A DNA stretch of 64,000 nt. It comes from Sulfobacillus sp. (GTDB lineage Bacteria; Bacillota; Sulfobacillia; Sulfobacillales; Sulfobacillaceae). The notes under the pieces were generated by a model, which worked only from the letters and a program-made list of their open reading frames with translations, did no database searches and was not told the DNA's origin. Location: the NCBI GenBank assembly GCA_027309085.1, contig DAIDDL010000009.1, positions 1-64,000 on the forward strand, written 5' to 3'. How positions within the stretch are numbered: the first letter of the stretch is position 1; each line of letters opens with the position of its first letter. A program made the position numbers and the translations under genes. This document shows positions 1 through 64,000 of the stretch, one piece after another.

Positions 1-660
<660 letters not shown>

Positions 661-714
661 TCTCCTGTAAAGTTGTGAGGGTCCGGACGCGCACGCGTCC
701 GCAGCCTCTGTTCT

Positions 715-834
715 TTGTCGGTGCACATCGCCGCGAGTGTTGACCCGTTCCCATGCCGCACACGGTCGTCCCCCTCGCGTACGCTGGCGGTACTGGATCC
801 GTAGGGATCTGGGAGACCCAGACTGTGCCGACAA
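715..834 (+). rRNA. rrf: 5S ribosomal RNA
   Basis: Terminal helix formed by TTGTCGGTGC (715-724) and GTGCCGACAA (825-834). The core ACCCGTTCCCATGCCG and the TGGCGGTACT segment match helices III and IV of bacterial 5S. The usual GAACACGGAAGTTAAG segment reads GCACACGGTCGTCCCC here, so this copy departs from consensus at normally conserved loop positions. Position directly after 23S and before a terminator supports the call. Confidence 0.88.
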
Positions 835-844
835 TCCCTTTCGC

Positions 845-871
845 GCCCTCTCCCTCGGGAGAGGGCTTTTT
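845..871 (+). terminator. Rho-independent terminator of the rRNA operon
   Basis: A perfect 10-bp stem (845-854 with 857-866, arms GCCCTCTCCC and GGGAGAGGGC), a 2-nt loop and five T follow the 5S gene by about 10 nt. Confidence 0.92.
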
Positions 872-919
872 GGTATAGCCCACAGGGCCTATGATTCAAA
901 AAGCGCGACAGGAAGATGT

Positions 920-975
920 CGTTTTACTTGGTGAAACCATTCACAGGGATAATAATCGAGGGCCATATGGCCCTT
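920..975 (+). promoter_or_regulatory. Composite upstream element, copy 1 (CRP/FNR-like dyad plus CCATATGG palindrome)
   Basis: A dyad GTGA-N6-TCAC lies at 931-944 in the context TTGGTGAAACCATTCACAG. It resembles CRP/FNR-family operators. Exactly 18 nt downstream lies the palindrome CCATATGG (963-970) inside GGGCCATATGGCCC. The same arrangement, with the same 18-nt gap, occurs upstream of the lbpA2 operon at 9986-10025. It sits about 190-230 nt before the DsrE2-like gene. Whether it is a protein operator, an RNA leader or both is not known. Confidence 0.6.
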
Positions 976-1160
976 TCGCCTTGAGCCGAATGTTCCTAGT
1001 CTTAAAACGGTCAGATAGAAAATAATAAATATAGAGTCTTTGCTGCGTTGCTCGATTCCCGTTTTTGGCGCGCATCGCGCAATGCCCTGCCCACCTGCCA
1101 CAGCCACACCTGCGGGTGCTGGCGCCTCTCACAAATTGCGCTCACAAAAGGAGATATCTG

Positions 1161-1541
1161 ATGAAGAAAGTTGCCATTATCTCAAGTTCAGGAGACATTG
1201 AAGGGGCCTACAAAACCCTTAACGTCGCGAACGCCGCGGCGGCCATGGATGCGGAGGTTACGGTGTTCTGCACCTTTGGCGGTCTAAAAATGCTCGAGAA
1301 AGTGCCGCAATACGCTATGAGTCCAGAGATGGAGCCGTTCAAGGAGCGCGCTGCAGCAATGCCCAGCGTGGGGGAACTGCGCACGATGGCCTTGGACCTC
1401 GGCGTTAAATTCATTGCCTGCCAGATGACGATGGACCTCATGGGCATCACTCTTGACCAGTTGATGGACAACATTGTCACGGCGGGAGCCGCAACCTTTA
1501 TGGAAGACGCCATGGATGCCGACAGCACGGTAACCTTCTAA
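1161..1541 (+). CDS. dsrE2: DsrE2-like sulfurtransferase-family protein
   Basis: This is a 126-residue protein of the DsrE/DsrF family. The motif IACQMTMDLMGI carries Cys87, the presumed persulfide-bearing residue, and the tail GAATFMEDAMDADSTVTF is typical of DsrE2 proteins. Such proteins carry sulfane sulfur between donors such as rhodanese or TusA and oxidation enzymes in the cytoplasm. ATG at 1161 is preceded by AAAGGAGAT at good spacing; the longer frame upstream has no better start. It is followed after 41 nt by a DUF1641 gene, a pairing seen near sulfide:quinone oxidoreductase genes in sulfur oxidisers. No quinone oxidoreductase is in this window. Confidence 0.85.
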   Translation: MKKVAIISSSGDIEGAYKTLNVANAAAAMDAEVTVFCTFGGLKMLEKVPQYAMSPEMEPFKERAAAMPSVGELRTMALDLGVKFIACQMTMDLMGITLDQLMDNIVTAGAATFMEDAMDADSTVTF

Positions 1542-1582
1542 CCGAATCTGGACCACACTGTGCAACGAGGGGAGAGTGAAAA

Positions 1583-2677
1583 ATGCCTGGGGCTCGTGGA
1601 GAAACGAAATCCTCCTGGGATGGGCTGGAACTCAGGGAGCGCTGGACCAGTGACCTGTTGGAAACGGTGACCGACCAGGCTGACGATCCCGACGTCATTG
1701 ACGGGGCGGGGAAACTGCTGGAGATTCTCGGCGTATTGAATTCGAGTGGCATGCTGGATATTGTCGTGACCTTGATGCAGTTTGCCGGGCTGATGCCGGA
1801 TGCTGGCGAGCCGTCGGACATTGTGGATACTTTGTGGGCATTCTATGACACCCATGCGGGGTGGGTGAAGGATTTGCAGGGAATTCAGGCTGACAAACTA
1901 GCAATGCTCACCAAAATGCTGAGTGACCCGGCTGTCGCGCTGCCGGCGGCGTCATTGCTGAACAGCGCCACCCAAGCAGGCACGTGGAAAATGATGGCGG
2001 ACGTGGCGGAAAACACCGAAGTGCTTGCGGCCTTGCCGAAGCTGTTAGCCCTCGTGGGCAAGCTGCAGGACGAGGGCCTGGTTGACAGCTTGCTGCTCGC
2101 ACTGGATTACATGGACGCGTTGCCGGACATTGTCAATACGCCGGAAGGGGTTGACCGTCTGGCGGACTGGCTCCAGCAGTCTAAGATTATCGAGACGGCA
2201 GCGGCCACCAACTGGGGAAATCTGGTGGCAGTCACCCGGATGGCCAGCCAAGAACCGGTGCGGAAGCTGATGGAACTGGGCATGGGTTTGTTGGAGGACG
2301 TGCCCTCGGACATTCTTGCCGACATGGTCAGTCTGATAGCCCAAGGCATTGAAACCGTGACGGCGCTGGATGGGTGGAGCTTGGCGCAAGACGTCATGAA
2401 AATGGCTGTGCAGGTCAAAACAGCCGTCGACTGGGCTCAGCTCTTTCCGGGTGTGACAGACGCCGGTGGGCATCTGAATTGGCAGGGCATTGTGCAAGTG
2501 ATTCAAAATGTGGCAGCCGACACTCAGCACAAGACATCCGCGTTTGGTGGAATGAAGGGAATGATGGCCCTGATGAGGGATCCTGACGTGCAAAAGGGCC
2601 TGCATTTTCTTACCAGCCTCACTGGACAGCTATCCCACTTTGCCATGTCCCCGCGCGGCTCGGAGGCATTATCCTAG
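1583..2677 (+). CDS. DUF1641 domain protein
   Basis: This 364-residue protein has a C-terminal segment FGGMKGMMALMRDPDVQKGL, the hallmark of DUF1641, a family often encoded beside sulfide:quinone oxidoreductases or formate dehydrogenases. The rest is helical and repetitive, with repeated leucine/alanine-rich stretches and no transmembrane segment or cofactor motif. ATG at 1583 follows a GAGGGGAG Shine-Dalgarno. It is co-transcribed with the DsrE2-like gene. Its biochemical role is unknown; a scaffold or adaptor for a membrane-associated quinone reductase is an inference. The protein is longer than the minimal domain, so the N-terminal two thirds are specific to this lineage or highly diverged. 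Confidence 0.75.
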   Translation: MPGARGETKSSWDGLELRERWTSDLLETVTDQADDPDVIDGAGKLLEILGVLNSSGMLDIVVTLMQFAGLMPDAGEPSDIVDTLWAFYDTHAGWVKDLQGIQADKLAMLTKMLSDPAVALPAASLLNSATQAGTWKMMADVAENTEVLAALPKLLALVGKLQDEGLVDSLLLALDYMDALPDIVNTPEGVDRLADWLQQSKIIETAAATNWGNLVAVTRMASQEPVRKLMELGMGLLEDVPSDILADMVSLIAQGIETVTALDGWSLAQDVMKMAVQVKTAVDWAQLFPGVTDAGGHLNWQGIVQVIQNVAADTQHKTSAFGGMKGMMALMRDPDVQKGLHFLTSLTGQLSHFAMSPRGSEALS

Positions 2678-2685
2678 ACTTCAGC

Positions 2686-2740
2686 AGCGCATGCCAAAAG
2701 GCGCGCACCAAGATCAAGGGCGCGCCTTTTGGCATGCGCT
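2686..2740. terminator. Long perfect inverted repeat between convergent operons
   Basis: A 21-bp perfect stem (2686-2706 with 2720-2740) and a 13-nt loop lie 9 nt after the DUF1641 stop. Neither side has a clear T run (plus side reads GGCTCTTCTCTC), so it is a transcript-end or processing hairpin rather than a textbook intrinsic terminator. Confidence 0.6.
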
Positions 2741-3052
2741 GGCTCTTCTCTCTCTCCGTCGGCGCGAGGCACAAATCGGGCGGCGGGTCCCCGCGCACCT
2801 TTTTATTGCTGTTGAGGCGGCCTCCTCCCGATTGCAAAGACATGATTTCGGCGAGACCGCTTCAAGGCAGCCGCCCGGGAGCGGCATCCTGAAAGTATGG
2901 GGGACCCGTCCGGCGTGTTGTCTGGTGACGGGTGTCCCCCGTCCGGTTGGGAGAATAGCAAGGCGGGTGATAAACCAAGCTGCCATGGCGGCTGCAAGCC
3001 AGCTCGGCAGCTTGGTCTGCACGGAGCAATTCTCCCAGACGGTGGCAAAGAG
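2741..3052. other. Intergenic stretch with two strong secondary structures, no gene
   Basis: No convincing reading frame. Two foldable units lie in tandem. Unit one pairs 2899-2909 with 2928-2940 (GGGGGACCCGT against ACGGGTGTCCCCC, with a GT bulge) and includes the direct repeat CCCGTCCGG at 2905 and 2938. Unit two has an outer stem GGGAGAAT/ATTCTCCC (2949-2956 with 3029-3036) enclosing an 11-bp perfect stem ACCAAGCTGCC/GGCAGCTTGGT (2974-2984 with 3006-3016). It lies just past the 3' end of the minus-strand sHdr operon. I recognise no known riboswitch consensus on either strand. Confidence 0.45.
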
Positions 3053-3313
3053 TCAGACAGCAAACCCGTGCGTTTTCAAGAGATCTAGCGCAGTCGCCCG
3101 GTCAATCACCCCGACATGCACCACCTGGTCATTGATAATGGTGCTGGGCACACTGCGGATATACAGTTTCACCGCCAACTCGCGGCCTTCCAGAGTCCCG
3201 ACGTCGACTTCCCGCACCGTGAATCCATATTGCGCGCTGAGCGCTTTCCACTGGCGGATCGTGGCGGGACAGGTGCGGCACCACTGGGAGGTCGCGACAG
3301 TTACCTCGGACAT
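3053..3313 (-). CDS. Thioredoxin/glutaredoxin-like protein
   Basis: The 86-residue product has a redox motif WCRTCP with cysteines 12 and 15, and a VPSTII segment with the cis-proline usual in thioredoxin folds. It has no signal peptide, so it is cytoplasmic. It is the last gene of the sHdr operon, 13 nt after the lbpA stop. A likely role is keeping thiols of the sulfur carriers or of lipoate reduced; that role is inferred from context. ATG at 3313 has the GGAGGGGACGGAA ribosome site upstream. Confidence 0.82.
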   Translation of the reverse strand: MSEVTVATSQWCRTCPATIRQWKALSAQYGFTVREVDVGTLEGRELAVKLYIRSVPSTIINDQVVHVGVIDRATALDLLKTHGFAV

Positions 3314-3326
3314 TTCCGTCCCCTCC

Positions 3327-3767
3327 TTAACTGCAGCGCATGCACTGGATTTTGTCCCGGATAATTTTCTCGCGGTACTGGCGCAGCGCTTCAGTTCCAG
3401 TCACCAGGTGACTCCAGTCCTGGTCAGGCTGGTACTGCACTTTCGCGATCCACGCCCCCCCGTAAGGGTCGATATTCAACAGAGCCGGCTCTGTCAGCAG
3501 GGCCGCGTTGGATTCGACAATCGTCCCCGAAAGAGGGCACACGAGAGGACCTGCCCACTTGCCGCTCTCCAGCGAGGCCAGAGATTTCCCCTTCAGCACG
3601 GCAACACCGACACGCTTGGGGCGGACAAAGAGAATCCGGCCCGAAAGGGTCTGTGCCGGATCCGTCATCCCCACGACGGCAATATCTCCTTCGCGGCGCA
3701 CCCACACATTGTTCTCGACATCGTAATAGAGATGTTCGGGTATATCGCACCCTTGAATTTCTGCCAT
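3327..3767 (-). CDS. lbpA1: Lipoate-binding protein of the sHdr system (GcvH-like), first copy
   Basis: The 146-residue GcvH-fold protein has the lipoylation motif ESGKW, with Lys70 as the modified residue. The segment TDPAQTLSGRILFVRPKRVG is characteristic of sHdr-associated LbpA rather than glycine-cleavage H protein, and no gcvP or gcvT is nearby. In sHdr organisms lipoylated LbpA is essential for sulfur oxidation and is thought to carry the sulfur substrate or electrons to the complex. The C-terminus ends CMRCS, giving a C-x2-C pair. A paralogue is encoded at 10151. Start ATG follows AAGGAGGTCC. Confidence 0.9.
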   Translation of the reverse strand: MAEIQGCDIPEHLYYDVENNVWVRREGDIAVVGMTDPAQTLSGRILFVRPKRVGVAVLKGKSLASLESGKWAGPLVCPLSGTIVESNAALLTEPALLNIDPYGGAWIAKVQYQPDQDWSHLVTGTEALRQYREKIIRDKIQCMRCS

Positions 3768-3802
3768 GATGGACCTCCTTCGTGAACATGGCGGTGAGGT
3801 GC

Positions 3803-4711
3803 TTACCGGATAGCCGGCTCAGACAGAAACTGCCGGATAAGCCCCATGGCGTCAGACTCCATGTCGCCAACGTGCAGCTCCTCGGGGCGGTGTCCGAAGG
3901 CGATTCCAATCAGCTGGGTGTAATACATCACCGGAAGTTGTGCGCTCTCACCGACTGTGCCTATAGCCCGAAACTGCAAGGCGTCCAGTCCGCCAGCGCA
4001 CTTCGGGCACATCAGAGCCAGGACATCGGCGCCGCTCGATTTGGCCGTTGAGAGAATGCGGCCCGTTAACCGGCCCGAAATTTTCTCGTCGGACAGCAGA
4101 TTTTTGCCGCCGCAGCACGTCGTTTCGGCGCGGTGTTCGACGACGGTGGCGCCGAGCGCAGCCATCAGGTCGTGCATAAAGTGAGGATGTTCGGTGTCCT
4201 CTCCCGCAATTTGCACCGAGCTCAGCATTTTGGCAGGCCGCTGGTACAAGCAGCCATAATAGGGTGCCACCCGCAGCCCGGTTAAGGGCACCCGCACCCG
4301 CTTGGCAATCTCGTCGAGGCCAATCACATTGACCAGATACTCCAGGGTATTGCGGACAGTGGGCTGCTCCAGGATCTGTGGCTCATCGGCCGCTTTCAGC
4401 ATGGACTGGATCTGGTCAAGATGGACTCCCCCTTGTTTCACGGCGTAGGCTGTGCGGGACAGTTCGTGGTAACAGACGTTGCACGATACCATGACTTCGG
4501 TCTCGCCCTGATTGATGAGATGGGCCAGATTGCGGGCGGGAAGGAAGTGGCTTTTCAATCCTTCCCCTTTCAGTTCGCCTGCTCCGCAACAGGAGTAGTC
4601 CTCCACGTCCACGAGGGTCATGCCTAAGTCCTGGGCAATAACCCTCGTGCTGACATCGTAGGCGCGGTCAATGGTTTTGAGAGAGCAGCCGGGAAAGTAT
4701 GCCGTTTGCAT
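3803..4711 (-). CDS. hdrB2: sHdrB2: heterodisulfide reductase subunit B-like
   Basis: The product has about 302 residues and two CCG domains. The first comprises FPGC near residue 9, SCCG near 42 and C-x2-C near 78. The second comprises YYGC near 153, TCCGG near 196 and MCPKC near 230. In HdrB these bind non-cubane [4Fe-4S] clusters at the site of disulfide chemistry. The first-listed ATG at 4714 lies only 4 nt from AGGAGG, so the ATG at 4711 (MQTAYFPGC) is preferred. It lies between hdrC2 and lbpA1, as in the conserved sHdr order. Confidence 0.9.
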   Translation of the reverse strand: MQTAYFPGCSLKTIDRAYDVSTRVIAQDLGMTLVDVEDYSCCGAGELKGEGLKSHFLPARNLAHLINQGETEVMVSCNVCYHELSRTAYAVKQGGVHLDQIQSMLKAADEPQILEQPTVRNTLEYLVNVIGLDEIAKRVRVPLTGLRVAPYYGCLYQRPAKMLSSVQIAGEDTEHPHFMHDLMAALGATVVEHRAETTCCGGKNLLSDEKISGRLTGRILSTAKSSGADVLALMCPKCAGGLDALQFRAIGTVGESAQLPVMYYTQLIGIAFGHRPEELHVGDMESDAMGLIRQFLSEPAIR

Positions 4712-4765
4712 CATGAAGCCTCCTTTTGATTGGATGGGGGAAAACACGGTCCGCGGTCCTGGCGG

Positions 4766-5461
4766 TTAAGTTTGGCCAGATTCCATCAGAACGGACCGGC
4801 TGCGGTTCCAGTGCCGGGGGCGGCCGATTAACAATGTTTTCAGGGCGCGGCCATCTTTCAGCATCCTGATGGCGGCTTGACGCAGGTCGGGACCGAACAG
4901 TTCCTTCTGCCGTCCAAGTTTGCTCAGGAATTCGGCCTGCAGCCGTGGCAGGCTGAGCCGCCCGTAAGTTTCCAACTGGTGGCGGTAGGCCTCGTGATTG
5001 GCTAGATAGGCCTGATCCATCTTTTCCGGCACCTGCTTTCGCAGCCACTGTCCGATGGATTCGATAACCTCCGCCGTGTTGACCTCTTTGGGGCAGTGAT
5101 TGGTGCAGATATAGCAGCCCACACAGCGCCAGATGATATCGGCATTCTTGATCAAGTCGTCCTTGCGTCCCACCCGCACCCAGTAAATGAACTGCCGGGG
5201 ATTGAAACCCGGCACCTCGTGGGCTACGGTGCAGCCTGCGGTGCACATCCCGCACTGAATGCAGTTGTCGATGCTTTCCCCGATTGCACTCGCGCGCACA
5301 TCATCCCAAGAGTCCAAATCACGTTCGGAATGCACCCGGGTCTTGAGCATGGTGTTCCAGCGGCCGGAAATATCAATCCCATCCATGACCAGATTGTCCT
5401 CTTCCATAATCTGGTCGTCCTGCAGCAGGGAGCGTTCAATAATGCCAGAGCCTTTGGCCAT
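4766..5461 (-). CDS. hdrC2: sHdrC2: heterodisulfide reductase subunit C-like iron-sulfur protein
   Basis: The 231-residue protein has two [4Fe-4S] motifs: CIQCGMCTAGC near residues 67-77 and CVGCYICTNHC near 113-123. The second cluster set is followed by the typical P-x-E-V segment. HdrC relays electrons between HdrB and the flavin subunit HdrA. An AAGGAGGTGACCCCCT ribosome site precedes the ATG. The gene lies between hdrH and hdrB2 in the same operon. Confidence 0.9.
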   Translation of the reverse strand: MAKGSGIIERSLLQDDQIMEEDNLVMDGIDISGRWNTMLKTRVHSERDLDSWDDVRASAIGESIDNCIQCGMCTAGCTVAHEVPGFNPRQFIYWVRVGRKDDLIKNADIIWRCVGCYICTNHCPKEVNTAEVIESIGQWLRKQVPEKMDQAYLANHEAYRHQLETYGRLSLPRLQAEFLSKLGRQKELFGPDLRQAAIRMLKDGRALKTLLIGRPRHWNRSRSVLMESGQT

Positions 5462-5485
5462 AGGGGGTCACCTCCTTCAAAGTCG

Positions 5486-6298
5486 TCAAGATTGCTCCAT
5501 CCATGAGTCGGGCGCTTCCACAGGGACCCCAGTGGGGACAGCTTGCGGGGGGATGGCGAGCCCGAGAAGATAGCTGACTACCCCCAGCACTGTGGGGATG
5601 GTGGAAAAAATGGATTTGGACGTCGTAAAGTACATCTTGTACAGGTAGTCTGCGTACAGATAGGCCAGCACCAAGTCAGTGGAATAGACGCCCCAGCGGT
5701 GAAGACCGTGATCCTTCAGCATCTCGCCGACACCTTGGAGGCGCATGAACAGCTCCTCGTAATTTGCGCCGTAGGCGTGGAAGCGGTCCTTGCCGTTCAG
5801 TCCCAGCTGGTTGGTGAACTCCATCAGGTACGGCAAGGCGCCCGTCGCGGTTTTCCACGAATACACCCACTGCGGACCAAGCGGGTAGCGTCTGGGCGAG
5901 TAAAAATGCAAAAATTCAATAGCGAGATCATGAGCCTGCTCCTTGGAGACCATCGGCAGACTCATGCCCAGCGCCCGGATTTGGTCATCGACGTTGTCGT
6001 CCATTTCGAGCAAGGTGCTGAGATACACCTTGAGCTGACCCAGAGGCATTTGGGGTTCAATGGCAGGCAGCGCCCGCCGCCAGCTGCGCAGGCGCCGCAA
6101 GGCGCCTGCCCACTGGGCATCGGTGGTCATGGCTATGGACAGGGGATTGGCAACCTGGTGCAGCAGCCGGGAGGTCTGGTTCAACTCCTGGAGCGTCTCG
6201 TCTAAGGGGATCTGCTCCAGATTTTCCTTGACACTGCGCCATGTTTCTTCCATTCCGGGACTTTTTAGGCGGTCCAGGAAGTCATCATACTCGCTCAT
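5486..6298 (-). CDS. hdrH: sHdrH-like conserved protein of the sHdr operon
   Basis: The 270-residue protein is helical and has no cofactor motif I can identify. A hydrophobic stretch near residues 225-248 (TIPTVLGVVSYLLGLAIPP) could be a membrane anchor or a buried helix. Its position between hdrA and hdrC2 matches the hypothetical gene called shdrH in described sHdr clusters. Its ATG overlaps the hdrA stop by 4 nt, which implies translational coupling and a stoichiometric role. The function is unknown; membrane attachment of the otherwise soluble complex is one possibility. Confidence 0.7.
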   Translation of the reverse strand: MSEYDDFLDRLKSPGMEETWRSVKENLEQIPLDETLQELNQTSRLLHQVANPLSIAMTTDAQWAGALRRLRSWRRALPAIEPQMPLGQLKVYLSTLLEMDDNVDDQIRALGMSLPMVSKEQAHDLAIEFLHFYSPRRYPLGPQWVYSWKTATGALPYLMEFTNQLGLNGKDRFHAYGANYEELFMRLQGVGEMLKDHGLHRWGVYSTDLVLAYLYADYLYKMYFTTSKSIFSTIPTVLGVVSYLLGLAIPPQAVPTGVPVEAPDSWMEQS

Positions 6299-7341
6299 AC
6301 GACCACCTTCGTTTTGAGGTACTGCATCACGGCCAGACTGGCCACATCTCCTTCGGCAATGGCATCCTCAATGGCTTTGGGGCCGCTGGCGCTGCCCGCC
6401 ACGAACACCCCGGGGCGGCTGGTGAGACTGGCATTGCGCATTGGCTCCGATTGTTGGACGAAGCCGTGCGGCTCCAAATCGACATGGAATTTTTGAGACA
6501 GCAGGCGGGTGCCTTGACTGGGTTCCATGCCTGCGGCCAGCACCACCAGGTCAAAGGGCCATTCGAAAGGTCCCCGAACCAGGGTGTCTTCTCCCTTCAG
6601 CACTGGCTGCCCGGCTTTTTGTGTGACCTCGGCAATCCTGCCCTTGACATAAACCACCCCGGATTCCTCTTGGGACCGCCAGTAAAGCGTGTCTTCCCAT
6701 AGCCCGTAAGTGCGCACGTCCATGTAGAACATGCTGATTCGGGCCTTTGGCAGCTGCTCCCGGATCTCAATGGACTGTTTGGCCGACACTGCGCAACAAA
6801 CCCGAGAGCAATAGGTATTGCCGACCTGGCGGTCCCGTGACCCCACGCAGTAAATGAAGGCCACGGATTGCGGCACTTCGCCGTTGGAGGGGCGGCGCAC
6901 GGGACCCTTGGCAAACATTTCTTCAAGTTCGGCGCCGGTGATCACGTCGGGAAACAGACCGTAACCATATTTTCCGTCGCGGCGGGGATCGAAGTGGTCA
7001 AATCCTGTGGCCAGGACCACCGCCTGGGCTTGCAGTTCGTGCGGGTGGGAACCTTCAAGCTGCACGCGGAATCCTTCCTGGTCCTCTTCCACCGCCCCGA
7101 TGCTCGCGCTGGTGACAACGGTGACGTGAGGATTGTTCTGAACAGCTCCGGCCAGGCGTGCTACGAGGGCGGGGCCGCTGCTGAAGTCAGGCATGAGCAC
7201 CTGATACTGGTGCTGTGCGACGGCTCCCCCCAGGACGTCATGCTGTTCGACTAACGTCACATCCAAGCCGAAATTTCCCAGGGTAGCCGCCGCCTGAAGT
7301 CCTGCCGGGCCCCCTCCGATGACGATGACTGAATTGGACAT
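6295..7341 (-). CDS. hdrA: sHdrA: flavoprotein subunit of the sHdr complex
   Basis: The 348-residue protein begins with an FAD dinucleotide-binding motif IGGGPAGLQAA at residues 6-16. It also has the HdrA iron-sulfur region CVGSR followed by YCSRVCC, and a C-terminal GVFVAGSASGPKAIEDAIAEG FAD segment. It is about half the size of methanogen HdrA, as expected for sHdrA, which lacks the extra ferredoxin domains. ATG at 7341 follows AAGGAGGTTGGAG; the longer frame upstream overlaps hdrB1 and is not used. In sulfur oxidisers sHdr runs in the oxidative direction toward sulfite with NAD or quinone-linked acceptors; that directionality comes from the family. Confidence 0.9.
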   Translation of the reverse strand: MSNSVIVIGGGPAGLQAAATLGNFGLDVTLVEQHDVLGGAVAQHQYQVLMPDFSSGPALVARLAGAVQNNPHVTVVTSASIGAVEEDQEGFRVQLEGSHPHELQAQAVVLATGFDHFDPRRDGKYGYGLFPDVITGAELEEMFAKGPVRRPSNGEVPQSVAFIYCVGSRDRQVGNTYCSRVCCAVSAKQSIEIREQLPKARISMFYMDVRTYGLWEDTLYWRSQEESGVVYVKGRIAEVTQKAGQPVLKGEDTLVRGPFEWPFDLVVLAAGMEPSQGTRLLSQKFHVDLEPHGFVQQSEPMRNASLTSRPGVFVAGSASGPKAIEDAIAEGDVASLAVMQYLKTKVVV

Positions 7342-7363
7342 CTCCAACCTCCTTGTTTTGGGG

Positions 7364-8593
7364 CTAAACGGGCTGTTCGACCGGAGGGATGTACAGCTGG
7401 TCCGGTTCCTTGCCAGCCCGCAGTTCTTCGAGATAGGCTTCGTAGGCATCCTTCGAGGCGCGCCAGTCGATGCCCATTTTATCCAGAAGTTTCTGCCATC
7501 CCGATGTGTGCCACTGGATTTGAACGACCTTATAAGGGTCGGCGCCCGCGGCCAGGGCGGCAAACTGAACATCCGCAATCACCGGCAAGTCGTAATTGTA
7601 GCCGTGCGCCTTGCCGATCCATTGGTTTTTATCCAGGGTCGTGGTGCATCCCGTGTCCTGGGTAATGGCGACGTCCGAGTGGGCTTCTTCGACCATTACC
7701 TTGATCTTCCTCTCCAGGGAAAATGAGCGGGAGAATTCGCGTTCGGTCAGAATGTGGCGGAAGCCAAATCCGCAGCAGTCGTACCATGTGGAATAGTCCG
7801 CTACCTGGGCGCCGAGTTCCAGAAGAATCGCCGTGGTGGGGGCCGGCCGCTCCCCGCCGTAAACCGCCGGGTCGTAGATCACGTCTTCCGGAACCAGTTT
7901 CCACACATGGCAGGCCGGGTGCACGGTGGTGACAATATTGGAAACGTCGTATACCCGCATGGCAGCCACACGGTCGCGCAAGACGTGGAGCCACTCGCTG
8001 TAATGCACAATTTCCTCGGGAATGACCAGTTCCCGCCCGACCTTGTGCATAATGCGGCGGACTTCGTCCCGCAGGTCCTTGTGTTCGATTAGCAAGTTGC
8101 GCATCTCTTTGTAGTTGCCAAACGAGGTGCCGCAGTGGATGAGCGGAAAGTAGCCGGTCTCGTAGGCGCGGTGCCAGTTTCTCACCGCCACACTGGCCAG
8201 CGCCACCAGATTGGAGGTGCCGGACCCATGATAATTCCAGGCAGTGCAGCTGGTCTGGTGCGTCTCATCCAGGTATTCGAGACCGAGCTTGTTCATAAAC
8301 CACATGATGCTGGTCGGATAGCCGGGAATATTGCCGCACTGCCCACATGACTTGTGGTGCCACAGCTTGTTGGTGGGAATCCTCTTGGTGCGTCCCAACA
8401 GGGTCTCCACGGTGATGGGCTGGTTTTCCTCGGTAATGTGAATCACCTTGACCTCGCCCTGCGCTTCCAGTTCCGCGAGTTCTTCGCGCGGGTCGGGCTT
8501 CTGATTTTTGATCAGGGCGCGTTTGTCGACCGTTTTGGTCACGAATTCCCATCCCGTTGTCTTAATGCTGCTGTCGATCGTGTTTGAGGCCAT
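7364..8593 (-). CDS. hdrB1: sHdrB1: heterodisulfide reductase subunit B-like, long form
   Basis: The 409-residue protein has CCG-type motifs: CGQCGNIPGYP near residue 85-95, a TSCTAW segment, HCGTS, YDCCGFGFRH and DTGCTTTLDKNQ. An N-terminal extension of about 75 residues without cysteines precedes the first motif, making it longer than HdrB2. HdrB1 and HdrB2 together form the two catalytic B subunits of the sHdr complex. The gene lies between hdrC1 and hdrA, 21-22 nt from each, with a GGAGGAACAATATGG start context. Confidence 0.88.
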   Translation of the reverse strand: MASNTIDSSIKTTGWEFVTKTVDKRALIKNQKPDPREELAELEAQGEVKVIHITEENQPITVETLLGRTKRIPTNKLWHHKSCGQCGNIPGYPTSIMWFMNKLGLEYLDETHQTSCTAWNYHGSGTSNLVALASVAVRNWHRAYETGYFPLIHCGTSFGNYKEMRNLLIEHKDLRDEVRRIMHKVGRELVIPEEIVHYSEWLHVLRDRVAAMRVYDVSNIVTTVHPACHVWKLVPEDVIYDPAVYGGERPAPTTAILLELGAQVADYSTWYDCCGFGFRHILTEREFSRSFSLERKIKVMVEEAHSDVAITQDTGCTTTLDKNQWIGKAHGYNYDLPVIADVQFAALAAGADPYKVVQIQWHTSGWQKLLDKMGIDWRASKDAYEAYLEELRAGKEPDQLYIPPVEQPV

Positions 8594-8614
8594 ATTGTTC
8601 CTCCATTTCTGGGA

Positions 8615-9328
8615 TTAACGGGCGGATTCCACCATATCCCGGAGATCTTCCACCATGTCCGCCACAACTTCATAGAGATTGGGATCGATTTCCTCAATGA
8701 GGCGGAATACGCCGGTCTCTTCATAGATGCTGTACAGCTCGTAAGAAGTTTCCGGGGAGACCCGCCAGGCTGAGGTGGTCACCTGCAGTGTGTAGACAGG
8801 GATAGCCTTGCGCTTAATCGCCAAATCGGTGGAACTCCAGGGGATTTTCGGGCCCCAGTCGGGAAAGAAGTCGGGCTGGATCATATCGGGGGTCAGCTGA
8901 TTGCCAATGGACAGCACTTTCAGCAACACCCGGCCATAAGGTTTGAGCAAGCGGTGGACCGCCTCCATCCCCCGCCAGACGGCGACCTCGCGCATGATCA
9001 TGACGAGACCTCCCGGAGAGTTGTGAAACGGGCAGCGCATGGCGCAGGTGTAGCACTGGGCGCATGCCCAAATATATTCATCCATCATGCCCTTGACAGC
9101 TTCAGCGTCACCGGACAACACGGTCTGCACCACGATCCGGGGCGAATAATCGAAAAACCTGTGTGAGGGGCACGACCCGCTGCAGACCCCGCAATTGAGG
9201 CAGCCGTGGATCACTTCTTCATAGCGGAGGTCGCTCTGAATGGCGTCCAGCAGGCTCTGGGCGTCCTGCTGGCCCACGTCGTCCGGATTGAGACGCAGAT
9301 GGGTGACAGTGTCTTTATCGTGGCTCAT
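8615..9328 (-). CDS. hdrC1: sHdrC1: heterodisulfide reductase subunit C-like iron-sulfur protein
   Basis: The 237-residue protein has two [4Fe-4S] motifs, CLNCGVCSGSCP near residues 43-54 and CAQCYTCAMRCP near 89-100. It starts the C1-B1-A-H-C2-B2 series. The C-terminal third lacks cysteines and has conserved tryptophans. A start with AGGGAGGTGACC upstream is clear. It would relay electrons within the sHdr complex in the cytoplasm. Confidence 0.9.
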   Translation of the reverse strand: MSHDKDTVTHLRLNPDDVGQQDAQSLLDAIQSDLRYEEVIHGCLNCGVCSGSCPSHRFFDYSPRIVVQTVLSGDAEAVKGMMDEYIWACAQCYTCAMRCPFHNSPGGLVMIMREVAVWRGMEAVHRLLKPYGRVLLKVLSIGNQLTPDMIQPDFFPDWGPKIPWSSTDLAIKRKAIPVYTLQVTTSAWRVSPETSYELYSIYEETGVFRLIEEIDPNLYEVVADMVEDLRDMVESAR

Positions 9329-9373
9329 GGATGGTCACCTCCCTAAAACAGAATTTGTTGCGCCGCGAGGCAG

Positions 9374-9742
9374 TTAGCTGAGATAAACGGTGCGGTCAGC
9401 CGTCAGCAGCAGCTCGTGAAAATCTGCGGCTCCGATCCACTCCAAGGGCCAAGCGACCCCGCCGGGGTCCAGGTGCACCAGCGGAAGACTCAGCCGGCAT
9501 CCGTACAGGAGCACCGACTGGTCTTCCGCTATGCGGATAAAATCGGTCAGCCGCTTGCCGCTGCCATCAAGAGCGGCAGTATTCTCGGCGAATCCTGGCT
9601 CAAAAATAGACAGCCCGGTCTGGGTAAAAATAATGGCCGCTTCATGGTCGAGCGCTCGGGCCACGGTCGCCATGAAGAAGACGGTGAAGCAGCGTTCGGG
9701 GTTCTCCCTTCCCCGGGTTTGCACATACACGAATCGCGCCAT
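9374..9742 (-). CDS. DsrE-family sulfur carrier, first gene of the sHdr operon
   Basis: The 122-residue product has the DsrE fold signature MARFVYVQTRGRENPERC at the start and a conserved cysteine, Cys82, in LLYGCRLSL. It resembles the DsrE protein encoded at 10869 in layout but is clearly diverged. It is the promoter-proximal gene of the minus-strand operon, 45 nt before hdrC1. It probably accepts sulfane sulfur and delivers it to sHdr or LbpA. An AAAGGAT ribosome site precedes the ATG. Confidence 0.8.
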   Translation of the reverse strand: MARFVYVQTRGRENPERCFTVFFMATVARALDHEAAIIFTQTGLSIFEPGFAENTAALDGSGKRLTDFIRIAEDQSVLLYGCRLSLPLVHLDPGGVAWPLEWIGAADFHELLLTADRTVYLS

Positions 9743-10150
9743 GTTAGTCCCGATCCTTTCGTGTCAGCGTCAAACGGGCTGGTTCTTTAGAGCCAACGGC
9801 TGATTGCAGTCATCCTAGCACCTATTGAATAGCGATTAAATAATCATTGCGCATGAATTGCGGATGCATTTTACTGAAGTGACTACAAAGTACAGCGACG
9901 AAACGTCGTTTACACGGCGTGCTATAATTTAGGCGCACTATTCCGAGGTTTCGTAAAAACGACAGTAATTCGGCGTTTTTACCTGGTGAAATAACTCACA
10001 ATACATGCGAGACAGGGCCATATGGTCCTGATGTCGAGGTCCATTCGGTCCTATTCTGTTGGGGCTTTAGGGCCAACAATGACGGTAGTGCATTGCCAGG
10101 GGCTGAAACAGTGCGATCCCATCCCAAGGCAGTGCGCGGAAGGGAGAACT
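9743..10150. promoter_or_regulatory. Divergent regulatory region between the two sulfur operons
   Basis: About 400 nt without a gene. On the plus strand an extended -10 (TGCTATAAT, 9920-9928) has no good -35 partner, suggesting an activator-dependent promoter. A small palindrome CGACGAAACGTCG lies at 9896-9908, a hairpin GTAAAAACG/CGTTTTTAC at 9953-9982, and the composite element described separately. The minus strand is AT-rich near 9830-9860, the expected place for the sHdr promoter, but I cannot fix hexamers there. Confidence 0.55.
9974..10030 (+). promoter_or_regulatory. Composite upstream element, copy 2 (CRP/FNR-like dyad plus CCATATGG palindrome)
   Basis: GTGA-N6-TCAC at 9986-9999 in the context CTGGTGAAATAACTCACAA, then 18 nt, then CCATATGG at 10018-10025 within GGGCCATATGGTCC. 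The flanks also match copy 1 at 920-975: both have CGTTTT(T)AC directly before the dyad. It lies about 125-165 nt before lbpA2, downstream of the extended -10 at 9920-9928, so it would be in the transcript or act as a roadblock or second promoter element. Confidence 0.6.
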
Positions 10151-10585
10151 ATGGCGGCTGAATCCGAGTGCAATATTCCTGAAGACCGGTATTACTGGAT
10201 AGACAAACACGTATGGGCTAGACCTGTAGGGGACCTGGTAGAGGTGGGAGTGACAGACCCGGCTCAGGGATTGGCCGGAAAGATGCTGGTGTGCCGCATC
10301 AAGCGCGTAGGCCGTGAGCTGAAGCGTGGGGCCAGCGCAGCGACACTGGAAAGCGGCAAGTGGGTCGGTGGCGTCTCTACCCCGCTGTCCGGGGTGATCG
10401 CGGAGGTGAATGAGGGCCCCGAAAAAGATCCGGAAGAGTTAAATCGCGACCCCTATGGGGCCTGGCTATTTCGCATGACACCCACCCACTGGGCGGAAGA
10501 CGTCAAGGAACTGGTCACGGGCGCGTCCGGAGTGCAGGAATACCGCGCCAGAATTGCTCAAGAGGGCATACAGTGCGGACATTAA
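10151..10585 (+). CDS. lbpA2: Lipoate-binding protein of the sHdr system (GcvH-like), second copy
   Basis: The 144-residue protein is collinear with LbpA1 and carries the same ESGKW motif with Lys70. It shares TDPAQGLAGKMLVCRIKRVG and the ending QCGH, where LbpA1 ends with CMRCS. ATG at 10151 follows GAAGGGAGAACT; the upstream in-frame extension lies in the regulatory region and is rejected. It is the first gene of a sulfur-carrier operon with tusA, dsrE and a lipoate ligase, which supports a substrate-carrier role in sulfur oxidation. Confidence 0.9.
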   Translation: MAAESECNIPEDRYYWIDKHVWARPVGDLVEVGVTDPAQGLAGKMLVCRIKRVGRELKRGASAATLESGKWVGGVSTPLSGVIAEVNEGPEKDPEELNRDPYGAWLFRMTPTHWAEDVKELVTGASGVQEYRARIAQEGIQCGH

Positions 10586-10622
10586 TCCCGCTTAGGGCGG
10601 GATGGGAAAGGACAGAGCAATC

Positions 10623-10847
10623 ATGGAGCAGGTAGTGGATGTCAGGGGGCTGTCGTGTCCGATGCCGATCATCCGGACAAAGAAGGCGATGGACCAGATT
10701 GAGGCAGGGGACCATTTGGTGGTGCTGGCCACGGATCCGGGTGCCGTGGCCGACTTCCAGGCATGGACACGGCGGACGGGGCATAAGCTGGTCTCGTCGG
10801 AGCAGGTTGACCAGGAGTTTCACTTCCGCTTGGAGAAAGTCAAGTAA
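10623..10847 (+). CDS. tusA: TusA sulfur carrier protein
   Basis: The 74-residue protein has the TusA motif DVRGLSCPMPIIRTKKAM near its start. Cys12 of the C-P-x-P motif is the persulfide site. TusA passes sulfane sulfur between rhodanese/DsrE partners and sHdr in dissimilatory sulfur oxidation. An alternative ATG at 10602 adds seven residues; the one at 10623 fits the family length and has AAAGGA upstream. It lies 37 nt after lbpA2 and 21 nt before dsrE. Confidence 0.92.
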   Translation: MEQVVDVRGLSCPMPIIRTKKAMDQIEAGDHLVVLATDPGAVADFQAWTRRTGHKLVSSEQVDQEFHFRLEKVK

Positions 10848-10868
10848 CCGGACAAGGGGGAATCGCTG

Positions 10869-11240
10869 ATGGAGAACAAAAAGATCTTGTACATCCAGAC
10901 CTCGGGTCCGGACACTCCAGCCCGCATGGCCTCGCCGTTTTTTCTGGCCACGGCTGGGTGCCTTCTGGACCATGAGGTGACGATGCTCTTTACCATGCAC
11001 GGAACCCAGCTTATGAAAAAAGGCGTGGCGGAACAGGTGTTTGTCAAGGAAGGAGGGCAGACGCTGCAGTACTTTATCGACCAGGCGTTGGACGCCGGCG
11101 TGAAGTTTTTGGTGTGCACCCCCAGTCTGGATTTGAATGACATGACAAAAGATGACTTGATTGAAGCCGTCTCCGAGGTGGTAGGGGGCACATTCGTCAA
11201 CGAAGAGGCCCTGGCGTCTGATCTGGTAGTCTCTTTCTAG
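10869..11240 (+). CDS. dsrE: DsrE-family sulfur carrier
   Basis: The 123-residue cytoplasmic protein has Cys83 in FLVCTPSLDL as the presumed sulfur-binding residue, with the opening KKILYIQTSGPDTPARMASP typical of DsrE-like proteins in tusA-dsrE-hdr loci. It is the likely exchange partner of TusA. A GGACAAGGGGGAATCGCTG leader with a purine-rich site precedes the ATG. The operon continues with the lipoate ligase 32 nt downstream. Confidence 0.85.
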   Translation: MENKKILYIQTSGPDTPARMASPFFLATAGCLLDHEVTMLFTMHGTQLMKKGVAEQVFVKEGGQTLQYFIDQALDAGVKFLVCTPSLDLNDMTKDDLIEAVSEVVGGTFVNEEALASDLVVSF

Positions 11241-11272
11241 GCGGGATTTTTAGGGAAAAGGAGGACACCTGG

Positions 11273-12355
11273 ATGCGCGTGGTCAATTTAGGCACGGTCT
11301 CAGTGCCCCGGTCTCTAGCGGTCTTTCACGCGGTGGCCCAAATGGCGGGGGCGGCAGATGAGATGACACTGGTGTTCGCGACACCTCAAAGCCCGTTCGT
11401 TTCGGTTGGCTATCACCAGCTGGCCAGCCGGGAGCTCAACGTGGCCTACTGCCAGGCCCACGATATTCCCATTGCGCGGAGATTGGTGGGCGGCGGCGCC
11501 GTGCTTCTGGACCAAAACCAAGTGTTTTGGCACCTGATTATGCCGGGGGCCCACGCGGCGGTCAAAGACCTGTATGCGGCGCTGCTGCCGGCTCCCGTGG
11601 CGGCTTACCAGCGCATGGGCATCCGCGCGTCTATCCGCCCCCTGAACGATATCGTGGTCGGAGATCAGAAGATTGGCGGGACGGGAGCCGCCACCATCGG
11701 CCAGAGTCTGCTCTTTGTGGGCAGCCTGATGTATGATTTCGACCGCGAGCTGATGGCGCAGGTGCTCCGCGTGCCGTCGGAGAAGTTCCGGGACAAGACC
11801 GTGCAGGCTCTCGGCGCGTACATGACGACAATGGCGGAGCAGCTGGGCGGGGCCTTGCCTGCGCGGGACGAGGCCGCCCAAATTTTAAGCGAGGAATTCG
11901 CCCGGATGCTCGACACCCCGGCGCGTCATGAGAGCCTGCGCGAGGATGAGGAAGAGCAGGTTACACGGTTTGAACGCCGCCTCTTTGACCCGGCTTTCGT
12001 CTTTCAGAACGAGGGCTGGACGGTGCCGGGAACAAAAATTGCGGGGGGCATCTACCTTTACGAAGGGCTGTTCAAGTCGCCGACAGGGCTGGTGCGGGTG
12101 ATTTGGCGCGAGCGCGAGGGATTGATTGAGAATACCTGGCTGGGGGGCGACTTTCTGATTGAGCCGGCCAGCGCCCTGCAGCGCGTGCAAGATGCGCTCA
12201 ACCGCCAGGCTGTGGAGCCGGGGGAACTGTCACAGGTGCTGCACAGAATTTTTGTCGAGGAACAGGTGAAAGGCATCTCTGCCGAAGATGTGGTGCAGGC
12301 ATTTGCGAACCGCCTCAGTCTGGATACGCTGTCAGTGTCCGGAGTGGAACCCTAA
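11273..12355 (+). CDS. lplA: Lipoate-protein ligase (LplA with C-terminal LplB-like domain)
   Basis: The 360-residue protein has the ligase motifs RRLVGGGAVLLD near residues 63-74 and NDIVVGDQKIGGTGAATIG near 123-141, where Lys in the DQKIGG segment binds the lipoyl-adenylate. A C-terminal domain of about 100 residues (from EGWTVPGTKIAGG) resembles LplB/accessory domains. This matches sLpl(AB) ligases linked to sHdr clusters, which lipoylate LbpA specifically. Companion radical-SAM LipS1/LipS2 genes are not in this window. ATG follows AAAAGGAGGACACCTGG. Confidence 0.88.
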   Translation: MRVVNLGTVSVPRSLAVFHAVAQMAGAADEMTLVFATPQSPFVSVGYHQLASRELNVAYCQAHDIPIARRLVGGGAVLLDQNQVFWHLIMPGAHAAVKDLYAALLPAPVAAYQRMGIRASIRPLNDIVVGDQKIGGTGAATIGQSLLFVGSLMYDFDRELMAQVLRVPSEKFRDKTVQALGAYMTTMAEQLGGALPARDEAAQILSEEFARMLDTPARHESLREDEEEQVTRFERRLFDPAFVFQNEGWTVPGTKIAGGIYLYEGLFKSPTGLVRVIWREREGLIENTWLGGDFLIEPASALQRVQDALNRQAVEPGELSQVLHRIFVEEQVKGISAEDVVQAFANRLSLDTLSVSGVEP

Positions 12356-12369
12356 AGGGGGCCTGAGTC

Positions 12370-12966
12370 ATGCCGTCTGGACTGCGTGATACGATTGTGC
12401 TGTACCTGACCGACCACCTGGCGGTGACGACGGAGGAACTGCAGCAGACCCTGGGAGTGTCGCGCCGGCATATTCAACGAACCCTGCACCAATTGATTGC
12501 GGAGGGGCTGGTGAGCATGTCCCTGATGCCGGGATCCCGCCACACCGGGGAATACCGCCTGATTCCGGGCGAAAGCGCGGCGCTGCAGCCGGTCAATCGC
12601 CTGCTCACAGCGATTCAGGAGGCAGGGGGAGCCTCCTTGCGCGACCGAATTCTCGAAATTTTTATTGATGACTATTATCGCGGCCGGATGGATCACTCCC
12701 CTGAGGAGGTGTCCCGCGACGAGTCGTTGAAGATGAACTGGAGCAAAACGCCTAACGGCTGGTGGATTACCATGCAGCGGTGCCCATTTCCCTACTGGCG
12801 CGGGACACAATCCATCTGTGAGGCGGAGGCCCGCGCATTTGCGCACCATCTTGGCGCTCCTGTGATTCATCTTTCAGAAGGCGAGAAAGGGGTGTGCCAG
12901 TTTTTTATCCCTCTGCGCACGGACATGCGGCCAGACCAGGAAGGGGACGGCGATGACGACAAGTGA
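12370..12966 (+). CDS. Winged-helix regulator with SufR-like iron-sulfur cysteine set
   Basis: The 198-residue product has an N-terminal helix-turn-helix (residues 8-50, TTEELQQTLGVSRRHIQRTL as recognition region). The C-terminal domain holds Cys138, Cys150 and Cys176 (C-x11-C-x25-C) with LGAPV between the second and third. That layout is typical of SufR-type repressors that bind a [4Fe-4S] cluster. It follows lplA by 14 nt and overlaps the next gene, so it is the in-operon candidate regulator of the sulfur genes, sensing Fe-S status, redox or sulfur load. Target sites are not known. Confidence 0.7.
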   Translation: MPSGLRDTIVLYLTDHLAVTTEELQQTLGVSRRHIQRTLHQLIAEGLVSMSLMPGSRHTGEYRLIPGESAALQPVNRLLTAIQEAGGASLRDRILEIFIDDYYRGRMDHSPEEVSRDESLKMNWSKTPNGWWITMQRCPFPYWRGTQSICEAEARAFAHHLGAPVIHLSEGEKGVCQFFIPLRTDMRPDQEGDGDDDK

Positions 12967-13648
12967 CAAGACAAAACCGGTCGTGGTGGTGATTGGTGAC
13001 TTTCCGGAGACGGGCCATGGGCTGCAAAACTGTGCGGCCAGCGTGCGCGGTGCGGAGGTGGAATATCTGTCCCTGGGCGCCGAAGGCCCTCAATTTTCTC
13101 AAGACCCTCTATATCAGGGCTACTTGCCTGCGATGCAGCGGGCGCGGCAGGAACTGGCCCGGAGGCTTGGGGCAGCCGGGGAGGGCCAGCGCTTCGCGCT
13201 GATTGGGAGGGGGCTCGGCGGGTTGGTGGCGCTGTGGGCGGCGGCAGACAGCCGTACCGCTCCGGTCCGCGCAGTGGTTGCGATCTCCAGCACGCCCAAC
13301 CTGGACTACCTTAAAGACAAGCACCCCTATTACAGCTGGCCGGCGGACGATGTCAAAAAAGTGTTGCTGGACTGGGATGTCAGCTACAAGGTGCCAAGAA
13401 TCGGGCCGCGGGCGGTGCTGCTGATCCACAGCGATAACGATCCTGAGATCCGCGCCAACTGGGCGGAAGAATTTTTTTTACTGGCGACAGGTGTGAGCAA
13501 GTGGCCGCAAAGATGGGATTACCACCGAATCCCAGGGTTGCCGCACGTCTGGAAAGATCCGGTCCAGGAGCCATGCCGGCAGGCCCAGGCGCATGTGGCC
13601 GAGTGGCTTGAGCAATATCTAGACCCGGTGGCTGATCCCGTGAACTGA
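12953..13648 (+). CDS. Alpha/beta-hydrolase-fold protein lacking the nucleophile
   Basis: The 231-residue protein has the layout of an alpha/beta hydrolase: a nucleophile-elbow segment ALIGRGLGGLVAL (residues 82-94), a late acid segment LLIHSDNDPEI and a terminal histidine segment PGLPHVW. The elbow G-x-S-x-G reads G-R-G-L-G, so position 87 is Gly and no Ser or Cys nucleophile is present. It overlaps the end of the regulator gene by 14 nt and closes the operon. A catalytically inert binding protein is the simplest reading; the substrate or ligand is unknown. Confidence 0.65.
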   Translation: MTTSDKTKPVVVVIGDFPETGHGLQNCAASVRGAEVEYLSLGAEGPQFSQDPLYQGYLPAMQRARQELARRLGAAGEGQRFALIGRGLGGLVALWAAADSRTAPVRAVVAISSTPNLDYLKDKHPYYSWPADDVKKVLLDWDVSYKVPRIGPRAVLLIHSDNDPEIRANWAEEFFLLATGVSKWPQRWDYHRIPGLPHVWKDPVQEPCRQAQAHVAEWLEQYLDPVADPVN

Positions 13649-13662
13649 AAGTGGAACGGTGT

Positions 13663-13703
13663 GGCGCAAGAGGCTTCCCCGCTAAGGGGAGGCCTCTTGC
13701 GCC
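13663..13703 (+). terminator. Hairpin after the lbpA2 operon
   Basis: An 18-bp stem with one G-T wobble (13663-13680 with 13686-13703) and a 5-nt loop GCTAA, 15 nt after the hydrolase-fold stop. No T run follows, so termination strength is uncertain. Confidence 0.6.
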
Positions 13704-13791
13704 TGGGCCTCTTGGGGGCTGGCGGCAGGATGAAAGAAGCCAGTTGTCTGATACAATGGGACAGAATGTCTGAAGAAGGGAACGATGCACG

Positions 13792-15060
13792 ATGAAATTT
13801 CGGTGGCCACACCGGAACCATGCCAAGGCCATTGAGGAGCGCCAGGCGTATCTCCGGCAGTTGCCGCAGATGGCAGAAGGTGGTCGGGAGATGTTCTCAT
13901 GGGCTGTGGACCCCCGGACACTGGCTCCTTTTCAGGAGTGTCTGACGGGGGACATGGTGCTGCCGGTCGGAGTCGTGGGGCCTTTGGCGGTCGAGCTGGG
14001 CACCTACGAGCGGGACGCTGACGGTGCTCTGCGGGAGAAGGACCGCGTGGCGGACCGGATCTTTGTGCCGGTGGCTCACACAGAAGGCGGTCTCTCGGAG
14101 TCCATGCTGCGGGGCGCCCAGGTGATCGGCCTCGCGGGCGGTGTGAAAACCTGGCTGCTGCAGGATGAAATGACCCGGGACTGCGCTTTTGTGTTTTCCA
14201 CCGCCGGGGAAGCGATTGCCTTGGCCAGGTGGCTCAAGTCGGAGAACGATGCGCTGAAGAGCTGGATAAACAATCCCGACCACGAAAAGAAAATACCGTC
14301 AGAGGCGGGCGGGGTGGCGGCGATTTCCCGCCATGCCCAGCTGCTGCACCTGAATGTGCGCCTCGTCGGTCCCGTATGCCACGTGCTCTATGGCTTCGAC
14401 ACGCAAGAAGCCTGCGGCCCGAATATGGTTACGCGCAATGCCTACGCGCTGAACGGGCACATTGTGCAGTTGGTGGAGTCCATGGGGCTGGTGCCCCAGC
14501 AGATATTTTTGGAAGCGAATCTAGGGGGCGACAAGAAACCCAGTTACGAATATTATGCCGGGGGGCACGGCAAGACGGTCGTGGCGGAAGCCGTGATTCC
14601 GGATGAGGTGGTAGTCCGCCACCTGCACACGACGCCAGAACACCTGCAACTCTTGGAATGGACAGGGCTGCACGGGGGCAATGCCAGCGGCATGCAGTCG
14701 TTTGGGTTTACCCCGGCGTCCGCGGTGGCCGCGATTTTTGCAGCCACGGGGCAGGATCTGGGAATGGTTGGGACCAGCAGCATGGCCCATGCCGCCGTAT
14801 CCCGGACGGACAGGGGCACGGCGTTCAGCATCACCCTGAGTGGGGTGGAAGTGGGAACGGTAGGAGGGGGGACGCAGCTGCCGCATGCCCGGGCCTATCT
14901 GCAGCTGATGTCCTGCCAGGGGCCGGGATCTGCCAGACGGCTGGCTCAGATCATTGCGGGGGCGGCGTTAGCGCTTGAGATTTCTGCGGCGGCGTCTATG
15001 GCCAGCCGTGGCAGCGAGAATTTCTTCCGCACCCACTGGCAGCGCGGGGGTCTCCGTTAG
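13792..15060 (+). CDS. Hydroxymethylglutaryl-CoA reductase
   Basis: The 422-residue product shows all HMG-CoA reductase landmarks: VLPVGVVGPL, TEGGL with catalytic Glu98, GPNMVTRNA, NLGGDKKP with Lys248, a GHGKTVVAEA segment, TGQD with Asp322, VGGGTQLP, and a C-terminal candidate His415 after the SAAASMASRG helix. The segment order fits the class I enzymes that reduce HMG-CoA to mevalonate. The window also encodes ispE of the methylerythritol-phosphate route, so the organism may run both pathways or use this enzyme in a different direction or for a side product. It is a single gene, convergent with the ferritin-like gene. Confidence 0.88.
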   Translation: MKFRWPHRNHAKAIEERQAYLRQLPQMAEGGREMFSWAVDPRTLAPFQECLTGDMVLPVGVVGPLAVELGTYERDADGALREKDRVADRIFVPVAHTEGGLSESMLRGAQVIGLAGGVKTWLLQDEMTRDCAFVFSTAGEAIALARWLKSENDALKSWINNPDHEKKIPSEAGGVAAISRHAQLLHLNVRLVGPVCHVLYGFDTQEACGPNMVTRNAYALNGHIVQLVESMGLVPQQIFLEANLGGDKKPSYEYYAGGHGKTVVAEAVIPDEVVVRHLHTTPEHLQLLEWTGLHGGNASGMQSFGFTPASAVAAIFAATGQDLGMVGTSSMAHAAVSRTDRGTAFSITLSGVEVGTVGGGTQLPHARAYLQLMSCQGPGSARRLAQIIAGAALALEISAAASMASRGSENFFRTHWQRGGLR

Positions 15061-15070
15061 GAGCCCCGGT

Positions 15071-15985
15071 TCACACGCACTGGGCGCGGCGGAACAGGGG
15101 CGTCTGGCACAGCAGCGCGAGATAGCAGCTGGAACAGCGGGAAGGCTTCAGCGCCTGAAATGACAGGGAATGGCGTTTAGGTTGGGCGGCTGCCCGCGAG
15201 CCCGGGGCTGCCAGACGCCGCCCCGGCCCGTAAGGGCCCTGGAAGTCGTTGAGGCCGATGCGCTTGGCTTTGATTTCAATATCCGCCCGCAACCGGTCCA
15301 GAAATTTGCGGCCATCCATGCCGACTTGCTCAGCATCATCATAGAGCCGGCGGTACATGGATTCCATAATTGTGAGCAGCTCATCTTTCATGTCGATCAG
15401 CACACCTACCCGCTCTGGCGAAACCGCAGGAATGGCGTTTTTGAGATAGTACTCGGCAAAGGCCTGGTGGCGCGACTCATCCTTCAAGATGCGTCCCGAA
15501 AGCTTGCCAAAGAGGGCTTCCGGCTGGGTCTTGGCATAGAGCGTGTAAAAATTCTTGGCAAAGATATCGCTGATCAGGATGCCCCAGACCCAGTCCAGAC
15601 GGTCTCCCTTCCGCAGCCGGTTGTGATACCGCAGCATCTCCGGCATCTGCCGGACCGTCAGAGGTTCGGCGCCGAGGCGCCTGTACAGATGCGTCAGCAC
15701 CTCAAAGTGGCGGGCTTCATCCATGAGAAAGCTGCTCAGATATAATTGCGCAGTGGTTTCCCCGGCGCTGGCCATTTGCGGCAAGGCTACGCTGGCGCCA
15801 ATCATGGCCGACTGCTCACCAAGATAGACCGGTGTGAGCATGCGCGCTAGGGCATGGGACTCAGCCTGGCTGAACTGGATCGGGTCATTCCAGTCTACGT
15901 CAGCCGCAGACCACTGGGCTTTGACGCCTTTATGAAACAACCTGATCAGCAGGTCCTCCTCATATTGCGGATAGACTTTTATCAC
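15071..15985 (-). CDS. Ferritin-like diiron protein (ribonucleotide-reductase R2-like fold)
   Basis: The 304-residue protein has helical metal-ligand motifs GEQ (Glu57), DEARH (Glu90, His93) and DESRH (Glu170, His173), the E-x2-H pattern of R2-like and R2lox-type carboxylate proteins. GTG at 15985 after AAAGGATGG is preferred; the frame upstream has no family-like sequence. The C-terminal tail has four cysteines (RCSSC, LLC, QCV; C-x2-C-x5-C-x10-C), unusual for this fold. The function is not fixed: oxygenase, oxidase or iron-handling protein are all possible. Confidence 0.72.
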   Translation of the reverse strand: MIKVYPQYEEDLLIRLFHKGVKAQWSAADVDWNDPIQFSQAESHALARMLTPVYLGEQSAMIGASVALPQMASAGETTAQLYLSSFLMDEARHFEVLTHLYRRLGAEPLTVRQMPEMLRYHNRLRKGDRLDWVWGILISDIFAKNFYTLYAKTQPEALFGKLSGRILKDESRHQAFAEYYLKNAIPAVSPERVGVLIDMKDELLTIMESMYRRLYDDAEQVGMDGRKFLDRLRADIEIKAKRIGLNDFQGPYGPGRRLAAPGSRAAAQPKRHSLSFQALKPSRCSSCYLALLCQTPLFRRAQCV

Positions 15986-16176
15986 CGGCGACCATCCTTT
16001 CGACCGTGTATGCAATGCGGGAGGGCATATGGGTGACAGCTGCTCTCGTGGTGCGGGGCTCACGCTGGATAGCGCGCCGGGCACCGCGAAGTGCGTCTGC
16101 CAGGCGGACTCCGCCGCGCTTGGCGTGTCTCGTAAACATACTAAAAATTCCCGGAGAATGCAAATGCCGCTACGCA

Positions 16177-16216
16177 GGCCAGGAAGCTCCCCGCCATTGC
16201 AGGGAGCTTCCTGGCC
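16177..16216 (-). terminator. Hairpin downstream of the acyl-CoA synthetase gene
   Basis: A perfect 15-bp stem (GGCCAGGAAGCTCCC at 16177-16191 with its complement at 16202-16216) and a 10-nt loop lie 17 nt past the synthetase stop. No clear U run follows on the minus strand. Confidence 0.55.
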
Positions 16217-16233
16217 GTTCGGTCCGCCCCTTG

Positions 16234-17805
16234 TCAGGACATTTTGTCCCACTCTTTTTGGCGCAGCTCAATGCGCCGGATCTTTCCCGAAACGGTCTTG
16301 GGGAGTTCGGGAACAAATTCAATAGCCCGGGGATACTTGTATGGCGCTGTCTGTGTTTTGACATGGTCCTGAATCTGGCGGGCGAGTTCGGGAGAGGGCG
16401 CCACGCCGGGCTTCAGCACCACAAAGGCCTTGACAATCTCGCCCCGCACCGGGTCCGGAGACGAGACGACGGCAGCCTCGAGCACTTCAGGACGCTCAAC
16501 AAGGAGAGACTCCACCTCAAACGGGCCAATCCGGTACCCGGAACTGATAATCACGTCGTCGGAGCGGCCGACAAACCAGTAGTAGCCATCGGCGTCAATG
16601 ACGGCCCGGTCGCCCGTGATGTAGTAATCCCCGATAAAACGCCGGGCGGTGCCTTCTTCGTCGTTGACGTACCCCTGGAAGAGGCCGGGCGGCCGGGCGG
16701 GCTTGACGCGGATGGCAATATCTCCCTCCTGGCCCACTGGCAGCGGCTGGCCTTGCGAGTCAATCACAGCCATGTCGAACTCCCGGGCGGGCTTGCCCAT
16801 GGACCCTGGCCGGACCGGGGCGCCGGGGGCGTTGGCGATTAGGAGGACCGTCTCCGTCTGCCCGTAACCGTCCCGGATCTCCATGCCGGTGGCACGTCGG
16901 AACAGCTCGATGACTTCGGGGTTGAGGGGCTCGCCTGCGCTGACAGCTGAGCGCAGCGCGGGAAAGGCCCAGGACGTGAGATCTTCTTTGACCACCAGCC
17001 GGTAGACCGTGGGCGGGGCGCAGACGGAAGTGATGGGGTGCCCCGCCAAAATGCGCAGGAAATCCTGGGGATGGAATTTTCCTTCCATGGTGTCGACGGC
17101 GATTGCGGATTTAGCCATCCACGGCCCGAATAAGGAGCTCCAGGCGGCTTTGGCCCAACCCGTGTCCGAAACATTCCAATGCACGTCATTTCCAGTCAGC
17201 CCGAGCCAGTAGCGGGCGGTAATGGCGTGGGCGGCTGGATACTCCTGGTTGTGGAGCACCATTTTGGGATAGCCGGTCGTGCCCGAGGTGAAGTAGATCA
17301 GGGTGGGGTCTGTCTTGAGGGTGGGATATCCGGAAAACCGCTCATTGGTCAGGTGAAAAGGGTCTAGTGTGGTCCACCCGGCGCGCTCCCCCCCAACGAT
17401 GATGCGGATGTCCACGGGGGTGTTTTGGGCATCAATCTTCTCGGCCGCGTCGGGAGACACGATGGCGCAGCGGGCATGGGAGGTCTCGAGACGGTACTGC
17501 AGGTCCTTGGATGTGAGTTGTGTGGTCCCCGGCATCGCGACGGCGCCCAGTTTGTTCAGAGCGACCATGATCGGCCAGAAGGCAAGATCTTTGCCGAGAA
17601 CAACCAGCACCCGGTCTTGGGGCGCCACGCCCTGGCCACGCAGCCAGAAGGCGGTTTGGTCGGACAAACGGGCCATGTCGGCAAATGAGTAGACGCGGCT
17701 CTCGCCGAAATTTAAAAAGTACAGGGCGGCATCGTCAGGATATTCGGAGCCCCAGCGGTCCATGACATCACGGCCGAAATTCCAGTAATCGGATTGTAGT
17801 GACAT
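16234..17805 (-). CDS. Acyl-CoA synthetase, medium-chain (ACSM) type
   Basis: This 523-residue AMP-forming ligase has the ATP-binding motif YFTSGTTGYPK, the DGYGQTE motif, YITGDRA, GRSDDVIISSGYRIGP and a C-terminal PKTVSGKIRR with the adenylation lysine. It activates a carboxylic acid to the CoA thioester through an acyl-adenylate. The best resemblance is to medium-chain/benzoate-type synthetases (MSDTGWAKAAWSSLFGPW-like context near the acyl pocket). ATG at 17805 with AGGAAG upstream gives the family start. It is transcribed away from the permease gene. Confidence 0.85.
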   Translation of the reverse strand: MSLQSDYWNFGRDVMDRWGSEYPDDAALYFLNFGESRVYSFADMARLSDQTAFWLRGQGVAPQDRVLVVLGKDLAFWPIMVALNKLGAVAMPGTTQLTSKDLQYRLETSHARCAIVSPDAAEKIDAQNTPVDIRIIVGGERAGWTTLDPFHLTNERFSGYPTLKTDPTLIYFTSGTTGYPKMVLHNQEYPAAHAITARYWLGLTGNDVHWNVSDTGWAKAAWSSLFGPWMAKSAIAVDTMEGKFHPQDFLRILAGHPITSVCAPPTVYRLVVKEDLTSWAFPALRSAVSAGEPLNPEVIELFRRATGMEIRDGYGQTETVLLIANAPGAPVRPGSMGKPAREFDMAVIDSQGQPLPVGQEGDIAIRVKPARPPGLFQGYVNDEEGTARRFIGDYYITGDRAVIDADGYYWFVGRSDDVIISSGYRIGPFEVESLLVERPEVLEAAVVSSPDPVRGEIVKAFVVLKPGVAPSPELARQIQDHVKTQTAPYKYPRAIEFVPELPKTVSGKIRRIELRQKEWDKMS

Positions 17806-17996
17806 AATGCTTCCTGCCTTTCCAGCAGATTCCCATAGTGTGGCCGTAGTGAGCGGGCAGCGGACACTACGGCAGAGATCACACTTCTGGTTCCCTATAT
17901 TCGCGGCGCGATGCCCAATGTCCTGCATCCGCCAAAAATTCTGTGATATTGACAGGTGTAATGACAGATGATATACCGCTTAGAGGAGGTGTCGCA

Positions 17997-19316
17997 GTGG
18001 CTCAGGATATCAGGGAGTCTCGAGGGATTGAATGGATTCCGGGGAAGGACCGGCATGGCCGACCTTCCCAGCTCTTTTCCTTATGGTTTTCCGCGAATTT
18101 GGGAATGCCCGCGTTTCTGGTTGGCGTGCTGGGCCCTGTCATGGGGATGAGTTTATGGCAGACGGTGGTGGCGGTCATAGCGGGAAACTTGGTAGCATCC
18201 ACCCTGCTCGCGCTGGTGGCGCAAGCTGGAACGGGGCAGGGGCTGGCTCAGCTGCCCCTGGTGCGCAGCGTGTTCGGGCGCCGGGGGAACTACCTTCCCT
18301 CGCTGCTCAACACCCTCTCAGCGATTGGGTGGTATACCATCAATACGGCAGTCGGGGGAGAGGCGGTCTCCCGTTTATTCCAGTGGCCTTTAGGGTGGAG
18401 TCTAGTCCTGCTGGCGGGGATCCAGATTGGCTTGGGATATCTGGGATATGACGTGATTCTGCGCTTCGAGAGGGTGATGGCGTATGTCCAGGGTCTGCTG
18501 TTCGTGTTGATGACCGTAAAAGTTTTCGAATTTGCGGGAAGGATTCCTCTGGCTCACCCAGCCGGTTACGGGGTCTTCCTGCTGGAAATCGCCGCAGTGG
18601 TTTCGTATTCATTCAGTTGGGCTCCTTACGCGTCGGACTATGGGCGCTACCTGCCGGAATCCACCGCCCCCAGCCGGGTGTTTTGGGCAACGTTCGGCGG
18701 TTCTCTTTTGGCCACCCTGTGGGTGGAATTGCTGGGGGGAGCGGTCGGGGCATTGGGGTGGGGGGCTCTGAGCCCGGTAGGCATGGTGCAGCGCCTGATG
18801 GGGGCCCTAACCCTGTGGGCTCTGCTGGCCATCATGTTCGGCACTATGACCGCCAATGCGGTCAATGTGTACACGGCCACACTGTCTTTTCTGACCCTCG
18901 ATGTCCGCATCCGCCGGGCCCACGCCGCGGTGGCGCTGGGAATTGTCGGGTGGCTGGCGGCCTGGGGTGCCAATGCCCACCTCTTAAGCGACTACGAAAA
19001 TTTTCTCCTTCTTCTGAGCTATTGGGTGGCTCCCTGGATTGCCGTCGTGCTGGCGGCGGCCAGACGCGGCTGGGTGAACACAAACCGCGCGCTGTCGGCG
19101 CCGGACTGGCGGATGCCCGCGCTCTGGGCGTTTGCTGTGGGACTGGTGGCGGTGATCCCGTTTATGTCGACCACGTTGTTTGAGGGGCCGGTGGCCCGGA
19201 TGCTGGATAACGGGGATACGGGCTATTATGCAGGATTTTTGGTCGCGCTGGCGGTATACGGCTGGCTTTCGCGGCCCCGGCAAAAAAACTGGGACCGGCT
19301 GCGAAAAGAAGGCTGA
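17997..19316 (+). CDS. NCS1-type nucleobase:cation symporter
   Basis: The 439-residue integral membrane protein has about 12 hydrophobic segments. Its start region (RGIEWIPGKDRHGRPSQLF) and the NTLSAIGWYTINTAVGG segment fit the purine/cytosine permease (NCS1, CodB-like) family. GTG at 17997 with GAGGAGGTGTCGCA upstream is preferred to the earlier ATG. It sits head to head with the acyl-CoA synthetase, separated by about 190 nt. The substrate is likely a purine, pyrimidine or related heterocycle, not resolvable from sequence alone. Confidence 0.8.
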   Translation: MAQDIRESRGIEWIPGKDRHGRPSQLFSLWFSANLGMPAFLVGVLGPVMGMSLWQTVVAVIAGNLVASTLLALVAQAGTGQGLAQLPLVRSVFGRRGNYLPSLLNTLSAIGWYTINTAVGGEAVSRLFQWPLGWSLVLLAGIQIGLGYLGYDVILRFERVMAYVQGLLFVLMTVKVFEFAGRIPLAHPAGYGVFLLEIAAVVSYSFSWAPYASDYGRYLPESTAPSRVFWATFGGSLLATLWVELLGGAVGALGWGALSPVGMVQRLMGALTLWALLAIMFGTMTANAVNVYTATLSFLTLDVRIRRAHAAVALGIVGWLAAWGANAHLLSDYENFLLLLSYWVAPWIAVVLAAARRGWVNTNRALSAPDWRMPALWAFAVGLVAVIPFMSTTLFEGPVARMLDNGDTGYYAGFLVALAVYGWLSRPRQKNWDRLRKEG

Positions 19317-19343
19317 GGAAGCCGTCTTTGGTCATTGGTCCCG

Positions 19344-19378
19344 GCCGGGTCCCTGGGGTTAAAGGGACCCGGCTTTTT
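19344..19378 (+). terminator. Rho-independent terminator after the permease
   Basis: A perfect 11-bp stem (19344-19354 with 19363-19373), an 8-nt loop and five T, 27 nt after the permease stop. Confidence 0.92.
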
Positions 19379-19417
19379 AGTGGGGCGGCGCCCCGTGTCC
19401 CTATTCCAAGGCGGTCC

Positions 19418-20080
19418 TCAGACTTTAGAGCCGGCGGAGGAAGTTCCGTGGGCCAGAACCATCACAGACAGTGCGACCAGTCCTGAAGAATCTCCCTGGG
19501 CGCGGGGCATGACCCAGACTCTGACTGGAGCGCCCAGCGCCAGTTTGGACCAGTCTCCCTGCGGCACATAGATGGCCGTGTGGCTGGTCAGGGCAATGTT
19601 GGCGGCGTGGGGCTGATTGGGCACAGAGACCGCGAGAACGGAGGGGCTGAGTTGGCTGACGGTGCCGGTGATGGGCGGGAAAGAGACCTGCACCAATTGC
19701 GCGATGACTTGGTTGTCCGCTGTCCCCTGACCCCTGACGGCGACGCGGTACCCCTGCTTGAGGTACTTTACTCCCTGGGAGCCCGTGACGGGCGGCTCGC
19801 CGGGGGTCACGTACTGGGTCTTGTCAGTCAGCTGCACGTTGCGGGACAGCGTAGTCAGCTCGCCGTGGGGATCTTCTAGCGTCAAGGAGACGGTGTTGTC
19901 GGTGTAGCCTGTAATTTCGCCCCGCATCGCCACCTGTATGGCGGGCTGCCCAGTGACTGCTTGGGTAATCGCCTGGGAAGAGCGGTTGTAGGCGTAATGC
20001 ACCACCACGAAAGCCACAAGGAGAGCCATCAGCCACCCTGCGGTCCTCCGGGATATCGAGAATTTCTGCTTCATGTCCAT
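19418..20080 (-). CDS. Membrane-anchored extracytoplasmic protein of unknown function
   Basis: The 220-residue protein has an N-terminal anchor near residues 14-28 (GWLMALLVAFVVVHY) after a basic start, then a beta-rich exported part. Two repeats resemble DUF5666-like units: RGEITGYTDNTVSLTLEDP near 53-71 and TGTVSQLSPSVLAVSVPN near 137-154, each a short barrel-like beta unit. No enzymatic motif. It is convergent with the permease and divergent from the 20168 membrane protein, so its own promoter must lie in 20081-20167. Confidence 0.6.
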   Translation of the reverse strand: MDMKQKFSISRRTAGWLMALLVAFVVVHYAYNRSSQAITQAVTGQPAIQVAMRGEITGYTDNTVSLTLEDPHGELTTLSRNVQLTDKTQYVTPGEPPVTGSQGVKYLKQGYRVAVRGQGTADNQVIAQLVQVSFPPITGTVSQLSPSVLAVSVPNQPHAANIALTSHTAIYVPQGDWSKLALGAPVRVWVMPRAQGDSSGLVALSVMVLAHGTSSAGSKV

Positions 20081-20167
20081 CCCTCCTGTGTTACGAGATA
20101 TTCAAAAGCAGGAGTTTTTAGTCCCGGTTGCGAACATCCTCAGTAAGAAAACTTTAGGAGTCTGCCG

Positions 20168-21601
20168 ATGCGTACGCGAACGGGTCACCGGGTTCTGGGA
20201 TGGATGCTGGTGCTGCTGGGCATCAGTCTGCTGTGGGCCCACGACATCCGCACAGGACTGAGCGGGGATGTCTACTGGCAGTGGGAGGCGGGGCGCTATA
20301 TGATCGCCCACCGCCTGGTGCTGCACGACAATGTATTTTCCTATACGCTTTACCATAAGCCCTGGGTCACCGAGGAATGGGGCTATGAGGTGCTCCTGGC
20401 CGCTCTGGTCAACGTCGTGGGTCCGGCTGGATTCTGGGTCATGTCGGCGGGAGTCGGCACATTGACTCTGGTTTTGCTGTCGTGGCTTCTAAGCATCCAC
20501 GGCACGCGGGGCATTAAGAACGGCCTGTTGGTGCTGATGGCGGCCCCCGGCCTGCTGCCATTTGTCAAGGACCGTCCGCAGACTCTGAGCTATGCCCTGT
20601 TTGTGCTGATGCTGGTCGTGCTGGCGCTCTCCAGGAGCCGGCCGCTGGTGCTGTGGTGGGCCGTGCCCCTGCTGTGGTTTTGGACTAACGTCCACGGCAG
20701 TTTTCTGTTGGGGTTTCTGCTGCTGATTCTGGAGGAGGTGTGGGCCCGCTGGCCGGTGAACACTGCCCGGGTAAAGACTTCTGGCACCCAGGTCGGATTC
20801 CGCCAGTGGCTCGAGGTGCTGGCCCTGTCGCTGCTTGTGTCCTTTGTCAATCCCAACGGGCCGGGACTGTGGGTGTATTCCTGGCATGTCACGTTTTCTC
20901 ACAGGATTTCAGAAATCATTGCGGAGTGGCAGTCCCCCGATTTTCACTTTGTCGCCATGGTGCTGGTGATTTTGGTGCCGATGTTCCTCTTGGTGCTGCT
21001 GCTGATGTTCGGGTCGCATGAGATGCCCTGGCCCGAATTTTTCTTATCGGCAGGCCTCTTTTACGCGACGATGAAATCGGTGCGCTTCCTACCCTACTGG
21101 GACTTGGAGTGGCCGGTAGTGCTGGGCCTCCTGCTCAGCCGGCTCGAGTTCCGCCGGGTGTCGGGCTGGCTGGGGGTGCCATTCGTGGCGATCTTAAGTC
21201 TGCTGGTGATTTTCGCGCACCCAGCGGTCGCGCCCGGCGCGCCCAGCCAGGAACCGGTGGCGGCTGCAAATTACTTGCACCGCCATCCGGGCCGGGTTTT
21301 CAACATGTACCACTGGGGGGGATACCTGATTTACCGCCATATTCCGGTGTTCATTGACGGCCGCACCGATTTTTACCTGCAGGGTCCAGAAATTCAGCAG
21401 TACATGGCGGTCAAAAATCTGACAGATAATCCCTCATCGGTGTGGGAAAGCTATAATATTCGCTATGTGCTGTGGGCGCCGCATACCGCTGTGGCCACGT
21501 ATCTGCTGTCGAAGCCAAGCCAGTGGCGGCCGGTGGTCCGAACGACAACAGCTATATTATTTGCGCACCAAGGACTATGGGCAGGAGACAACAGAACATA
21601 A
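20168..21601 (+). CDS. Polytopic membrane protein, GT-C-like
   Basis: The 477-residue product has roughly ten hydrophobic segments. Features are DVYWQWEAGRYM in the first external loop, an acidic site as in GT-C glycosyltransferases, and a C-terminal soluble part RVFNMYHWGGYLIYRHIPVF followed by IDGRTDFY. The latter recurs in a large family of uncharacterised membrane proteins with GT-C topology. A glycosyl- or lipid-linked sugar transferase role is only inferred. It ends 14 nt before the decarboxylase start and may be translationally linked to it. Confidence 0.65.
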   Translation: MRTRTGHRVLGWMLVLLGISLLWAHDIRTGLSGDVYWQWEAGRYMIAHRLVLHDNVFSYTLYHKPWVTEEWGYEVLLAALVNVVGPAGFWVMSAGVGTLTLVLLSWLLSIHGTRGIKNGLLVLMAAPGLLPFVKDRPQTLSYALFVLMLVVLALSRSRPLVLWWAVPLLWFWTNVHGSFLLGFLLLILEEVWARWPVNTARVKTSGTQVGFRQWLEVLALSLLVSFVNPNGPGLWVYSWHVTFSHRISEIIAEWQSPDFHFVAMVLVILVPMFLLVLLLMFGSHEMPWPEFFLSAGLFYATMKSVRFLPYWDLEWPVVLGLLLSRLEFRRVSGWLGVPFVAILSLLVIFAHPAVAPGAPSQEPVAAANYLHRHPGRVFNMYHWGGYLIYRHIPVFIDGRTDFYLQGPEIQQYMAVKNLTDNPSSVWESYNIRYVLWAPHTAVATYLLSKPSQWRPVVRTTTAILFAHQGLWAGDNRT

Positions 21602-21615
21602 AGGGGGCACGCGAA

Positions 21616-23034
21616 GTGTCAGTGGAACGGCCGCTGGTGACCGCCCTGGAAGCTTACAGCCGCAGGGGCAAGGCGCGCTGGCACACTCCCGGCCACAAGG
21701 GCGGCCGGGGCATGCAGGCGCTGGGCTGGGACTGGGACCTCACCGAAGTCGCGGACTTGACGCCTAAAACCAGCCGTGAGGACCCGGTGCACCGCTCGGA
21801 GCAGTTGATGGCGGAAACCTTTGGAGCCCAGCGCACATGGTATTCCGTGCAGGGAGCCACGCTACCGGTGATGGCTGCGGTCCTGGCGGCGTGCCGTCCC
21901 GGTTCGCGCGTGCTGGTGGACCGCCATGCCCACCGCAGCGTGCTGTCCGGGATCATCATAGCAGGCGCTTCCCCGGTATGGGTGTACCCCCGGCTGGGGC
22001 CGGGAGGGTATCCGCTGCCCGTGGATGATGAGGACCGGGCGGAGATGATCCGCCGCAATGACCCGCAGGCGGTGATTGTCACCAATCCCACCTACGACGG
22101 ACTGTCGGCACGGCTGGCGGCGACTTCGCGGCTGTGCCAGGAGCGGAGGATTCCCTTGATTGTGGATGAAGCTCACGGGACGCACTTCTACGGGAATCCG
22201 GGATTTCCCCTGTCTGCCTTGGACCAGGGGGCTGACCTGGTGTGTCACGGGGCCCATAAGACAGAGGCGGTGCTGACCCAGACCGGACTCCTGCATCAGA
22301 ATAGCAGGCTCGTCAGCGCACAGCAGATTCAGCAGGCATGGGAAATGCTGGCCACGTCGAGTCCGTCCTATCTGCTCATGGCCTCACTCGATGGGTTGCA
22401 GGCTCTGCGCCACACCCCTGATTACCGGGCCCAGTGGGTCCGGTTCGGCAGGGAAATGCAGGAGATCTGGCACGATCTGGAGACCGCGGGCATTTTTGTG
22501 CTGCAGAGCTGGTGGCAGCGGTCAGGGGGGCTGGCGGATCCGGCCAAGCTGACCCTCGTCGGGAACGGAGAGCGCATCCTCTCGGAACTGCGGCCGTTCG
22601 GAGAGCCGGAAAAAGCTGACCCGTTCGGCGTGACCCTGGTGCTGACTCCGGCCGATGACCTGGGGGTTTTGCGCCAGGCCTTGAGGGCCGTAGGGGGCGC
22701 GAGCGGGCAGTCGGCACCGATGGCGATGTGGCCCCAAGCCGTCCCGGTGTGGCCGCCCAGCGAGGCGGTCCGCCGGCCCCGCGAGTGGGTGCCCTGGCGC
22801 GAGGCCGCCGGGCGGGTGGCCGCAGGTCCGGTGACTTTGTACCCGCCGGGAGTGCCCGTGATCGTGTCAGGCGAAAGAATTGACGCGGCCATGGTATCAT
22901 GGCTCGAAAGCACGCGGGATTGGTGCCGGCAGCGCACAGGCGATCTGCAGGGATTCGAGCCCGCGCCTGAGGGAACTTTGTGGAAGGAAGGCGAAGAAGG
23001 GCTATGGGTGACGACCGAATTCGAGGGACGCTGA
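21616..23034 (+). CDS. Orn/Lys/Arg decarboxylase family protein (PLP-dependent)
   Basis: The 472-residue fold-type I PLP enzyme opens with ARWHTPGHKGGRG, typical of the family. It carries the PLP-binding lysine in CHGAHKTEAVLTQTG and DEAHGTHF as the PLP-ring aspartate site. Members make cadaverine, putrescine or agmatine; the substrate is not predictable here. GTG at 21616 after AAGGGGG is preferred. The gene directly precedes tmk, as in many Firmicutes, and overlaps it by 31 nt. Confidence 0.88.
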   Translation: MSVERPLVTALEAYSRRGKARWHTPGHKGGRGMQALGWDWDLTEVADLTPKTSREDPVHRSEQLMAETFGAQRTWYSVQGATLPVMAAVLAACRPGSRVLVDRHAHRSVLSGIIIAGASPVWVYPRLGPGGYPLPVDDEDRAEMIRRNDPQAVIVTNPTYDGLSARLAATSRLCQERRIPLIVDEAHGTHFYGNPGFPLSALDQGADLVCHGAHKTEAVLTQTGLLHQNSRLVSAQQIQQAWEMLATSSPSYLLMASLDGLQALRHTPDYRAQWVRFGREMQEIWHDLETAGIFVLQSWWQRSGGLADPAKLTLVGNGERILSELRPFGEPEKADPFGVTLVLTPADDLGVLRQALRAVGGASGQSAPMAMWPQAVPVWPPSEAVRRPREWVPWREAAGRVAAGPVTLYPPGVPVIVSGERIDAAMVSWLESTRDWCRQRTGDLQGFEPAPEGTLWKEGEEGLWVTTEFEGR

Positions 23035-23618
23035 TTTCCTTTGAGGGTCTGGAAAAAGTAGGCAAGACGACGCAAATCCGGCGGCTCGCGCTGTGGCTGA
23101 GGTCACTGGGGCATACCGTGACGGTGCTGCGCGAACCGGGGGGGACGATGCTCGGGGAAACACTGCGGGGGATGCTGCTGCATACTGTACAGATACACAG
23201 CGCAGCCGCGGAATTTTTGCTGTTCGCAGCCGCGCGGGCGGAACTGGTCACGACGGTTATCCAGCCGGCGCTGGAAGAGGGGCAGATTGTCATTTTAGAC
23301 CGCTATGGTGATTCTTCGGCGGCATACCAGGGTTTTGGGCGGGGGTTAGAGGTAAAATGGATTACATTGGTGAATGAGAAGGTCACCACCGGGGTTGAGC
23401 CCGATATGACTTTCTGGCTGCGCGGCCCGTCGTTTGCCGTCGGGGATGACAATATTGAGAGCCAGGACCAGGGATTTTTTGCCCGCGTGGAAGAAGGGTA
23501 TGAGACCCTGGCCAGCCAGGAGCCAGCGCGCTGGCATATCATCCCCAGTGCGCGCCCGGCGGATACGGTGAGCCGCGACATTCAGGCAGCCGTCCGAGAG
23601 ACGCTGAATATCGGCTAA
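23004..23618 (+). CDS. tmk: Thymidylate kinase
   Basis: The 204-residue product has a P-loop FEGLEKVGKTTQ near residue 12 and the DR[YH] motif LDRYGDSSAAYQG, phosphorylating dTMP to dTDP. The usual PDGxGKT loop here reads LEKVGKT, a small deviation that keeps G-x4-GKT. ATG at 23004 follows GAAGAAGGGCT inside the decarboxylase end. Neighbours darA and holB confirm the conserved block. Confidence 0.9.
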   Translation: MGDDRIRGTLISFEGLEKVGKTTQIRRLALWLRSLGHTVTVLREPGGTMLGETLRGMLLHTVQIHSAAAEFLLFAAARAELVTTVIQPALEEGQIVILDRYGDSSAAYQGFGRGLEVKWITLVNEKVTTGVEPDMTFWLRGPSFAVGDDNIESQDQGFFARVEEGYETLASQEPARWHIIPSARPADTVSRDIQAAVRETLNIG

Positions 23619-23658
23619 CCCCTGCAAGCGAACCAAAACGAGAGAGGAGGCTGGGCTG

Positions 23659-23985
23659 GTGAAACTGGTGATTGCCATTTTACAGGACAAAGATGCTTCC
23701 CAAGCCGTCACGGAATTGAACCGGCGGGGGTTTCGGGCGACCAAACTGGCCAGCACGGGAGGATTTCTCCGCGAGGGCAATACCACCATCTTGGCCGGGA
23801 TCGAGGAAAAGGATGTGGAGGCGGTGATTCATATCCTCAAACGGACTTCAGCCGCCAGGCAGGAAACGCTGACGCCACAGACCCCAAGCCATAGCGGGGA
23901 GCCCTATATTCCCTTTCCGGTGGAAGTGACCGTGGGCGGGGCTACGATATTTGTCGTGGATATTGATCGCTATGAAAAGTTCTGA
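23659..23985 (+). CDS. darA: Cyclic-di-AMP receptor (PII-like, DarA/PstA)
   Basis: The 108-residue DUF970 protein has the MKLVIAILQDKDA start, the TGGFLREGNTT loop and a VTVGGATIFVVDIDRYEKF end, which are family signatures. It binds c-di-AMP as a trimer in the cytoplasm. GTG at 23659 follows AGAGGAGG by 8 nt. Its stop overlaps the holB start region. Confidence 0.9.
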   Translation: MKLVIAILQDKDASQAVTELNRRGFRATKLASTGGFLREGNTTILAGIEEKDVEAVIHILKRTSAARQETLTPQTPSHSGEPYIPFPVEVTVGGATIFVVDIDRYEKF

Positions 23986-24700
23986 CACGTATCTGGCGCC
24001 TTGGCCTCCAGTCGATCAGGGATGGCGGGAGCGTGGCCTGGGCCAGGCGTTGCTCGTCACTGGGGAGAGCGCGCAGACCCGCCTGCTGGCGGAAGCTCTG
24101 GCACGCCAACTGACATGCGAGGACGCCAAGACGCCCGCGTGTTCCTGCCGCTCCTGTTCCCGCGCCCTGGCAGAACACCCGGACATCGTGGTGATTCATC
24201 CGGAAAAAAATCGTATCCGGCGGGATCAAATCGAGCCGGTGCTGCAAAATCTCTACCGCCTGCCGCTGTGGTCACCAGGGCAGTTTGTCTGGATTGAGCA
24301 GGCGGAACTAATGACGGAAGCCTCCCAGAACTACCTTCTCAAGAGTCTGGAGGAGCCTCCCGGCTATGTTACGTTTGCCCTCGTGACCGAACAGAGCGCA
24401 GGCCTTTTGGAGACAGTCCGCAGCCGCTGCCAGGTGCTGCGGGCTCAGCCTGGGGTGCCGCAGGAAAGGACTCTTCAGGAGTTTAATCCCCGTCAGCTCT
24501 TCACCCGTGACCACTTCACGGCCCCAGGAATTGTGGATATGGCCTATTGGGCTAGGGAGCGCTACCGGCAAACGGGGCAAGAGGGCTACCTGTCGCTGTG
24601 GGAAGCGTCCTACCAGGCTTTCCGGCATCTTGAGGCGAATGGCAATGCCGACATCGCCAAGGAGATTCTCCACAATGTCTATAGCCATGTGCAGCGGTGA
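23972..24700 (+). CDS. holB: DNA polymerase III subunit delta'
   Basis: The 242-residue clamp-loader subunit has the zinc-type cysteines CSCRSC with an upstream Cys, the SRC-like sensor region ETVRSRCQ, and QNYLLKSLEEPPGYVTFAL. The P-loop is degenerate (LLVTGES), as in delta' proteins. ATG at 23972 overlaps the darA end by 14 nt; a TTG 21 nt upstream is possible. The protein is shorter than average, lacking part of the C-terminal collar region. Confidence 0.88.
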   Translation: MKSSDTYLAPWPPVDQGWRERGLGQALLVTGESAQTRLLAEALARQLTCEDAKTPACSCRSCSRALAEHPDIVVIHPEKNRIRRDQIEPVLQNLYRLPLWSPGQFVWIEQAELMTEASQNYLLKSLEEPPGYVTFALVTEQSAGLLETVRSRCQVLRAQPGVPQERTLQEFNPRQLFTRDHFTAPGIVDMAYWARERYRQTGQEGYLSLWEASYQAFRHLEANGNADIAKEILHNVYSHVQR

Positions 24701-24950
24701 CCCTGAGGGCTGGTGGGTGTACATCCTGCTGTGCGAGGACGGCTCCTTCTATACGGGCATTGCCCGCGATGTGCGCAAGCGATTTGCGGCGCACCAAAGA
24801 GGGAAGGGGGCACGGTATACCAGGGCCCATAAGCCTGTGGAGATTTGGTGCCAGTTTGGCCCTTTTTCCCACCGCTCGGCCCTGCAGGAAGAAATACGCC
24901 TGAAAAAATTGTCGCATGACGCCAAGGAGGCGCTGAAAGCGGTTGTCTAA
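24675..24950 (+). CDS. yazA: GIY-YIG domain protein (UPF0213, YazA-like)
   Basis: The 91-residue product contains WWVYILLCEDGSFYTGIARD, where VYIL...YTG is the GIY-YIG core, then RFAAHQRGKGARYTRAHKP and a terminal LSHDAKEAL. Members are single-domain nuclease-like proteins of uncertain substrate. ATG at 24675 has AAGGAG upstream; an in-frame ATG at 24687 is an alternative. It overlaps holB by 26 nt and rsmI by 8 nt. Confidence 0.88.
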   Translation: MSIAMCSGDPEGWWVYILLCEDGSFYTGIARDVRKRFAAHQRGKGARYTRAHKPVEIWCQFGPFSHRSALQEEIRLKKLSHDAKEALKAVV

Positions 24951-25803
24951 ACCTGAGGAACGGCAATGGGTGGAGCCTGGCCATGTGTATCTGGTGGGGA
25001 CCCCGATTGGGAATTTGGAGGATTTCTCGCCGCGCGGACAGGCTGTGCTGCGGCAGGTGGACCGCATCTTGTGTGAAGATACGAGGGAGACGGAAATTCT
25101 GTGCCGCCAGTTCGGCATTCAGCGCCCACTGGTGTCATTTCATGCCCATAATGCCCACCAGCGTCTGCCGATGATTGCCGGGTGGCTGCAGAGCGGGCAG
25201 AGTGTGGCTATGGTTTCCGACCGGGGAATGCCAGCCGTCTCCGACCCGGGCCAGGAACTGGTAGCATGGCTGTACCAGCAGCACCTGCCCTTTACAGTGG
25301 TACCGGGGCCGTCGGCCCAGGTGACAGCTTTTGCTGCCTCCGGCTATGCGCATCCCTATGTGTTCTGGGGCTTTCTGCCGCCGTCCGGAAAGAGTCGGCG
25401 GGAAATGCTCGGGCACATTGCAGAGTCCGCCTTCACTGGCGTGATTTATATCGCTCCCCACCATATGGAGAAGACTCTGGAGGCGGTGCAGGACGTCTTA
25501 GGCCCCCGCCGCCAAGTGACGGTGGGCCGGGAACTGACCAAACGCTTTGAGGAATACTGGCAGGGGAGCATTGGGGAGTTAAGGGAGCAGAATAGAAGCT
25601 GGCGTGGAGAAATTGTGCTCGTGGTCGCCCCCGCGGAACCCGCAGAGCGCACAGTGGACTGGGCGGAATGTCTTCAGGAGGTTGAGGAGCTAGTCGTGCA
25701 GGGCCACAGCACAAAAGAGGCGATAGAGCATATCGCCTCCGCTCATAATGTATCACGCCGGGAACTTTACAACCGTCTTCAGAACCAGAGGCGAAACGGC
25801 TAG
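24943..25803 (+). CDS. rsmI: 16S rRNA (cytidine-1402 2'-O)-methyltransferase
   Basis: The 286-residue SAM-dependent enzyme of the tetrapyrrole-methylase fold contains YLVGTPIGNLEDFSPR, CEDTRET, MVSDRGMPAVSDPG and PGPSA, all RsmI hallmarks. A C-terminal helical domain ends the protein (ELYNRLQNQ). It methylates the ribosomal decoding centre. Start TTG at 24943 with AAGGAGG 12 nt upstream; the N-terminus fits the family. It ends at the convergent abrB stop with a 4-nt overlap. Confidence 0.92.
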   Translation: MSKPEERQWVEPGHVYLVGTPIGNLEDFSPRGQAVLRQVDRILCEDTRETEILCRQFGIQRPLVSFHAHNAHQRLPMIAGWLQSGQSVAMVSDRGMPAVSDPGQELVAWLYQQHLPFTVVPGPSAQVTAFAASGYAHPYVFWGFLPPSGKSRREMLGHIAESAFTGVIYIAPHHMEKTLEAVQDVLGPRRQVTVGRELTKRFEEYWQGSIGELREQNRSWRGEIVLVVAPAEPAERTVDWAECLQEVEELVVQGHSTKEAIEHIASAHNVSRRELYNRLQNQRRNG

Positions 25804-26048
25804 ACCGCTTCGATGTGCAGGCTGCTGAGACAGTCGTGGCAGATGTTTTTGCCCCGGAAGGTTTCAATGTTTTCCGCATTCCCGCAGAAAATGCAGGCCG
25901 GCTCATATTTCCTCAGCACGATCATTTCGCCGTCGACATAAATTTCAAGCGAGTCTTTGTCTTCGATGCGCAATGTGCGGCGCAATTCGATCGGCAGGAC
26001 CACGCGCCCTAGCTCGTCCACCCTGCGGACAATCCCAGTTGACTTCAT
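25800..26048 (-). CDS. abrB: AbrB-family transition-state regulator
   Basis: The 82-residue protein has an N-terminal SpoVT-AbrB DNA-binding domain (STGIVRRVDELGRVVLPIEL) and a C-terminal zinc-finger-like CIFC...CHDC pair. It is a transition-state repressor in sporulating Firmicutes. Its DNA-binding half is strikingly close to that of SpoVT at 60328. A sigma-A promoter with TTGACT/TATGAT lies upstream. Confidence 0.93.
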   Translation of the reverse strand: MKSTGIVRRVDELGRVVLPIELRRTLRIEDKDSLEIYVDGEMIVLRKYEPACIFCGNAENIETFRGKNICHDCLSSLHIEAV

Positions 26049-26086
26049 GCTCTTTCCACTCCTTTATTCGACAGCCTTTTGGTAGC

Positions 26087-26116
26087 ATCATACCAGAACT
26101 TCCAAATTATAGTCAA
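26087..26116 (-). promoter_or_regulatory. Sigma-A promoter of abrB
   Basis: On the minus strand, -35 TTGACT (26116-26111), an 18-nt spacer, and -10 TATGAT (26092-26087) with a TGG extension in front. The -10 lies 38 nt before the ATG. Confidence 0.75.
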
Positions 26117-26212
26117 TGCATCCGGGTATTTTGTCGAGAAATACTCTGGAAAAAAATACAAGAAGGAGGGTTAGGGACTTGGCGAGGTGAAAGGGACTGC
26201 ATTGCGGGTGCT

Positions 26213-26614
26213 TCATGACATCTTCCCGGGCTCTTCCTTGCCGAAAAACCGTGTCCACAATCCGCGCACCACAACGATCACAGCGATGGCGACGGCGGCA
26301 GGAAGCATGCCGTTGAGGCTGTGGCTCAGGGCCAGCTGGCGGGCCATCACGGTCGCCACAATATCCAAGAGCCTGGGCGGAGAGAGATGCCGGAACAAGT
26401 CCCGCATCTCCACGAACAGCACCAGGGTGAAAATGTCATCGAGTACTTCATGCAGGTGGGACAAGATCAGGGCCGGATGCTGGACTAGCTCGCTCCAGTG
26501 CGCCAAGAACGCAATGATGCCAAAGGCCAGCGTGATGAGAATCAATACTTCGATCAGCCAGCGAAGCCCGTAGCTCAGATGGCGTGTCGCCCGCAATAGT
26601 GACTGGGGAACCAT
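26213..26614 (-). CDS. PsiE-like membrane protein
   Basis: The 133-residue protein has about four hydrophobic segments: near 19-38, 58-70, 84-90 and 103-118. The pattern, including ILSHLHEVLDDIFTLVLFVEMRDLFRHL, matches the phosphate-starvation-inducible PsiE family. Function is unknown even in E. coli. It is monocistronic, between abrB and the DMT transporter. Confidence 0.72.
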   Translation of the reverse strand: MVPQSLLRATRHLSYGLRWLIEVLILITLAFGIIAFLAHWSELVQHPALILSHLHEVLDDIFTLVLFVEMRDLFRHLSPPRLLDIVATVMARQLALSHSLNGMLPAAVAIAVIVVVRGLWTRFFGKEEPGKMS

Positions 26615-26798
26615 ATCAGGGCCGCTGCTTTGTGATGGGGAATCTTGTCCAGATGGGTTGTTCTGGTCGTCAGACCATGTAGGTCGCGCGTCGGGGGCAG
26701 CGCTGCACGTAACTCTGATCTTTGAACCGGAACGTCGAGCACATGGTCTTCATTAGAGCATCAAAAATATTCTTGCCTCGCAGCAAGGCTCCCCGGCA

Positions 26799-27704
26799 CT
26801 ATTCCTGTTCGGCGCGAAGCGGCAAGTCCTCGTGGGGCCGCAACTGCTGCCAACTAATTAAAGCCAGCGCCAGAAAGATGGCAGCCATGCCCGTCCCCTC
26901 CCATGCGCCGGGCCGCTCCCCAAGCTGAATCCACGCCGCCAGCACTCCGATGAGAGGACTGAAAAGCGTGGCCATGCCGGCAACGCCCGACGGCAGCCGG
27001 TCCACCGCGTAGGCCCACAGCAGCAAGGCTAAGGCGCTGCCGGGAATGGCGTTATAAAGCAAGGCGCCCATAAACAAGGGAGTCCAGTCGATGCGCACAG
27101 GCTCAGCCAGCAGCGCCAGGACCGCCAGTGCCACCCCCCCGAAGGCCATTTGCCAGGCTGTGACAGCGAACAGATCAGCATTGGGGGGGGCGTACCGCTT
27201 TTGCCAAAGGGCGGACGCAGCCCAGAAGACCCCAGACAGCAGTGCCAGCAGCGGCCCGGCTATCTGGTGATGGAGATGCCACGGTTCCAGAATGAACACC
27301 ACCCCTAAGACCGCCATTCCCAGAGCTGGCCATTCGAGCCCGTGCACCCGCTCGCCCAGAACGGGCCACGCAAAGATAATCAGCCAAATAGGCATGGTGT
27401 ACACGAGGATGGCGGTTTGGCCAGCTTCACCATATTGCAGTGCCCAGAGCGCAAATCCCACAAAGCCGGTGGTTTGCAAGAGTCCCAACGGCACCACATA
27501 GCGCCAGGGAGGCATGGTCAGCGGGCGCTTGAGCCAGATGAGCACCACAAAGAGAACGGCCACGCCGCCAAGAACGCGCAGTGCGGCAAAGATGAGGGGC
27601 GGGGAGTCGGCTAACGCGGCCTTCATGATCACCCAGTTGTATCCCCAGATGAGGGTCAGGGTGCCGAGGGCGGCAAGGGGCAGGGCGGAAGTTTTCTTCG
27701 TCAT
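26799..27704 (-). CDS. EamA/DMT-family transporter
   Basis: The 301-residue protein has ten hydrophobic segments in two EamA halves; LIWGYNWVIMKAAL and TLFSPLIGVLAAWIQLGERP are characteristic. It is probably an exporter of amino acids or metabolites. ATG at 27704 is preferred over a TTG two codons earlier, with AGGAG 9 nt upstream. A long leader with strong potential pairing lies upstream. Confidence 0.85.
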   Translation of the reverse strand: MTKKTSALPLAALGTLTLIWGYNWVIMKAALADSPPLIFAALRVLGGVAVLFVVLIWLKRPLTMPPWRYVVPLGLLQTTGFVGFALWALQYGEAGQTAILVYTMPIWLIIFAWPVLGERVHGLEWPALGMAVLGVVFILEPWHLHHQIAGPLLALLSGVFWAASALWQKRYAPPNADLFAVTAWQMAFGGVALAVLALLAEPVRIDWTPLFMGALLYNAIPGSALALLLWAYAVDRLPSGVAGMATLFSPLIGVLAAWIQLGERPGAWEGTGMAAIFLALALISWQQLRPHEDLPLRAEQE

Positions 27705-27710
27705 TGTCAA

Positions 27711-28536
27711 GCACTCCTAAGACGTGGTATCCGTATTTAGTGGTGAGCCGGCCGCCAGTCCTGGAGGGGCTTCCTGCTGGCCGGACGATGCGTCAGCCCG
27801 CAGCTCCTGCAAGGAGGCGCCGCGAAACACCAACGAGTTTTGGCCATTCAATCTGGGCCGCCCAAAACAGGTAGTCCACAAGCCTCTTTGCAAGAGGCGC
27901 CATTATGAGTATATCATCTGTAACCCCTGGCGGTCCTGCCGGGCGGGAGCGGCGCCCGCTGCGTTGGATTCATGCGCCCGGGAGACCGTTGTGGAAACGA
28001 TGGATGAGCACGTGCGGGACTTTATGTAGTATCCCCACCCTGCGCCGGGTTGTGTGCAAGGGCAAAAGCGGGATGTGACTAGATCCGCCGAGTCAGGTCA
28101 TTTGACAATCCCTGCAATGCATGACGTCTTGGCAGGAACACCGCAGTGTGCGGCCGCTCTGCTGCAGACGGCTCCAGCCACTTCGCAGGCGCCGATATCA
28201 TGGGTATACTGTGAGGGGAGGCGCCAGTCTCCCTGTGGAACAGTTGCTCACTATGCAATCTGCGCGGGGTGCGGGAGGACGGTGCGGTCATGCAGCCGGA
28301 CAGAGCATGCTATTTTGCGCGCCGTAGTCCGAATATTGCGGTTAATACTCAGCCATGCAGGACTTCGGAGTATTTTGTCGAAAAGTTCGTGTCATGGCGT
28401 GCGATAGGCGCCCGTGGCAGAGACTGCAGGCCGCTGGCCCGGGGGCAGTGGCGAAGCCTAATTGGGCCGTAGGACCGGAGTGGGGGCCGGCCATGGGTTC
28501 TTCTCCTGCCTACAAATGACAAGGAGGGATAGCGTT
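27711..28536. other. Long intergenic region with a structured minus-strand leader, no clear gene
   Basis: Short frames here have no coding character. On the minus strand, an extended -10 TGATATACT around 27910 would start a transcript of about 200 nt before the DMT transporter. That leader can pair GTTTTGG with CCAAAAC (around 27862 and 27840) and CCGGCCAG with CTGGCGGCCGG (around 27780 and 27748). Two related GC-rich hairpin-like units, TGCAAGGAGGCGCC near 27808 and TGCAAGAGGCGCC near 27889, repeat. The plus-strand half (28030-28536) leads to the MFS gene; it holds TTGACA near 28101 without a good -10. Confidence 0.4.
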
Positions 28537-29862
28537 TTGGAGAACGTGAATATGAATCTCCTCGGCGAAGCGCGCTGGACTCGCAAAACCACCTGGATGT
28601 TTATTTCCTTTGTGCTGGGACTGGCTTTGGAGTCGTATGTGTTTGCCTTGGCGTCTATTGCGATTTACTGGGTGTCGATGCCCAAGGCTCTGGGAGAATT
28701 GCTTCTAGCCTGGGCCCCTATCTGGCTCATCGTCGGAATTATTCTAGCAGGTCCGTTCTCGGATAAGTACGGGCGCAAGGTCACATTGTACGCCACTTTG
28801 GCCCTGTATGCCGTTGGGGGCATCGTGCTGTTTTTCGGGACGACCTATATCGTCATCCTGATCTCGCTGGGCCTCATGCTCGTGGCAGGCGGGGGCGAGA
28901 TGAATTCGATTCTGGTGGCGAGCCACGAGCTCATGCCGCGCAAGCACCGCGGCAAGGCCACGATGATGATCATCAACGGCATCAACCTCGGCGGCACTGT
29001 CCTGGCCATAATGGCCCTGGCGACTGCCGCGGTGAAAGGCACCGCGGCCATCGCCGTCCAGCGCGATGTGGTCGCCGTGGCGGTGCTGGTTGTGGTGGCT
29101 ATCTTGCTGGCCGCCCGCGTGAGTATGCCGGAGTCCTTCTTGTGGCTGCAAAAGAAGGGCCGGACCGCACATCTCGACAAGACCATCCGGTCATACTTCG
29201 GCCCGGAGGTGTATGCGGAAGCCGTCGTCAAAGAAGTCATCGAGTCGGCGGCGCCTGCCCCTCAGAAGGTCAGCACCGGCTACCTGTGGTTCACTATGGT
29301 CATCATGATTATTGTCGCCGCCGCCAACACCATTGGCTTCGGGTTGATGGCCTATGCTCTGGCCTATGCCTTCTTCCCGCATCTGCAGCCAGCCATCCTG
29401 GCCGTGTTCGAAGGAGCCGGGTTCGTCATTGGGTTTCTGGGCCTGATTGCGGATAGGGTGTCCCGCAAGAAATTTCTCTTCTGGAGCTTTCTCGGGACGT
29501 TTGCCATGACGGTCATCGTGGGCCTTACCACCAAAGCCTGGCAGCACGACATGACGCTCTTCTGGATCCTGCTGGTGATTCTGGCGGGGGTCAACTCGCT
29601 GTGCTACCTGACGGAAGATACCCTCAAGGGTGAAGTCTGGCCGACCTTGCACCGTGGGACGCTGACCGCTGTAGCCCGGTTTATCTCCATTGGGCTGTAC
29701 ATCCCGACGATCTACATTACGGCCAACATGTCCACCGCCCACTACATCTTCTTCAATGCCGGGGTGTGGTTCGTGGGGACGCTGGCAGCCGCCGCGTGGC
29801 TGATTTGGGGCCGCGAGACGGGCCGGGGAGTGACCATTCAGACGGCTTCGGGAGAAGTCTGA
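28537..29862 (+). CDS. Major facilitator superfamily transporter
   Basis: The 441-residue protein has 12 hydrophobic segments and the MFS signature GPFSDKYGRKVTLYATL in loop 2-3, with LIADRVSRKKFLFW in loop 8-9. It resembles sugar/metabolite:proton symporters of the SP/ACS type. TTG at 28537 after AAGGAGGG is preferred; the ATG at 28552 is an alternative. A strong hairpin follows. Confidence 0.82.
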   Translation: MENVNMNLLGEARWTRKTTWMFISFVLGLALESYVFALASIAIYWVSMPKALGELLLAWAPIWLIVGIILAGPFSDKYGRKVTLYATLALYAVGGIVLFFGTTYIVILISLGLMLVAGGGEMNSILVASHELMPRKHRGKATMMIINGINLGGTVLAIMALATAAVKGTAAIAVQRDVVAVAVLVVVAILLAARVSMPESFLWLQKKGRTAHLDKTIRSYFGPEVYAEAVVKEVIESAAPAPQKVSTGYLWFTMVIMIIVAAANTIGFGLMAYALAYAFFPHLQPAILAVFEGAGFVIGFLGLIADRVSRKKFLFWSFLGTFAMTVIVGLTTKAWQHDMTLFWILLVILAGVNSLCYLTEDTLKGEVWPTLHRGTLTAVARFISIGLYIPTIYITANMSTAHYIFFNAGVWFVGTLAAAAWLIWGRETGRGVTIQTASGEV

Positions 29863-29892
29863 GGATGCGGTGCCGATAAGGCAAAGAAGCGC

Positions 29893-29936
29893 CCGCCCCG
29901 CCTGCCCCTCCATTGTGGAGCGGGCAGGCGGGGCGG
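29893..29936 (+). terminator. GC-rich hairpin after the MFS gene
   Basis: A stem of 20 bp with one bulged base (29893-29912 with 29916-29936) and a 3-nt loop, 30 nt after the stop. Only two T follow. Confidence 0.65.
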
Positions 29937-30182
29937 TTAGGCATCAACTCGTGCAGGTCGCGGCGGTACAAGGCGGAGAGGGCCGGCCAATCCCCACTTT
30001 ACGAGTCAGAATTGTTTGGCGCCGCACTGTCAGGACTAAAAAGCGGACTTGCCATTGGCAGGCAATGCCCGGGCTGTGGGGTCTGGCATGACAGCGGTCT
30101 CAACGCGGCGCAGAACATTGTGCACCGGGCTTTGACGGGTGTTTCGGGGACGGATGGAAAATGCGCCACCCGGCTTGGCTAG
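29937..30182 (+). pseudogene. tnpB: Remnant of an IS200/IS605-type TnpB/OrfB gene (C-terminal end)
   Basis: The plus-strand frame ends RQCPGCGVWHDSGLNAAQNI and then runs to a stop at 30180-30182. This is the zinc-ribbon and RuvC-III end of TnpB, with the C-x2-C knuckle and D-x-N-A-A-x-N-I. Only about 80 residues remain; the catalytic core, the first zinc knuckle pair and any tnpA are absent, so it is dead. The frame directly after the MFS terminator marks an old insertion point and touches the end of the convergent response-regulator gene. Confidence 0.75.
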
Positions 30183-30823
30183 AGAGAGAGGATGCCGAGC
30201 CGGTGGGCAGTCAGTACCGCCTGGGTGCGGTCATAGACATCCAGTTTGGAGAAAATGTGGCCGAGGTGGACCTTGACTGTCTTTTCCGCAATGCCGAGCC
30301 GCGCCCCTATCTCCTTGTTGGACAGCCCTTCTCCCAATGCCCGCAGCACGTCTTCCTCCCGGCGCGTCAGCGGGTCCAGCAAGACTGGCTGTCCGGAGTC
30401 TCCAGCCAGCGCCATGAGAGCCCTGGAGTCCAGTACGGTTTGGCCGAGGGCGGCGCGGCGCACCGCGTCCAAAAGCGCTGCGGGGGTCACGGTCTTCTCC
30501 AGATAGCCCACGGCGCCAGCCTGAAGGGCGGTGCGAATGCGCTGGGTGTCTTGAAATGACGTCAGAGCCACCACCCGCACCGATGGGTGCAGGCGGGAAA
30601 TGGCTTGGATCGCCGCTATCCCGTCCATAGGCCCTGGAAGCACCAAATCCATCAGCACCACATTCGCCTCCTGCAGCTGCAAGGAGGCGAGGGCTTGCTC
30701 CGCGGTGCTGGCGGCAAATGCCACTCTCACTTCCTTTGACGTTTCCAGAAATAGCTGGAGACCGTCGCGGACGACCGGGTGGTCATCTACGATGCCCACC
30801 GTTACTGGCGCGGATATTTTCAC
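30179..30823 (-). CDS. NarL/LuxR-type response regulator
   Basis: The 214-residue regulator has a receiver domain (VGIVDDHPVVRDGL, phospho-acceptor Asp in VLMDLVLPG, Lys in LEKTVTP) and a C-terminal LuxR helix-turn-helix (LTRREEDVLRALGEGLSNKE). It appears intact. GTG at 30823 overlaps the kinase stop by 4 nt. Because the kinase gene is frameshifted, this regulator may now be an orphan or respond to small phosphodonors. Confidence 0.88.
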   Translation of the reverse strand: MKISAPVTVGIVDDHPVVRDGLQLFLETSKEVRVAFAASTAEQALASLQLQEANVVLMDLVLPGPMDGIAAIQAISRLHPSVRVVALTSFQDTQRIRTALQAGAVGYLEKTVTPAALLDAVRRAALGQTVLDSRALMALAGDSGQPVLLDPLTRREEDVLRALGEGLSNKEIGARLGIAEKTVKVHLGHIFSKLDVYDRTQAVLTAHRLGILSL

Positions 30824-32356
30824 GAGTTCTCCTTTCCCGCGGGCAGGGACAGCGTCAGGCGGGTGCCGCGCCCGGGGGCGGTATCAATAGCAAAGGCACC
30901 GCCGAGCGCCCTGACACGGTGTTGCATGCTATGCAGCCCCAGGCCCTTGGCGGCGGCGCTGGCATCAAATCCGGCGCCGTCATCAGCAAGGGCTGCGGTT
31001 ACGAGGTTCTGGCAGTGGGCGATGAGGATCGTCACAGTGTGTGCGGACGCGTGTTTCAGGATATTCTGCATAGCCTCATCGACGATGCTGCACAAAGCGT
31101 CGTCCTGCTCCGGGGTCAGCCAGCGGTCAATGTCCCACGCAATCTGGCAGTCGATGCGGATCCCGAGCACGGTCGCCAGCGGTTCTAGCCGGTCGCGGAT
31201 GCGCTGAGCAAGGCCGCGGGAATCCGGGGGCCGCAGCGCCTGAACCATGTCCCGCAATTCCTGCCGGCTGGTTTGGACCAGCTGCTGAACCTGGCTCAGA
31301 ATCCGTGCGGTGTCCTGGTCAGCTATTTTGAGCGCCATCGCGCTCATGAGCAGCTGCGCTGAGAAGAGGCGCTGGCTGACGGAGTCATGGAGATCGGCGG
31401 CGAGCATCCGGCGTTCAGACCACTTGGCGTTCCGCAGACCCTGCGCGTAGAGGCGGGCATTTTCCAAGGCAGCTGCAATATGACCGCAGAACGCGGCGAC
31501 CAAGTGGGAGTCGGTTGGGGCAAATTCTCCGGCCAGCGCGCTTTCGAGCCTTACCCAGTATTCCGTGTGCAGAACCGGCTGCATAATTACGGAGCGGGTC
31601 TCGGGCAGCAAAAGGCATTTATCTTCAGGAAGAATTTGAGGATCCTCCCGGTAGCGGTAGGACAGATCTTTCTCCCCGGCGCGGTTGGTGGCGGAGGTGA
31701 TGACTTCCCATGGCCCGAGAGGGGAGCGGCGGACGATGCCGCATGCCTCAAAATCTAGGCTGTGGACAAATCTCTGTGCAGCAGTGATCAAGACACGATC
31801 CGGCTCGGCAATGGTGGCCAAGTCGACGGCTAGATGAGCGAGGGACTGGAGTTGGGACGCATAGTGCCGGGACTCAAAGAGCATGCGGGAGCGGTCGATG
31901 GCCACGGCCACCTGGTACCCTACCGCCCGCAGCAGCCACATTGAGAATGCCAAGCGGCTGGTCTTTGGCCCGCAGCGGGATGGAGGCATGGAAGACCAGA
32001 CCGTCTTTCTCTCCCACCGCGTCCCGCAGGCGGCTGCAGCGGACAATGTTGACCGCCGTGTTCAAACGGTCTTTAACGAAACGCTCTTGGCATTCGCACC
32101 AGCTGCACTTCAGGGGCTCGGCGCCGTTGCGGTCCAAAGCTGGCGGCAATCCGCTGGCGCCCACCTCCACGTACGAGGCCTTTTTGGCATCGTACCGAAA
32201 CGCCCAGGCCGTCCTAAGCCCCAGCACCCCGCTGAGACGGGGCAGTATGGCCGCCATGGCGCTCGTAATATCATAGGTGCCGTTCAAAGCCTCAGCGATG
32301 TCCTTGAGCAAGGAAATTTGTCCGGAATCTGAAGATGGGTCCAACGGTGTGCTCAT
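30820..32356 (-). pseudogene. Broken GAF-domain sensor histidine kinase (frameshift by deletion)
   Basis: Two frames together make one kinase. The N-terminal piece (32356 to about 31935) is a GAF domain ending LGILNVAA. The other frame resumes with LLRAVGYQVAVAIDRSRM, then a second GAF, HisKA_3 (ADLHDSVSQRLFS) and HATPase (DEAMQNILKHASA). The residues normally between the two parts are missing, about a dozen. The junction reads GTGGCTGCTGCGG (minus strand, near 31930-31940). It fits a deletion between two GCTGCTG copies read in different frames. A sequencing error would not remove the missing residues. Confidence 0.75.
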
Positions 32357-33447
32357 CGTGCCTGCAACGCCTCCTCCGGGTTATTGTACCGTGAGTGAAT
32401 CAGGCAAAGATCACCGAATTCATGCCACAAGTACCCCCAAGAGGCGGCATCCCGGTACGCGGCTTTAAGAAAATCGGGACCGGTAAAGGCATAGAGCAAG
32501 GCTAAGTGGCTCGTGAAATTGTCATGCAGGCCGGTAATGAGGCCCGTCACCGCCCGCGGCGGGTGTTCTGGGGTGATGAGGTGTCTGGTCCATCCGGATC
32601 TGGGAGCCACGGCTCCCTTGTTGGCGTCATAACAGGTCTCGAGCGCCCTGGCCACCGTTGTGCCGAGGGCAATGACCGAGTGCCCGGCGCGCCTGGTGGC
32701 ATTGACCCTCCGCGCCGTTAATTCCGGCACCTGAAACCATTCGGGAATGACTGGGTGCTCCTCCCAGGATGTGGCGACTTCATGGCTGGACAGGCTGGTG
32801 TGAAGGGTGAGGGAGCCAAACTCCACCCCCATTCGGCGCAGAGCGGCTACCAGACTTAGCGTGAAAGGCCGGGAGGCCGAAGGCATTTGAAGAGCCGGGC
32901 CGGCAGCCAAACACGCTTTGATAGTCTGACAGCGGATAGGGCCGGCCGACATATCCGTACCGTACCGGGGAGCCCGAGACAGCAGCCACCTGGTACCACG
33001 GGTCCTGTGTATTGACGAGCCACAGCCGACTTTGCGGGTGGAACCGCCCTGCCACCGTTCCGCGTGATAGTTCCCGCCCCTCCCGGTCGGTCAACACAAT
33101 CCGGTCTCCCGCCGCAAACGGCGCCCAGTCTGGCTCTCCCGCAGGGTCCCGCCGTTCGACCAGGGCGAGGCCGGGACCGAGGTCAGCCGCCAGGCGCAGG
33201 ACCAATCGGCCAGCGCTGCATGAGGCATGGAGTCTTGCGCTAATCATCGCCGAGTCGTTGACGACAATCATGTCCTGTCCCCCGGCTCCAAAAAATGGGG
33301 GAGGTCATGGACGGAGGCGTTTTCAGCCGTGCGGGCGAAATGGTCGAGAATTAACAGTTTGACACCGTCCCGGGTCAGATCGCGATATTCTGCAGGGGCC
33401 GTTGCTTGGGGCACTGCCAGCCCCAAATCCAATAGCTGGGTGTCCAT
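32353..33447 (-). pseudogene. Broken QueA-like gene (S-adenosylmethionine:tRNA ribosyltransferase-isomerase family)
   Basis: Three frames in series spell a QueA-like protein. The start is MDTQLLDLG with LPHFLEPGD; then VVNDSAMISARL, GYVGRPYPLSDYQSVFG and PGSS; then MPSASRPF, LTLHTSLSSHEV, GTTVARALET and a GLI-x2-LHDNFTSHLALLYAF end. The first break is a 5-bp tandem duplication (TGTCC twice at 33271-33280, plus strand). Removing one copy restores PGD-MIVVND. The second is a small indel near 32883-32895, between PGSS and MPSA. The first codon follows GGAGGTCACCGCATA. It cannot make a full enzyme as it stands. Confidence 0.75.
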
Positions 33448-34007
33448 TATGCGGTGACCTCCATGACCAGACCGGAGGCGGTATCCCACAGGGAGCCGCA
33501 GGCGGCTCCCTGTGGGATACCGGGCTTCCAGGCTGAATAAGGGGGCCAGGGCCCGCGCCACCTCTTGGGGCTGGCGTAGGCGGGAAGTGTCTGCCAAGAC
33601 GGCTTGACGATGCATGTCAGTATCCAGGTGCGGCTCCTTGTTGGCCAATGTGGCGTAAGCCAGATCTACAGCCGCTTTGGCTCCTCCATAGGCGGCCCAG
33701 CCGCCATAGCAACCAGTGGCCGCGTCGCTCGAGATCGCCAGACTCATCCCCCCACGGCGTCCAGATATGGCAGGGCCCGGGAAACCAGATCCAAAGGCGC
33801 CAGCACGTTCAAGGTCCAGACTGACAGGAAATTCTGACGGCTGAAGTTCCGCACAGACGGCAAAGGAAGCGCGCAGGCCACTGCGAAACCTGAGCCTAAA
33901 AGTTCCTCCGCCATGGCTTTTCTCAGTCCCCGGGTGGCGCCTGTGACCAGAGCCACACGGCGATCTGGCCCTAGAGAGCCGCCGCCATAAATGTTGTCGG
34001 TGATCAT
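33445..34007 (-). pseudogene. Broken short-chain dehydrogenase/reductase gene
   Basis: The start ATG at 34007 gives RRVALVTGATRGLRKAMAEELL (cofactor site). The frame then lacks the NNAG region and stops at 33744. In the next frame ISSDAATGCYGGWAAYGGAKAAVD carries the Y-x3-K-like catalytic segment, but residues around the usual PGDMDT are gone. Three lesions are visible: loss of about 60 codons early, a G6 run at 33748-33753 that needs a seventh G to read GGMSLAIS, and a 10-bp palindrome-extending insertion near 33498-33507. After removing that insert the end reads TGSRLWDTASGLVMEVTA and a stop overlapping the QueA-like start. Confidence 0.75.
33479..33522. repeat. 44-bp near-perfect palindrome inside the SDR remnant
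   Basis: Left arm 33479-33499 and right arm 33502-33522 are perfect 21-bp complements around a 2-nt spacer. It lies in former coding sequence near the SDR stop. Confidence 0.9.
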
Positions 34008-34289
34008 GTATTTTCACGTCCTTTTCGGGTGGTGTCTGTGTTGTGTCTATATCGTAGGAGTCCGGGACGGCCGGCGCATGCGTCTAAAAGCTGAAGGGGG
34101 CTAGGACTTTAGGCCTACCAATCAGAGAGGGGCCTCTCAGGGATTGCGGGGAGCAGAATTTTCCGGAAATTTTGGCCGCCTGCCAGATCCGCAAGATATG
34201 CTATGATGGCGCCAAATGGATTTCCCTCCGTTTTTAAGAAGGGTGCCAGAGGTGCCGCCGACTTTGTGGGACAGGCAAGGAGAGTGCCC

Positions 34290-34970
34290 ATGCCGAGACT
34301 TTTAGTGGCAGAGGATGACCTGATGCTGCAGCGCGCGGTATGCGACCTGCTGCAAGCGGAACACTATGAAACCCGGAGCTGTTCTGACGGGGAAGATGCC
34401 CTGTACCAAGCAGCGACAGGGTCTTTTGACCTGATCCTGCTGGATGTGATGCTGCCGGGCTGCAGCGGTTATGAGGTAGCAGCGCAACTCCGCCGCCGCA
34501 AGATTCTCACCCCCATCATTATGCTGACGGCCAGGGACCGGGTCGATGACCGGGTTCAGGGACTGAATGCGGGAGCCGACGATTATCTGGTCAAGCCCTT
34601 TGCCTCCACTGAGCTTGTGGCTCGCATCCGCGCGCAGCTGCGGCGGACCTCCCCGGATTATCAAGAGGCTGAATCCTTGCAGTGGAGCAATTTGCGGTAC
34701 CGGTTTGCGACACGCGAGCTGGCGGTTGGCGAAGAAATTTTGCGTCTATCCCCAAAGGAGGCGGTTCTCATCGAGTTGTTTATGCGCTATCCGGCAGCCA
34801 CTTTAACCCGGCAGCAGTTAATGGACCGCTTGTGGGGCGATGGGGCGGATATCTTGGACAATGCTTTAGAAGCCCACGTGTCCAAACTGCGCAAGCGTCT
34901 GGCACTGGCTGGCGGGCCCGACATCGTCGCGGTGCGAGGTCTCGGCTACCGCCTAGATGCCCGGCCATGA
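34290..34970 (+). CDS. OmpR-family response regulator
   Basis: The 226-residue regulator has a receiver with acidic pair EDD near residue 8, Asp in LLDVMLPG near 51, Lys in LVKPF near 101, and a winged-helix C-terminus (LSPKEAVLIELFMRYPAATL through VRGLGYRLDARP). ATG at 34290 has AAGGAGAG upstream, and an extended -10 TGCTATGAT lies at 34199-34207. It overlaps the kinase gene by 4 nt, so the pair is co-translated. Confidence 0.92.
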   Translation: MPRLLVAEDDLMLQRAVCDLLQAEHYETRSCSDGEDALYQAATGSFDLILLDVMLPGCSGYEVAAQLRRRKILTPIIMLTARDRVDDRVQGLNAGADDYLVKPFASTELVARIRAQLRRTSPDYQEAESLQWSNLRYRFATRELAVGEEILRLSPKEAVLIELFMRYPAATLTRQQLMDRLWGDGADILDNALEAHVSKLRKRLALAGGPDIVAVRGLGYRLDARP

Positions 34971-36256
34971 ACACCACAAGCTGGAGCGACCTGAAGAGGC
35001 AAAATGAGCGTGAAATCATCCGGCAGCGCATACGCCTGGCCGTGGTGAACATGGCGGTGCTGGCGATTATCTGGGTGGCGCTGGCCGGATTTGTCTACAG
35101 CATGGAGCACCGCCAGACCATCCGGACGGTCGACCAGGAACTGCAGAGGCTTGCCGCGCCTTTAGCCCGGGGCCCCGGCGGCTGCCGCGCGGAGCCACAG
35201 CTTGCCCGCGGCGGCGCAGCGGCCGGGGACGTCCACTATCTGACGTGGGGGCCGGAAGACCGCCCGGCCCCTGCCGTCTACCAACCGTTCCCCGCGGATT
35301 CCCTCCCCTATCTCCAGCAGCTGCTCAGCATTCACCGCGCGGCTGGGACGGTCTACTATTCCGCAAATATTCAGGGAGCGCCGTACCGGATCAGGCAATG
35401 GCGGGTGAACAGCCGGTGTTCGGCGCAGCTCTTTGAAAATGTCCAGGATGACCAGTCGCGGTTGGCGCGATTGCTTGCGCTGTTGGCATGGGGAGGCGGA
35501 ATCGGGCTGATTCTCTCCGTCGCGGGCGGTTTTCTAATGGGGCTGTGGACCTTGCGGCCCATTTTAGCTGTCCGGCGCCGGGAGCAGGAGTTTTTATCGG
35601 ACATCTCGCACGAACTCCGCACACCTCTGACCGTGGTCACGACGGATGCGGAGCTGTTGCTCCGCTATTCCTCCGACCGGGTAGAGGAGCACCTGCCGTG
35701 GGTCGAGGCGATTTACAGCGAGGGCCAGCGCATGGCGCGCATGGTGGGTGAGCTGTTGGAGATGGGCCGGCTGGAAGAGGGGGCGCGCGCGCTCAACCTG
35801 GAGAGAATCTCCCTCACGAACCTGTGTGAAACTGCGGCCGCAATCTACCAGCCGGTATTGGAGGAGTCGGGGCTCACACTGATTCTGGATATTGCCCAGG
35901 AAGGCGCGGTGATGGGAGATGCCCTCCGCCTGCGCCAATTGCTGCTGATCTTTCTGGACAACGCCCGCCAGCATACCAGCCGCGGCGGCGTCACCCTGAA
36001 GGTGGCCATTCGCGGCAGGTGGGCGGAGATTCATGTGGAGGACACTGGGGAAGGCATGCCGAGGGACTTTCTCCAAAGGGCTGGCCGGCGGTTTGAACAG
36101 GCCAGAGGGCGGCCGCAGGAGGCAACCTCCCGGGGCCTCGGCCTCGCCATCGCCAAGAAAATCGTTGGGGCGCACCACGGAAAGCTGGAATTTCACAGCA
36201 CCGCGGGAATTGGGACCGATGTGGTTGTGAGCCTCCGCCTTGACCGCCGCCCCTAA
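34967..36256 (+). CDS. Membrane sensor histidine kinase
   Basis: The 429-residue kinase has two membrane segments (near 22-42 and 164-187) with an extracytoplasmic loop of about 120 residues, then a HAMP-like stretch. The phospho-acceptor motif is FLSDISHELRTPLTVV near residue 210. The HATPase domain has N-box FLDNARQHT, G1 VEDTGEGMP and G2 GLGLAIAKK. It forms a pair with the OmpR regulator; the signal is unknown. Confidence 0.92.
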   Translation: MNTTSWSDLKRQNEREIIRQRIRLAVVNMAVLAIIWVALAGFVYSMEHRQTIRTVDQELQRLAAPLARGPGGCRAEPQLARGGAAAGDVHYLTWGPEDRPAPAVYQPFPADSLPYLQQLLSIHRAAGTVYYSANIQGAPYRIRQWRVNSRCSAQLFENVQDDQSRLARLLALLAWGGGIGLILSVAGGFLMGLWTLRPILAVRRREQEFLSDISHELRTPLTVVTTDAELLLRYSSDRVEEHLPWVEAIYSEGQRMARMVGELLEMGRLEEGARALNLERISLTNLCETAAAIYQPVLEESGLTLILDIAQEGAVMGDALRLRQLLLIFLDNARQHTSRGGVTLKVAIRGRWAEIHVEDTGEGMPRDFLQRAGRRFEQARGRPQEATSRGLGLAIAKKIVGAHHGKLEFHSTAGIGTDVVVSLRLDRRP

Positions 36257-36270
36257 GGGAGGCGCAGGAG

Positions 36271-37131
36271 TCAGGTGGCCAGAGGGCGCCTGGGCGCGGT
36301 GGTTGGGACCGGGCGGCTGCGCTGCGTTACCCATGCTGTCCAGAGATTGCCGGCTAATAATGCTATGAGGAGGTAGGCCAGCCCCCCGAAACTGGCAAAG
36401 AGAATGACGGCCACACCCGCGACAATCAGACCAAACTGTACTTGCCTGCGATTGGACGCCGGAGTGGTGGGCGGGTCGGTCAGCATAAAAAATGCTAAGA
36501 ACAGAGAGGAATTGACGAAGGGAAGGCGCAGGGCATCGGCCGGAGTGGCCGACGGCAGCCCCAGATGAAAGACCGCCATGAGAAAGACCAGGCCGAAATA
36601 CGTGCCCAGAAATGCCAGCACCTGAGGATATTTTTTCACGCGGATGGCTAAGAAGCTTCCCACTCCCAGCAAGACAAAAAGATATGCGGGCGGGGCGGCG
36701 CTCAGGCCGGCCCACCAGCTTTGCCCGCCGGAGGACACCAGCAGGGCGAACAGCAGGCCGAACGCAGCGGGATTGAAGACCGGCTTGCGGCCGCGTTTTA
36801 TCAGATGTTTCGAACCGAGCGCGACCAGTGTGGCCAGCACCACCACGTACCACGGCGTCAGGGCGCTTAGCACATCTGCGGTAATCAGGCCGGTGATGAG
36901 GCCGCCGGCAGAAATAGCCGCGGGCCTCTTAAGCGCTAGGGATACGCCAGCGTCCGCGGCCAAGGCTGTGACAGCCGCCAAAGCCGCATGGGCAAGCTCC
37001 GTGGAACCTCCGGGAAACAGTCCCGCGAGCCCTGTCAGCAAAATCAGCCCGGTTAGCGCTTGGCCTTTTGGTGTTTTCACAAACCGTTTCACCCGGTGCC
37101 GGGGAGACTTGTTGGCGTTGCCAGCATTCAT
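36271..37131 (-). CDS. RnfD/NqrB-like membrane protein
   Basis: The 286-residue protein has about ten hydrophobic segments. The segment KHLIKRGRKPVFNPAAFGLL and the FMLTDPPTTPASNRRQ loop are typical of the NQR2/RnfD/RnfE family, which carries electrons across the membrane through flavin. I do not see the canonical covalent-FMN threonine motif in this subunit. ATG at 37131 follows GAGGAGGTATATGCG and overlaps the apbE stop. The other Rnf/Nqr subunits are absent, so it works with the FMN-binding protein alone or another partner. Confidence 0.78.
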   Translation of the reverse strand: MNAGNANKSPRHRVKRFVKTPKGQALTGLILLTGLAGLFPGGSTELAHAALAAVTALAADAGVSLALKRPAAISAGGLITGLITADVLSALTPWYVVVLATLVALGSKHLIKRGRKPVFNPAAFGLLFALLVSSGGQSWWAGLSAAPPAYLFVLLGVGSFLAIRVKKYPQVLAFLGTYFGLVFLMAVFHLGLPSATPADALRLPFVNSSLFLAFFMLTDPPTTPASNRRQVQFGLIVAGVAVILFASFGGLAYLLIALLAGNLWTAWVTQRSRPVPTTAPRRPLAT

Positions 37132-38069
37132 CGCATATACCTCCTCATTGATGCTGTTTCCAGTGTCCGCCAATCTTCTGTGACAGCGAATCCGGCTAAC
37201 CCCAATTTTTCAATAAAGTCCATGGCCTGCTGGGGTCCCAACAAAAAGGCGGCCGTCGCGCTAGCGTCGGCGAGAACAGCGAGAGGCGCCGCGACGGTGC
37301 AGCTGAGAAGTCCCTGGGCAGAGGTTTGTGTTATGGGATTCCACAGATGGTGAAGGCCCGGATTGAGCGGACTGCGTCTCTTGTAGCTGCCCGAGGTGCA
37401 CACCGCCATGCCCGAAACTCTGAGCCGCCGGATGGGGGAGTCCGGGCGCTCGGGATGTTCGATGCCGATGTCCCACAGCTCACCCGAAGGGTCCCGACCA
37501 TGCACATACACATCACCCCCGGCATCAATCGCAAACCCTTCAAAATCTTGCAGGGCCTGGGCGCCAAGGTCTACGGCCAGGCCCTTGGCAACCCCTCCCA
37601 GGTCGAGCATCACCGGTTGCTGGAGGCGCACGGAAAGAGTGTCTTCAAAGAGGGTGATATCCCGGTAGCTGGCGTGAGGGCTCCCGGCGCCAACGGATTC
37701 CACAGCTTCCTGGGTCAAATAGTGCCGGTTGAACCCCATCTGCTCCAGTGGGCGGCCCACAGTCGGGTCGAACACCCCGCCAGTGAGGGCGCTCATCTCG
37801 CAGGCAATGCGCAAGGCGTGAAACAGTGCCGGAGGAACCGGCACCAGCTCGCCGGGGTGGCGGCATAGATGGCGCAGGGCGCTGGCTTCATCGAACCGGC
37901 TGCACTGCCGCTCCACCTCCGTCATCGCCGCAATGGCCCTGCCGATGCTCTGCCGGGCTGGCCCTTCGGCTGTGCCCACCACGCGTATAGTGACGACGGT
38001 GCCCATGAGGAGAAAGGATTCGGCGAAGTGCGGAAGCTTGTGATTTCTGTGTACAGGCGAATCCAGCAC
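37128..38069 (-). CDS. apbE: FAD:protein FMN transferase
   Basis: The 313-residue ApbE/NosX-family enzyme contains LMGTVVTIRV, DPTVGRPLEQMGF, DLGGVAKGLAVD and FAIDAGGDVYVHG, plus the C-terminal ADASATAAFLLG segment. It attaches FMN to Thr of SGATxST-type motifs using FAD and magnesium. Family members are mostly exported; no signal peptide is obvious here, so its side of the membrane is open. It sits between the FMN-binding protein and RnfD-like genes, its evident substrates. Confidence 0.92.
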   Translation of the reverse strand: MLDSPVHRNHKLPHFAESFLLMGTVVTIRVVGTAEGPARQSIGRAIAAMTEVERQCSRFDEASALRHLCRHPGELVPVPPALFHALRIACEMSALTGGVFDPTVGRPLEQMGFNRHYLTQEAVESVGAGSPHASYRDITLFEDTLSVRLQQPVMLDLGGVAKGLAVDLGAQALQDFEGFAIDAGGDVYVHGRDPSGELWDIGIEHPERPDSPIRRLRVSGMAVCTSGSYKRRSPLNPGLHHLWNPITQTSAQGLLSCTVAAPLAVLADASATAAFLLGPQQAMDFIEKLGLAGFAVTEDWRTLETASMRRYMR

Positions 38070-38071
38070 AG

Positions 38072-38560
38072 CTATCCCCTCGCTTTCTGCAGGGCATTGT
38101 AAACGGCCTCAGCAAAGTTGTAAGTGCTCGCCGTGGCCCCGCTGACGATGTAGATCCGCCATGTCTGCTTGGCCACGGCTTCTTGCGGCAGTTGCGGGTC
38201 AATCACAGACTGCGGGTAGTGCATGTTGTAGCTGGTAATCTTCACGGTGGCGATTTTTCCGCGGATGACCGTGACCGCGACCGACAGGGTTCCATAGGGG
38301 TTGCTTGCAAAGCCCGTATGCACCCCATCTTTATAGACGGGGCCGGGATGGGGGGATGCCTTCCGCGTCGGCCCAGGCGTCGGTGAAGCCGATTTAGCGC
38401 TTGTAGCTGCGTGATGGGGCGCCGCGCCGGCTGTTGGAGAAAATGCGGCAATGGCATTGGCCTGTGCGGACGGTTCGGTGTATAGATAGCCGGCAGCGTA
38501 AATGGCCCCGACGGCAATAGTGCACAGACCCATCAGCCTGGCGCCGCTGAGACTCGGCAT
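38072..38560 (-). CDS. FMN-binding domain protein with flavinylation motif
   Basis: The 162-residue protein has a single N-terminal anchor (MGLCTIAVGAIYAAGYLY), a Pro/Ser/Thr/Ala-rich linker (residues 34-75) and a C-terminal FMN-bind domain. The motif SGATAST (140-146) is the ApbE acceptor, with the covalent threonine near 146. It is exported and tethered, so the flavin faces outside. It probably passes electrons between the RnfD-like protein and an external acceptor or donor. Confidence 0.88.
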   Translation of the reverse strand: MPSLSGARLMGLCTIAVGAIYAAGYLYTEPSAQANAIAAFSPTAGAAPHHAATSAKSASPTPGPTRKASPHPGPVYKDGVHTGFASNPYGTLSVAVTVIRGKIATVKITSYNMHYPQSVIDPQLPQEAVAKQTWRIYIVSGATASTYNFAEAVYNALQKARG

Positions 38561-38745
38561 GACATATCATCCCTTCTGGAGTGGAATTCGCCGTGCGGGC
38601 ACAGTGTAGCAGAGAAGTCTGACGTTAACCTTGCGGGTTGGCGTCAGACATAGGACAGGCCCTTGCCTCTTGCCGCAAGGCCATGGGGGACTGCCGCTCC
38701 GAAACACTGCGCGGCAGTCAGGAGGGCGCCATGAACGGGAAGGAT

Positions 38746-38774
38746 TTGACGGCCCTGGCATTTTTCAGTATAAT
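38746..38774 (+). promoter_or_regulatory. Sigma-A promoter of metG
   Basis: TTGACG (38746-38751), exactly 17 nt, then TATAAT (38769-38774). The transcript starts just before the T-box leader. Confidence 0.88.
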
Positions 38775-38779
38775 GCGGT

Positions 38780-39015
38780 CACTTGCAACGAGAGGGAGCG
38801 CATATTCCGGAATATCCGCCAAGCGAGCTGGCAAGGGTGGGAGTCCAGCCGGATCCGAATACGCTATGGCCCTTGAGCAGGGACGTGAAGCGGATTGCGG
38901 TAGCGTTCCCCGGTGTCCCCGTTATCCGACCAAAAGGCCCCAGGGTGAACAAGGGTGGTACCGCGGCATGTTGTCCGCCCCTTGACATCGGGCCATTTTT
39001 TTTGGGCGCAGCCTG
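38780..39015 (+). promoter_or_regulatory. Methionine T-box riboswitch leader of metG
   Basis: The T-box sequence AGGGTGGTACCGCG is at 38952-38965. The specifier loop around GAATACGCTATGGCC places ATG (Met) at 38866-38868. A G/C stem and T8 at about 38995-39002 follow as terminator. Uncharged tRNA-Met would favour the antiterminator and metG transcription. Confidence 0.9.
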
Positions 39016-39041
39016 ATCTGGACATTTTAAGGAGGATCCTG

Positions 39042-40961
39042 ATGACCGAGAAAACGTGGTATGTGACCACCCCCATTTACTATCCCAGCGACAATCTTCA
39101 CATTGGCCATGCCTATACGACGGTGGCTGCCGACGCGCTGGCCCGCTTTCACCGCCTGAAAGGAGAAGAAGTCTGGTTTGTGACGGGAACAGATGAGCAC
39201 GGCCAGAAAATTTCCCAGAAGGCCCATGAGACGGGGGTCAGCCCGAAAGAGTTCGTGGACAAGATTGTTGGATTCATCCAAAATCCGCTGTGGCAGTCCC
39301 TAGGAATTTCCTATGACCGGTTCATCCGCACGACAGACTGGGACCACAAGCGGGTGGTGCAGAGCATCTTTGAAAACCTTTGGGAGCGGGGAGATATTTA
39401 CAAGGGCGAGTATGAAGGGTGGTATTGTCTGCCCGATGAGACATTCTGGACGGAATCCAAACTGGTGGACGGCAATTGCCCCGATTGTGGGAGACCTGTG
39501 GAGCGCGTGAAGCAGGCCAGCTATTTTTTCAAGATGAGCCGGTATCAGGACCGCATGATCCAGCACATTTTGGACCATCCCGACTTCATCCAGCCATCAA
39601 GCCGCCGAAACGAGATGCTGAGCTTTTTGGAAGCTGGACTCGAAGATCTCTCGATTTCACGCACCGGACTGGACTGGGGCATTGAGGTGCCAAACGACCC
39701 CGAGCACGTGATTTACGTCTGGTTTGATGCCTTGAGCAATTACCTCACGGCGGCGGGCTACCTGACGGAGCCCGAGCGGTTTGCCCGGGTGTGGCCGCCG
39801 GACGTGCAGCTGGTTGGAAAAGAGATTGTCCGGTTTCACACTATAATCTGGCCCATCATGCTGATGGCGCTGGACCTGCCCCTGCCGCGCCGCGTCTTCG
39901 GCCACGGCTGGCTCCTCATTGGCGATACCAAAATGTCAAAGTCCCGTGGCAATGCTGTGGACCCGATCGCCCTGACCAAGACATACGGTGTGGATGCGGT
40001 GCGCTACTACCTTCTGCGCGAGGTCCCCTTTGGCGCCGACGGCAGCTATACGGAAGACGCTTTGCGGCTGCTTTTCAATGTGGACCTGGCTAATGACTTG
40101 GGCAATCTCCTGAGTCGCAGCACCGCGATGATTGACCGTTTCGGACAGGGCGTGATACCCGGTCCCCACCCCTTTGGTCCCCTGGACCGCCACCTGCCGC
40201 AGCTGGCCGCGGAAATTTACGAGCAGGTTGACCAGGCCATGAGCCAGCTTCTGATTTCTGACGCCATCGGCCAGATTTACCGCCTGATCCGCGCCGCCAA
40301 CAAGTACATTGAAGACCGCGCCCCGTGGAACTTGGCGAAAGACCCAGCAAGGCAGGAAGAGCTTGACAACGTCTTGTATAATTTGGCAGAGACGCTGCGA
40401 GTGGTTTCTGTGCTTCTGAGCCCGTTCCTGATTGAGACCCCGGAGAAGATTCGCCGGCAGCTGGGGATGGACCAGCCGGTGCAGTCTTACCGCGAGGCGA
40501 TTTACGGGGCTTTTCAGGGCGGTGAGCGGATCCGGCGCGGGGAGCCGCTGTTTCCGCGGCTCGACCTCAGAGAAGGCGCCACGGCAGAGCCGGGAGCGCC
40601 TGAACCTGCTCAGAAATCCGCGGACATGTCTCAGGCGAATTACATCAGCCTCGACGACTTTAAGAAAGTCGAGTTGAAGGTGGGGACCATCCGCCAGGCG
40701 GAAGCTGTCAAAGGAGCCGACCGGCTGCTTAAATTGACGGTGTTTGACGGGGAGAGAGAGCGGACCGTGGTGTCGGGGATCAAAGCGCACTATGACCCCC
40801 AGACACTGGTGGGCCAGCAAGTGGTGCTGGTGGCGAACCTGAAGCCCGTCCTGCTGCGCGGGATTCTCAGCGAGGGCATGCTCCTGGCGGGGTCGGCGGG
40901 GCAGCAGCTGAGCATTGTGGCGCCGTCCTCCCGCTTGCCGGAAGGAGCGCGTGTGAAATGA
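39042..40961 (+). CDS. metG: Methionyl-tRNA synthetase
   Basis: The 639-residue class I synthetase has the HIGH-like signature PSDNLHIGHAYT near residue 21, KMSKS in GDTKMSKSRGN near 300, and one C-x2-C zinc motif (CPDC near 147). A C-terminal tRNA-binding domain (from YISLDDFKKVELKVGTI) resembles the MetRS dimerisation/EMAP domain. ATG at 39042 follows AAGGAGGATCCTG. It heads an operon with tatD under T-box control. Confidence 0.95.
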   Translation: MTEKTWYVTTPIYYPSDNLHIGHAYTTVAADALARFHRLKGEEVWFVTGTDEHGQKISQKAHETGVSPKEFVDKIVGFIQNPLWQSLGISYDRFIRTTDWDHKRVVQSIFENLWERGDIYKGEYEGWYCLPDETFWTESKLVDGNCPDCGRPVERVKQASYFFKMSRYQDRMIQHILDHPDFIQPSSRRNEMLSFLEAGLEDLSISRTGLDWGIEVPNDPEHVIYVWFDALSNYLTAAGYLTEPERFARVWPPDVQLVGKEIVRFHTIIWPIMLMALDLPLPRRVFGHGWLLIGDTKMSKSRGNAVDPIALTKTYGVDAVRYYLLREVPFGADGSYTEDALRLLFNVDLANDLGNLLSRSTAMIDRFGQGVIPGPHPFGPLDRHLPQLAAEIYEQVDQAMSQLLISDAIGQIYRLIRAANKYIEDRAPWNLAKDPARQEELDNVLYNLAETLRVVSVLLSPFLIETPEKIRRQLGMDQPVQSYREAIYGAFQGGERIRRGEPLFPRLDLREGATAEPGAPEPAQKSADMSQANYISLDDFKKVELKVGTIRQAEAVKGADRLLKLTVFDGERERTVVSGIKAHYDPQTLVGQQVVLVANLKPVLLRGILSEGMLLAGSAGQQLSIVAPSSRLPEGARVK

Positions 40962-41731
40962 TGGTGACATGCTTTGATTCCCACTGCCACCTCCAGGATC
41001 CGGCTTTTGACGGGGACCGTGAGGATGCCTACAGCCGGGCGCGCGCCCAAAACATCGGGATGATCGTGCCCGGCTACACCATGGAGTCTTCAGCCCAGGC
41101 GGCAGCGTTTGGAAAAACCCACGAAGCGGTGTGGGCCTTGGCGGGAGTGCACCCGCATGATGCCGAAACCTTTACCGGCCGAGACCTGCGGGCGCTGGAA
41201 GAGATGGCCAGCCAGAGGCCGGTCGTCGGAATCGGGGAAATAGGTCTAGATTACCACTACATGAATAGTCCTAAAGAGACGCAGAAACGGGTGTTCTTGG
41301 AGCAAACCCAGTTGGCCTGCCGTCTGGGCCTGCCCGTATCGGTGCATTCGCGGGAGGCTGAAGAGGATACTCTGGAGATTTTGGCGCAAGTGCCAGGGGT
41401 CCGCGGAGTCCTTCACTGCTTCACTGGGAGCGAGGCCTTTGCCGCAGCTCTTTTGGCCAGAGGATTTTACATTTCGTTTGCTGGCCCCATATCGTTCAAG
41501 AGTGCGCACTCCCTTCGCGAGGTGGTGGGCCAGGTGCCCATGGACCGCCTGCTGATTGAGACCGATTCTCCCTACCTGTCGCCAGCCCCGTGGCGCGGGC
41601 AGCGCAATGAGCCGTTGCGGGTGATACGGGTGGCGGAAGTGGTCGCCGCACAAAAAAATTATTCTACTCAGCAGGTATTTGCGCAAACCACGGCGAATAT
41701 ATTAAGTGCTTTTCGTCTTATTGAGATATAA
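40958..41731 (+). CDS. tatD: TatD-family metal-dependent hydrolase
   Basis: The 257-residue TIM-barrel protein contains DSHCHLQDPAF, LAGVHPHDAE, GIGEIGLDYH, VHSREAEEDT, GVLHCFTGS and LIETDSPYLSP, the metal-ligand series of TatD nucleases. ATG overlaps the metG stop by 4 nt. It probably acts as a 3'-5' exonuclease in DNA or RNA repair. Confidence 0.93.
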   Translation: MMVTCFDSHCHLQDPAFDGDREDAYSRARAQNIGMIVPGYTMESSAQAAAFGKTHEAVWALAGVHPHDAETFTGRDLRALEEMASQRPVVGIGEIGLDYHYMNSPKETQKRVFLEQTQLACRLGLPVSVHSREAEEDTLEILAQVPGVRGVLHCFTGSEAFAAALLARGFYISFAGPISFKSAHSLREVVGQVPMDRLLIETDSPYLSPAPWRGQRNEPLRVIRVAEVVAAQKNYSTQQVFAQTTANILSAFRLIEI

Positions 41732-41837
41732 TTCCATTTATTGGATATTATGGAGGTGAATGGTAGCGGAAGAACGCTGACGCAAGTTGGCTGACTCGCC
41801 GAAGAGCAAAACAGTTATCGATAAAGGAGGACAGCTT

Positions 41838-42827
41838 TTGGCTACATGGAGTTTGAAGGCAATGCGCCCGTGGTTGTTTGGGGCACTAGCGGCGACAGCC
41901 ATTGGCACGGGGCTGGCGACCACACAATACCGGCCGGTGGACATCAGGGTTTACAGTCCTGCCGGTACCCGGACACTTAAATTTTGGACATTCCGGTCCA
42001 AAGTCCGCAATATTCTTGCCCAAGCCAAGATCCCCGCCAGTGCGCGTGATGTGGTGAAAGTCAAAACCTCATCTGCGGGGACCAAGAGCATCGCCATTCG
42101 TGAAGCAATTCCGGTATGGGTCCGCACGGCTCATCACCATTTCAAATATTGGACCACAGATTATCACGTCGGCAGCGTGCTGTCGGCGCTCGGCATCAAG
42201 CTCGGTCCATTAGACAAAGTCCGGCCGCCTCTGACCGCATCCCTTGCTGCTGGTGCGCATGTGGATGTCATCAGACAGTGGCTGGAAAACAAGACGACCA
42301 CGTCAAGTTTGCCTTTTAGCGTCACCTACCGTCCCGATTCCAGTCTCATCAAGGGGCGTCGCCAAATTCTCCAAAATGGCCGCAAGGGTTTGGTTGCGAC
42401 GACGGTGCAATACCTCGTGCAAGATGGGACCCCGCTCCACAACAAAGTCGTGGCAAAGAAACTGATCCAGCCTCCAGCGCCGGAGGTGGTGGCTTACGGC
42501 ACGGCCCAGCCGATTATGGTCAACGGCCAGCCTATGGTCGTGAGGAGCCAGATGTATATGGTCAGCACAGGGTACTGGCCCGACCCGTCGTGGTCGACGG
42601 GACTTACCGCTAGCGGCACTCCCGCCCATTACGGGGTGGCGGCGGTGGATCCCAGCGTCATCCCCCTGGGCACCCAGCTGTACATTCCCGGATATGGCTA
42701 CGCGGTGGCTCTGGATACGGGGTCGGCCATTATCGGGAACCGCATCGATTTATGTTTCAACGATCAGGGGCAGGCTATGAACTGGGGAGTTCAGCCCCTG
42801 ACCGTGGATATTTTGGGAAACTCATAG
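41838..42827 (+). CDS. YabE/RpfB-like protein with 3D domain
   Basis: The 329-residue exported protein has an N-terminal signal anchor (MRPWLFGALAATAIGTG), DUF348-type modules, a G5-like part and a C-terminal 3D domain (PSVIPLGTQLYIPGYGYAVALDTG with Asp motif GNRIDLCF). Such proteins act on peptidoglycan and in spore outgrowth. TTG at 41838 with AAAGGAGGACAGC is chosen; the upstream MADSPKS start lacks a ribosome site. Confidence 0.85.
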   Translation: MATWSLKAMRPWLFGALAATAIGTGLATTQYRPVDIRVYSPAGTRTLKFWTFRSKVRNILAQAKIPASARDVVKVKTSSAGTKSIAIREAIPVWVRTAHHHFKYWTTDYHVGSVLSALGIKLGPLDKVRPPLTASLAAGAHVDVIRQWLENKTTTSSLPFSVTYRPDSSLIKGRRQILQNGRKGLVATTVQYLVQDGTPLHNKVVAKKLIQPPAPEVVAYGTAQPIMVNGQPMVVRSQMYMVSTGYWPDPSWSTGLTASGTPAHYGVAAVDPSVIPLGTQLYIPGYGYAVALDTGSAIIGNRIDLCFNDQGQAMNWGVQPLTVDILGNS

Positions 42828-42840
42828 GAGAAGGTGAGCG

Positions 42841-43707
42841 TTGACGGCAAATTTCATTGACCCCCGCTCGCTTCAGGGCATTACGGACCTCTTGGCAGCG
42901 TCTGGACTGCACGCCAACAAGCATCTGGGCCAGCACTTCCTGACCGACGAGGGGACCTTTCATCTCATGGCGCGCCATGTGGCATCGGCGGGGCCTGAAT
43001 GGGTTTTGGAAGTGGGGCCGGGGCCGGGAGGTTTGACCGTCTCCTTGCTAGAGCAAGGCCTCAAGGTTGTGGCGATTGAGCTCGACCCCCTGTGGGTAAA
43101 GTGGCTTGAGACTACGCTGGCCCTGGATTACCCGGGCCAGCTGACGGTCATCCAGGGCGACGCGGTAGCTTCGTCATGGCGGCAGCTCGCTGTGCAGCAT
43201 CCGGGCAGGTTCAGCATTTGCGGGAACCTGCCCTATTACGCGTCGTCGGCGCTGGTGGCGAAACTGTTTGAGGATGTCCAGGGATGGGACACTGCGGTAT
43301 TGATGCTGCAAAAAGAGGTGGCCGAACGGTTGGTGGCTTCCCCGGGCCAGCGCCAGACTTCTGCCTTGAGCGTGCTCCTGCGCTACGTCGCCGACATTAC
43401 CCCGGTCGGACCCGTTCCGCGGGCAGCATTCTATCCCCCTCCAGAAGTTGATTCATTTGTGATACAATTGACACGGAGACCCTCGCCAGCCGTGCCTCTG
43501 GAGGATTTGCAGTGGGCCGTGCGGACTGCCTTCTTGCACCGGCGCAAGATGCTCCGGCAGTCTCTGGCGATGGCGCCGCGGTCGGTCTGGGACTCCCATG
43601 GATGGGCGGACGCGCTGTTGGGAGTGGGGCTGGATCCGGCTAAACGCCCGGAAGCCCTCAGCTGGGAGGATTGGATTGTTTTAGCCAAACTGGTTGCAAC
43701 CAAGTGA
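42841..43707 (+). CDS. ksgA: 16S rRNA dimethyladenosine transferase
   Basis: The 288-residue SAM-dependent enzyme contains KHLGQHFLTDEGTF, VLEVGPGPGGLTVSLL (SAM site), NLPYYASSALV (motif IV) and FYPPPEVDSFVI. It dimethylates A1518/A1519 in 16S rRNA. The TTG start at 42841 has GGAGAAGGTG upstream. The ribonuclease M5 gene that usually precedes ksgA in Firmicutes is missing here. Confidence 0.94.
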   Translation: MTANFIDPRSLQGITDLLAASGLHANKHLGQHFLTDEGTFHLMARHVASAGPEWVLEVGPGPGGLTVSLLEQGLKVVAIELDPLWVKWLETTLALDYPGQLTVIQGDAVASSWRQLAVQHPGRFSICGNLPYYASSALVAKLFEDVQGWDTAVLMLQKEVAERLVASPGQRQTSALSVLLRYVADITPVGPVPRAAFYPPPEVDSFVIQLTRRPSPAVPLEDLQWAVRTAFLHRRKMLRQSLAMAPRSVWDSHGWADALLGVGLDPAKRPEALSWEDWIVLAKLVATK

Positions 43708-43717
43708 GGTGGTCCAT

Positions 43718-44188
43718 ATGGTGTTTGAGAGCCCCTCCAAGGGGCGTTTGACGCTGGAGAGCATGTTTGGGGAGCTTCTTGGCTATATCGCGGAGGCTCC
43801 TAACGACCGCTATAAACTGATTATTGGATCAGATTCCCATACACGCCATGAGACCGTGTTCGTGACGGCTGTGGTGATTCACCGCCTGGGCAAGGGAGGG
43901 CGCTACTTTTTTAACAAGTCGCACCGCCGCGCGATCAAGAGTCTGCGCCAGAAGATTATGTATGAAACCTCACTGAGCCTCAATGTGGCGGCGCAGCTGA
44001 CAGCTCTTTTGGAAAAGTCAGGCCGCGCGGATCTGGATGTGGAAATTCATATCGACGTCGGGCAGCAGGGGGACACCAAGGAGCTGATCCGCGAGATTGT
44101 CGGCATGGTCACCGGCAGCGGATATCATGCGGCCATTAAGCCGTATTCTTTTGGCGCTTCGAAAGTGGCTGACAAATACACCAAATGA
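43718..44188 (+). CDS. YkuK-like protein (DUF458, RNase H-like)
   Basis: The 156-residue protein contains LIIGSDSHTRHETVFVTAVVIHR, IHIDVGQQGDTKELIREIVGMV and ending KPYSFGASKVADKYTK, matching DUF458/YkuK. Its acidic residues resemble an RNase H-like core, but activity is untested. ATG at 43718 follows GAGGTGG; overlap with ksgA is 0. It lies where yabG/sspF are found in Bacillus. Confidence 0.75.
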   Translation: MVFESPSKGRLTLESMFGELLGYIAEAPNDRYKLIIGSDSHTRHETVFVTAVVIHRLGKGGRYFFNKSHRRAIKSLRQKIMYETSLSLNVAAQLTALLEKSGRADLDVEIHIDVGQQGDTKELIREIVGMVTGSGYHAAIKPYSFGASKVADKYTK

Positions 44189-44242
44189 TAGCTCCGGCCC
44201 CTTCCAACCGGAAAAAATTTTCGCCTGGAGCGAAATTTACTA

Positions 44243-44313
44243 TTGACCACCAGCAGATAGAGTTGGTAGAATAGTTATCTTTACTTGACACCTATAGAAA
44301 TAAATGCTAACCT
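44243..44313 (+). promoter_or_regulatory. Tandem sigma-A promoters of veg
   Basis: P1: TTGACC (44243-44248), 18 nt, TAGAAT (44267-44272). P2: TTGACA (44285-44290), 17 nt, TAACCT (44308-44313) with TG extension. Two strong sites fit the high expression known for veg. Confidence 0.75.
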
Positions 44314-44354
44314 GTATATGTTGCCCTTCATCAGTTGAGGAAGGAAGTGAGCGC

Positions 44355-44618
44355 GTGGCGGCAAAAAGCGTCCTCGAAGATATAAAAAAGGAACTGGACT
44401 CCCATGTGGGGGAAAAGATTCGTGTGAAGGCCAATAAAGGCCGGAAGAAAGTTGACGAAAAAGAAGGGATTTTAGAAAAAACCTATCCCCATATATTTAT
44501 CGTCAAAATCGAAGAGGAACACCTTTCCGAGAGAAGTGAACGGCGCGTGTCGTATTCTTATACGGACGTGTTAACCGAAACGGTAGAGCTTATACTTCCT
44601 GAATCTCTGTCCAATTAA
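44355..44618 (+). CDS. veg: Veg family protein
   Basis: The 87-residue protein contains SVLEDIKKELDSHVGEKIRVKANKGRKKV and RRVSYSYTDVLTETVEL, closely matching Veg. In Bacillus it affects biofilm gene control. GTG at 44355 follows GAGGAAGGAAG. It is AT-rich relative to neighbours, as in other species. Confidence 0.93.
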   Translation: MAAKSVLEDIKKELDSHVGEKIRVKANKGRKKVDEKEGILEKTYPHIFIVKIEEEHLSERSERRVSYSYTDVLTETVELILPESLSN

Positions 44619-44684
44619 CCAAGACTTTGGGTCTCGTTTGCGGGACTAACTTTTCGCATAGAAATTTGTTGGGCTGAACACAAT

Positions 44685-44714
44685 AGAGAACGCCTTAGGG
44701 CGTTCTCTTTTTTA
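44685..44714 (+). terminator. Rho-independent terminator after veg
   Basis: A 10-bp stem (44685-44694 with 44699-44708), loop TTAG and a run of about six T. It overlaps the presumed cphB upstream region by a few nt. Confidence 0.92.
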
Positions 44715-44739
44715 TTTCTACGATGGGGGGAGACGGCAT

Positions 44740-45579
44740 ATTGGGCCGCTACTGATTATCGGCGGGAAGGAAGATAAACATAAAACGCCCGAGGTGCTCT
44801 TGACCCTTGTAAACCTCGTGCGCGCCTCTGCGCGGCCCAGAAGCATTGGGGTGGTGACGACCGCTTCGGCTTGGGAAGAAGAGGCCTTTGCCACCTACCG
44901 CCAGGCGTTTGGGGCAATGGGGCTGGAAGAGGTGGACCCCCTATTTATCCGCACTCGCCTGCAGGCAGGCGCCAGAGACTGGGAGCACCGTCTGGAACAG
45001 CTGGGCGCCGTATTTTTTGTCGGCGGGGACCAACTCAGGATTACCAGCCTGCTGGGGGGCACGGCATTTCACGGAGCCCTGAAAACCAGCCTCCAGTCCG
45101 GCCTCATCGTGGCAGGCACATCGGCGGGAGCTTCGATGATGTCGTCCACCATGATTGTGGAGGGGGCGGCTGAAGAGCCGCCGTCGCGCTCTCTTGTGCG
45201 CATGGCCTCCGGAATGGGGCTGTGGGATGACGCCGTGATCGACCAGCATTTCACACAGAGAGGGCGCATCGGCCGTCTCTTGGCCGCTGTGGCCCAAAAT
45301 CCGGCGGTGCTTGGCGTCGGCATTGACGAAGACACGGCTCTTCTCGTCGATTTGGACCGCCGGCAGATGCGGGTCTATGGCTCCCAAAATGTCACGCTGC
45401 TCGATGGGCGTTTTGTGGAGCAGAGCAATGTCCAGGAATCCGGACCGGCCCAAGCTCTGTCCCTGACCCATGTCAGACTGCATGTGCTGGCGAAAGGCTA
45501 TGGATTTCATCTGCGCGCCAGGCAGCCTTTTTTGTGCAGCCCGGCGCACCCGCATGAGGAGGAATACGGTGGAGATTGA
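44740..45579 (+). CDS. cphB: Cyanophycinase
   Basis: The 279-residue serine peptidase-like protein has the nucleophile elbow GTSAGAS, an Asp/His pair (VIDQHFTQRGR) and the opening GPLLIIGGKEDKHKTPEVLL, which needs translation from before 44794. No ATG, GTG or TTG precedes it in frame; an ATT at 44740 after GGGGGGAG is the best candidate, whereas GTG 44794 would remove the first strand. It splits cyanophycin into beta-Asp-Arg dipeptides. It overlaps cphA by 11 nt. Confidence 0.82.
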   Translation: MGPLLIIGGKEDKHKTPEVLLTLVNLVRASARPRSIGVVTTASAWEEEAFATYRQAFGAMGLEEVDPLFIRTRLQAGARDWEHRLEQLGAVFFVGGDQLRITSLLGGTAFHGALKTSLQSGLIVAGTSAGASMMSSTMIVEGAAEEPPSRSLVRMASGMGLWDDAVIDQHFTQRGRIGRLLAAVAQNPAVLGVGIDEDTALLVDLDRRQMRVYGSQNVTLLDGRFVEQSNVQESGPAQALSLTHVRLHVLAKGYGFHLRARQPFLCSPAHPHEEEYGGD

Positions 45580-48205
45580 ACATGTGACGTTTTATGCGGG
45601 TCCCAACCGCCATACCCTGAGGAGCGCGGTGGAGGCTGTGGTGCGTCTCGGCGACTACGGGCGGGAGCCTAGCTCTGCGCATGTGGACTTTGCTCCCCGG
45701 CTCTTTGCAGCGCTTCCCGGGCTGGGAGAGCATGTCTGCTCGGAGGGACACCGGGGCGGATTTGAGGAGCGCATGCAAGAAGGCACGTACCTGGGGCATG
45801 TGGCCGAGCATGTGACTCTGGAAATTCTGTTTCAATCCGGCGAGCGCGGCCATTACGGCAAAACCCGGGAAATAGCGGGGACTGACAGTGTTCGGGTGAT
45901 TTTTGAAAGCGACACGGAAAATGGGGGGCGGCAAGCCTTGGAAGAGGCTCTGCGCCTGGTGGGCGGGTTATGGGACGGCGCCGCGGACGATGACGCGTGC
46001 GCGGCCCGCCTGAGTGCTGTCGAAGATAGCATCCGCGCCCAGCATCTGGGCCCTTCGACCCAGGCCATTATCGACGCTGCCCGGGCGCGGGATATCCCGG
46101 TGCGGCGCCTGGACGAAGGCAGTCTGGTGCGGCTCGGGATAGGGGCGGCCCAGCGGCGGGTGATGGCTGCGGTGACCGACCGCACCGCGGTCATCGGCGC
46201 GGAACTCTGCCAGGACAAAGCGCTGACGAAGACACTTCTCGAGCGGCAGGGAATTCCGGTGCCGCCAGGGAGCAGCGTGCGGTGCTGGGAGGAGGCGCTG
46301 CAAGCCGCCAGGAAGCTGGGATTTCCGGTGGCGGTGAAACCCCAAAGCGGCCAGCAGGGCCGGGGGGTGAGCACGCAGGTGGCCTCCGCACAGGAATTGC
46401 GCCGGGCTTTTGCATGGGCCCAGCAGCAAGGGGAAACCGTGCTCATCGAGGAGCAGGTCGACGGTCCGGCCTACCGGGTTCTGGTAGTCCAGGGGCAGGT
46501 GGTGGCCGCCAGCCTCAGGAATCCGCCTGGGGTGGAAGGAGACGGCATTCGCAGCATTCATGAGCTTGTGGCCCAGGCTAATGCGGACCCGAGGCGCTGT
46601 CCCGGTCACCAGGGCCCGCTGAGCCTGATCCCCGAGGACGAGGGGCTGGAAACGGCACTGGCCCACCAGGGGCTGTCCCTGCAGACCGTGCCCGGTCTAG
46701 GGAAGAAGGTCTTGCTGCGGGACACTGCCAACCTTTCCAGCGGGGGGGAGGCGGAAGATGTGACCGATTCCCTGGGCCCTGACTTCATTGAGGATATGGT
46801 GAGGGCACAGCGAGCCGTAGGGCTGGATATTGCAGGGATCGATGTCATCACTCCAGATCTGGGACGTTCCCTTGAGGAGGCGGGCGGCCGGGTGATCGAG
46901 GTCAACGCATCGCCAGGACTGCGCATGCACCTTTACCCGTCGGCCGGCCGCCCGCGGGCGGTGGGCGAGGCGATTGTGGAGTCGCTCTTCGGGCAGGGTA
47001 CGGGGCGCATCCCGGTCTGCGCGGTGACCGGGACCAATGGCAAAACCACAGTGACCCGCATGCTGGCGCACATGTGGCGGCAGACCGGCAAAGTGGTAGG
47101 GATGACGACGACTGACGGCATTGTCATTGGCCAGCGCCGGATCCAGCAGGGGGACCTGACAGGTCCATGGTCGGCCGAAGTGGTGCTGGGGGACCCGACG
47201 GCTGAAGTGGCTGTGCTGGAAACGGCCAGGGGAGGAATGGCGCGGCACGGGCTGGGATTCGGAGATTGTGACGTGGCGGTGGTGACCAATATCGGCCCCG
47301 ACCATTTGGGCCAGGACGGGATCAGTACACTCGATGACCTCACGCATCTCAAGGCTCTGGTAGTCGACGTGGTCCGCCCCGGCGGGGCGGCCGTGCTGAA
47401 TGCGGATGATCCCCGGGTAGCGGCTATGGCCGCCCGCGCAGCGGGCCGTATCGTGTGGTTTTCGGTGCGCGACGACAATCCTCTGGTCGTGGATCACCTG
47501 GCCTCGGGAGGAGAAGCGGTGGTGCTGAGCCGGGGCTACATGGTGCACCGCCAAGGCACGGTATCCAGGCGGCTGATTGGCAGCCGGGCCCTGCCCGCAG
47601 GATGGCGCGGAAGGGCAGGATTCAATGTCCAAAATGCCATGGCGGCGGCTGCGGCCGCGCTGGCTATGGGACTTGACGCCCCGTTTGTCGGGCGCAGTCT
47701 GGCCTCTTTCCACGTGGACGAGGACAGTCAAAACCCGGGAAGGCTGGAGATGGTCAAGGGGGAGGCTGTGGACCTTCTGCTGGACTATGCCCACAACCAG
47801 CCCGCACTGGCGGCTCTGGGAGAGCTCATCCGCACCTTGGGCTACCGCCGGGTCACGACGGTTTTGGGATTGCCGGGGGACCGCCGCAATCAGGAGCTGG
47901 CTTTGGCAGTGCGCGAGGCCCGCCATTTTTCGGACACTCTGGTCATCCGCGAGGATGAGGACTTGAGGGGGCGGGAGCCGGGAGAGATGGCGAGGCTGTG
48001 CGTCGACACCCTGCTGGAGGACGGGGCGGAGCCGGGCAGCTGGACCGTCACCCTGTCGGAGTCCGAAGCGGTCGGGCGGGCCGTGGCTTCGGCGCCGGAG
48101 GGCAGTCTGGTCGTGGTGCTGTTTGAGCATTATGAAACGGCCCGGCGGGCGGGTCTCACAGCCATGGCGCTGAGGGGGCCAGGCGCACAGAAGTCATGGG
48201 CCTGA
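45569..48205 (+). CDS. cphA: Cyanophycin synthetase
   Basis: The 878-residue enzyme has an N-terminal domain (to ~160), an ATP-grasp domain (about 190-450, with AVKPQSGQQGRGVS and VIEVNASPGLRMHLYPS) and a Mur-ligase domain (from VTGTNGKTTVTRM to DYAHNQPA). It polymerises aspartate with arginine side chains into cyanophycin, a nitrogen reserve. GTG at 45569 after GAGGAGGAATACG is chosen. It has the full length of CphA1 type enzymes. Confidence 0.93.
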   Translation: MEIEHVTFYAGPNRHTLRSAVEAVVRLGDYGREPSSAHVDFAPRLFAALPGLGEHVCSEGHRGGFEERMQEGTYLGHVAEHVTLEILFQSGERGHYGKTREIAGTDSVRVIFESDTENGGRQALEEALRLVGGLWDGAADDDACAARLSAVEDSIRAQHLGPSTQAIIDAARARDIPVRRLDEGSLVRLGIGAAQRRVMAAVTDRTAVIGAELCQDKALTKTLLERQGIPVPPGSSVRCWEEALQAARKLGFPVAVKPQSGQQGRGVSTQVASAQELRRAFAWAQQQGETVLIEEQVDGPAYRVLVVQGQVVAASLRNPPGVEGDGIRSIHELVAQANADPRRCPGHQGPLSLIPEDEGLETALAHQGLSLQTVPGLGKKVLLRDTANLSSGGEAEDVTDSLGPDFIEDMVRAQRAVGLDIAGIDVITPDLGRSLEEAGGRVIEVNASPGLRMHLYPSAGRPRAVGEAIVESLFGQGTGRIPVCAVTGTNGKTTVTRMLAHMWRQTGKVVGMTTTDGIVIGQRRIQQGDLTGPWSAEVVLGDPTAEVAVLETARGGMARHGLGFGDCDVAVVTNIGPDHLGQDGISTLDDLTHLKALVVDVVRPGGAAVLNADDPRVAAMAARAAGRIVWFSVRDDNPLVVDHLASGGEAVVLSRGYMVHRQGTVSRRLIGSRALPAGWRGRAGFNVQNAMAAAAAALAMGLDAPFVGRSLASFHVDEDSQNPGRLEMVKGEAVDLLLDYAHNQPALAALGELIRTLGYRRVTTVLGLPGDRRNQELALAVREARHFSDTLVIREDEDLRGREPGEMARLCVDTLLEDGAEPGSWTVTLSESEAVGRAVASAPEGSLVVVLFEHYETARRAGLTAMALRGPGAQKSWA

Positions 48206-48293
48206 GCGCCTAGGTGCGCCGAAGACTGCGCAAATCTTTAGCTCTCCCGCACTTTGGTGTAAGATACTCCCAGTACCTGGCGGGGAGGGGTTC

Positions 48294-49148
48294 ATCACGC
48301 CACCATCTTACTGGCGGTCCGAGGCATGCGCCAAAATCAATCTGGGATTATGGGTGGAGCCCCGTGATGCACGGGGCTACCACCCTGTCCGCACGCTGAT
48401 GCAGACGGTTGCGCTGTGCGACCGGATTGACATTCGCCCAGCCCGGCGGTACCGCCTGACGATCCCGCAGGTCTACGGCGACCCTGAGCGCAATCTGATT
48501 ACCCGGGCATACCGTCTGGGCAGGGAAATCGCCCGGGACTTGCCTGTGGTGTCTATTGCCTGCGTCAAGAATATTCCCGCAGGAGCGGGCTTGGGCGGGG
48601 GGAGCGCCGACGGGGCTGCAGTGCTGCGGTGGGTCCAGGCATGCTCTCCCCTGTCTGATGCCGCCTCCCATGCGCACCAGCTCGGGATGGACGTGCCTTT
48701 TCTCGTCCGGGGCGGGACGGCGGCGGCGGCAGGGTATGGTGAGCAGCTGCAGTTTTTGGCGCCGCTGCCGCCGTGGCCGGTGCTGCTGGCGTCTCCCGGG
48801 TTCGGCGTGCCGACCGATCAGGCGTACCGGGCTTTTGATCAGCTGCCTCCGGCTTTTGCAAAGATGCCCAGCCTGGACCAGCTGGCACGCGAGGTGCGAG
48901 GCGGCCAGGTGCCCCCCGATCTGTTCAACGGTCTCGAGCGCGCAGCCTGGGCGGTGCGGCCCGCACTGAGGGCTTTTAAAGAGACGCTCGAGCGTTCAAC
49001 TGGTTTGTCATGGTTTCTGTCGGGCAGCGGTTCGGTATATTTTTCCTTAAACAGGGACCGCGAGATTTTGGCCGCCGCCCGTCGCGTTTTGCGGCGGCAA
49101 GGCATACCATGGACAGAGGTGACGCACTTTGTCCCCTCGGTGGACTGA
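48294..49148 (+). CDS. ispE: 4-diphosphocytidyl-2-C-methyl-D-erythritol kinase
   Basis: The 284-residue GHMP kinase contains the N-terminal AKINLGLWVEPRDARGYHPV and PAGAGLGGGSADGAAVL. It acts in the methylerythritol-phosphate route to isoprenoids. In-frame codons before AKINLGL contain no ATG, GTG or TTG. The only family-sized start is an ATC at 48294 with GGGGAGGGG just upstream; GTG 48354 would lose the opening motif. Either a rare initiation codon or a sequence error near 48294 is likely. Confidence 0.85.
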   Translation: MTPPSYWRSEACAKINLGLWVEPRDARGYHPVRTLMQTVALCDRIDIRPARRYRLTIPQVYGDPERNLITRAYRLGREIARDLPVVSIACVKNIPAGAGLGGGSADGAAVLRWVQACSPLSDAASHAHQLGMDVPFLVRGGTAAAAGYGEQLQFLAPLPPWPVLLASPGFGVPTDQAYRAFDQLPPAFAKMPSLDQLAREVRGGQVPPDLFNGLERAAWAVRPALRAFKETLERSTGLSWFLSGSGSVYFSLNRDREILAAARRVLRRQGIPWTEVTHFVPSVD

Positions 49149-49161
49149 AGGAGATGACGGA

Positions 49162-49932
49162 ATGAATCAGCATCCGGCAATTGTGCTGGCGGGACAACGC
49201 AATGACGGCCGGCTGGCGCCGGTGGATCCCAGTCAGTGGGAAGCCGAAATACGGCTTGATGGCCGCATGATGGTGGAATACGTCGTAGAGGCTCTGCAGC
49301 AGTCGAGCCGGGTGGGCCCCATCGTCGTGGTGGGCCCCCAGAGCCTGCCTCTGCATGACGTGCTGTGGGCTCCGGTGCATGATGAGATGTTCGCCAATGT
49401 GCTCAGCGGCCTGGATGTTGTCGGAGAGGGGCCCGTGCTGGTCGCGACGGCGGATGTGCCGCTCTTGACGCCGGACGCAGTCAACGCCTTCGTGGATGCC
49501 GCCGGCGCCGACTTTGACGTGGTCTATCCCATTATCGAAAAATCCTTGGTGGAGGCCAAATTTCCCGAGACGCAAAGAACGTACGTGCGCCTCGTGGACG
49601 GCACATTTACCGGGGGCAATGTGTTCATGGTCAGAAAAGAGGCCGTGCTGCAGAGCCGCCACGCGGTCGCGGAACTTTTGAGCCACCGCAAGGCGCCCTG
49701 GCGGCTGGCCGGTGATATTGGCATCGGGGTTCTGTTGAAGTGGCTGATAGGGCGGCTCAGCATTGAGGACGCGCAAAAGCGGGTCCGGGAACTATTGGGG
49801 ATTAACGGGCAGGCGCTGATTTTCGACTATCCGGAGGTCGGCGTGGATGTGGATAAGCCTCAGGACTGGGAGTTGGCGAACCTTTTGCTGAAAAACAGGC
49901 CCGAAGTGTCCTCTTCATTTCAAAATCCCTAA
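49162..49932 (+). CDS. MobA-like nucleotidyltransferase
   Basis: The 256-residue protein opens with HPAIVLAGQRNDGRLAPV and has VATADVPLLTPDAVNAF, an NTP-transferase (GT-A) pattern like MobA/IspD-type enzymes. The LAGG loop is LAGQ here, and the DxP motif is intact. Substrate unknown. Genes of this kind between ispE and purR are common in Clostridia. ATG at 49162 follows GAAGGAGATGACGG. Confidence 0.75.
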   Translation: MNQHPAIVLAGQRNDGRLAPVDPSQWEAEIRLDGRMMVEYVVEALQQSSRVGPIVVVGPQSLPLHDVLWAPVHDEMFANVLSGLDVVGEGPVLVATADVPLLTPDAVNAFVDAAGADFDVVYPIIEKSLVEAKFPETQRTYVRLVDGTFTGGNVFMVRKEAVLQSRHAVAELLSHRKAPWRLAGDIGIGVLLKWLIGRLSIEDAQKRVRELLGINGQALIFDYPEVGVDVDKPQDWELANLLLKNRPEVSSSFQNP

Positions 49933-49993
49933 ACTCTGGGGCAATATCAATGCAAAGGGAGCGACCACAACGGATATCAAGTCACCCGGCCGG

Positions 49994-50827
49994 ATGCGGG
50001 ACCGCTATAAACGGTTGATTGCGCTGACCGGCTATTTGCTGGCCCATCCGCGCACGCAGTGGAGTTTGACCGAACTGAGCGCCACTTTGCAGGTGGCGAA
50101 ATCCACACTGTCCGAAGATCTCATGTTTATCAAGGACATTTTGGAAAGTGCCGGTCAGGGCACGGTGGTGACACAGGTAGGGGCCCAGGGCGGGGTGGTT
50201 TACCTCCCCGCCCTCGACCGCAAAAGGGCAGCGCTGGCGCTTGAGACGTGGGCCCACAGACTGGCGGAGCCTGACCGCCTCACCGCGGACGGGTTTCTCT
50301 ACATGACGGACCTGCTGTTTGAGCCCCGTCTGGTGGAACCACTGGGAGAACTGTTGGCGGCTCCTTTCCGCGACCAGGCCGTGGACGCTGTGGCGACCGT
50401 GGAAACCAAGGGGATTCCCCTGGCGCTGGCCTGCGCGAAAGCCTTGGGCACTGACGTGGTGCTGATCCGGCGGGACAGCCGGCTGTCGGAAGGATCTGCG
50501 CTGTCCATCAACTATCTGTCCGGCTCTTCGCGGCGGATCCAGTCAATGTCCCTAGCCCGCCGCGCCCTCCATAGGGGAAGCCAAGTCCTGTTTGTAGATG
50601 ATTTTATGAAGGCCGGGGGCACGGCCCGCGCAGCGACCGACCTGCTGGGGGAATTTGGCGCCCACGTGGTGGGAGCGGGGGTGCTGGTCTCGACGGCGGA
50701 GCCCCTCAGCAAGCTGATCAGCAAGTTTTGGAGCCTTTTAGAGTGGGACGAAGCCCTGGCCAAGGTGGTGCCCAGTGTATGGGCCCAGGACCTGTGCGGC
50801 ACAGGAGAGGGAGACAGTCATGGCTGA
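49994..50827 (+). CDS. purR: PurR-type purine repressor
   Basis: The 277-residue regulator has an N-terminal winged helix (WSLTELSATLQVAKSTLSED) and a phosphoribosyltransferase-fold sensor with PRPP motif VLFVDDFMKAGGTA. It represses purine genes and is relieved by PRPP. ATG at 49994 is the family start. It overlaps the ilvA start by 8 nt. Confidence 0.92.
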   Translation: MRDRYKRLIALTGYLLAHPRTQWSLTELSATLQVAKSTLSEDLMFIKDILESAGQGTVVTQVGAQGGVVYLPALDRKRAALALETWAHRLAEPDRLTADGFLYMTDLLFEPRLVEPLGELLAAPFRDQAVDAVATVETKGIPLALACAKALGTDVVLIRRDSRLSEGSALSINYLSGSSRRIQSMSLARRALHRGSQVLFVDDFMKAGGTARAATDLLGEFGAHVVGAGVLVSTAEPLSKLISKFWSLLEWDEALAKVVPSVWAQDLCGTGEGDSHG

Positions 50828-52043
50828 CATTGATGAGATCACACTGGATACGGTCCGTGAGGCGGCAGCGGCGCTGCAGGGAGTGACGGTGGTGACTCCG
50901 CTGCAGGAGTCGGTGTATATCAACGACCTGCTGGGCGCCCGCGTTTTTTTCAAACTGGAAAATCTGCAGCGGACGGGGTCGTTCAAGTTGCGCGGGGCAT
51001 ACAACCGGCTGCGCCAGCTGTCCCCGGCCGAGCTCAGGCGGGGGGTGGTGGCCGCCTCTGCCGGAAATCATGCCCAGGGGGTGGCGCTGGCAGCAGGGCT
51101 GGTCGGCACGACTTCGCTGATCTATATGCCCGAGGGGGCGTCTCTGACAAAAATCGAATCCACCCGGGGCTACGGCGCGGAGATCCGCCTGTTTGGGGAG
51201 ACATTCGATGATGCCTATCAAGAAGCGCTGCGGGTGGCTGAGCAAACGGGCCGCGTGATGGTGCCCGCCTTCAATGACCCCATGATTATTGCCGGGCAGG
51301 GGACTCTGGCTCTGGAGATGCTCGACGAGCGCCCTAATCTGGATGTGCTGGTGGTGCCCGTAGGCGGGGGCGGGCTGATTGGGGGCATTGCCCTGGCCGC
51401 CAAAGCCCAGAACTGCCGCATCAAGGTAATCGGGGTGCAGACGGATGTGGTGCCGGCTATGGCGCTGTCGCGCAAGGAGCGGCACTTGGTGCAAGCCGCG
51501 GGCGGGCGCACGATTGCTGACGGCATTGCGGTGAAAAGTCCGGGGGAACTGCCTTTCGCCATGGTCGAGCGCTACGTGGACGACATTGTCACGGTGTCTG
51601 AGCACGAAATTTCCCGCGCCATTCTTATCTTTCTGGAGCGCACCAAACTGGTCGTGGAAGGGGCGGGCGCTGTCGGGCTGGCGGCGATGCTGGCGGGGAA
51701 AATTCCTTTGGGGCTGGGCACCGTGGGGGTGGTGGTCAGCGGGGGCAATATTGATGTGACCCTCTTGAACCGCATCATCGAGAAAGGACTGGTGGAGGAA
51801 GGGCGCCAGGTCCACCTCAAAACCACGGTCGGGGACCGTCCGGGACAACTGGTCAAGGTCCTGAACCGGGTGGCGGAGCTTAAGGCCAACGTGATTCGCG
51901 TCGAGCACGAGCGGTGGAGTCCCAGCCTGTCCCCCGCGGAAGTGGGGATCCAGATGGTGCTGGAGACGCGCAATGCCGGTCATGTTCAAGAGATTCTGGA
52001 CAGTCTCCGGGCAGATGGGTACGAGGTCTTGATTCAGAATTGA
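50820..52043 (+). CDS. ilvA: Threonine ammonia-lyase
   Basis: The 407-residue PLP enzyme has the lysine motif [21 protein letters not shown], the glycine-rich [13 protein letters not shown] loop and a C-terminal ACT-like domain from about residue 330. It makes 2-oxobutanoate from threonine for isoleucine synthesis, or degrades serine/threonine. It sits between purR and spoVG, a slot usually held by ridA in Bacillus, which removes the enamine by-product of this reaction. Confidence 0.9.
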
Positions 52044-52064
52044 TTATCAAAATTTTGACAATAT

Positions 52065-52092
52065 AGAGGAATTCTTGTGGACCGCGGCGAAT
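52065..52092 (+). promoter_or_regulatory. Sigma-H type promoter of spoVG
   Basis: AGAGGAATT (52065-52073) matches RNAGGAWWW, followed after 12 nt by GGCGAAT (52086-52092) matching RNNGAAT. It lies 52 nt before the GTG of spoVG. Confidence 0.75.
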
Positions 52093-52143
52093 ACAATACT
52101 CCCCGGACAACCGGGCCACCCATTGGCACAAGGAGGATTCGTC

Positions 52144-52401
52144 GTGGAAATTACGGATGTGCGGCTCCGCCGCATGACAACTGAGGGAAAAATGAAGGCC
52201 GTGGCATCGGTCACTCTAGATGGGGAGTTTGTCATCCACGATGTGAAAGTGGTGGAGGGACTGAAGGGACTGTTTGTTGCCATGCCCAGCCGGAAAACCC
52301 CCGACGGGGAATTTCGGGATGTGGCGCATCCGATTACCCAGGCGGCCCGGGAACGCATACAGAAGGCAGTGCTGGAGGTGTTTTACGCTGGCGCGGTGTA
52401 G
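52144..52401 (+). CDS. spoVG: SpoVG regulator
   Basis: The 85-residue protein with opening [11 protein letters not shown] and [20 protein letters not shown] matches SpoVG, a small nucleic-acid-binding regulator of septation and sporulation. GTG at 52144 follows AAGGAGGATTCGTC. Confidence 0.94.
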
Positions 52402-52432
52402 CAGTGGGCCTCGGAAATAGGCAAAAGCTGGG

Positions 52433-52458
52433 GGCCGCCATGCGGGCGGTCTCTTTTT
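52433..52458 (+). terminator. Terminator between spoVG and glmU
   Basis: A 7-bp stem with one G-T pair (52433-52439 with 52445-52451), then TCTTTTT. Directly downstream an extended -10 (TGGTATGCT, 52494-52502) could start glmU transcription. Confidence 0.7.
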
Positions 52459-52551
52459 GCGCGCGCCAGGTGATTCATCGCAGGCCGAAATTTTGGTATG
52501 CTAACCAGGATGTCGGCTGTTCAAGATCGCCAAGAAATCGGAGGGATTGTT

Positions 52552-53922
52552 TTGCCACAGGCAGAATCCGTGATTTTAGCGGCGGGGCGGGGCACGCGCA
52601 TGCGCTCTGGCCTGGCCAAGGCGCTGCACGAGTTGGGCGGGGTGCCGATGGTCGAGCATGTCGTGCGCGCGGTGCGCCAGGCTGGCATGGGAAAGCCCTG
52701 GGTCGTGGTCGGGCACCAGGCGCCGCGAGTCGAAGAGGCTCTGGAAGGGCAGGCGGAGTTTGTGCAGCAGCCGGAAATGCGGGGAACCGGAGATGCGGTG
52801 GCGCAGACGCTGGCGCAGCTGGACGGGGACACCCGCTACCTGGTTGTGCTGCTCGCGGACTGCCCACTGGTCCCGCCTGCCCTGATTCAGGACGTCTTAG
52901 CGGCCCATGAGAAGAGCCAGGCGGCTTGCACCATCGTCAGCATGATTGTGCCGGACCCTCAGGGATACGGCCGCATTATCCGCCAAGCCGGCGACGGGGT
53001 GAGCCGTATCGTCGAGGAGAAAGATGCGGCGGCGGACCCGGCCCTGTACCAGATTACGGAAGTCAACACCGGGATTGGGGTGTGGACCGTCAGCGGTTTG
53101 CAGCGGGTCCTGGACAGTCTGCCGTGGCACCAGGGCGAGCGCTACCTGACAGACGCTGTAGGGGCCCTGGTGGGTCAGGGCAAGCGGGTAGACGTCTATG
53201 TGGCGGCGGATGCGGCGAGGGTCAGGGGGGTGAATTCCCGCCGCGATCTCTCGCAGGCCGAAGCGTACTTGCGGGAACTGACTCTGAACCGGCTGTTTGA
53301 TGAAGGGGTCACGATTGTGGACCCGAACTCCACCTACGTGGACATTGACGTCGAAGTGGGGCAGGACACGGTGATTTACCCTATGACCTTTCTGCGCGGA
53401 CGTACCAAAATCGGGCGGGAATGCCATATCGGGCCGATGAGTTCCATCGTGTCCAGCCGGTTGGGGGACGGGGTGCGGGTGGACCGCTCAGTGGTGGAGC
53501 TCAGCCAGCTCGCCAGCCACTCATCAGTCGGTCCTTTCAGTCATTTGCGTCCGGGGACCTCCTTGGATCATAATGTGAAAATCGGGAACTTTGTCGAATT
53601 AAAGAACACCCGAGTGGGCACCGGGAGCAAGGCGGGCCATCATTCCTATCTAGGGGATGCGACGATTGGCGGCGGTGTTAATATTGGCGCAGGCACGGTA
53701 ATTGTGAATTATGACGGGCAGGCTAAACACCCGACCTTTATTGGCGATGGGGCATTCATTGGGTGCAACGCCAATCTGGTGGCCCCGGTTGAAATCGGGT
53801 CGGGCGCTTACGTCGCGGCTGGCTCCACCATCACCCAGCATGTGCCGCCAGACAGTTTGGGGATTGCCCGCGCCCGGCAGGAAAACAAACCCCAATGGGT
53901 GAGCCAGCGCCGGAAATCCTAG
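52552..53922 (+). CDS. glmU: Bifunctional UDP-GlcNAc pyrophosphorylase/glucosamine-1-phosphate acetyltransferase
   Basis: The 456-residue enzyme has an N-terminal uridyltransferase (LAAGRGTRMRSGLAKALHEL), RGTGDAVAQTL-type segment, a DCPLV metal site, and a C-terminal left-handed beta-helix of hexapeptide repeats with VELKNTRVG. It makes UDP-GlcNAc for the wall. TTG at 52552 follows GGAGGGATTGTT. Confidence 0.94.
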   Translation: MPQAESVILAAGRGTRMRSGLAKALHELGGVPMVEHVVRAVRQAGMGKPWVVVGHQAPRVEEALEGQAEFVQQPEMRGTGDAVAQTLAQLDGDTRYLVVLLADCPLVPPALIQDVLAAHEKSQAACTIVSMIVPDPQGYGRIIRQAGDGVSRIVEEKDAAADPALYQITEVNTGIGVWTVSGLQRVLDSLPWHQGERYLTDAVGALVGQGKRVDVYVAADAARVRGVNSRRDLSQAEAYLRELTLNRLFDEGVTIVDPNSTYVDIDVEVGQDTVIYPMTFLRGRTKIGRECHIGPMSSIVSSRLGDGVRVDRSVVELSQLASHSSVGPFSHLRPGTSLDHNVKIGNFVELKNTRVGTGSKAGHHSYLGDATIGGGVNIGAGTVIVNYDGQAKHPTFIGDGAFIGCNANLVAPVEIGSGAYVAAGSTITQHVPPDSLGIARARQENKPQWVSQRRKS

Positions 53923-53967
53923 AAGCGGGCAGAAAGTCAATGCAGCAGGAAGGGGATCATTGTTCCA

Positions 53968-54912
53968 ATGAGCTTTGAACGGGAAGGGGAACTGAAGATC
54001 TTTACAGGGACGGCTAACCGGGTGCTGGCTGAGAAAATTGTCTCGCACCTCGGAATCTCCCTCGGCCAGGCGGATGTCGGGAGATTTTCCAACGGGGAGA
54101 TCCGTGTCCGGCTCCTCGAAAATGTCCGCGGCACGGATGTGTTTATTGTGCAGCCGACCTCGCAGCCCGTGAACGAAAACTTGATGGAATTGCTGCTGCT
54201 GATTGATGCGGCCCGCCGGGCGTCCGCCCGGCGGGTGACAGCCGTCGTGCCCTTTTACGGCTACGCCCGCCAGGACCGCAAGGAGCAGGGCCGCGAGCCT
54301 ATTTCGGCCAAGCTGGTCGCCAATTTGATCACGGTGGCGGGAGCGCGGCGGGTGTTGACTATGGACTTGCACGCGCCCCAGATTCAGGGATTTTTCGATA
54401 TTCCCGTGGACAATCTGCAAGGGGTCCGCATTCTGTCCGAAGCCATTCATGACAAGCAGCTGGACAATTTGATGATTTTTTCCCCCGACGCGGGAGGGGT
54501 GCACCGGGCCCGCAAGATGGCCAAGTACCTGGAAGCGCCTCTAGGATTCATTGACAAGCGGAGGCCGGGGCCGAATGTGTCCGAAGTGGTCAACGTGATT
54601 GGGAAAGTGCGGGACAAGACGGTCGTCATCGTGGACGACATGATCGATACGGGGGGGACGATTGCCCAGGCAGCCCAAGCCATCATGGACCTAGGGGCCC
54701 GGGCCGTGTTTGCCGCCTGCACCCATCCCGTCTTTTCCGGGCGCGCGGCCCAGGTGCTGCGGGACTCGGCCATTGAGAGCTTTTTCGTGACGGACACCAT
54801 TTCCTTGCAGGAGCCGATGGCGCGCACGACGGTGATTACCGTCGCCACCCTTCTGGCCGAAGCCATCATGCGGGTGCATGAAGACCTCTCCGTGTCCAAG
54901 CTGTTCGAATGA
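53968..54912 (+). CDS. prs: Ribose-phosphate pyrophosphokinase
   Basis: The 314-residue enzyme contains ELKIFTGTANRVLAEKIV, FYGYARQDRK, TMDLHAPQIQGFFDIP and VIVDDMIDTGGTI (PRPP loop). It makes PRPP from ribose-5-phosphate and ATP. Overlap of 4 nt with pth. Confidence 0.96.
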   Translation: MSFEREGELKIFTGTANRVLAEKIVSHLGISLGQADVGRFSNGEIRVRLLENVRGTDVFIVQPTSQPVNENLMELLLLIDAARRASARRVTAVVPFYGYARQDRKEQGREPISAKLVANLITVAGARRVLTMDLHAPQIQGFFDIPVDNLQGVRILSEAIHDKQLDNLMIFSPDAGGVHRARKMAKYLEAPLGFIDKRRPGPNVSEVVNVIGKVRDKTVVIVDDMIDTGGTIAQAAQAIMDLGARAVFAACTHPVFSGRAAQVLRDSAIESFFVTDTISLQEPMARTTVITVATLLAEAIMRVHEDLSVSKLFE

Positions 54913-55472
54913 GCACTCCGGAGATTCGTCTGATTGCCGGTTTGGGCAACCCTGGGCTGGAGTATGCGAAGACCCGCCACAACGTGGGATTCATGGTGCT
55001 GGACCGCCTGGCCGAGCAGCGCGGGGCGAGTTTCGCGCGCAACCGTTTCGGGCTCCTCGGCAAATGGGGCGGGGTGTTCCTGCTCAAGCCCCTGACCTTT
55101 ATGAACCTGAGCGGCGACGCTGTCGGGGCGCTCGCCCGTTTTTATAAAATTTCGGCCCAGCAGATCCTCATTATTTCCGATGACCTGGATCTGCCTCTGG
55201 GCACCGTCCGGGTCCGGGCGCGCGGGTCCAGCGGCGGCCACAACGGGCTCAAGTCCGTAATCCAGGTGTTGGGCACGGACGAATTTTCCCGGATCAAGGT
55301 CGGCATCGGCCGCCCGCCGGGGAGCATGGCGGTTATAGACTGGGTGCTCAGCCGCTTTGGCGCCGAGGAGAGAGCAGCGCTCGGCGGGGCGCTGGGCGAG
55401 GCGGTGGACGCGGCGGAGTGGGTGGTGGTCCATGGCGCGCAAGATGCCATGAACCGGTTCAACGGGCGCTAG
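54909..55472 (+). CDS. pth: Peptidyl-tRNA hydrolase
   Basis: The 187-residue enzyme contains GLGNPGLEYAKTRHNVGF (catalytic His), PLTFMNLSGDAV and SSGGHNGLKSV. It frees tRNA from stalled peptidyl-tRNA. Confidence 0.95.
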   Translation: MSTPEIRLIAGLGNPGLEYAKTRHNVGFMVLDRLAEQRGASFARNRFGLLGKWGGVFLLKPLTFMNLSGDAVGALARFYKISAQQILIISDDLDLPLGTVRVRARGSSGGHNGLKSVIQVLGTDEFSRIKVGIGRPPGSMAVIDWVLSRFGAEERAALGGALGEAVDAAEWVVVHGAQDAMNRFNGR

Positions 55473-55536
55473 CGGCAGACTTGGGGGCCTCCAGACAGGG
55501 CACACTAACGGTATCTTGGTATCAGGAGGGTCCGTT

Positions 55537-55743
55537 ATGGTGGTGTACCGCTGCCGGCACTGCGGCAGGATGATTGGAGAATATGCAGGGTCCTGGGATG
55601 ACCCGCTGCTGGGCTTAGCCCAGCTGCCCTCCGAGGATCAGGACGCGCTCATCACGTGTATAGCGCCAGGCCAAACCCAAGTCAGCATCTTGTGCGAGCA
55701 CTGCCTGCCCGTTCCTTATGATGAGGGCTTGTGGTATAACTAG
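55537..55743 (+). CDS. fin: Anti-sigma-F factor Fin
   Basis: The 68-residue protein contains CRHCG and ILCEHC zinc pairs with LGLAQLPSEDQ between, matching Fin (YabK). In Bacillus it helps the forespore switch from sigma-F to sigma-G. ATG at 55537 has AGGAGGG upstream. Position between pth and mfd is conserved. Confidence 0.9.
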   Translation: MVVYRCRHCGRMIGEYAGSWDDPLLGLAQLPSEDQDALITCIAPGQTQVSILCEHCLPVPYDEGLWYN

Positions 55744-55816
55744 GAACAAAGCTGGACCCGGGAGTTTTTGCCAGGGTCCGCAAGTCCTGGCAATGACAGG
55801 GATGAAAGGAATAATC

Positions 55817-58800
55817 ATGGCCGATTTAAGCTCACTGCGCACGCTGTGGTCAGGGTATGCGCCGTTTCATGACTTGACGGAGGCTTTGGGTGCGGGAAAG
55901 ACCGCCCAGGTGTTCGGATTATCGGGTTCATTACCCTCTTTGTTGGCAGCGGGGGTATTACAGGCAGCGGCCCGTCCGGTTCTGGTGGTGACGGTGGGAT
56001 TTTCGGAGGCCCAGACTTTTGAGGCCGAGCTCGCCCAGTTTGTGCCGCAGGCTCCCGTGTATCTCCTGCCTCCCCGCCCCCATGTCACCGGGGAGGTGCA
56101 GGCCCAAAGCCACGAATGGATGCTGCGCCGCATTGAAGCGCTGGACCACGCGGCGCATGACCCGAGGACTGTGCTGGTCGCGCCGGTCGAGGCAGCCCGG
56201 CAACTGCTGATGCCCCAGACCCACAAAGCTCTGACTGTGAATGTGGGGGACATTCTGGACCAGGGCGAGCTAGTCACCCGCCTGGTCCAGCTCGGCTACC
56301 AGCGGGATGCGGAAGTGGGGGAAGAAGCGACCTTCGCGGTGCGCGGCGGGATCGTGGATGTGTTTGCGCCAGGAGGCCCGGCGTACCGGATCGAGTGGTA
56401 TGGCGAGGAGATTGATTCCCTGCGCGTGTTTGATGTGGAGACCCAGAAGACGGTGGAGATGACGCAGCAGGCCGTGATTGGGGCAGCCCGGGAACTTTTG
56501 CTGACCCCAGCCGAACGGGACCGCGGACTGGAGCGCATTGCTCAGGAAGCCACGACGCTGTTTCACAATCTGGAATCCATGGGACAGCAGGACGTCGCCC
56601 ACAAAACCAAAGAACGGTTCGGGCACTGGCTCGCCGATCTGGCCGAGGGCCGCACGTTTGCAGGCATCGAGCGCTACGGGGCGGCCTTTTACCCACTCCA
56701 GTCCCTCACCCAAGTCTTTTCACGGCCGCCGCTTTTGATGTATCACGACCTGCCGAGGATTGCGGACGCCCTGCGCGGACGGGATCTGGACGAAACCGAC
56801 GAACGTCTGCGGCGCTTGGAACGCGGGGACTTTCTGCCGGTGGAGGCGGAAGCCACCCTCACCCAGGAACAATTTTTTGTTCGGCTGAAAGGCTACGGGG
56901 AACTGAGCCTGTCCCTGATGCCGCACCAGCGCAAGGAAAGCGGGATGCATCTGAACCTCACGGGGCGCCCTGCCCCCCGCATTCACGGCCAGACAGACCT
57001 GCTGAAGGCGGAAGTGACACGGCTGCGCAAGTCGCGGCTCAAGGTGGGGCTGGTGCTGCGGGACGGTGACGCCGTTCAGGTCATGCAGCGCCAGCTGATT
57101 GATGTGGGCATTCCCTGCCGCCAAGGCCTGGGCGAGATAGGGGAAGTCGGGTTGCTGACAGGGCAATTGGCGCACGGCTTCATCCTGTCGGAACTGGGGA
57201 TTGCCATCCTGGCTGAGACGGAGCTGTCTGGACGCGAGCAGCCACGCCTGCGGCGTGCCCAAGAACCGCGGCAGACGGTGCGCCTGGCCGACTTGAAAGC
57301 CGGAGATTACGTGGTGCACATTACGCACGGGATCGGCCGCTACCTGGGCATGGTGACCCTCGACATCCAGAACCAGCACAAGGACTATCTCCATGTCCAG
57401 TACGCTGGCCACGACACGCTGTATGTGCCCACCGACCAGTTGGGCCTGATTCAAAAGTACATCGGGGTGGAGGGCAAGGATCCCAAATTGTCGAAAATGG
57501 GGGGCCAGGAATGGTCCCGGGTCAAAGACAAGGTGCGCGCCTCAGTCCGGCAGATGGCCGAAGAACTGATCCGCCTCTATGCGGTGCGGGAGTCCCGGCC
57601 CGGCATCGGATTTGCCGATGACACCCCATGGCAGAAGGAATTTGAGTCTGCCTTCGGCTACGAAGAGACCGGTGACCAGGTCCGGTCGATCGAGGAAATC
57701 AAGAGAGACATGGAGAAGACCCGGCCCATGGACCGCCTCTTGTGCGGGGATGTGGGCTATGGCAAGACGGAAGTGGCCTTTCGGGCGGCATTCAAGGCCA
57801 TCATGTCGGGTAAGCAGGTCGCCTTTCTGGTGCCAACCACCCTCCTCGCCGACCAGCACTTTTCCACGGCCAAGGCCCGCTTTTCCGGATTTCCCGTCAG
57901 CGTGGAAGTGATCAGCCGGTTCCGGACCCCCAAGCAGCAGAAAGACGTGCTGGCCCAGCTCATTAAAGGCCAGGTCGACCTGATTATCGGGACCCACCGC
58001 CTATTAGGCAAGGACGTCAAGTTCCGGGACCTGGGCCTGCTGATTGTCGATGAGGAGCACCGTTTTGGGGTGGCCCATAAAGAGCGCATCAAGGCCATGC
58101 GGGAGAATATCGACGTGCTCACCCTGTCGGCCACCCCTATCCCCCGCACTCTGCATATGGCCATGGTGGGCGTCCGTGATATGAGCCTGATTGAGACGCC
58201 GCCGCTGGACCGCTTGCCAGTGGAGACCATGGTAGCGGAGTTTGACGAGGATTTGGTGCGCGAAGCCGTGCGGCGGGAGCTGGACCGGGGCGGGCAGGTT
58301 TTCTATGTGCAAAACCGGATTCTGGCGATGGACCAGACCGTGTCCCGGCTGATGAAGATGTTTCCTGATGCGGCCATCGGGGTGATTCACGGGAGAATGG
58401 ACGAGACCCGGATCGAAGATGTCATGGCCCGGTTCATTGAACAGGAATACGATATTCTGGTGGCGACCAGCATTATTGAGTCCGGGCTCGACATTCCCAA
58501 TGCCAATACCCTTGTGGTGGAAGACGCTGACCGGATGGGGTTGGCCCAACTCTACCAAATCCGGGGGCGGGTAGGCCGTTCGGCCCGCCTGGCCTATGCC
58601 TATTTCACTTACCGGCGGGACAAGACACTGACCCCGCAAGCCGAGAAGAGGCTGGAAGCCATCCGGGAATTCACGGAGCTGGGAGCCGGCTACCAGATCG
58701 CCCTGCGCGACCTCGAAATCCGGGGGGCGGGCAACCTGCTGGGTTCGGAACAGCACGGCTTCATCGCCTCCGTCGGTTTTGACCTCTATACCCAATTGCT

Positions 58801-59323
58801 GGCCGAAGCCGTGCGCGAACTGAAAGGGGAGCAGGCGCCGGTGGAGGTCGACCCAGCGATTGACATCGCTGTCGACGCCTATTTGCCCGACACCTATATC
58901 AATGCCTCCTCCCAGAAGGTTTCCTTGTATAAACGGCTGGTTTCTGCGACAAGCTTAGAGGAAATCGAGGCTTTGGCCGAGGAGATCGCTGACCGCTTTG
59001 GACCTGTGCCTGTGCCCGTCGCCCGCCTGCTTCAGCTCTCCAGGGTGCGGGTCATGGCCAAGAATCTGAAGATTGTCCAGATTAGCTACAGGAAGGACAG
59101 GATTTTCCTTAAGAGCCTGGCGGAGAACCCCATGGATGTGGAGGCGCTGCACCGTTTGGCCGCCCGCTATCCCGGACGTCTGGTTCCCGGGGCGGCCAAA
59201 GCTCCGGAACTTAGCGTCAGACTGCCTCTGCGGCACACGGCCGAGCATGTTCTCGACACGGCCGAAGAGGTGCTGCTGACCATCAGGGGAGCGGGTGCCG
59301 GTGGCAAACAGGAAAGCGGGTAA
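55817..59323 (+). CDS. mfd: Transcription-repair coupling factor
   Basis: The 1168-residue helicase has UvrB-homology N-domains, an RNA polymerase-interacting domain from DYVVHITHGIGRYLGM, then helicase motifs LLCGDVGYGKTEVAF (Walker A), LIVDEEHRFG (DEEH), TLSATPIPRTLHM and QIRGRVGRS. It removes stalled RNA polymerase and recruits UvrA. ATG at 55817 follows GAAAGGAATAATC. Confidence 0.96.
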   Translation: MADLSSLRTLWSGYAPFHDLTEALGAGKTAQVFGLSGSLPSLLAAGVLQAAARPVLVVTVGFSEAQTFEAELAQFVPQAPVYLLPPRPHVTGEVQAQSHEWMLRRIEALDHAAHDPRTVLVAPVEAARQLLMPQTHKALTVNVGDILDQGELVTRLVQLGYQRDAEVGEEATFAVRGGIVDVFAPGGPAYRIEWYGEEIDSLRVFDVETQKTVEMTQQAVIGAARELLLTPAERDRGLERIAQEATTLFHNLESMGQQDVAHKTKERFGHWLADLAEGRTFAGIERYGAAFYPLQSLTQVFSRPPLLMYHDLPRIADALRGRDLDETDERLRRLERGDFLPVEAEATLTQEQFFVRLKGYGELSLSLMPHQRKESGMHLNLTGRPAPRIHGQTDLLKAEVTRLRKSRLKVGLVLRDGDAVQVMQRQLIDVGIPCRQGLGEIGEVGLLTGQLAHGFILSELGIAILAETELSGREQPRLRRAQEPRQTVRLADLKAGDYVVHITHGIGRYLGMVTLDIQNQHKDYLHVQYAGHDTLYVPTDQLGLIQKYIGVEGKDPKLSKMGGQEWSRVKDKVRASVRQMAEELIRLYAVRESRPGIGFADDTPWQKEFESAFGYEETGDQVRSIEEIKRDMEKTRPMDRLLCGDVGYGKTEVAFRAAFKAIMSGKQVAFLVPTTLLADQHFSTAKARFSGFPVSVEVISRFRTPKQQKDVLAQLIKGQVDLIIGTHRLLGKDVKFRDLGLLIVDEEHRFGVAHKERIKAMRENIDVLTLSATPIPRTLHMAMVGVRDMSLIETPPLDRLPVETMVAEFDEDLVREAVRRELDRGGQVFYVQNRILAMDQTVSRLMKMFPDAAIGVIHGRMDETRIEDVMARFIEQEYDILVATSIIESGLDIPNANTLVVEDADRMGLAQLYQIRGRVGRSARLAYAYFTYRRDKTLTPQAEKRLEAIREFTELGAGYQIALRDLEIRGAGNLLGSEQHGFIASVGFDLYTQLLAEAVRELKGEQAPVEVDPAIDIAVDAYLPDTYINASSQKVSLYKRLVSATSLEEIEALAEEIADRFGPVPVPVARLLQLSRVRVMAKNLKIVQISYRKDRIFLKSLAENPMDVEALHRLAARYPGRLVPGAAKAPELSVRLPLRHTAEHVLDTAEEVLLTIRGAGAGGKQESG

Positions 59324-60224
59324 GGCGCTAACATGGCTCATGGTGGCGGGTATGGCGTCTGGATGCGGGTCAGGGACGAAATCAGCCGTGGCCGAGGTGA
59401 ACGGGGTCCCCATCAGTGCGGTGCAGTGGGACAGTGCACTCCGCGGCAATGCTCTCATGAATGGAGAGCGTCCCAATATGGCTCCGGCTCTGGAAAAGGT
59501 CCAGCTCAGCACCTATGCCGACCAGGTGGCCGTGATGCAGTACAGTCAGAAACAGCATTGGCTGACCCCTCAAAAAGCTTCGGCTGAGGCCGGGGCGGCA
59601 ATAGCTCAGGCCGTCCGGGCCCACTTTGGGGACCGGACGGCTCTTTTCGCCCTGCTCCACCGCTACCAGGTGGGGCCTAAAAATCTGGTGGGCTACGTCA
59701 CTGGCCAGATGTGGCTGATTGCGGCTTTTGACCATGTCACGCAGCATGTGCCCCAACCCTCCTTGCAGGATATTCAAACGTACTACCAGCACCACCCCCA
59801 GCAGTTTCTCACCCCGACCGCGGTGCTGGCCCGTGAAATTGTGCTGCCCACAGCGGCTGAAGCCGCCTCGGTGATGAGCCGGTGGGCGCATGGCGCCCGG
59901 TTTACCGCGCTCGCCCAAAAGTATTCGTCAGACCGCAGCAACCGGGATTCGGGCGGAACCATGGGTTGGGTCTTGGCGTCTTTAAACCCTCTAACTCCGA
60001 CCAATGCATTCCTTTTGGGCCACTCTCCGGGACATAGTGGTATAGTTCACACCCGTTTAGGCTACGCTATCATCGAAGTTCAAGCGGTGCAGGGCGGGAC
60101 GCCGCTTCCCCTCAGCGAGGCTGCCCAGGGCGTGAAGGAACAACTGTGGCGGGCCGCGAGGGCGCAGGCGTTCGATCAGTGGTCCCGGACCATTATTCGC
60201 CGGGCGGATGTGAAACTGCTTTAA
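59295..60224 (+). CDS. PrsA/SurA-like foldase lipoprotein
   Basis: The 309-residue protein has a lipobox (VAGMASGC, Cys24) after a short hydrophobic segment, an N-terminal SurA-like helical part and a parvulin domain (AREIVLPTAAEA through GWVLASLNPL and GYAIIEVQ). It folds exported proteins outside the membrane. It overlaps the mfd end by 29 nt; the GTG at 59295 or 59301 is the start. Confidence 0.85.
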   Translation: MPVANRKAGKALTWLMVAGMASGCGSGTKSAVAEVNGVPISAVQWDSALRGNALMNGERPNMAPALEKVQLSTYADQVAVMQYSQKQHWLTPQKASAEAGAAIAQAVRAHFGDRTALFALLHRYQVGPKNLVGYVTGQMWLIAAFDHVTQHVPQPSLQDIQTYYQHHPQQFLTPTAVLAREIVLPTAAEAASVMSRWAHGARFTALAQKYSSDRSNRDSGGTMGWVLASLNPLTPTNAFLLGHSPGHSGIVHTRLGYAIIEVQAVQGGTPLPLSEAAQGVKEQLWRAARAQAFDQWSRTIIRRADVKLL

Positions 60225-60262
60225 GTTGTGAGTTTCTACCATCCGGCAGTTCTGGAAAAAAT

Positions 60263-60292
60263 GCATAAACGTCTGGGCCGGTCGATATACTA
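60263..60292 (+). promoter_or_regulatory. Sigma-G type promoter of spoVT
   Basis: GCATA (60263-60267) fits the -35 GHATR, 18 nt, then TATACTA (60286-60292), one mismatch from CATWHTA. It is 35 nt before the spoVT start. Confidence 0.8.
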
Positions 60293-60327
60293 CCCCTGAG
60301 AGGCCGCAGGCGAAAGGAGGGCCATTA

Positions 60328-60882
60328 GTGAAAGCTACCGGCATTGTGCGCCGAATAGATGACTTGGGTCGTGTGGTGATTCCCAAGGAGATCCGCAGGA
60401 CTTTGCGGATTCGGGAGGGCGATCCCCTGGAAATCTTCGTGGACCGCGACGGCGAGGTCATACTCAAAAAGTACTCCCCGATTGGAGAATTGGGCGATTT
60501 CGCCAAAGAATACGCGGATTCTCTGTACGAGGCGGTTGGACATATCGCGCTGATTGCGGACCGGGATGCCATTATCGCTGTCTCCGGGGCTCCGAAGAAA
60601 GAGTTTCTGAACAAGGCGCTGGGTGTCCTGGTCGAGAAGGCGATGGAAGACCGCAAGACCTCTTTTTACAACCAAGGAGACCATAAGCCGAAAGGCAGCC
60701 TGGTCGGCGATGAGGACGAGGATAAGTTTCTGGTCGAAGTGATTGCGCCGATTATTTCCGAAGGAGACCCGATTGGCGCGGTGATTATCTGCACGCGCGA
60801 ACCCGATGTAAAGATGGGTGAGATGGAGGTAAAACTGGCGGAAACGGCGGCGGGCTTCCTGGCGAAGCAGATGGAACAATAG
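60328..60882 (+). CDS. spoVT: Stage V sporulation regulator SpoVT
   Basis: The 184-residue protein has an AbrB-type N-terminus (ATGIVRRIDDLGRVVIPKEI) and a GAF-like C-terminal domain. It tunes forespore genes under sigma-G. GTG at 60328 follows AAAGGAGGGCC. Confidence 0.96.
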   Translation: MKATGIVRRIDDLGRVVIPKEIRRTLRIREGDPLEIFVDRDGEVILKKYSPIGELGDFAKEYADSLYEAVGHIALIADRDAIIAVSGAPKKEFLNKALGVLVEKAMEDRKTSFYNQGDHKPKGSLVGDEDEDKFLVEVIAPIISEGDPIGAVIICTREPDVKMGEMEVKLAETAAGFLAKQMEQ

Positions 60883-60922
60883 CCTTCATTTCCACACGCT
60901 CTGATCTTTTTCGGTAGGAAGC

Positions 60923-60953
60923 CCGCAATGATCTCCGGATCATTGCGGTTTTC
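60923..60953 (+). terminator. Rho-independent terminator after spoVT
   Basis: An 11-bp perfect stem (60923-60933 with 60938-60948), loop TCCG and four T. It can also serve the convergent gene. Confidence 0.9.
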
Positions 60954-60960
60954 TTATGCC

Positions 60961-61515
60961 TTAGGCGCCTTGTGGCGCAGGCGGGGCCGGGTTGAGATGC
61001 GTCACGTCATAAGCGGGAGACACAGGCTGCCCGGGAAAATCCACTGGGTCAAAATTGAATGACTCGCCGTAGACCTTCCACTGCTGTTGGGAATGTTCGA
61101 GCCAGAAAGTCACGATTTCCTGAGTTCTCTGGCTGCCGCGGGGCCGGAACGCCCGGGTGACCGCAATGCGGTAATCGACCACCGCGCGGGTGTCGGACAG
61201 GGAATCGAAGCTCCTGTCGGCGACCGCCACGTCGGTCGAGACGGGAGAAAGCCCGCTGGCCGTGTCACCGGCCACAGCCTGGCCCCACAGCCACTGCGTG
61301 AGAAACAGAGCCTGGCTGCCAGGAACGAGATGGCGGTCAAGCTGGGCCAACTGCCGGGGATCGTGAGGATTCATGCCCACCTCTCCTTGCAGCACCGTTC
61401 CGGCCACCCCCAGCACGGCAAACTGTGGAGATTCCATGCGGGCATGGGCCAGCACGCCGAGAAGGCCTAAAGCGGCCGTTCCGGCGATCAGGCTCCATGC
61501 CGTTGTGCGCTGCAT
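60961..61515 (-). CDS. Exported protein of unknown function
   Basis: The 184-residue protein has an N-terminal signal anchor (TTAWSLIAGTAALGLLGVLAHA). The rest is extracytoplasmic, with conserved aromatic stretch TFWLEHSQQQWKVYGESFNF near residues 137-156. No family recognised. It is convergent with spoVT, with the stop only 8 nt past the terminator. Confidence 0.6.
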   Translation of the reverse strand: MQRTTAWSLIAGTAALGLLGVLAHARMESPQFAVLGVAGTVLQGEVGMNPHDPRQLAQLDRHLVPGSQALFLTQWLWGQAVAGDTASGLSPVSTDVAVADRSFDSLSDTRAVVDYRIAVTRAFRPRGSQRTQEIVTFWLEHSQQQWKVYGESFNFDPVDFPGQPVSPAYDVTHLNPAPPAPQGA

Positions 61516-61686
61516 CCCTTCTGGCTCCCACCCTTCTTGCCTCTATACTAGCGGGGAGGGTCCGCAAACACAACCCGGCTGGGCGCCAGCCGTTTCCTTC
61601 GGGGAGATTTTGAGGCATGATAAAAAGGTAGGAGCATTTGATGCAATCCTCAGCTGAGGGTAAGGGAAAGGCAGGCTAAAGGTATC

Positions 61687-62982
61687 ATGCAGGAATCCGG
61701 AGCGCAGAGTGCGGCGTGGTTTGACCGTGCCAGAAAAGTCATTCCGGGAGGGGTGAACTCACCGGCGCGGTCATTCCGCGCGGTGGGCGGGGACCCGCCC
61801 GTGGTGATGGCCCGGGGGGACGGCGCCTATTTCACGGATGTGGACGGGCGCCGCTATATCGACTACCTGGCGGGGTTTGGCCCCTTGGTTCTGGGCCATG
61901 CCCACCCCCGGGTCGTGGCCGCCGTGCGCCAGGCGGCGGGGGACGGGGCGATGTGGGGCACCCCGGCGCCAGCAGAAATTGAGTTGGCCGAACGTTTGGT
62001 GCACACCATTGAAGGAATGGACCAGGTCCGGTTCACCACCACGGGGACTGAAGCGGTGATGTCTGCCATCCGCTTGGCCCGGGCCTATACGGGACGCTCC
62101 GTGGTGGTGAAATTTGAAGGGGCCTATCATGGACACAGCGACGGCATGCTGGTCAAAGCAGGGTCCGGCGCGTCGACCGTGGGCACCCAGGACAGTCTGG
62201 GGGTGCCGGCGGGTGTCGTCCGGGACGTGGTCAGCCTGCCGTACAATGATCCCGACCTCTTAAAGCGCACGATGCAGGAGATAGGGGACCAGGTCGCCTG
62301 TGTTCTGGCGGAGCCGATTGTGGGCAACATGGGGATCGTGCCCCCTGAGAGCGGCTACCTGGAGGCCATGCAAGAGGCCGCGCACCAGGCCGGGGCGCTC
62401 GTGATCTTCGACGAAGTGATTACGGCTTTCCGGTTCCGCTACGGGGCCATCGGCCCGAACCTGGGGGTGGTGCCGGATCTCTATGCGCTCGGGAAAATCA
62501 TTGGCGGCGGGCTGCCGGCCGGCGCCTATGGCGGCCGCTATGATGTGATGCAATATGTCTCGCCTTTAGGGGGGATGTTCCAGGCGGGCACCTTTGCGGG
62601 CAATCCCCTGTCGTCCCATGCGGGGCTGGCGACGTTGGATGTTCTGGCCGAAGAGCAGCCTTATGCCCGCATGGAGCAATTGGCCACCGAGCTCGAAACC
62701 GGGATTGCGGCGCTTGCCCAAGACTATGGCCAGGCCATCACCATCAACCGCGCCGGTTCGGCGCTGACCGTATTTTTCGGATCCCAGACGGTGCGCGACT
62801 ACACGACAGCCCAAGCGGCCGATGCCAACAAATTTGCCCGGTTCCACCGCCTGATGCTGGCGGAGGGAATTTACTTGGCGCCGAGCCGGTTTGAAGCGCT
62901 GTTTGTGTCCGCTGCCCACACGGCTGCGGATATTGCCGAGACACTCGCGGCCTGCAAAAAGAGCTTTATGCAAATGGCCTAA
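61687..62982 (+). CDS. hemL: Glutamate-1-semialdehyde 2,1-aminomutase
   Basis: The 431-residue PLP enzyme contains VIPGGVNSPARSFRAVGG, FEGAYHGHSDGMLVKAGSG, FDEVITAFRF and the PLP lysine in LGKIIGGGLPAGAYGG. It makes 5-aminolevulinate from glutamate-1-semialdehyde for heme. ATG at 61687; it is monocistronic and ends with a strong terminator. Confidence 0.95.
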   Translation: MQESGAQSAAWFDRARKVIPGGVNSPARSFRAVGGDPPVVMARGDGAYFTDVDGRRYIDYLAGFGPLVLGHAHPRVVAAVRQAAGDGAMWGTPAPAEIELAERLVHTIEGMDQVRFTTTGTEAVMSAIRLARAYTGRSVVVKFEGAYHGHSDGMLVKAGSGASTVGTQDSLGVPAGVVRDVVSLPYNDPDLLKRTMQEIGDQVACVLAEPIVGNMGIVPPESGYLEAMQEAAHQAGALVIFDEVITAFRFRYGAIGPNLGVVPDLYALGKIIGGGLPAGAYGGRYDVMQYVSPLGGMFQAGTFAGNPLSSHAGLATLDVLAEEQPYARMEQLATELETGIAALAQDYGQAITINRAGSALTVFFGSQTVRDYTTAQAADANKFARFHRLMLAEGIYLAPSRFEALFVSAAHTAADIAETLAACKKSFMQMA

Positions 62983-63004
62983 CAACCGCACTCCTCACTG
63001 CTAT

Positions 63005-63046
63005 GACCAGGCCCACGGAAGATCGCCGGGGGCCTGGTCTTTTTTG
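63005..63046 (+). terminator. Rho-independent terminator after hemL
   Basis: A 10-bp stem GACCAGGCCC/GGGCCTGGTC (63005-63014 with 63030-63039), a 15-nt loop and six T. Confidence 0.92.
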
Positions 63047-63103
63047 TTCTCCCTTCCGAATATCCTGCTTTAAAGACGTCATGACGGGATTAAGGTGAGG
63101 GGA

Positions 63104-64000
63104 ATGAAAAAAAATGTGTTGTGGCGGGGGGCTTTCTGGCTGTCCCTAGGCGCTCTCCTGTCCAAAATGATCGGCGCCCTGTACCGGATATTTCTTCCCC
63201 GCGTGCTCGGTGACTACGGCGTCGGCTTATTTCAGATGGCTTACCCGCTCTACGCGCTGATCCTTGCTGTTTCTGTGAATGGAATCCCTACAGCATTGTC
63301 CAAGCAGACTGCCGAGAAACTCTCCCCAGGAGACATGGCGGGAGCGGAAGTGCTGGGGTCATGGGCGCAGCTGTTTTTGGGGCTCATGGGGGTGGCCATG
63401 GCGGCGCTGGTGGAATTGGCAGCCCCGTGGATAGCGCGGCAGGTCTTCGACGAGCCTGCAGCGACCCTGTCTATTCGCGCTCTCGCCCCGGCCCTGGCGT
63501 TTGTGGCGGTGGAAGCGGGCTTTCGCGGATATTTCCAAGGATATCAGGAAATGGCCCCGACAGCAGTCTCCCAGGTCTTGGAGCAGGTGTGCCGTGTGGC
63601 GGTCATGTTTCCCCTGGCGCTGTGGTGGCTGCCGCGGGGCACGCCGTGGGCGGCGGCGGGAGCGACAGTCGGGGCGCCCGCGGGGGCCATGGCCGGGATG
63701 ATATTTCTCGTGGCTATGCGCTTGCGGCGGCGGTCCTTCGCCCTACGGTGGCCCGTGCCTTGGGCTGAGCTGCGCCGGTTGGTGCGCGTGGCCCTGCCGA
63801 TGTCCCTGTCCGGGCTGCTCTTCCCTCTGATGTTCCTGGCTGATTCGATGTTCGTGCCCCGTGATTTGATGCGGTCAGGACTCTCGCTGCGCCAGGCCAC
63901 CGCCCAATTTGGCCAGCTGAGCGGGGAAGCGATGCCGCTGATCAACCTGACCATGGTGGTCGGGGCAGCCCTGGCAGTGTCCCTGGTCCCGGCAATCGCC
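63104..64000 (+). CDS. SpoVB/MurJ-like lipid flippase, partial
   Basis: An open frame runs from ATG 63104 to the window edge, 299 codons without a stop. The start MKKNVLWRGAFWLSLGAL and IGALYRIFLPRVLGDYGVGLF are typical of MOP/MATE-like flippases of the SpoVB/YabM group, which move lipid-linked wall precursors. GGTGAGGGGA precedes the ATG. Several membrane segments are visible; the C-terminus is missing. Its position after spoVT matches yabM in Bacillus. Confidence 0.85.
   Translation, partial: MKKNVLWRGAFWLSLGALLSKMIGALYRIFLPRVLGDYGVGLFQMAYPLYALILAVSVNGIPTALSKQTAEKLSPGDMAGAEVLGSWAQLFLGLMGVAMAALVELAAPWIARQVFDEPAATLSIRALAPALAFVAVEAGFRGYFQGYQEMAPTAVSQVLEQVCRVAVMFPLALWWLPRGTPWAAAGATVGAPAGAMAGMIFLVAMRLRRRSFALRWPVPWAELRRLVRVALPMSLSGLLFPLMFLADSMFVPRDLMRSGLSLRQATAQFGQLSGEAMPLINLTMVVGAALAVSLVPAIA

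Follow-up and report, generated by a model that had tools for sequence, protein, structure and literature searches.

DevR/OsdR-type promoters carry tandem boxes, the proximal of which overlaps the -35 element. Promoters of the nirB/narG type are served by a CRP/FNR-family protein together with a NarL-family regulator, and FNR itself recognizes TTGAT-N4-ATCAA half-sites and carries Fe-S Cys residues. According to PMC5499769, Cmr at dosR is a further case of a CRP/FNR and NarL-family promoter, and the CRP site consensus is TGTGA-N6-TCACA. In S. coelicolor the consensus of OsdR, a DevR ortholog, is AGGGCCGATCGGCCCT; among the targets predicted for this regulator are universal stress proteins, hemerythrin, CoA disulfide reductase and protoporphyrinogen oxidase (PMC5069765). 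Sulfur oxidation in Hyphomicrobium is repressed by the ArsR-type proteins sHdrR and SoxR (PMC12423496). For its control in bioleaching Firmicutes we found no account in the literature searched, which excludes subscription papers, and a comparative Sulfobacillus genome paper (PMC4378227) contains no occurrence of DosR, DevR, Crp, 'response regulator' or 'transcription factor'.

We analyzed a window of 64,000 nucleotides from Sulfobacillus sp. (contig DAIDDL010000009.1; Table 1). The shared pattern that a preliminary description had reported before dsrE2-DUF1641 and lbpA2-tusA-dsrE-lplA is present at both operons: a GTGA-N6-TCAC dyad, preceded by CGTTTTAC in the dsrE2 copy and by CGTTTTTAC in the lbpA2 copy, is followed by GGGCCATATGG (960-970 and 10015-10025). 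The spacer, said to be exactly 18 nt, is constant and has that length from TCAC to CCATATGG, but measures 15 nt to GGGCC; a pattern with 16-20 nt from the dyad to GGGCC gave no matches. The earlier statement that the window holds no third copy can be extended to the whole 4.49-Mb genome, where the dyad plus GGGCCATATGG, with the right spacer and up to three mismatches, occurs only in these two places. Taken singly, the dyad (two in the window against 0.6 expected; at least two in 7 of 100 shuffles) and GGGCCATATGG with one mismatch (five against 2.3; at least five in 4 of 100 shuffles) are weakly above chance. The composite is far above chance, judged by a uniform-base expectation of about 5e-7 per window and by its conservation in the genus. 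Papers matching GGGCCATATGG literally are, by title, on other subjects.

The pattern also includes a second palindrome, P2, centered 23 bp after GGGCCATATGGYCC (P1), a distance that is 23.0 bp in both copies. The 14-bp palindrome of P1 is perfect at dsrE2 and contains a single asymmetric pair at lbpA2; P2 is similar at lbpA2, and weak and reversed in orientation at dsrE2.

Table 1. Features of the two sulfur operons and their promoters (window coordinates)
Feature	Start	End	Strand	Remarks
CGTTTTAC motif, upstream of dsrE2 dyad	920	927	+	direct reading
CRP-like dyad GTGAAACCATTCAC, dsrE2 promoter	931	944	+	kept in 5/5 evaluable dsrE2 promoters of the genus
P1 GGGCCATATGGCCC, DevR/OsdR-type box, distal, dsrE2	960	973	+	center 29.0 bp after dyad center
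P2 GAGCCGAATGTTCC, weaker reversed box, proximal, dsrE2	983	996	+	center 23.0 bp after P1
Predicted -10 AATAAT, dsrE2	1021	1026	+	start near 1033; prediction only
dsrE2 (DsrE family)	1161	1541	+	Pfam DrsE_2 6e-29; under NCBIfam DsrE2 cut-off
DUF1641 protein	1583	2677	+	Pfam PF07849
P0, inverted repeat AA[AG]CGNC-N7/8-GNCGNTTT	9955	9980	+	alignment read by eye; readable in 8/8 lbpA2 promoters of the genus
CRP-like dyad GTGAAATAACTCAC, lbpA2 promoter	9986	9999	+	in 8/8 genomes of the genus
P1 GGGCCATATGGTCC, DevR/OsdR-type box, distal, lbpA2	10015	10028	+	
P2 GGTCCATTCGGTCC, DevR/OsdR-type box, proximal, lbpA2	10038	10051	+	
Predicted -10 AACAAT, lbpA2	10075	10080	+	start near 10087; AA[CG]AATGAC in 8/8 lbpA2 promoters
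lbpA2 (GcvH-like lipoate-binding protein)	10151	10585	+	Pfam GCV_H 2e-26
tusA	10623	10847	+	Pfam TusA 3e-25
dsrE-like	10869	11240	+	Pfam DsrE
lplA (lipoate-protein ligase)	11273	12355	+	Pfam LplA-B_cat 7e-36
SufR-like HTH protein, three conserved Cys, candidate co-regulator after lplA	12370	12966	+	likeness read from sequence

The expectation that the element would also stand before orthologous operons is borne out within the genus but not beyond it. Dyad, P1 and P2 lie before lbpA2 in 8/8 genomes of the genus, with P1 at +29.0 and P2 at +52.0, and before dsrE2 in 5/5 evaluable ones, P1 having diverged in three of the latter; dsrE2 of G023, with 11 nt of upstream DNA, was omitted. At dsrE2 the spacing is +29.0/+52.0 in G000 and G027, and +28 and +51/+52 in G022, G025 and G026. 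Outside the genus the dyad is missing from all loci read (0/4 for lbpA2, 0/3 for dsrE2); for lbpA2, upstream DNA was read at the 12 best loci, some match to the gene being present in 33 of the 42 genomes of the order. P2 is degenerate in six of the eight lbpA2 copies (score 11) and in dsrE2 (7-10.5). A profile built from these 13 promoters (eight lbpA2, five dsrE2), which themselves score 52-76 bits by construction, found no further full copy in the 42 genomes of the order, the next match reaching 23 bits, and nothing comparable elsewhere among 398 genomes of the phylum. Sulfobacillus thermotolerans and S. benefaciens belong to this genus.

P1 and P2 resemble the DevR/DosR and OsdR operators of Mycobacterium and Streptomyces, and by their sequence are best read as response-regulator boxes: the palindrome GGGNC-N4-GNCCC is common to both, as AGGGCCATATGGYCCT here and AGGGCCGATCGGCCCT there (PMC5069765). 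The center, however, is ATAT or ATTC here and GATC there, and the boxes of Sulfobacillus are coupled to a CRP-like dyad at a fixed distance. Similar to the known systems, there is a DevR-like regulator with a kinase, and the neighboring genes in relatives are of similar kinds; unlike them, the target is lipoate-dependent sulfur oxidation and the host an acidophilic Sulfobacillus. The organism is an acid-mine bacterium.

P boxes also occur at other promoters, as tandem pairs without the dyad. Outside ORFs of at least 120 aa they lie near cytochrome b-type respiratory genes in G000, G025, G026 and G027 (a pair in G011 is likewise near such a gene, but within an upstream-extended ORF). They are also found near a molybdopterin-oxidoreductase-like ORF in G021 and G024, a setting repeated at the end of a contig in G023, and near a hemerythrin-like gene that precedes one for a PAS protein in G021 and G023. 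Box pairs in relatives precede CydA-like, universal-stress-protein-like and CoA-disulfide-reductase-like ORFs, as named from their translations. The proposed sulfur regulon is supported for the full composite, seen at the lbpA2 and dsrE2 promoters only; the P boxes alone belong to a wider, redox-looking set. The pattern GGNCCATNNGGNCC showed a moderate excess over its reversed control (52 versus 21 in the genome under study, 247 versus 156 in 11 genomes). Given these control matches and the many single-box matches inside ORFs among the 34 loci inspected, we did not use the box lists as a regulon. A looser GC-only pair pattern lacking the AT core was rejected, with counts at or below the reversed control in 25 of 42 genomes (110 versus 160 in the genome under study).

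In related genera, 10 of 67 distinct weak matches have a DevR-like gene no more than 5 kb away, against 0.33 expected. The p-value of this comparison ignores relatedness, and the 81 genes counted as DevR-like (E <= 1e-22) extend beyond the true orthologs. The 67 places derive from 71 weak matches, 52 of which span both box centers; one, G023:C2, is P1 of the G023 lbpA2 promoter read on the reverse strand. DevR-like genes are present in 42/42 genomes, so that co-occurrence is uninformative. The genome under study encodes a DevR-family regulator whose best solved relative is DevR (3c3w, 1.7e-44; KTVKHYVS aligned with KTVKNYVS), in a gene adjoining that of a GAF-HisKA_3 kinase; one of its 28 loosely scored NarL/LuxR candidates reaches E <= 1e-22. 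The DevR-like gene lies on a different contig, and the 10 kb around it contain no strong P box; the same is true in G021, G025 and G027, and the linkage therefore comes from other genera.

Promoter position was estimated from a -10-like hexamer, xAnAAT, that begins 30-32 nt from the P2 center in 13/13 promoters. Outside the genus, 24 tandem pairs put offset 31 first of 401, with z 4.1 for the hit strand and 4.6 for the opposite one; these pairs came from 27 places inspected (22 best-match loci outside the genus and five around DevR-like genes), three of which had no pair. Three orientation schemes were run, and we did not rely on the contig-strand scheme (z 7.1), as the contig strand has no biological meaning. 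A hexamer about 31 nt after P2 would place P2 near -42.5, P1 near -65.5 and the dyad near -94.5. Tandem boxes are present, and the position of the proximal one relative to -35 depends on the predicted -10.

Another LuxR/NarL-type protein might bind P1 and P2, or these might be repressor sites around a start further upstream. The genes for the G021 PAS protein, which ends in a LuxR HTH, and for a LuxR-type regulator in G026 adjoin P boxes, and in the genome under study a -10-like TATTCT or TAGTCT immediately follows P2. We consider this unlikely, given that the boxes are linked to DevR-like genes in relatives and that TATTCT/TAGTCT, averaged by offset, is not kept across the 13 promoters. A -10 directly after P2, with P1 at -42.5, was dropped because all 13 share the hexamer at 30-32.

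Across the 13 composite promoters the best mean -10 score belongs to offset -23, which falls within P1, and offset 31 comes second of 401. Together with the 29-bp spacing, this is compatible with a class II CRP promoter, with the dyad near -41.5 and P1 doing no more than supplying the -10 (TATGGY). Such an arrangement is quite improbable: G027 has lost TATGGY at both dsrE2 and lbpA2, G022, G025 and G026 have lost it at dsrE2, and P boxes exist as tandem pairs without any dyad. Least credible of all are a riboswitch and the structured leader RNA suggested earlier. A 5-bp hairpin is possible at P1, but the P1 pairs never vary (covariation term +0.86), Rfam at gathering scores found only 5S rRNA in 600-10400, P2 is reversed in the dsrE2 copy, and transcription is predicted to begin downstream of the boxes.

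Given the DevR/OsdR likeness, the box linkage and the predicted -10 position, we read the element as a two-protein promoter, which supports, in form, the two-protein operator proposed earlier. It is probably a DNA module in which P1 and P2 would be tandem operators of a NarL/FixJ-family, DevR/OsdR-type response regulator, with a second dimer at the dyad. P2 would overlap the -35 region of a promoter that has only the -10-like hexamer, so that transcription of both operons would need the phosphorylated DevR-like regulator as an activator. P1 would serve as a helper distal box, and a second dimer, most likely of the CRP family, would co-activate from the dyad, at a distance from P2 of 52 bp, some five helical turns. 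Like nirB/narG-type and Cmr-dosR promoters, this would combine CRP/FNR and NarL/FixJ families at one promoter; unlike them, the NarL-type boxes would be proximal and the CRP-like site upstream, and the targets are sulfur oxidation genes. With sHdrR/SoxR it would share control of sHdr-type sulfur oxidation genes, those repressors being set apart by protein type (ArsR; PMC12423496). The shared promoter suggests that sulfur oxidation is tied to redox control, and a DevR-type box, if true, would link an actinobacterial dormancy/hypoxia regulator to lithotrophic energy metabolism. Exact sites, predicted starts and candidate proteins are now available for testing.

Either a CRP-like protein or the operon-encoded SufR-like one is plausible at the dyad. 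GGTGA-N6-TCACA agrees with the CRP consensus in 9/10 positions in both copies, and a CRP-family protein with a RET..R helix is present; unlike known CRP sites, the dyad has a fixed 29-bp link to a DevR-type box, and its regulator is a candidate only. The CRP part of the original CRP/FNR assignment is thus plausible, but the FNR part is not, the half-sites being GTGA/TCAC and the genome's own CRP-family ORF having no Cys. Eleven of 13 CRP-type ORFs read carry the CRP-like RET[VI][TS]R helix and the other two RESVSL. Within the genus these proteins show two RET helix types, neither of which was found in every genome, and no CRP-type protein was seen in G022 (61% complete). Autoregulation of the CRP genes was rejected, the dyad being upstream in 0/11 loci (the two RESVSL ORFs were left out).

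Alternatively, with the P boxes still of DevR type, the SufR-like HTH protein with three Cys could have its operator at the dyad. A sensor of Fe-S or persulfide would then replace CRP as second input, and the protein would regulate its own gene. This protein, for which no family model scored above its cut-off, occurs in 9/42 genomes, namely 8/8 of the genus, all with the dyad, and G008. In 9/9 its gene follows lbpA2 on the same strand at a distance of no more than 2.5 kb, and its HTH core GVSRRH is identical and its three Cys align in 9/9, the ORFs having been picked with a Cys pattern. G011, G013 and G015 lack both the protein and the lbpA2 dyad, yet have CRP-type proteins. We regard this alternative as possible but doubtful, because the dyad agrees so closely with the CRP consensus and because G008 has the protein and no dyad upstream of lbpA2. 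The block CGTTTTTACCT, which G008 does share, fits P0 better. Tentatively, a three-input promoter can be envisaged in which P1/P2 would answer to a DevR-type two-component system (oxygen/redox), the dyad to a CRP-type protein and P0 to the three-Cys protein (Fe-S or persulfide), the three together gating lipoate-dependent sulfur oxidation from one helical face within an undescribed DevR regulon of the Sulfobacillus order.

Both copies of the described pattern, a CRP-like dyad (GTGA-N6-TCAC) followed on its 3' side by a palindromic box, P1, lie where the preliminary description had placed them, before dsrE2-DUF1641 and before lbpA2-tusA-dsrE-lplA. In each, a second box, P2, lies 3' of P1 and completes the composite element; both boxes resemble DevR/OsdR operators. 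That description had found no third copy in the window, and a whole-genome pattern search allowing up to three mismatches likewise returned two copies only. The spacer, described as exactly 18 nt, has this length in both copies when counted from TCAC to CCATATGG; counted to GGGCC it measures 15 nt.

Features of the window around the two composite elements (P0, inverted repeat 5' of the lbpA2 dyad)
Feature	Coordinates	Strand	Location and remarks
Region with the 23S-5S rRNA unit and the DNA up to dsrE2	1-1161		rRNA unit directly 5' of the dsrE2 operon
dsrE2-DUF1641		+	after the rRNA genes
sHdr-type cluster		minus	between dsrE2-DUF1641 and the lbpA2 operon
P0	9955-9980		upstream of lbpA2 (locus L021); half-sites AAACGNC and GNCGTTT, 7-8 nt apart in the genus, counted by eye
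Equivalent of the extra AAA[AG]CGTC copy in relatives	10000-10014		between dyad and P1 of lbpA2
lbpA2-tusA-dsrE-lplA-HTH		+	after the sHdr-type cluster
SufR-like HTH protein	12370-12966		ORF after lplA

The window begins within the 23S/5S rRNA genes, the 5S being matched by Rfam. By Rfam, such an rRNA unit also lies directly 5' of the dsrE2 operon in two relatives (G025 and G026); none was found at the dsrE2 locus of S. thermotolerans Kr1; a 5S-like tail is visible at that of G022.

Protein searches covered 42 genomes of the order, and upstream DNA was examined for the best 12 lbpA2 loci and all nine dsrE2 loci. The expectation that the pattern precedes orthologous operons held within the genus. 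All eight lbpA2 promoters there carry the dyad, P1 (centred at +29.0 from the dyad centre) and P2 (+52.0), and their alignment keeps blocks at these three sites and at AA[CG]AATGAC, together with the inverted repeat P0. The dyad and P boxes are likewise present in 5/5 genus dsrE2 loci with upstream DNA, a sixth (G023) having been left out because a contig end cuts its upstream DNA; in three of the five (G022, G025 and G026) P1 lies at +28 and its sequence has diverged. Outside the genus the expectation failed for the dyad, which was absent from the 330 bp upstream of four lbpA2 and three dsrE2 loci. Upstream of lbpA2, tandem P boxes without a dyad are present in G013 and G015 and, in weak form, in G011, and G008 has none. 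An extra AAA[AG]CGTC copy occurs between dyad and P1 in the lbpA2 promoters of S. benefaciens AMDSBA1, G022, G024, G025 and G026.

A profile made from the sequences of 13 composites, with no other input, recovers these sources, by construction, among the 42 genomes of the order. Under stricter filters, at which some weak matches are lost, nothing beyond them exceeded 23.1 bits, and among 398 genomes drawn from the phylum, filtered in the same way, a high score was found in the own genome only; two other genomes in that sample score about 20 bits.

P1 and P2 share the form of DevR/OsdR operators. The 71 weak profile matches represent 67 distinct places, and 52 of the 71 cover both box centres. 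A DevR-like gene (a NarL/FixJ-type response regulator candidate) lies within 5 kb of ten of the 67 places, where 0.33 would be expected (Poisson 3e-12, relatedness ignored); these ten fall in ten genomes and six genera of one family. Boxes occur within the devSR region itself in relatives; in G036, for example, they lie 5' of the kinase gene, and in three other genomes (G016, G018 and G020) between devR and its neighbouring gene. P boxes outside longer ORFs adjoin respiratory, hemerythrin-like and regulator genes, named, like all ORFs outside the window, by reading of translations except where a Pfam or PDB match backs the name. DevR is the solved protein most similar to the own genome's DevR-like regulator. 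A run of three P-like boxes, spaced by 22-23 bp, lies between a dehydrogenase-like gene and hemerythrin-like and PAS genes at two loci (L177 and L178). Tandem P boxes beside devSR in several genera (L254, L259, L271 and L277) are followed by a conserved ORF with the motif [QH]VDP.[LM]TD[DE]EFLRLFEKG.

The P2 centre is followed at 30-32 nt by the start of an xAnAAT hexamer in 13/13 composites. Many of these are close orthologs, and 24 tandem pairs outside the genus were therefore tested; there, offset 31 ranks first of 401 whichever strand is read, the hit strand or the opposite one. Among the 13 composites it ranks second, below an offset inside P1. Read as a predicted -10 element, the hexamer at this offset from P2 would place P2 near -42.5, P1 near -65.5 and the dyad near -94.5, and in the own-genome dsrE2 promoter each of the three 1 bp further from the predicted start. 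The distance of 52 bp from dyad to P2 corresponds to roughly five turns of the helix. Every mechanistic step at the two promoters we infer from sequence.

The dyad agrees with the CRP consensus at 9 of 10 positions. Thirteen CRP-type ORFs were examined; 11, from ten genomes, have a RET[VI][TS]R helix and the other two RESVSL. The RET-helix ORFs of the genus are of two types, and the incomplete genome G022 yielded none. All eight genus genomes and G008 have the SufR-like protein encoded 3' of lplA, a distribution that makes it a putative binder of the dyad or P0. P0 is a candidate SufR-like operator; G008 has AAACGTC and GTCGTTT 17 nt apart, counted by eye, about one turn more than in the genus. 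The HTH protein has three conserved Cys and is possibly a persulfide or Fe-S sensor.
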